DNA of 20,108 nucleotides from Spirochaetales bacterium (GTDB lineage Bacteria > Spirochaetota > Spirochaetia > Treponematales > UBA12059), in assembly GCA_004525355.1 (NCBI GenBank), contig SPCK01000003.1, forward strand, positions 1 to 20,108. The letters are read 5' to 3'. The first letter of the stretch is position 1. Each line of letters begins with the position of its first letter. Made by a program: the position numbers and the translations under genes. Shown here one piece after another: positions 1 through 20,108 of this stretch. Below the pieces are notes generated by a model, which saw only the letters and a program-made list of their open reading frames with translations, did no database searches and was not told the origin of the DNA.

Positions 1-429
1 CATCTTTCAGACGCCGCGCTCATCTCGGTGCACGCGCTCGCGGGACTGGCCGCGGAACCCGGTCGACTCGTGCAGGGCAAGGCCTTGGCCTCAGCCATAG
101 GCGCCAGCGAGAACCACCTGGCCAAGGTAATGCAGCGCCTGGTCAAAACAGGTTTCGTTCGATCGGTAAAAGGCCCCAGCGGGGGGTTCGCCCTGGCCAT
201 ACAGGCAAGGGACATCACCTTCCGGGCTGCCATAGAGGCGGTGGACGGCCCGTTGAGCGGCGATTTCTGTCCATTCAGCACCGATCACTGCAATCCGGCC
301 AACTGTATTTTCGGGCATGCGATATCGACCCACGCCGGCGAGCTGGTACGCTATCTTGAAAAGCGGACCATAGGCGATATCGGCGTGAATGGCAACATCA
401 TGCCGGCGCTGCGAGGCACGGCGAAGTAA
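1..429 (+). CDS. Rrf2-family Fe-S transcriptional regulator (5' end outside window)
   Basis: Reading in frame from base 1 gives 142 residues and a TAA stop at 427-429. The first visible residues, HLSDAALISVHALAGLA, align with the usual Rrf2 beginning, so only a few residues are missing and the GTG at base 28 is not the real start. A winged-helix DNA-binding region follows (visible residues 1-65, including GASENHLAKVMQRLV and the wing-like GPSGGFAL). Three cysteines at visible residues 90, 97 and 102 (C-x6-C-x4-C) lie where IscR, NsrR and RirA bind an Fe-S cluster, so it probably senses iron, oxygen, nitric oxide or cluster status. The spacing does not match IscR exactly, so I give no symbol. 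The Fe-S protein gene 118 bp downstream is a likely target or operon partner. Confidence 0.9.
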   Translation, partial: HLSDAALISVHALAGLAAEPGRLVQGKALASAIGASENHLAKVMQRLVKTGFVRSVKGPSGGFALAIQARDITFRAAIEAVDGPLSGDFCPFSTDHCNPANCIFGHAISTHAGELVRYLEKRTIGDIGVNGNIMPALRGTAK

Positions 430-455
430 CGCGTTCCCGGCGAAGTAACGCGTTC
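419..455. repeat. Tandem 18-bp direct repeat across the rrf2 stop codon
   Basis: CGGCGAAGTAACGCGTTC occurs at 419-436 and again, identically, at 438-455, giving a 19-bp period. Each copy contains the 8-bp palindrome AACGCGTT. The first copy includes the TAA stop of the Rrf2 gene. This could be a slippage duplication or a pair of operator half-sites about two helical turns apart. Function is not established. Confidence 0.85.
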
Positions 456-483
456 GCGGAAGAGACCGAGACTGACGGTGTCG

Positions 484-506
484 CGATATCTGTAAAAGGC
501 ATATCG
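484..506. promoter_or_regulatory. Inverted repeat upstream of the Fe-S protein gene
   Basis: CGATAT (484-489) and ATATCG (501-506) form an exact inverted repeat with an 11-base gap, about 40 bp before the start codon at 548. Its size suits a dimeric regulator such as the adjacent Rrf2 protein. No convincing -35/-10 pair was found nearby, so the operator role is inference. Confidence 0.35.
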
Positions 507-547
507 GTACCAAAAAGCGTGAATATACTGCCAACGAGGAGGGTACG

Positions 548-1519
548 ATGAAGAGGACGGTAATAGAGATCGACGAAGTCTTGTGCGACGGTTGCGGCCT
601 GTGCGCCTCAGGATGTCATGAATCCGCCATTCAGATAATAGAAGGCAAGGCACGCCTGGTTGGTGACAGCCTGTGCGACGGCCTGGGGGCCTGCATCGGG
701 GAGTGCCCGCAGGGAGCCATAACCGTTATCGAGCGTGAAGCCGAAGAGTACGACGAGGCATCCGTGATCGAGCGCATAGCGCCGCAGGGCCAGGCTACCA
801 TAGCCGCCCACCTTTCGCATCTGCGGGAGCATGGGCAGGATACCTGGCTGGGGCAGGGCATCGCTGCCCTCAAGGCCAGGGGCGTTGTCATTCCGGGCTT
901 CGAGACGACGCACAAACCGAAACCGGCAGACGCCCCAAGCGCGGGCGCCGGCTTTTCGGCCATGGGCGCCGGGCAGCCGTTGACTCTGCTGTCGAAGCAG
1001 GCTGCCGCGCCCGGTCAACACAGTTATCCGGGTTGCCCGGGATCGATGGCGCGCTCCTTTCCGTCGGCCGGAGGGACTGCCTCAGGCACTCGTGCGCAGG
1101 CTGTCAGCCCTGCAACCCACGCGGGCGGCGCGGCCGGAATGGGCTCCAGGCTGGAGCAATGGCCGGTACAGCTGCACTTGATCAATCCGCGGGCTCCGTA
1201 CTTCCGCGGTGCCGACATACTCATAGCCGCCGACTGTACGGCCTTTGCCTGCGGCGCCTTTCACCAAGCCCTGCTGGCCGGTCGTCGGCTGGTCATAGCC
1301 TGTCCCAAACTGGACAGCGGCAAGGAAATCTACGCGGACAAGATACGGGCCTTGGTTGAAGAGTCCGAAGTCGCGTCGATCACGGTGGCCATCATGGACG
1401 TGCCCTGTTGTGGCGGGCTCAAGCGTCTGGTGGACGGAGCTCTCGCTGGCGCGGGCAGGGTGGTGCCGGTCAACACCGTGGTCGTCTCGTCGCAGGGTGG
1501 CAGCCTTACCTGGCTTTAG
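548..1519 (+). CDS. Ferredoxin-like 4Fe-4S protein with cysteine-rich C-terminal domain
   Basis: 323 residues, ATG preceded by a strong GGAGGG ribosome site. The N-terminus is a two-cluster ferredoxin fold: C13-x2-C16-x2-C19-x3-C23 is complete, whereas the second motif (C43, C49, C53 followed by Pro) has Leu46 where the second cysteine would be, so the second cluster has three cysteine ligands or is a 3Fe-4S type. A Pro/Ala/Gly-rich linker (about residues 120-200) contains a CPGS motif at C163. The C-terminal domain (about 203-323) has WPVQLHLINPRAPYFRGADI followed by C230, C235, a CPK motif (C252) and VPCCGG (C287, C288). I recall this overall arrangement from anaerobes as an uncharacterised '4Fe-4S binding protein'. 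No signal peptide, so cytoplasmic. A redox or electron-transfer role fits the Rrf2 gene next to it; the actual reaction is unknown. Confidence 0.85.
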   Translation: MKRTVIEIDEVLCDGCGLCASGCHESAIQIIEGKARLVGDSLCDGLGACIGECPQGAITVIEREAEEYDEASVIERIAPQGQATIAAHLSHLREHGQDTWLGQGIAALKARGVVIPGFETTHKPKPADAPSAGAGFSAMGAGQPLTLLSKQAAAPGQHSYPGCPGSMARSFPSAGGTASGTRAQAVSPATHAGGAAGMGSRLEQWPVQLHLINPRAPYFRGADILIAADCTAFACGAFHQALLAGRRLVIACPKLDSGKEIYADKIRALVEESEVASITVAIMDVPCCGGLKRLVDGALAGAGRVVPVNTVVVSSQGGSLTWL

Positions 1520-1634
1520 CACCTCGGATTCCCGGCAGGATTTTTCAGGGGCGCGTCCCGGCCCCGATTGGGGCCGGGATCGGGCTCTCGCTGCAATCTC
1601 TCGGGCGCCCGGCCTTCTGGCCGGCTCAAACCGA

Positions 1635-1668
1635 GGCGCGTCTCCTCCCGGAGCCGCGCCCTTTTTTT
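1635..1668 (+). terminator. Intrinsic terminator after the Fe-S protein gene
   Basis: GGCGCG (1635-1640) pairs with CGCGCC (1655-1660). After one T/C mismatch, CTCC (1642-1645) pairs with GGAG (1650-1653) around the loop TCCC. Seven T residues follow at 1662-1668. It lies 115 bp past the stop codon and should end the rrf2 / Fe-S transcript. Confidence 0.85.
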
Positions 1669-1841
1669 ACCGTGCGCCCGCGAGGATTTTCGCTTTATCC
1701 CTCGCGCCGGGCTGCTGTGAATGCCGCCAATATGCCGCGTTTCCGATCGTTTTCGAATTCGCGGTCTCCAGAGGCTCGTTGGCCTTACGCAGATCTCGTA
1801 GCCTTTCCCGTCATGGCAGGAAAAAAATAAACCGTGAATGT

Positions 1842-1869
1842 GGTGTTTTTCACACTTTTTAGTGTCACC
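1842..1869. promoter_or_regulatory. Nested inverted repeats, possible operator
   Basis: ACACT (1852-1856) and AGTGT (1861-1865) are an exact inverted repeat with a TTTT gap. GTGT (1843-1846) and ACAC (1852-1855) form a second one with a 5-base gap, and outer GGTG (1842-1845) and CACC (1866-1869) also pair. It lies about 150 bp upstream of the chemoreceptor start. It could be a regulator site or weak RNA structure; no known consensus was matched. Confidence 0.25.
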
Positions 1870-1975
1870 ATGGCGCTGCAAACCGCACTGTTTGCGAGTA
1901 AAGCGAAGAATGCTGGAAAAGCAACCGACTATTCCAACAGCATGCAAATACATAACCGACTTGATAATTTTGCTC

Positions 1976-2001
1976 ACCGATAAACGATATCAGGGTATAA
2001 T
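1976..2001 (+). promoter_or_regulatory. Candidate promoter elements for the chemoreceptor gene
   Basis: ACCGATAA at 1976-1983 matches 7 of 8 bases of the FliA/sigma-28 -10 element (GCCGATAA) that often drives chemotaxis genes, but no good TAAA element lies 15 bp upstream. TATAAT at 1996-2001 is a perfect sigma-70 -10 hexamer, without a good -35 at 17 bp, and it would leave a leader of only about 12 bases. AGGAG at 2008-2012, 7 bases before the GTG, is the ribosome site. Which -10 is used cannot be settled from sequence. Confidence 0.35.
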
Positions 2002-2019
2002 ACGGCTAGGAGTCCGACC

Positions 2020-4197
2020 GTGAAAATTCGCAGCAAGATACTGATACCGGTAATCACTGTCTCCGCTATCCTGTTTGGCGCCGCGGCAGCTATCGCTGTC
2101 ATTACCACGGTTCAAGGGGGAATTGAGGGGGCCAAGAAGCAAGTAGTTGCCGCGGCCGAGCGTTATGCGTTCAGTATCGAGGCAAGCCTGGAAAGCCCTT
2201 TCGCCACCGTCCGTACGTTGACCGCGATCTATGAAGGATACGAGTCCATGGACTTGGCCACGCGCCGATCCGATTTCGCCAACCTGCTCCATACAATTCT
2301 CGCGAAGAATGAGAATTTCCTCTCCGCGTGGACTGCTTGGGCACCTGGTGCTTTTGATGGGCTTGATGAAAACTTCAAGGACCGACGGTACGGCACGGAG
2401 AACGGCGCCTTCGCGTACGAATTCATCCGGGACAAGGATACTATCATCGGGCGTAACCTGGCCGATTCCATACGGTTGGAAAAGCGCTACATCACGTCCT
2501 ACATGACGCTGTCCGAAACCATCGTGGGTCCGTATCAACCTGAAACCTCCACCAGCGGCCTCGAGGTATTCTCCATCGTTTCGGCCATCGTCAATAATGG
2601 CCGCGCCGTGGGCGTGGTCGGGGTCGAAGTGGACGCCAAGGCCTATCGGGACGCGATCGCCAGTATCATGCTTGTACGCGAGGGCCGGGCTGCCTTGCTG
2701 GACAGCGACTACGTGTTCCTCTGGCATCCTGATCCTGGCACTATCGGTCGCTCGATCACCAGCATCGACACGACGCGGTCCGAGGAGGCCAAGGCAGTCC
2801 GGGACGGCATGCAGTACTCGGTTGACTACAAGGAACCGGACGAGCAGGACTATTACCGGATATTCACGCCCATCAAGGTTGCTCTGACCAACAAGCCCTG
2901 GTCGCTCATGCTCGAGACCCCCCTGACCACGATCCGAAAGGATTCCGGCGTCGATGGGCTTATGTTCATGCTGTTCGCCGCGTTCGCCGCGGTCATCGTG
3001 GGGCAATTCCTGGTCATGTTCGTCATCGCGGGCATCGTCGCCAAGCCGGCAAGGCTGGCCGATGACCTCCTGCGGGACATAGCCGAGGGGGAAGGTGACC
3101 TGACGCGCCGCCTGGGCATCAAGGCCCGGGATGAGATCGGGCAGTTCTCGCGATCGTTCGACCTGTTCTCGGAGAAACTGTCGGGCATCATAGGCGGAAT
3201 CAAGGACGCGGTAGCCGAGCTCAAGGAGCATTCCGCCCAGCTGGACGTCGAGGTCAAGGAAGCGTCGCACGCGGCTGAAAAGATCGACGGGGCCATCGAT
3301 GCCGTGGTCGAGCGTACGATCAACCAGGCAGCCAGCGTGGAGGAGGTTTCCTCCACCGTGGAACAGATAACCCGGAACATCGAATCGCTGGACAACATGA
3401 TCGAGCGACAGAGGAACGGCGTCGCGGAGTCTTCCGCGTCGATAGAAGAGATGGTGAGCAACATCAGTGCCATCTCCCGTAACATGGACTCGTTTACCGA
3501 ATATATGGGCAAACTCGTCGTCTCGAGCGACGCGGGAAAGGCCAAGCTGGCGGGCGTAGGCGACCTGGTCCGGGATATTTCCACCCGTTCCCAAGTCCTG
3601 ATAGATGCCAACAAGGTGATCCAGGCAATAGCGGGGCAGACCAATCTCCTGGCAATGAACGCGGCCATAGAGGCTGCCCACGCGGGAGATGCCGGCGCCG
3701 GCTTCGCGGTTGTAGCCGACGAGATCCGCAAGCTTGCCGAGCTGTCTGCCGGCCGGTCCAAGGAGATAGCAGGAAACGTCAAAACCATTCGGGGCGGAAT
3801 CGACCGCGTGGTCATCTCCTCCGTAGAGGCGGAGAAGGCCTTTACGGAAATATTGACGCTGGTGCGCACGGTCAGCGATCTGCAGGAAGAGGTAAAGCGC
3901 GCGGTCGCGGAGCAGGATACCGGCTCCAAGCAGGTGCTTGAGGCGCTCGCCCAAATCAGGAATATTACCGACGAAGTCCGGGGTGCGTCATCGGAGATGA
4001 CGGACGGCGCGGGAGCCATGGGCGCGGAGATGCGCAACTTGCTGACGATAACGGAGGACCTCAAGCGGAGCATGCAGGACATCGGTGCGGAGTCAGAGAA
4101 TATAAAGGCCATCAGCGCCCGCGTCGCCAGCGTCGGGGAGCGCACGACCAAGCTCATCCTTCATGTCGAGGAAGGTACAGATCGCTTCAAGGTTTGA
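2020..4197 (+). CDS. Methyl-accepting chemotaxis protein, dCache type
   Basis: 725 residues from a GTG with AGGAG 7 bases upstream. A first membrane helix (about 8-30) is followed by a periplasmic ligand-binding region of about 280 residues with dCache-like features (the WAPGAFDG area, paired sensing modules), a second membrane helix (about 313-341), a HAMP segment (about 342-395) and a long coiled-coil cytoplasmic domain. The conserved signalling hairpin is seen as [20 protein letters not shown] and the following [14 protein letters not shown] (about 534-575). The protein ends in GTDRFKV without the CheR/CheB-binding pentapeptide, so adaptation would rely on other receptors or on direct recruitment. 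It sits at the inner membrane and signals through CheW-CheA to the flagella. The ligand is unknown. It converges on the lpd gene and has its own promoter region, so a link to the neighbouring uptake genes is only a possibility. Confidence 0.95.
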
Positions 4198-4316
4198 GTG
4201 CAAAACGTTCACGTGTTGTGATTGATGCGATAGGTAGACCCGCTCTTTCTTGCCAGCAAGGACATTTTGGCCTTGAGTCTGTTGTGACATTCGTCCAATA
4301 GACGGTTGTATTGACT

Positions 4317-5738
4317 TTACACGTGTATTGCCCGGCCAAGCCCCACTTTGGCTGCCTCCATGATGCCTTCCGACAGGGTCGGGTGGGCGTGTATAATGTC
4401 GGCGACATCTTCGATGGTAAGCTCGGCATGAGATGCGAGCAATAGCTCGTGGATGGTGTCGGTGGCACCCGATCCGACGATGGACGCCCCCAGGATCGCA
4501 CCTGAGTCCGGCGAAAATACGATCTTGACCTGGCCATCGGGTGCCTCGGTCGCGACAGCTTTACCTATGCCGCGGAAGGGGAAGCGGGCTAGCTCGAAGC
4601 GAACTGCCAGCTCTCTGGCCTTCTTCTCCGACAGGCCAAAGGAAGCGACTTCGGGTTTGCAGTAGACGGCGCTTGGTATGGTGTATGGGTTGATTCTTGA
4701 TTCATGCGGTTCCGGTGTGCCTTTGAACAGATGTGCGATATGCTCTGCGGCAATTTCGCCTGCCTTTGACGCGACGTGGGCCAATTGCGGCTGTCTTGTT
4801 ATATCGCCGATCGCGTAGACCCCGGCCGCTGATGTCTCGTAGAAGTCGCCGGTCTCCACATATCCGCAGGTCAACCTGATGCCGAGTGCCTCAAGGCCAA
4901 GGTTTTCGGTGTTGGGGTCCCTTCCCACGGAGATGAGTACCTTCTCGGCCTCCAAGATGCTCGAAGTGCCGTCCTTTAGGGTTAGGGCAACCGAAACCAT
5001 CGATCCTGAAACGGTAGCTTTTTCAGCCCGGGTACCGGTGTATATGCGCACGCCACGTGCGATAAAGGCTCTCGCGACGATTTTTGCCGATTCCTCATCC
5101 TCGAGCGGAAGAACCTGGTCCAACAGTTCCACGATAGTAACCTCGACTCCGAAGGATCGAAGGACATATGCAAATTCCATGCCGATAGCGCCAGCACCGA
5201 GTATTATGATACTTTTCGGGAGACGTTCCGACATAAGGAGTCCAGTCGACGACAGAAAAAATATTTCATCAATTGTGAAGTTGGGGATCGACCGTGACCG
5301 GGAACCGGTGGCCAGAATAATGGCCTTGCCACGGATCGTCTCTGTGCCGCTACCGGTATCGATCAGGACGCCGTGTGCATCGGACATAGTCCCGGTTCCT
5401 CCAATGTATGCGATCTTGTTCTTCTTGAGGAGGTACTGGACCCCCTTGGACAACCTGTCCGCGGCGAGCCGAGAAGCCTCCCAAATGGTCGAATAGTTGA
5501 ATCCGGCCAGATCTACGACGGCTCCGGCCTTTTCGAGCAAGGCTTTGCCGTCGCTGTACAGGTTGGCTTGGTGTATGAGCGCCTTGGATGGTATACAACC
5601 AATATTGAGGCAGACGCCGCCGGGTGAGTCTTTTTCTATCACGGCGACGCTGAGGCCAAGTTGTGCGGCCCGGATACTTGCTACATAGCCGCCAGGTCCC
5701 GCACCGAGGATTACCACATCAAATGAACGTTCCGCCAT
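4317..5738 (-). CDS. lpd: Dihydrolipoamide dehydrogenase (E3 of 2-oxoacid dehydrogenase complex)
   Basis: 473 residues. The chosen ATG (5736-5738, start MAERSFDVVILGAG) has AAGGAG 8 bases upstream. The same frame stays open to 5867, but that extension overlaps lplA and does not resemble the family. FAD-binding motif GAGPGGYVA (12-20), redox-active disulfide CLNIGC (C43, C48), NAD-binding GAGAIGMEF near residue 190, second FAD contact YAIGD, and the catalytic His-Glu in HAHPTLSE near the C-terminus are all present, so it should be active. It reoxidises the dihydrolipoyl group on E2 and reduces NAD+. There is no N-terminal lipoyl domain, unlike some AcoL proteins. It is the second gene of an operon with lplA (58-bp gap). 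The matching E1 and E2 genes are at 11810-15099, so E3 is made from a separate transcript. Confidence 0.97.
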   Translation of the reverse strand: MAERSFDVVILGAGPGGYVASIRAAQLGLSVAVIEKDSPGGVCLNIGCIPSKALIHQANLYSDGKALLEKAGAVVDLAGFNYSTIWEASRLAADRLSKGVQYLLKKNKIAYIGGTGTMSDAHGVLIDTGSGTETIRGKAIILATGSRSRSIPNFTIDEIFFLSSTGLLMSERLPKSIIILGAGAIGMEFAYVLRSFGVEVTIVELLDQVLPLEDEESAKIVARAFIARGVRIYTGTRAEKATVSGSMVSVALTLKDGTSSILEAEKVLISVGRDPNTENLGLEALGIRLTCGYVETGDFYETSAAGVYAIGDITRQPQLAHVASKAGEIAAEHIAHLFKGTPEPHESRINPYTIPSAVYCKPEVASFGLSEKKARELAVRFELARFPFRGIGKAVATEAPDGQVKIVFSPDSGAILGASIVGSGATDTIHELLLASHAELTIEDVADIIHAHPTLSEGIMEAAKVGLGRAIHV

Positions 5739-5796
5739 TGCACAAGCTCCTTGTTTGAGATACCTATTGAATTCATCAGCTGAAATCGTGCCAACC

Positions 5797-6732
5797 TTAG
5801 CTATGCATAAGCACCCGAATTTCTTCCAGTATTCTGGTGGAAAATGGTTTTGCCTGGAGGCGGACAAGGTTCGTCTCGATATGCCTGTCCGATGCGATGT
5901 CCTTGAGGCCTTGCGTTACTGGGAGCCTGGAAACAGAAGTGCTTTCGACAAGCCCAGCACGGACACGAACTGTCACCAGGTGACTGAAGGTCTGGACATG
6001 TACGACGAATGGCGGAGTCAAACCGTAGGCCCACTCATTTGTCGCTAGCCTGGTTCTTTCCTGTTTTTGCCTGACGTTGTCGACAAGCCCAAGGGGCAAG
6101 ACTCCAGGCTCCTTGCCCGTGATGGAATACGACAGGTTTTTCATGACTTTCTGGACGGTGAGCCCTGGATGTATGTCGCACAGGTTAACCGGCGATGCTG
6201 AAACCGACGCAATGGAGTAGTCGTCCTGCGTCTCGATACCCCCCAGGCATTCGTGTAGACACTGCATGTCGGCTTTTACGAGTACGGTCCCGTGGTGCAA
6301 TACTGAGGCCCTATCGAACCGACGCGCGGTGCCGGATACTTTCCTACCGCCATACCCGGTAGTTTCAGTGCAGTATATTCCGCCATGTGCTCCCGGTGCT
6401 ACCTCGACCCCGCAGCTGGAGATTCCCCTGGCCACGGCTTCCAACTCAGCATCTTGGTCGTGCCCGTGACGCGGTATGATAAAGGCCCAATTCAAATTGC
6501 CCTCATCATGGTATACCGCGCCTCCGCCCGATGAGCGTCTGTAAAAAGGGATTGTAGCGTCATAGGCCACCTCGCGCCACGGGTTCTGATTCCTGCCAAT
6601 TATTACCGATGGTCGATTGATATAGAAGAGAATGAATGCCTGATCCGCCTGCAATGTCTCAAGAAGGATATTCTCGAGCGCCAGATGGTCGAGCGGGTCG
6701 TGACCCCCAACAAGGAAAGGTGTATATCGCAT
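5797..6732 (-). CDS. lplA: Lipoate-protein ligase A
   Basis: 311 residues from ATG 6730-6732 (MRYTPFLVGGHDPLDHLALE), which lines up with the E. coli LplA start. An in-frame ATG at 6808-6810 would add 26 unrelated residues and place the start inside a regulatory dyad; neither start has a strong ribosome site, so the start is less certain than the gene. Signature motifs are RRSSGGGAVYHDEGN (65-79), GGRKVSG with catalytic Lys131, and HHGTVLV. The C-terminal accessory domain is present (NEWAYG region), as in single-chain LplA. It activates free lipoate with ATP and transfers it to a lysine of lipoyl domains, here most likely Lys43 of the E2 at 13822-15099. It is first in an operon with lpd, which suggests the complex relies on scavenged lipoate. 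Confidence 0.95.
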   Translation of the reverse strand: MRYTPFLVGGHDPLDHLALENILLETLQADQAFILFYINRPSVIIGRNQNPWREVAYDATIPFYRRSSGGGAVYHDEGNLNWAFIIPRHGHDQDAELEAVARGISSCGVEVAPGAHGGIYCTETTGYGGRKVSGTARRFDRASVLHHGTVLVKADMQCLHECLGGIETQDDYSIASVSASPVNLCDIHPGLTVQKVMKNLSYSITGKEPGVLPLGLVDNVRQKQERTRLATNEWAYGLTPPFVVHVQTFSHLVTVRVRAGLVESTSVSRLPVTQGLKDIASDRHIETNLVRLQAKPFSTRILEEIRVLMHS

Positions 6733-6790
6733 AGTTGAGATACTGTATCGGAGATATGTATATTCCGTAAATAGAGGTGTTCTGGTTATG

Positions 6791-6844
6791 CCTGTTGCAA
6801 TACTGAACATCCCCAGAACGATTACTGTTCCAATATGGAGCAGT
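6791..6844. promoter_or_regulatory. Tandem dyads: probable upstream activator sites for the TRAP operon
   Basis: At 6824-6844 the arms ACTGTTCCA and TGGAGCAGT flank ATA; the arms are inverted copies with one mismatch. A weaker relative starts exactly 33 bp earlier (6791-6810: CCTGTTGCA, ATA, CTGAACAT). The same half-site occurs twice before the E1alpha gene. The sites lie about 125-180 bp upstream of the sigma-54 promoter, the usual place for enhancer-binding activators. They also lie upstream of lplA on the other strand. Binding by the activator encoded at 10168-11583 is inference. Confidence 0.65.
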
Positions 6845-6968
6845 ATATTTATAAATACTATTGAACCTGTTTGACTGGCCTGACCGGTGAGGTGGCGGAC
6901 TGCCTGCTGCAGCGGCTGAATACATGCCCAAACCTTGTAGCATATTAATATCCAAGAGGACCTTGCTT

Positions 6969-6984
6969 TGGCACGTTTATTGCA
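6969..6984 (+). promoter_or_regulatory. Sigma-54 (-24/-12) promoter of dctPQM
   Basis: TGGCACGTTTATTGCA is a full match to the TGGCAC-N5-TTGCA consensus, with GG (6970-6971) and GC (6982-6983) exactly 12 bp apart. Transcription would start near 6995, giving a leader of about 74 bases before dctP. An upstream dyad pair and an in-window sigma-54 activator support it. Confidence 0.88.
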
Positions 6985-7068
6985 TTATAGAAATATGACT
7001 CTCATATTCGTCGTCAATTTAATGGACGGCGGTATCATAGGATGCGAGCACGTTTGTAGGAGGCATTA

Positions 7069-8142
7069 ATGAAGGGTACAAGGTTGGTCCTTGCAATCAC
7101 GGTAATTCTGCTGGTAACCATGTCGGTTGCCACGGTTTCCGGCCAGGCTTTCAAGCCCAAGGCTGAGTACAAGATGCAAGTGAACGTCGGTCCAGCGTTC
7201 GACTGGGGCATCGGCGCCCAGCGATGGGCTGATCTCGTCAAGGAGAAGACCGGCGGCGAGATCATCATCAAGCCATACTTCGGTTCGACACTCCTGGCGG
7301 GCAAGCAGACAAACTGGTATCAGGCTGTCGCTGATGGCAGTATCGACTTCGTTGTCGAGTCGACGATTAACGCTTCCAGCGTAATCAAGTCGCTCAACCT
7401 GTTCAACCTGCCCTTCCTTATGAGTTCTTATGATGACGCTGACAAGATTGAGAACGGCAAGTCAGGTGCGATGATCATCAAGGAATTCGAGAAAGGTGGC
7501 ATCAAGTTCCTGGCGTGGGGCGAGAATGGCTTCAGGCAGGTAACGAATAGCAAGAAGCCCATTAGCTCTCCTCAGGATATGAAGGGTCTCAAGTTCCGTG
7601 TCGTTGGCTCTCCAATTTTCGTTGACATTTTCAAGCAGTTGGGCGCTGACGCGGTCAACATGAACTGGGCAGATGCGGTCACAGGTTTCCAGCAAGGAGT
7701 GGTTGACGGCCAGGAGAACCCCAAATCAGTACTTACCGTTGTCAAGATCTGGGACTACCACAAATACATGACCAACTGGTACTATGTCCTCGATCCGTTA
7801 ATTTTCGGCGTCAACGCCGATGTTTGGAAGAAGTTTCCCGCCAAATATCAGAAAGCGATCCAAGAAGCTGCGATAGAAGCAGCTGAGTATCAGAAGGCCT
7901 TGGCCCGTGCCTACCTTGATGGAACCAAGTCCCTTGACCTACTCAAGACCAAGTTCAAGGTTACCGATATGCCGATAGAGCCATTCGGACTTGCCGTATC
8001 GAATGGCATGGTTATCACTGACCTCACTCCCGCCCAGATGCAGGCTTTCAAGGATGTGATGAAACCGATCTATGACAAGTGGATTCCGTCCATCGGTAAA
8101 GGGATCTACGACGCTGCCCTGGCGGACATGAAGAAGAAATAG
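7069..8142 (+). CDS. dctP: TRAP transporter substrate-binding protein, DctP family
   Basis: 357 residues, ATG behind a strong AGGAGG. An N-terminal signal peptide (Lys/Arg then a hydrophobic stretch, about 1-26, cleavage probably after SGQA) sends it to the periplasm. The mature protein has the DctP fold signatures: GLKFRV with Arg177, the conserved position that salt-bridges the substrate carboxylate, the GVVDGQENP motif (about 210-218), and GENGFRQVTN (151-160). It captures the substrate and hands it to DctQM. The family handles C4-dicarboxylates, 2-oxoacids, lactate, sugar acids and sialic acid; the motifs seen do not choose between them. First gene of dctPQM, driven by the sigma-54 promoter at 6969, and probably the most abundant product because a stable hairpin follows it. 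Confidence 0.95.
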   Translation: MKGTRLVLAITVILLVTMSVATVSGQAFKPKAEYKMQVNVGPAFDWGIGAQRWADLVKEKTGGEIIIKPYFGSTLLAGKQTNWYQAVADGSIDFVVESTINASSVIKSLNLFNLPFLMSSYDDADKIENGKSGAMIIKEFEKGGIKFLAWGENGFRQVTNSKKPISSPQDMKGLKFRVVGSPIFVDIFKQLGADAVNMNWADAVTGFQQGVVDGQENPKSVLTVVKIWDYHKYMTNWYYVLDPLIFGVNADVWKKFPAKYQKAIQEAAIEAAEYQKALARAYLDGTKSLDLLKTKFKVTDMPIEPFGLAVSNGMVITDLTPAQMQAFKDVMKPIYDKWIPSIGKGIYDAALADMKKK

Positions 8143-8171
8143 TCTTCAGCCTTCGCTGAGAATCATGAAAG

Positions 8172-8260
8172 ATCCAGTGCCGCGCCAACGGCGCGGCACT
8201 GGATAATTATATCCTTAATGCTTCCCCTGATCTACGGTTTTCGCAGGGCGACAGGGAAGC
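8172..8260 (+). other. Intercistronic stem-loops between dctP and dctQ
   Basis: A 15-bp perfect stem (8172-8186 with 8190-8204) closes a 3-base AAC loop and is not followed by a T-run. A second, weaker stem pairs GCTTCCC (8220-8226) with GGGAAGC (8254-8260). Such structures between a binding-protein gene and its membrane genes commonly protect the upstream mRNA or partly stop transcription, so that the binding protein is made in excess. Here that role is inferred from position and stability only. Confidence 0.75.
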
Positions 8261-8279
8261 AACCAATCCGGAGAACGTC

Positions 8280-8780
8280 ATGACACACAAGAAAAAATAT
8301 CATTTCGACGAGCTCATCGCTGCTCTCCTCTTGGGCATCATGGCGGTTCTCACCTTCGCAAACGTGCTCAACCGCTACCTACTGAAGTCGAGCTTCGCTT
8401 TTACAGAGGAAATCACTGTAAGCATGTTCGTATGGATAACCCTGCTTGGCATTGCAATAGCCTTCCGGCGCGGCACCAACCTCAAGATGACCAACCTGTA
8501 CGATTCCTTCCCCACATCGCTCAAGAAGCTTTCCATGATTCTTTCAGCGTTTATCGGGATCGTCATTTTCCTGTTTCTTGTGTACAACTCGGGGCGCGAG
8601 ATAATAAAAAACATGACATTTTATCATACAACCTCGGAGGCCTTGGGTATACCAACCTGGATTTACAGCTTGGGAACTCCGTTGTTTTCAATATTTGTTC
8701 TGAAAGAAATAGTTTCAAGCACTATCAACGCCGTAAAGAAGCTCAATGGCAAAACACCTGACGGTACGGAAGAGGTCTAA
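8280..8780 (+). CDS. dctQ: TRAP transporter small membrane subunit
   Basis: 166 residues with a GGAG ribosome site. Four hydrophobic helices are visible (about 11-31, 45-62, 84-105 and 125-147), with the family-typical VWITLLGIAIAFRRG segment and positively charged cytoplasmic stretches (MTHKKKY at the start, VKKLNGK near the end). Length and helix count fit DctQ. It forms the inner-membrane complex with DctM and is required for sodium-driven uptake. Its TAA stop overlaps the dctM ATG by one base (TAATG), indicating translational coupling. It is 137 bp downstream of dctP, with two stem-loops in between. Confidence 0.92.
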   Translation: MTHKKKYHFDELIAALLLGIMAVLTFANVLNRYLLKSSFAFTEEITVSMFVWITLLGIAIAFRRGTNLKMTNLYDSFPTSLKKLSMILSAFIGIVIFLFLVYNSGREIIKNMTFYHTTSEALGIPTWIYSLGTPLFSIFVLKEIVSSTINAVKKLNGKTPDGTEEV

Positions 8781-10081
8781 TGATGGAAGCCCTTCTTGTA
8801 TTTGGAGTATTCATTGTACTGATCATTATCGGAACGCCGATCGGGCTGTCGCTAGGTGCGGCGGGGATTGGCGCAATCCTGCAATACGATCTTGGCTTTG
8901 CAATGATATCGCGCAACTTCGAAGCCAACATCGCCAAGTTCCCGCTCATCGCGATTCCCTTCTTCATACTTGCCGGCGTACTCATGGAAAAGGCACGCAT
9001 CGTCGACGGCATCTCCAAATTCGTAATTCTCCTGGTAGGCAAACGAACGGGTGGACTCGCGATAGCCGGTGTCATCACGTGCATCTTCTGGGGTGCCGTA
9101 TCCGGATCCGGTCCCGCGACGGCGGCGGCGCTTGGCCTTGTGTTCATCGTTCCCATGATAAAGCAGGGTTACAATAAATACTTTGCTGCGTCCACCATAG
9201 CGGCAGGCGCCGGCCTATCCATCATCATACCACCGAGCATTGCCTTTATAGTCTACGGTAACCTCACTAGCGTTTCTGTTGGCGCGTTATTCTTGGGCGG
9301 CATCATCCCCGGCATCATCGTAGGCTTGTTTCTGATTGTTGTCGTATTCTTGCAGTCAAAGAAACACAACTTCAGAGGCACGACGGAGGCTGGAACGCCC
9401 AAGGAAATCCTGAAGGCTTTCTTCGATTCAATCTGGGCTCTGATGGCGCCAGTAATCATCCTGGGTTCCATTTATGCCGGTATTGCCACTCCTACGGAAT
9501 CTGCCATAATCGGCGTGTTCTACGCTCTGGGTGTCGGCTTATTCGTGTACAAGACGATCACTTTCGACATCATCATCCAGACCCTGACCGATACCGCGGT
9601 TGGATCCGCTGTAGTGATGTTCGTTGTTGCGATGGCAGGCATTTTTTCGTGGGCCGCCGCAACCTTGGGAGTCATTGACGCGGCTGCCAATCTGGTTTCC
9701 AGTCTGACGTCGAATGCTGTCGTATTCGTAATGCTGACAAGCGTTGTAATGCTGATTGCGGGCATGTTCCTGGACGCGATATCTATTACCTACGTGTTCA
9801 TGCCGATAATCCTGCCAGCCCTGCTCGCGCTGGGTATTGACCCGCTATACTTTGGCGTGATATTCACCATCTCCCTTGCGGTAGGGCAGATAACGCCACC
9901 AGTCGCAGTCAACCTGTACGTGACAGCCAACCTTATCAAGAGCAATATCAACAACGAGATGGTCAAGTTCGTCATGCCAATGGTCTTGGCCGCGATTATC
10001 GCGCTCCTGTTCCTTATCTTCTTCCCGCAGATATCACTGTGGCTACCGGTAGCAGCGGGACTGTATAAGCCGCTGTTCTGA
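8780..10081 (+). CDS. dctM: TRAP transporter large membrane subunit
   Basis: 433 residues, very hydrophobic throughout, with about 12 membrane helices. DctM-type features include the early PIGLSLGAAGIGAIL, FFILAGVLMEKARI, GAVSGSGPATAAALG (the conserved substrate/sodium region), PPSIAFIVYG, ATPTESAIIGVFYAL and QITPPVAVNLYV. It is the ion-coupled permease that moves the DctP substrate across the inner membrane with Na+. The start is at 8780, overlapping the dctQ stop; a second ATG follows directly (MM), so the first residue is uncertain by one codon. Last gene of the operon, followed within 30 bp by a strong bidirectional terminator. Confidence 0.96.
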   Translation: MMEALLVFGVFIVLIIIGTPIGLSLGAAGIGAILQYDLGFAMISRNFEANIAKFPLIAIPFFILAGVLMEKARIVDGISKFVILLVGKRTGGLAIAGVITCIFWGAVSGSGPATAAALGLVFIVPMIKQGYNKYFAASTIAAGAGLSIIIPPSIAFIVYGNLTSVSVGALFLGGIIPGIIVGLFLIVVVFLQSKKHNFRGTTEAGTPKEILKAFFDSIWALMAPVIILGSIYAGIATPTESAIIGVFYALGVGLFVYKTITFDIIIQTLTDTAVGSAVVMFVVAMAGIFSWAAATLGVIDAAANLVSSLTSNAVVFVMLTSVVMLIAGMFLDAISITYVFMPIILPALLALGIDPLYFGVIFTISLAVGQITPPVAVNLYVTANLIKSNINNEMVKFVMPMVLAAIIALLFLIFFPQISLWLPVAAGLYKPLF

Positions 10082-10105
10082 ACCTGCGCAGAGTTGTTCT
10101 GCCCA

Positions 10106-10138
10106 AAAACCGAGGGCCATCCGGATGGATGGCCCTCG
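10106..10138. terminator. Bidirectional terminator between dctM and the activator gene
   Basis: A 12-bp perfect stem (10111-10122 with 10127-10138) has loop GGAT. Reading on the minus strand, the stem is followed by G and a run of five T (from AAAAA at about 10105-10109), so it is a standard terminator for the activator gene. On the plus strand it is followed by TTGTAT, a weaker tail, and would end dctPQM. Confidence 0.82.
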
Positions 10139-10167
10139 TTGTATATGGATGTCAGTCGATTACCGTA

Positions 10168-11583
10168 CTACAGTGCGTACTGCTTCATCTTTCTGTACAA
10201 AGTGTTCCTGCTGATCCCGAGTAACTTTGAACAGAGCGAGATATTGCCTTCCACCTCCTTGAGGGTACGACGGATCTCGTGCTTCTCCATCTGTTCTAGG
10301 TTGCGGATATTTGTATCGGATGGGTTGGCCGTTTCCGGTACCGGCACGTGCCTGAAGCTGTTGACGATGTGCTGAGGCAATTGATCTATCGTTAACTGGT
10401 CTGATTGCGAGATGATGATTGCACGCTCAATGACGTTTTCAAGTTCGCGGATGTTGCCTGGCCATGGGTATTCCTTGAGGATGTCGAGGACGAAGGGATC
10501 TATCTCCGGTATTGTCCGGCTGTGGTTGAGCGCGTTCTTCTGCACGAAATAGTTGACGAGAAGCGGTATGTCGTCGAGTCGTTCGCGAAGGCTCGGGGTG
10601 TGGATACAGAGCACGTTGAGCCGATAATACAGGTCCTCGCGGAAGTTGGTGTTTCGTATCTCCGCGAGGAGGTTCTTGTTGGTCGCCGCGATGACGCGTG
10701 TGTCCACTGTTATGTTCTTGGTACCACCAATACGAGAGAAGGTGTGGTCCTGCAGGACTCGCAAGAGCTTGGACTGCATGTCGAGCGGCAGTTCGGCTAT
10801 TTCGTCCAGGAATATGGTCCCGCCGTTGGCTTGTTCGAACTTGCCCGGGAAGCCTTCCTTCCTGGCACCGGTGAACGATCCCGACTCGTAGCCGAACAGT
10901 TCGCTCTCAATGAGCGAGCGAGGAAGGCTGGCGCAATTGACGATGATGAGCGGTCCAGAACTGCGCATACTCGCGTGGTGGATCGCGTGGGCGAACATTT
11001 CCTTGCCGGTGCCGCTCTCGCCTTCGATGAGGACATTGGCTGTACTTTGCGCCGCGATGCGTGAAAAACTGACCGCGTCGATGAATGCCGGATCGCGGCC
11101 AATGATGTCGTTGAACGAGAATTTTGCCTTTGCGCCGGTGATGCGCGCAACCATGGTGTGCATCGAATCGACAAGCCTGAACGTATCGATCACGCCCATC
11201 ATCCGTGCGTGCCGGTCCCTAAGGACTATGGCTGACTTCATGAAGTGAAGTTTACCCCTGCTCGGGCTATGGATGATGAATTCCTTCTCCAGGTAGCCTT
11301 GGCCGTTTTCCAATACGTCGAGTATTACCGGCCTGAAGTCAACGATTGTGGTTATATGCTTTCCCATCACCTGGGTCTGCGAAAGATCAAGTATATTTGC
11401 TCCCTGTTGGTTCAGGTACAGGACGTATCCGGCGGCGTCCAGGATGAGAATACCGTCGGCTATGGAATCGACTATCGTCTTGAGGATTGGCTCAGAGGCT
11501 ATCGAGAGCAGGCCAGCCTGGGGTGGGTTTTGCTCCTGGATATCGATGTCGACTATGTGCGATGTACTCGTCCACTGTACCAT
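10168..11583 (-). CDS. Sigma-54-dependent activator with PAS sensor domain (AcoR/NtrC superfamily)
   Basis: 471 residues; ATG 11581-11583 is preceded by GGAGGAGAT. A PAS domain (about 32-140, ADGILILDAAGYVLYLN) is followed by the AAA+ sigma-54 interaction domain: Walker A GESGTGKE (188-195), sigma-54 contact loop GSFTGA (235-240, Ser replacing the usual Ala), Walker B GTIFLDE (255-261) and WPGNIRELENVIERA (374-388). A Fis-type helix-turn-helix ends the protein (GNISLCSKLLGISRNTLYRK, 446-465), very like the AcoR/RocR C-terminus. There is no receiver domain and no GAF domain; AcoR proteins are usually longer. The PAS domain probably senses a metabolite of the pathway. It lies between two sigma-54-driven operons with shared upstream dyads, and one dyad lies just before its own start, so it likely activates both operons and may control itself. 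Confidence 0.95.
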   Translation of the reverse strand: MVQWTSTSHIVDIDIQEQNPPQAGLLSIASEPILKTIVDSIADGILILDAAGYVLYLNQQGANILDLSQTQVMGKHITTIVDFRPVILDVLENGQGYLEKEFIIHSPSRGKLHFMKSAIVLRDRHARMMGVIDTFRLVDSMHTMVARITGAKAKFSFNDIIGRDPAFIDAVSFSRIAAQSTANVLIEGESGTGKEMFAHAIHHASMRSSGPLIIVNCASLPRSLIESELFGYESGSFTGARKEGFPGKFEQANGGTIFLDEIAELPLDMQSKLLRVLQDHTFSRIGGTKNITVDTRVIAATNKNLLAEIRNTNFREDLYYRLNVLCIHTPSLRERLDDIPLLVNYFVQKNALNHSRTIPEIDPFVLDILKEYPWPGNIRELENVIERAIIISQSDQLTIDQLPQHIVNSFRHVPVPETANPSDTNIRNLEQMEKHEIRRTLKEVEGNISLCSKLLGISRNTLYRKMKQYAL

Positions 11584-11594
11584 ATCTCCTCCAA

Positions 11595-11638
11595 TGTGTC
11601 ACGATATGGAGCAGTTTAGTGTCAACTTTTGGAACAGT
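11595..11638. promoter_or_regulatory. Tandem dyads: probable activator sites for the E1-E2 operon and the activator gene
   Basis: Two copies, 23 bp apart, end in TGGAGCAGT (11607-11615) and TGGAACAGT (11630-11638). Each is preceded, 12 bp earlier, by a related left arm containing GTGTCA (11596-11601 and 11619-11624). The right arms equal the half-sites upstream of dctPQM. They lie about 135-180 bp upstream of the sigma-54 promoter at 11773, and the first is only about 12 bp from the activator start codon, which suggests autoregulation. An IHF-like sequence (GATCAA, 4 bases, TTA, 11660-11672) lies between the sites and the promoter. Confidence 0.65.
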
Positions 11639-11772
11639 CAATGTAAAATCTCGATATTCGATCAAGAATTTAACATTAACCAATACCCAGGAATCGTCAT
11701 TGATTGATCTTCAGTAGATTCCTGACACCTTAATCAAATGGAAATGATTCCCGATCCAAATTTTCCTGAATC

Positions 11773-11788
11773 CGGCACGGAATTTGCA
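11773..11788 (+). promoter_or_regulatory. Sigma-54 (-24/-12) promoter of the E1-E2 operon
   Basis: CGGCACGGAATTTGCA matches TGGCAC-N5-TTGCA at all but the first base. GG (11774-11775) and GC (11786-11787) are 12 bp apart. The start site would fall near 11799, only about 10 bases before the ATG at 11810, so the leader is very short and the GGGAGG ribosome site is close to the 5' end. Confidence 0.8.
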
Positions 11789-11809
11789 TAATGATGATGG
11801 GAGGATTTT

Positions 11810-12841
11810 ATGCCATTCCAGAAAAGAGAATTCCCGAACAGGTTTGCGGAGCTGAGCAGGGAAGACCAGCATGGTCTGCTCAAGACCATGGTCAGGATAC
11901 GAACATTCGAATCCAGGGTGGAAGAGTTGTTCCTAAACAGGAAAGTGCCCGGATTTGTGCATCTGTATATTGGTGAAGAAGCCATAGCGACCGGCGTTAT
12001 GGCAAACTTGCGCAAGAGCGATTGGATCACGTCGACACACCGTGGACATGGCCACGCCATAGCCAAGGGTGCCCAGACAGACAGGATGATGGCCGAGTTA
12101 TACGGCAAGAAGACCGGTTACTGCAAGGGCAAGGGTGGGTCGATGCACATCGCCGACTTTACGATTGGCATGCTCGGAGCCAACGGCGTCGTTGGTGGAG
12201 GTTTCAATATCGCTGTGGGCGCCGGCATCTCGGCGATGATTAAGAAGACAGACCAAGTAGCTGTCAGTTTCTTTGGTGACGGTGCATCGAACCGGGGTAC
12301 CTTCCACGAGGCTCTCAACCTGGCCTCCATATGGAAACTGCCCGTCATCTTCATCAACGAGAACAACCAGTTCGCCTCGACGACTCCAACATCCTACGCC
12401 ACCTCGGTGGCCAGGATTTCCGACAGGGCTAAGGGCTACGGTATGGAAGGCTACACCATTGACGGCAACAACGTCGTCGAGGTATACAACGCCGCGGCAG
12501 AACTCATCAGAGGGACGCGCAAGGGAGATGGCCCGGTGCTCCTTGAGTGCATTACCTACCGCATCAAGGGACACTATGTCGGCGATCCTGAAAGGTACCG
12601 ATCCAAGAAAGAAGTGCAAAAGCAGGTCATCGAGAACGATCCGATAACACGATTCATCGACTATCTCAAAGAGAGGAAATTGATAGACGACAAGGAAGTC
12701 GAGAAGATCCGACGCGAAGCCAGCAGTGAGATAGCGGCCTCCGAGAAATTTGCGGAGGACAGCCCCTATCCCGAACCAGAGGAAGCTTGCAACGATCTAT
12801 TCTCGTTCTCTCCCAGTGAATTCCCAGAGGTAGCCTTATGA
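11810..12841 (+). CDS. acoA: 2-oxoacid / acetoin dehydrogenase E1 component, alpha subunit
   Basis: 343 residues with GGGAGG upstream. It is the thiamine-diphosphate-binding E1alpha: the ThDP/Mg motif GDG (156-158) is followed at the right distance by NENN (183-186), and GKGGSMHIAD (107-116) and GMLGANGVVGGG (120-131) are the active-site loops. The GMLGANG stretch and overall length are closest to AcoA-type subunits; pyruvate or branched-chain E1alpha remain possible, so the symbol marks resemblance. With E1beta it decarboxylates a 2-oxoacid, or cleaves acetoin, and passes the acyl group to E2 lipoate. First gene of a three-gene operon behind a sigma-54 promoter; its TGA overlaps the next ATG (ATGA). 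Confidence 0.93.
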   Translation: MPFQKREFPNRFAELSREDQHGLLKTMVRIRTFESRVEELFLNRKVPGFVHLYIGEEAIATGVMANLRKSDWITSTHRGHGHAIAKGAQTDRMMAELYGKKTGYCKGKGGSMHIADFTIGMLGANGVVGGGFNIAVGAGISAMIKKTDQVAVSFFGDGASNRGTFHEALNLASIWKLPVIFINENNQFASTTPTSYATSVARISDRAKGYGMEGYTIDGNNVVEVYNAAAELIRGTRKGDGPVLLECITYRIKGHYVGDPERYRSKKEVQKQVIENDPITRFIDYLKERKLIDDKEVEKIRREASSEIAASEKFAEDSPYPEPEEACNDLFSFSPSEFPEVAL

Positions 12842-13818
12842 GAACAATTACATTTTCCCAGGCGACGCTGGAGGCGATGCAGGAAGAGATGCGTCACGAT
12901 CCCACGGTATTCGTGTATGGCGAGGATATTGTCCGCCAGGGCGGCATCTTTGGCCAGTTCAAGGGCTTGCCCGAGGAGTTTGGGGACAGGATCAGAGACG
13001 TGCCAATAAGCGAGACTGCGATCATAGGTGCCGCCCTGGGTGCCGCGCTCACTGGCACGCGCCCTGTGGCTGACATGCACTTCGCCGACTTCATCTCGGT
13101 CGCTTTCGACGAGATCGTCAACCAGATTGCCAAGAACCGTTACATGTTCGGTGGACAGGTGAATATCCCCTTGGTGATTCGCGCGCCCGACGGTATAAGC
13201 AAGCAGGCCGCGGCACAGCACAGTCAGAGCGTCGAGGGCTGGGTGCAGAACGTACCCGGACTAATCGTCGTAGCGCCGTCGAGTGCGGCAACGGCAAAGG
13301 GACTCCTCAAATCGTCCATCAGACAGAACGACCCAGTACTATTTTTTGAGCACAAGTTGCTGTATCCCCAGAAGGGCCCCGTACCTGAGGGCGAGTACCT
13401 AACACCCCTCGGAAAGGCCGAGGTACGCAAACCCGGCAAGGATGTGACAATTGTCACATACTCGATCATGGTGCAGAAGTCGGAAGAAGTGGCGGTGGAA
13501 CTCGAGAGGGAAGGCATTTCTGTCGAGATCATCGATCTCCTCACCTTGAAACCCTTTGATGCCAAGACTGTCATCGAATCAGTCAAGAAGACACACCGCT
13601 GTGTCGTCGTGCACGAGGGCGTCGTCACCGGCGGATTCGGAGCGGAGATCGCATCCAGGGTACAGGAAGAGGCCTTCCACTACCTCGACGCGCCAGTCCT
13701 TCGCGTCGGCGCGAAGAACTTCCCGATACCCTTCAGCCCCATCCTCGAAAACTACGTGGCAGCCAACCAGGAGGACATCAAGTGCGCGATCCGCAAAGTT
13801 CTCCACAGGGAGGGCTGA
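12838..13818 (+). CDS. acoB: 2-oxoacid / acetoin dehydrogenase E1 component, beta subunit
   Basis: 326 residues, ATG overlapping the E1alpha stop by four bases, so translation is coupled. E1beta signatures include VYGEDIVRQGGIFG (27-39), DVPISETAIIGAALG with the ThDP-activating Glu59, MHFADFISVAFDEIVNQIAK (80-99) and QHSQSVEGW with active-site His128. The C-terminal transketolase domain follows (KDVTIVTYSIMV, VEIIDLLTLKPFD, VVHEGVVTGGFGAEI). It completes the alpha2-beta2 E1 that uses ThDP to decarboxylate the substrate. All key residues are present and the length is normal. As with E1alpha, the choice between acetoin and a true 2-oxoacid cannot be made from these motifs. Confidence 0.94.
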   Translation: MRTITFSQATLEAMQEEMRHDPTVFVYGEDIVRQGGIFGQFKGLPEEFGDRIRDVPISETAIIGAALGAALTGTRPVADMHFADFISVAFDEIVNQIAKNRYMFGGQVNIPLVIRAPDGISKQAAAQHSQSVEGWVQNVPGLIVVAPSSAATAKGLLKSSIRQNDPVLFFEHKLLYPQKGPVPEGEYLTPLGKAEVRKPGKDVTIVTYSIMVQKSEEVAVELEREGISVEIIDLLTLKPFDAKTVIESVKKTHRCVVVHEGVVTGGFGAEIASRVQEEAFHYLDAPVLRVGAKNFPIPFSPILENYVAANQEDIKCAIRKVLHREG

Positions 13819-13821
13819 GCA

Positions 13822-15099
13822 ATGGCTACCGAAGTTTTGATGCCCCAGTTGGGCCTTACCATGAAGGAAGGTCTCATCACAGAGTGGAAGAAGCATGAGG
13901 GAGACGCAGTCGAGCGGGGCGACCAGCTGTTCAGTGTGGAAAACGATAAAGCCATCCTGGACGTCGACGCCCAAGCGGATGGCATTCTTGCCAGGATCAT
14001 CGTTCATGAAATGACCTCAGCGCTTGTCGGAACCGCCATAGCCATCATTGCCGCGCCCGGCGAGGTTGTAACCGAGGTGCCGGTGTCCGCAATGGCTCCG
14101 GCGCCGCTGGCTGATGTACCGGCTGGCAAATCTGTGCCTTTTGCCGCTCCAAGCCCCGCGGCCGCTCCGGCCGTCAGTGTGGCACCAGGGAAAAGCTCAG
14201 CCAGTGCCCTCGGTACCAGTGCGCAACAGGTCGACGGATTTGTTCTCGCCTCACCTTTGGCGCGTAAGACGGCCGAGCGGCTCGGCGTGCGATTGTCAGA
14301 CGTTCGAGGATCCGGTCCGGAAGGCGCGGTTCTTGCCCGCGACCTGCCAGAGGCGGGTGACTGGTACGCGATGGCGAAGACTCAATCCGGTGTATTGGGC
14401 GCCGCACAATCTTCGAGTGTGTCCTACGATGACATCACTCTGTCGAGGATACAATGCGTGTCAGCTGAACGTATGGCGGATAGCTGGACGAATATTCCGC
14501 AGTTCACGCTGTATGACGAAGCTGAAGCGAGCCTGATCCTGACACTTGCGGAGCGATTCAAGAATAGAGGTGAGCCGGTGTCTCTGACCGTCATCATTGC
14601 CAAGCTTATGGCCCACGCGGTGGCCAAGCACCCTCGCCTCAACGCGTCATGGTTGGGTGATGGTATGGTGCGGGCGTACCGGAGCGTCAACATCAACATA
14701 GCAGTGGATACAGAAGATGGCCTCATGGTGCCGGTCCTGCGGGATTGCACCGGGAAGGGTTTTGTCGCCCTTGGTGCCGAGATGAAAAGCTTGGAGAAAA
14801 AGGCGAAGTCCAAGTCGCTGGAGGCGCAAGATCACGAAGGTGGGACAATTACGCTTTCCAACTTGGGTATGTTTGGGATCAAGCGTTTCTGCGCTATCGT
14901 CAATCCGCCACAAGCGGCAATCCTTGCTGTGGGTAGCGTCAACGACAAAATTGTCGGCATTAATGGCAGTTTCGAAGTCCACAAGGTGATCGAGTACAGC
15001 ATTACCGCCGACCACCGAGTCATCGATGGCGCCTGCGCTGCCCGATTTATGGCTACTTTGCGTTCAATGCTGGAGAATCCCGCGCTAGCGATGGAATGA
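13822..15099 (+). CDS. acoC: Dihydrolipoamide acyltransferase (E2)
   Basis: 425 residues, starting 3 bases after the E1beta stop with AGGGAGGG upstream. There is one lipoyl domain (1-80) with the lipoylated Lys43 in VENDKA, an Ala/Pro-rich flexible linker (about 85-138), a peripheral-subunit-binding domain (about 141-175, ASPLARKTAERLGV then GSGPEGAVLARDL), and a catalytic acyltransferase domain (about 195-425) ending in HRVIDG, with catalytic His398 and Asp402. It takes the acyl group from E1 and gives it to CoA; E3 (lpd, 4317-5738) reoxidises the lipoate. Lys43 is the likely target of LplA (5797-6732). The single lipoyl domain and full catalytic domain distinguish it from AcoC versions related to alpha/beta hydrolases. 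No terminator was recognised in the 77 bp after it. Confidence 0.95.
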   Translation: MATEVLMPQLGLTMKEGLITEWKKHEGDAVERGDQLFSVENDKAILDVDAQADGILARIIVHEMTSALVGTAIAIIAAPGEVVTEVPVSAMAPAPLADVPAGKSVPFAAPSPAAAPAVSVAPGKSSASALGTSAQQVDGFVLASPLARKTAERLGVRLSDVRGSGPEGAVLARDLPEAGDWYAMAKTQSGVLGAAQSSSVSYDDITLSRIQCVSAERMADSWTNIPQFTLYDEAEASLILTLAERFKNRGEPVSLTVIIAKLMAHAVAKHPRLNASWLGDGMVRAYRSVNINIAVDTEDGLMVPVLRDCTGKGFVALGAEMKSLEKKAKSKSLEAQDHEGGTITLSNLGMFGIKRFCAIVNPPQAAILAVGSVNDKIVGINGSFEVHKVIEYSITADHRVIDGACAARFMATLRSMLENPALAME

Positions 15100-15176
15100 T
15101 AGAGGCGTCTGGTTCGAGCTGGTCTCTGATTTACGGGGTTGTCTCGCTTGCATGGCGGCTAGACCGAAGGTAGCAC

Positions 15177-17159
15177 TCACTTGAGTGCCCGAGTCGCGTT
15201 CAGCACAGCCAGGAGCGCAACGCCCACGTCCGCGATGACAGCCTCCCACATGGCGGCCAGGCCAAAGGCGCCGAGTGACAATACGACCAGCTTGACCCCC
15301 AGCGCGAAGGCGATGTTCTGAACCACGATGCGCCTCGTTTTCTTGGCTCGGGAGATGGCCTCCGCCACGCGTGAAGGTTCGTCGGTCATCAGCACGACGT
15401 CAGCGCTTTCCACGGCCGCGTCCGAACCCGCGCCGCCCATGGCGATGCCCGCGTCCGCCCGTGCCAGCACCGGCGCGTCGTTCATCCCGTCGCCCACGAA
15501 CAATACCGAACCCTTGCCACGTTCCTGGTTTAGGATAGCTTCCAGCCGCTGCAGTTTGCCTTCGGGCAGGAGGCCGTGGTGTACTTCGTCGACTCCTGCC
15601 GCGGCGGCGGCCTTCCTCGCGGGAAACTCGCCGTCACCGGTGAGCATGGCCACCCGGTGGATACCCAGGTTCCTCAGTTCGTCCATGGCCTTTGCGGCGT
15701 CCTTTTTCAATCTGTCACCGAGTTCGATCCGGCCAGCGTAGCGTCCCGCCACCGCGACGTGTATGACCGTATCCGGCCCGTCCATGCATCGATGCGGGAT
15801 TTCTCTGAGGTGCAGGAGCTTGTCGCCGCCGGCCAGGACCTCGGTACCGCCGGTTCGCGCCATGGTGCCGTGGCCGGGGATCTCGGCATAGCTGCCTTCG
15901 TCGCAACCCGGCCTGGGACTTCCCGTAGCGTCCCACGCGGCGCGTATCGCGCGGGCCAGAGGGTGATTCGAGTGCGTACCCGCCGCCGCCGCGTGGCGCA
16001 GGAGCCCGACTTCGTCGAATCCGTTTTCAGGCCTCAGTTCGGCCACGGCGAACTTGCCGTCCGTCAGCGTTCCCGTCTTGTCGAATACAACCGTGCCCAC
16101 GTCAGCAAGCGCGTCCAGCACGGACGCTCCCTTGATCAGGATGCCGCGCCTGGCCGCACCGCCCAGCCCCCCGAAATAGCCCAGGGGGACGCTGATCACG
16201 AAGGCGCAGGGGCAGGAGATTACGAGTAGTACCAGCGCGCGGTAGATCCAGTCGGAGAAAACCTGGCCCGGGACGAACAACGGCGGAATGAGCGCTATCA
16301 GAAGCGCCGCGCCAACTACCGCGGGTGTATACCAGGCGGCGAAGCGGCTGATGAACAGTTCGGTCCGCGCCTTTGACTTGGATGCATTCTCAACGAGTTC
16401 GATGATGCGGGCAGCTGCCGAATCGGAGGCGGGTTTTTCCGCCCGTATGCTCAAGGCACCGTCACGGGAAATAAAGCCCGCCAGGGCTTCGTCTCCCGGA
16501 AGCGCCGGACGCGGCAGGCTTTCTCCCGTCATTGATGAAGTGTCAAACGATCCAGCGCCCTCGGTCACCGTGCCGTCGACGGGAACGCGCTCTCCGGGAC
16601 GTACGAGGAGGCTGTCCCCCGGAACTACTTCACCGGCCGGAAGCTCCACCCACTGCCCGTCACGGAATACCCGGGCAGTGTCGGGGCGCAGCGCCAGGAG
16701 GGTTTTTATGGATCGCCTGCTGTTGTCGGCAGCGCGTTCCTGCAGAAACTCGCCGATCTTGTAGAAAATCATGACGCCAACGGCTTCTTCCATCGCGCCG
16801 ATGGCGAAGGCGCCGAGGGAAGCGATGGACATGAGGAACAACTCATCGAATACCCTGCCCTTGAGGATATTCCTGGCGGCGCCCAGGAGAACATCGTAGC
16901 CGGCCAGGAGATATGCCGTTCCCAGGATTACGGCCGCGACGGAGCGACCCGCCAAGCCGACCGCCTTCTCCCACAGGAAAAATCCCGCGACTCCCAGGAG
17001 CAGGGCCGCGGCAAGACGCCAGAGTTCCGTTTTTTGAGCGCGGGTGAGGCTGGCCGGCTTCTGCACACCCTTGAAAGCGTCGGCGCGCACCCGTTCATGG
17101 GCGGCGCAGGAGGAGCAGCAGGAGCCATCGGTTTCGTATGTGCCGTTGATCACTTCCAC
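15177..17159 (-). CDS. cadA: Zn2+/Cd2+/Pb2+-exporting P1B-type ATPase
   Basis: 660 residues from GTG 17157-17159, five bases after the repressor stop; the frame is open further upstream, but that part overlaps the repressor and is not family-like. AGGAAAGG about 13 bases before the GTG is the likely ribosome site. Motifs: TGES (211-214), CPC in a membrane helix (316-318), DKTGTLT with phosphorylated Asp360, a SNHPLA histidine-proline motif, and GDGMNDAP. The helices after the P domain carry a Lys (GVKLVVL) and DVG (IADVGVALLAVLNA), the P1B-2 pattern for zinc, cadmium and lead. Instead of a full N-terminal heavy-metal domain it has a short tail with CCSSC (C14, C15, C18). It pumps metal out of the cytoplasm. 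Co-transcribed with the CadC-like repressor. Confidence 0.94.
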   Translation of the reverse strand: MEVINGTYETDGSCCSSCAAHERVRADAFKGVQKPASLTRAQKTELWRLAAALLLGVAGFFLWEKAVGLAGRSVAAVILGTAYLLAGYDVLLGAARNILKGRVFDELFLMSIASLGAFAIGAMEEAVGVMIFYKIGEFLQERAADNSRRSIKTLLALRPDTARVFRDGQWVELPAGEVVPGDSLLVRPGERVPVDGTVTEGAGSFDTSSMTGESLPRPALPGDEALAGFISRDGALSIRAEKPASDSAAARIIELVENASKSKARTELFISRFAAWYTPAVVGAALLIALIPPLFVPGQVFSDWIYRALVLLVISCPCAFVISVPLGYFGGLGGAARRGILIKGASVLDALADVGTVVFDKTGTLTDGKFAVAELRPENGFDEVGLLRHAAAAGTHSNHPLARAIRAAWDATGSPRPGCDEGSYAEIPGHGTMARTGGTEVLAGGDKLLHLREIPHRCMDGPDTVIHVAVAGRYAGRIELGDRLKKDAAKAMDELRNLGIHRVAMLTGDGEFPARKAAAAAGVDEVHHGLLPEGKLQRLEAILNQERGKGSVLFVGDGMNDAPVLARADAGIAMGGAGSDAAVESADVVLMTDEPSRVAEAISRAKKTRRIVVQNIAFALGVKLVVLSLGAFGLAAMWEAVIADVGVALLAVLNATRALK

Positions 17160-17164
17160 GGTTT

Positions 17165-17539
17165 TTATGCCTTTCCTTCCGCGGCGTGCTCGGAGGCGAG
17201 CGCTAGCAGGTAACGGACGTGCTCGTCGTCCAGGGAATAGAATACCACCTTGCCGTCCTTGCGTGGTTTGACAAGCCTCGCACGCCTGAGCACGGCCAGC
17301 TGATGGCTCATGGCAGACTGCGTCATGTCCAGTGCGGCGGAGAGGTCGCACACGCACAGCTCGTCCCCGAAGGCCAACGCGTTCAGTATCCGCAGGCGGG
17401 TGGGATCCCCGAGGACCTTGAACAAGTCAGATACGCCAAGCAGCCTGGCCGTTGGCATTTCCGCGACTTTGGCGGCGGCGACCGCGTCCGGGTGCACGGT
17501 CTGGCATGAGCACGTCTCAAGAACTGCAACCGGTTTCAT
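17165..17539 (-). CDS. cadC: CadC-like ArsR/SmtB-family metal-sensing repressor
   Basis: 124 residues from ATG 17537-17539 with GAGG upstream; an earlier in-frame ATG (17569) would lie inside the operator, so it is rejected. A winged helix is seen (LGDPTRLRILNAL, then DMTQSAMSHQLAVLRRARLV, then KDGKVVFYSL). Both classical metal sites are visible: N-terminal C10 and C12 with C62 and C64 (ELCVCD) make the CadC-type alpha3N thiolate site, and D105, H107, H118 and E121 make the D-x-H-x10-H-x2-E alpha5 zinc site. The spacing follows S. aureus CadC (C58, C60, D101, H103, H114, E117) with an offset of four. It should repress the cad operon and release DNA on binding Cd, Pb or Zn. Confidence 0.93.
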   Translation of the reverse strand: MKPVAVLETCSCQTVHPDAVAAAKVAEMPTARLLGVSDLFKVLGDPTRLRILNALAFGDELCVCDLSAALDMTQSAMSHQLAVLRRARLVKPRKDGKVVFYSLDDEHVRYLLALASEHAAEGKA

Positions 17540-17562
17540 GGTCACCTCGTTGTATGAATATA

Positions 17563-17610
17563 TGAGCAAGTATTCATGTATACTATATATCGACTCTCCG
17601 CAGTATTCAA
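17563..17610 (-). promoter_or_regulatory. Sigma-70 promoter and ArsR-type operator of the cad operon
   Basis: On the minus strand, TTGAAT (17605-17610) and TATAGT (17582-17587) are separated by exactly 17 bp. Just downstream, TGAATACTTGCTCA (17576-17563) matches the SmtB/ArsR core TGAA-N6-TTCA with one mismatch and covers the expected start site, so bound repressor would block transcription. A further TATTCAT (17552-17558 area) extends the symmetry. Confidence 0.78.
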
Positions 17611-17622
17611 GCCCCGGTGGAG

Positions 17623-17656
17623 AAAAATGTCGCCAGCCGGCGTGATTGGCGGCGAC
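17623..17656 (-). terminator. Intrinsic terminator of nadAB
   Basis: GTCGCC (17629-17634) pairs with GGCGAC (17651-17656). Past a bulged A, GCC (17636-17638) pairs with GGC (17648-17650). Read on the minus strand the stem is followed by A and five T (17623-17627). It begins two bases after the nadB stop and lies upstream of the cad promoter, insulating the two minus-strand operons. Confidence 0.78.
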
Positions 17657-17658
17657 GT

Positions 17659-19224
17659 TCAGTCGGTGCGATAATGGCAGCCTATGGAATGCTCGTTGTG
17701 CAGGGCGGCCCCTACGACCAGCTGCGCGACGTCGAGGCCGTTCCGCAATTCGATCAGATCCCGGCAGAGATTCGCGTCCTTGTAGAACTTCCGGATGCGA
17801 TGGGCGTGGTAACTCAGGTCCGCGTCGGCCCGCTCAAGTCCCTTGCGGGTTCGGACTATGCCGGCGTGGTTCCACATGGTCATCTTGATCTGGTTCCAGT
17901 CTTGGTAGACGAGGGCCAGTTCGACGGTTTCGGCGGCCACTGGGTACTTCCAGTCGGGAACCGCGTCTAGTCGCTCCGATCGTATTGGTACGGTATCCCT
18001 GACGATTCTCGCGGCGGCGCGTAGGCCCCAGAGAAGCCCCTCCAGGAGGGACGTCGAGGCAAGGCGGTTCGCGCCGTGGACGCCCGTGCAGGATATTTCG
18101 CCAACGGCGTACAGCCGCCCGATGGACGACCTTCCGTCTTCGTCGACCTTGACGCCTCCGCAGAAGTAATGGGCCGCGGGCGTCACCGGAATGGGATCCC
18201 GGGAGATATCCAGGCCGCCTTCCATGCAGGTGGACCATATTCCGCGGAAGCGTTCCCGTATCGGCTGTTCGCCATGATAGTAGTTTGCCAGGTCCAGGAG
18301 TACATAGCTCGTTCCCTGCCTGGCCATCTCCTCGATTATCGCTCTCGTCACTACGTCCCTCGGTGCAAGCTCGCCGAGCTCCGAGTAGCGATCCATGAAG
18401 AATTCGCCACTGGCGTTCATGAGCCTGGCGCCCTCACCCCGTAGCGACTCTGATATGAGGAATCGGCGTATATCCTTGTGGTAGAGCGTGGTGGGATGGA
18501 ACTGCACGAACTCTGCGTTGATGACGTCGGCCCCCGCCCTGTGCGCCATGGCTATCCCGTCGCCCGTGGCCTCGGGCGGGTTGGTCGTGTACTGGTAGAT
18601 ATTCCCGAGCCCCCCCGTGGCCAGAACGACGCACCGGGCCAGGATCGTGTCCACACGCCTGGATGCATTGTCCAGGGCGAAGCACCCGAATACTTCCCGT
18701 TCTTGGTACAGCTCCTGGCAATCGGTCGAGTGGTGGTTGTTTGTTATCAGGTCGATAGCCGTCGTGGCTGGTCGGATCTCCACGCCGATACGGAGCGCGT
18801 AGGCGCTCAAGGCTTTCTGGATGGCCTCGCCGCTACGGTCTTCATAGTGGAGTATCCGCCTCTCGGAATGGGCCGCCTCGCCGGTATAGTCCAGACCGCC
18901 GGATTTGTCCCTGCTGAAAGTGACCCCCACCTTGTCCATGAGGAAATCGAATACCAGGCCGGGTCCCTCTTCGGCCAGGCGGCGGATCGCCTCCGTCTTG
19001 CCGTAGAAGCATCCGGCGAGCTGGATGTCCGCCTCCAGGGCCGACGCGTCGTCGCCCTCCTTCCGGGCGATGATTCCTCCTTGCGCGTAGCGCGTATTCG
19101 TCTCGTCCGGGGAGTCCGCCTTGCTCAGCGCCAACACATCGAGACCGGCCTCCCTGCAAACGATAGCCGCGCTCAAGCCCGCGATGCCGGTGCCCAGGAT
19201 TAGGACGTCCCGTGCCTCTCTCAT
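17659..19224 (-). CDS. nadB: L-aspartate oxidase
   Basis: 521 residues. Flavin motif GTGIAGLSAA near the N-terminus (LILGTGIAGLSAAIVCREAG), NTRYAQGGI, and the succinate-dehydrogenase-like active-site signatures HPTTLY, SESLRGEGARL (substrate-binding Arg) and GANRLASTSLLEGL are all present, as is the C-terminal helical region. Length is normal. It oxidises L-aspartate to iminoaspartate with FAD, the first step of de novo NAD synthesis; in anaerobes fumarate can replace oxygen as acceptor. The product goes directly to NadA. The ATG overlaps the nadA TGA by four bases, so the two are translationally coupled. No nadC follows: the operon ends at a terminator. Confidence 0.96.
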   Translation of the reverse strand: MREARDVLILGTGIAGLSAAIVCREAGLDVLALSKADSPDETNTRYAQGGIIARKEGDDASALEADIQLAGCFYGKTEAIRRLAEEGPGLVFDFLMDKVGVTFSRDKSGGLDYTGEAAHSERRILHYEDRSGEAIQKALSAYALRIGVEIRPATTAIDLITNNHHSTDCQELYQEREVFGCFALDNASRRVDTILARCVVLATGGLGNIYQYTTNPPEATGDGIAMAHRAGADVINAEFVQFHPTTLYHKDIRRFLISESLRGEGARLMNASGEFFMDRYSELGELAPRDVVTRAIIEEMARQGTSYVLLDLANYYHGEQPIRERFRGIWSTCMEGGLDISRDPIPVTPAAHYFCGGVKVDEDGRSSIGRLYAVGEISCTGVHGANRLASTSLLEGLLWGLRAAARIVRDTVPIRSERLDAVPDWKYPVAAETVELALVYQDWNQIKMTMWNHAGIVRTRKGLERADADLSYHAHRIRKFYKDANLCRDLIELRNGLDVAQLVVGAALHNEHSIGCHYRTD

Positions 19225-20108
19225 ACCCGGCCCTCCGTTATGTCCATCATCAGGCGGAGTGACGTAGCCGCGTCGCGACGTTCCGCCGGGGGTACTCGAA
19301 TCTCGTGCAACAGGAAGGAACCGCCGGTTTCATGCCTGGTTATCGATGAAATGGACGCCTCGAGTGTGCCCAGGTCCGTCTTCGCCATGTTCATGCAGAA
19401 CGACGTTCGTAGCGGCGTAATGCCTCGGTCGGGGAACTCGCTTGCCAGCCTGGTCACGAAATTTGCCTCGGTGCCGATGGCCCAGGCCGAACCGGGGCCG
19501 CCTTCCCGAACCGCTTCGTAGATGCCTTCGGTCGATCCGGACAGGTCCGCCGCTTCCACGACGGCGCAGTCACACTCGGGATGGACGATGACCGTAATTC
19601 CCGGTACCCGCGTTCTGGCCGCAGCGACGTCTCCAGGCGTAAAACGTGTATGAACGTGACAATACCCGTCCCAGAGGAAAATCAAGCCCCGCGACGGGTC
19701 GCCCGGCCCCTTGATCGAACCGTTCCTGCCTATCCTGAATATCCGGTCATGCGCCACGCCCAGGGCGCGCGAGCAATTGATGCCCAGGTTGCAATCGGGG
19801 CTGAAGAAGACCGGCCTCCCGGCGTCCAGGAAGTGGCGCATTACTTTTACGGCGTTGCCGGAAGTGCAGACGGCGCCGCCGCGTTCCCCGGTCAGGGCCT
19901 TCATGTCGGCGTATGAGTTCATGTAGGTAACCGGGACGGCGGGAGCGGCCAGTATCCCGTCCAGCGCCGCGAGGGCTGCCCGGGCATCGACCGCGCTTAT
20001 CATGTCGGCCATCGGACAGCCAGCGTCCGTGTCCGGTATCATGACGGTCTGCCCGGGACTGGCCAGGATGGCCGCGCTCTCCGCCATGAAGCGTACTCCG
20101 CAGAGCAC
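19221..20108 (-). CDS. nadA: Quinolinate synthase (5' end outside window)
   Basis: 295 codons are visible; the gene runs off the right edge, so the N-terminal part (likely under 100 residues) is missing. The three expected ligands of the catalytic 4Fe-4S cluster are present: Cys in CGVRFMAESA at the edge, Cys in HPECD, and Cys in FCMNM near the C-terminus. Other family motifs are VTYMNSYADMKAL, CTSGNAVKVM, SPDCNLGINCSR and WDGYCHVHTRF. It condenses iminoaspartate with dihydroxyacetone phosphate to quinolinate. It is upstream of nadB with an ATGA overlap. The enzyme is oxygen-sensitive, in keeping with the anaerobic tone of the window. Confidence 0.95.
   Translation of the reverse strand: MLCGVRFMAESAAILASPGQTVMIPDTDAGCPMADMISAVDARAALAALDGILAAPAVPVTYMNSYADMKALTGERGGAVCTSGNAVKVMRHFLDAGRPVFFSPDCNLGINCSRALGVAHDRIFRIGRNGSIKGPGDPSRGLIFLWDGYCHVHTRFTPGDVAAARTRVPGITVIVHPECDCAVVEAADLSGSTEGIYEAVREGGPGSAWAIGTEANFVTRLASEFPDRGITPLRTSFCMNMAKTDLGTLEASISSITRHETGGSFLLHEIRVPPAERRDAATSLRLMMDITEGRV

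Follow-up and report, generated by a model that had tools for sequence, protein, structure and literature searches.

The closest described systems are the acetoin regulons of Bacillus, Clostridium and Pelobacter, where, as at the locus reported here, a sigma-54 activator (AcoR) governs an operon for E1-alpha, E1-beta and E2, acoABCL (PMC6615313; PMC3543383). AcoR is also, like the activator at this locus, a group 2 (PAS/ligand) activator (PMC7175178). On the TOL plasmid, the sigma-54 activator XylR drives two promoters, Pu and Ps, and represses its own gene, whose promoter is divergent to Ps (PMC3469447). Sites of the type TGT-N10-12-ACA have been described for 15 activator groups in Clostridiales (PMC6615313).

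The window analysed here is the whole stretch of 20,108 nucleotides from a Spirochaetales bacterium (GCA_004525355.1, contig SPCK01000003.1, forward strand). It very probably holds a sigma-54 regulon in which one activator, made from its own sigma-70-like promoter, serves two operons by way of paired enhancers. One operon encodes a TRAP importer and the other a dehydrogenase.

Organization of the locus

The features of the locus are as follows (UAS, candidate enhancer).

4317..5867, minus strand: dihydrolipoyl dehydrogenase (E3), a neighbour not assigned to the regulon (TIGR01350 above cut-off)
5797..6810, minus strand: lipoate-protein ligase, a neighbour not assigned to the regulon (PF21948 from residue 38)
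6793..6810, plus strand: candidate UAS 1 of dctP, TGTTGCAATACTGAACAT (score of 8.1, weak, with the E1-alpha-trained motif model; 33 bp from UAS 2)
6824..6844, plus strand: candidate UAS 2 of dctP, a near-perfect palindrome, ACTGTTCCA-ATA-TGGAGCAGT (motif score of 20.3; 0/500 shuffles)
6969..6984, plus strand: predicted sigma-54 (-24/-12) promoter of dctPQM, TGGCACGTTTATTGCA (GG-N10-GC; precedes dctP at 7069)
7069..8142, plus strand: dctP, TRAP solute-binding protein (PF03480; TIGR00787 above cut-off)
8280..8780, plus strand: dctQ, TRAP small permease (PF04290)
8780..10081, plus strand: dctM, TRAP large permease (PF06808; TIGR00786 above cut-off)
10168..11583, minus strand: sigma-54 activator with PAS, AAA+ (GSFTGA) and Fis-type HTH domains (PF00989; PF00158, 227 bits; PF02954)
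11597..11614, plus strand: candidate UAS A of the E1 operon (start codon of the activator 13 bp away; tabulated in 8/9 loci, not L142)
11613..11618, minus strand: sigma-70-like promoter of the activator, -10-like hexamer TAAACT (consensus match)
11620..11637, plus strand: candidate UAS B of the E1 operon (9/9 loci; in the 17-bp spacer and -35 edge of the activator's own promoter)
11636..11641, minus strand: sigma-70-like promoter of the activator, -35-like hexamer TTGACT (consensus match)
11773..11788, plus strand: predicted sigma-54 (-24/-12) promoter of the E1 operon, CGGCACGGAATTTGCA (GG-N10-GC; precedes E1-alpha at 11810)
11810..12841, plus strand: E1-alpha, TPP-dependent dehydrogenase (PF00676; below the pyruvate dehydrogenase equivalog cut-offs)
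12838..13818, plus strand: E1-beta (PF02779/PF02780; above the cut-off of subfamily NF006667)
13822..15099, plus strand: E2, lipoyl dihydrolipoamide acyltransferase (PF00198, PF00364, PF02817)

A previous sequence-only reading had proposed two -24/-12 promoters with the window's one sigma-54 activator between them. Both elements were found at the positions and with the GG-N10-GC spacing given there, and a single PF00158 gene, with the domains described, lies between them. The same reading called the regulon self-contained, which holds for the dctPQM and E1 operons and, on present evidence, not for E3 and the lipoate-protein ligase gene (lplA). It was silent on this adjacent minus-strand pair. 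Control of lplA-E3 by a third -24/-12 element was considered and set aside, as none was found on the minus strand of the scanned stretches (the window, L034 and L185). Judged by eye, translation of the ligase probably starts at an inner ATG (6732).

The importer and the dehydrogenase

The families DctP, DctQ and DctM that make up a DctP-type TRAP transporter are all present. In a fold search the closest solved relative of DctP was 4p8b, the Ralstonia eutropha TRAP binding protein H16_A1328, whose ligand we take to be 2-acetolactate. This compound is among the ligands identified for TRAP binding proteins (PMC5812351).

The gene contexts of plasmid-borne DctP relatives were taken from 12 of 29 matching records. 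Among these 12, the six with identities of 37.6-48% (Thermus, Azospirillum) are all linked to E1, while the six with identities of 33-36% are not, and have an acyl-CoA synthetase gene nearby in 6/6. It should also be noted that the relatives of DctP (62/120 rows) and of E1-alpha (51/120 rows) have 13 record lengths in common, which is suggestive only.

Support for the proposal that import of a substrate is coupled to its oxidation comes from two genomes of the spirochaete genus g17 (G030 and G082), in which dctPQM is joined to E1 as one operon, and from E1-TRAP operons in Thermus and Azospirillum. An alternative is that importer and dehydrogenase are co-regulated while acting on different compounds, the importer bringing in, for example, an organic acid for some other route and E1-E2 being an ordinary pyruvate dehydrogenase. 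This would agree with E1-beta passing the pyruvate dehydrogenase subfamily model NF006667 (348 against a cut-off of 321) and with the genome of the window having no other E1-alpha at E <= 1e-20. However, E1-alpha remains under both pyruvate dehydrogenase equivalog cut-offs (354 of 394 for TIGR03182 and 241 of 411 for TIGR03181), and the E1-TRAP linkage recurs in g17 and on the Thermus and Azospirillum plasmids. In a tree of 48 loci these TRAP-linked E1s and that of the window form one clade with a support of 100, though the long branches of Thermus and Azospirillum may, as the tree program cautioned, be joined artefactually. Separate substrates are considered rather unlikely on this evidence.

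A further reading, an acetoin dehydrogenase (AcoABC) controlled by an AcoR-type activator, is unlikely. E1-alpha is indeed closer to aco-like E1s (49-50% identity) than to the lplA-linked E1s of other spirochaetes (about 37-41%), yet the tree draws it beside the aco-like E1s of Acetobacterium and Enterococcus, whose aco names are predictions, with a support of only 40. Relatives of the activator, 39-41% identical to it, lie directly upstream of acoABCL-like genes (Acetobacterium and other Bacillota) in 7 of 80 loci; eight more of the 80 are the spirochaete orthologues beside E1. In one of the seven (L085) the contig stops after E1-beta, and at a separate locus (L089) genes for E3-E1-E2 lie approximately 1.5 kb downstream of the activator relative. 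The remaining 64 have no such neighbours in the available DNA, barring weak or single matches, so the wider family of this activator has no fixed association with the E1-E2 enzyme. Furthermore, E2 scores 86 against the cut-off of 307 of the acetoin-type E2 model NF011457, and acetoin is neutral, yet DctP keeps an Arg177, invariant in 29/29 sequences, that was equated by eye with the carboxylate-binding arginine described in PMC4646407. The absence of acetolactate decarboxylase (0/11 genomes) also speaks against acetoin. A route from acetolactate to acetoin through that decarboxylase was set aside for the same reason.

A more speculative and quite doubtful suggestion is that the TRAP-linked E1s found here, in Thermus and in Azospirillum represent a subfamily acting directly on the imported acid, "undescribed" solely in that a literature search found no description of it. 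It is put forward because of the TRAP-linked clade, the proximity of DctP to 4p8b, 2-acetolactate ligands and the missing decarboxylase. If 2-acetolactate or a similar 2-hydroxy-3-oxo acid is imported, its oxidative cleavage by E1 could give acetyl-CoA and pyruvate, analogous to the cleavage of acetoin and without the decarboxylase.

Paired enhancers and the activator

A paired motif of approximately TGTYNCA-N3-TGNRACA, with two copies usually 31-33 bp apart, was found upstream of both promoters. Its half-site TGGARCAGT occurs four times in the window against 0.32 expected, all four upstream of the two promoters. Sites and pattern had initially been chosen by eye. The motif matrix was built from 17 sites of the E1-alpha side, with the dctP side left out of training. 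This matrix detected paired sites upstream of dctP in 6/6 readable regions. Across five activator loci the best dctP-site score was reached by 0, 0, 13, 0 and 1 of 500 shuffles, with the site of L143 (13/500) only modestly better than chance. The sixth region (L185, genome G645), which ends inside dctM before any activator could appear, has sites 32 bp apart with scores of 15.5 and 5.8. Second sites in other loci score 5.8-12.8, and the E1-alpha pair of the window is spaced 23 bp compared to 32-33 bp elsewhere. Scores of at least 10 were seen six times in 257,207 bases of background. An early whole-genome search with the enhancer pattern (up to 3 mismatches) returned 56 matches, mostly with three mismatches, compared to 18 with the control pattern, and was set aside as evidence.

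The activator has the domain make-up of a group 2 enhancer-binding protein, with an AAA+ domain containing Walker A and the loop, a PAS-type sensory domain and a Fis-type HTH. Its GAFTGA loop is the variant GSFTGA, shared by 8/8 orthologues read and by two further activators encoded in the same genome. The HTH segment GISRNTLYRKM is likewise found in 8/8 orthologues read (of 9).

It is very improbable that, with both promoters being sigma-54 dependent, one of the two is driven by a different activator of the genome, the local one being restricted to the divergent E1 operon. The genome does encode five proteins with strong PF00158 matches, four besides that of the window, and one of these, on contig C481, is followed at short distance by a TGGCATGGTTATTGCA element of its own. 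Against this, the same type of enhancer precedes both promoters, whereas the C481 promoter region has no paired enhancer (best score 0.7) and shows, by eye, different palindromes of the TGTGCA type. In three of the four other activators the HTH segment differs from GISRNTLYRKM, and the fourth yielded no such segment. Among the 18 scannable sites of 19 promoter-like sites in the genome, scores of at least 14 were found only at the dctP and E1-alpha promoters (next 8.1), by construction in the case of E1-alpha, whose own two sites are in the matrix, leaving dctP as the independent case; none of the others carries paired enhancers. In g17, moreover, the activator and the dctP promoter are jointly absent. 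These results support the earlier suggestion that this activator serves both promoters.

The enhancer pair of the E1 operon covers the -35/-10 region of the activator's own gene. The two hexamers match 9 to 10 of 12 consensus bases in 9/9 loci, while the next best of 255 placements averages 6.6; the -35-like hexamer is partly common to enhancer B, so that the two signals are not fully independent. Binding there should therefore lower synthesis of the activator, and the overlap suggests self-repression.

Conservation of the promoters

Orthologues of the activator were found in 9/390 genomes of the order, all within the 11 that have a close E1-alpha. The other two, G030 and G082, retain rpoN and have neither the promoters nor the enhancers; as they share one genus, they represent at most one evolutionary event. 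The tree places the activator-bearing loci on one side of a branch with a support of 89 (87/88 in another run), with outgroups as used, which fits a gain of the activator, loss in g17 being the alternative. Families f1 and f4 do not form clean clades (AU p 0.036 and 0.038), a hint that the locus may have moved from one family to another.

Within the window, exact matches to YGGCACGNNNNTTGCW are limited to the two promoters. With one mismatch allowed there are four against 0.43 expected, a number reached in 0/100 shuffles. Across the 2.65-Mb genome, NGGCAYNNNNNTTGCW has 19 matches compared to 31 for the reversed control pattern, and the -24/-12 pattern alone is weak evidence at this scale. The two promoters rise above chance because of their place and their conservation across orthologous regions. 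The loci are metagenome assemblies, and the region upstream of dctP was reached in only 5/9 activator loci. A search of the related genomes, as had been recommended, with a slightly wider pattern that was fixed after the sequences were seen, detected the promoter upstream of E1-alpha in 9/9 orthologous regions (19/18,000 shuffles) and upstream of dctP in 6/6 readable ones (36/12,000 shuffles), at -37 to -40 from E1-alpha and -95 to -109 from dctP. A single copy of rpoN is present in the genome of the window, and the gene was found in 11/11 genomes. That the matches arose by chance and sigma-70 runs the operons, as the missing genome-wide enrichment might imply, is hardly credible given conservation at fixed distance in 15/15 upstream regions (activator-bearing loci and G645; 55/30,000 shuffles) and the lack of the elements in both activator-free relatives.

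Proposed model

It is proposed that the PAS-AAA+-HTH activator, made from its own sigma-70-like promoter, would bind the paired 17-18-bp enhancers roughly 75-200 bp upstream of the two -24/-12 promoters. An inducer, presumably bound at the PAS domain, would allow the activator to open sigma-54 polymerase at both promoters. DctPQM and the E1-alpha/E1-beta/E2 complex would then be produced jointly, while the presence of the activator on the enhancer pair beside its own gene would hold down its own synthesis. DctP would import a carboxylate, and E1-E2 with an E3 would oxidise it or its product to an acyl-CoA. Uptake and oxidation of an organic acid thus appear to be produced together.

What was a guess from two short motifs becomes a defined, testable regulon in uncultured environmental spirochaetes. 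It comes with enhancer sites and a likely self-repression loop, and relatives lacking the activator serve as natural controls. The pairing of TRAP importer and TPP-dependent dehydrogenase recurs in at least three phyla, and a pathway could be named from a single binding assay together with a single enzyme assay.

Comparison with known systems

Unlike the AcoR regulons, the regulon described here includes a TRAP importer with its own sigma-54 promoter. Neither PMC6615313 nor PMC3543383 uses the term TRAP in its main text, and a literature search found no paper combining "acetoin dehydrogenase" with "TRAP transporter". A further difference from the acetoin regulons is the lack of acetolactate decarboxylase in 11/11 genomes of this group. 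The best NCBIfam model for the activator is that of PrdR, the proline reductase regulator, at 427 bits and far under the cut-off of 795; PrdR is similar in being a PAS group 2 activator with TGT-ACA sites (PMC6615313; PMC7175178), and no prd genes were seen in the window.

The plasmid operons of Thermus and Azospirillum have E1-alpha, E1-beta and related DctPQM genes side by side on one strand, as here. They differ in that no sigma-54 activator is annotated in the stretches examined, where a TrmB-type or XRE-type regulator gene precedes, and in that the Thermus locus has a free lipoyl domain only and the Azospirillum locus no E2. XylR resembles the present case with one sigma-54 activator for two promoters and an own sigma-70(-like) promoter overlapped by an enhancer (9/9 loci here), but belongs to another pathway, and self-repression is predicted here from the overlap of sites. 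The regulon can be regarded as a variant among the AcoR/XylR-like catabolic regulons, in which the paired enhancer motif upstream of both promoters is new.

Organization of the locus and conservation of its promoters

The window, which is the entire contig C215 of a metagenome assembly (2.65 Mb in 506 contigs, 93% complete), encodes E3 and lplA (minus strand), dctPQM (plus), the activator (minus) and E1-alpha, E1-beta and E2 (plus), in that order, with the following features:

4317-6810, minus strand, E3 and lplA, divergent to dctP
6793-6844, paired candidate enhancer sites upstream of dctP
6969-6984, -24/-12 element before dctP
10168-11583, minus strand, activator (PAS, AAA+ and Fis-type HTH)
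11597-11614, candidate enhancer site A of the E1 operon
11620-11637, candidate enhancer site B of the E1 operon
11773-11788, -24/-12 element before E1-alpha
11810-13818, plus strand, E1 genes
15177-17569, minus strand, P-type metal ATPase gene adjoining an ArsR-like regulator gene (translations read by eye)

Both -24/-12 elements claimed by the sequence-only reading were found exactly in place. Its claim of one activator was borne out for the window, where this protein is the sole one of the genome's five strong PF00158 proteins; rpoN is present in a single copy in the genome. E3 occupies the same position in the related genomes G002 (locus L034) and G645 (locus L185), while in locus L065 an lplA-E3 pair instead lies beyond the end of the E2 operon, oriented toward it.

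Among 390 genomes of the order, E1-alpha relatives were detected in 25 (E <= 1e-90), with ten genomes besides the window's own at 71-79% identity and the remaining 14 at 46-51%. An activator orthologue (E <= 1e-120) was present in nine, the window's own counted, all of which also carry the E1 relative. The sequence-only reading had proposed a search of relatives for the same two promoters, and these were recovered: all nine activator loci have a -24/-12 element 37-40 bases ahead of E1-alpha, and all five whose contigs extend that far have one 95-109 bases ahead of the dctP start. A sixth dctP region with the element was found in G645, a member of another family, on a contig that stops inside dctM, short of any E1 or activator gene. 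The conservation pattern, fixed only after the sequences were known, was matched by 19 of 18,000 shuffles on the E1-alpha side and 36 of 12,000 on the dctP side.

Candidate enhancer sites shared by the two promoters

The window contains four copies of the half-site TGGARCAGT (0.32 expected), every one of them upstream of the two promoters. Alignment by eye showed two enhancer sites in each E1-alpha upstream region (site A was not tabulated for locus L142). Seven of the eight pairs have a spacing of 32-33 bp; the window's pair is the exception, at 23 bp. A matrix built from 17 E1-alpha-side sites only was applied to the 400 bases upstream of dctP, where the best score in the five activator loci was equalled by 0, 0, 13, 0 and 1 of 500 shuffles, with a second site 31-33 bp off in each (scores 8.1-12.8). 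The G645 region gave sites scoring 15.5 and 5.8, spaced 32 bp. In the two activator-free loci the region upstream of dctP scored 1.7 and 3.0, values that about half of the shuffles also reached. Outside the regulon, six sites scored at least 10 in 257,207 bases of partly overlapping loci.

One strict pattern, which misses sigma-54 promoters departing from it, gave 19 promoter-like sites in the genome, 18 of them scannable and one without upstream sequence. Scores of at least 14 were obtained at the window's two promoters only, the next highest being 8.1; the E1 promoter scores highly by construction, its own sites being in the matrix, which leaves the dctP promoter as the independent test. Another activator of this genome, on contig C481 (loci L173 and L172), has its own -24/-12 element with different, TGTGCA-type palindromes, and this element precedes a gene resembling a solute-binding protein (both by eye).

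Genome comparison gives good support to the earlier proposal that the activator would serve both promoters, and to the activator, promoters and enhancers forming one predicted regulon.

Relatives lacking the activator

In G030 and G082, two genomes of genus g17, the E1 genes come directly after dctPQM in the same orientation, and no activator gene separates them; E2 is visible in G030 and the G082 contig ends in E1-beta. No activator was detected elsewhere in these genomes at E <= 1e-120, nor a -24/-12 element before dctP or E1-alpha, nor enhancers before dctP, while rpoN is retained. This pattern agrees with the gain or loss, in one piece, of a single regulatory unit, and counts once because both genomes represent one genus. 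The E1 tree placed the activator-bearing loci on one side of a branch (support 89; 87/88 in another run), with g17 next to them and Thermus and Azospirillum outside. The simplest, if unproven, reading is a single gain of the activator by an older dctPQM-E1 unit. Families were not clean clades in the E1 comparison (AU p about 0.04), which hints that the locus may have been transferred between families. The window's E1 genes are closer to those of G038 (family f4; compared with loci L142, L034 and L036) than to those of its own family members G001 and G002.

Predicted self-repression

In all nine loci the activator gene has a sigma-70-like promoter (TTGACT-like, 17 bp, TATAAT-like) whose spacer falls on enhancer site B. 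Its hexamers agree with the consensus at 9-10 of 12 bases, against a mean of 6.6 for the runner-up among 255 placements. Within the window, the -10 end and the leader are covered by site A. Since the enhancer sites lie over this promoter, the bound activator should block its own promoter, and self-repression is likely judging from this overlap. XylR is reported to activate two other promoters while repressing its own transcription (PMC3469447); here self-repression is inferred.

Comparison with known systems

Thermus plasmids (L178, L180, L186) carry E1-alpha and E1-beta adjacent to genes for a related TRAP transporter, and in place of E2 they have a free-standing lipoyl domain (82 aa in L178). 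The same genes are adjacent on Azospirillum plasmids (L181, L187, L188), with no E2 in the stretch shown. The Enterococcus faecalis plasmid pEGM183 (L177, 2487-9251) carries a gene for a sigma-54-dependent Fis-family activator, then lpdA, E1-alpha, E1-beta and E2, with no TRAP transporter in the stretch shown. Activator relatives (39-41% identical) lie directly upstream of acoABCL-like genes in L078, L081, L082, L085, L087, L092 and L098. Between them the element TTGGCAC(A/G)GTTCTTGTTAT, a -24/-12 element with TTGT replacing TTGC, is kept in 7/7 (by eye).

Published accounts cover TGT-N10-12-ACA-type sites and the AcoR and PrdR regulons (PMC6615313), activator groups (PMC7175178), the Pelobacter aco cluster (PMC3543383), and TRAP ligands including 2-acetolactate (PMC5812351); PMC4646407, PMC10472528 and PMC12632250 were also drawn on. 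Among the papers searched, mostly open-access ones, none contains both 'acetoin dehydrogenase' and 'TRAP transporter', and no such regulon in spirochaetes appeared among the matches listed in wider searches, judging by their titles and abstracts. The system resembles an AcoR-like catabolic regulon; what is likely new here is its extension to a TRAP importer, under an activator that probably limits itself.
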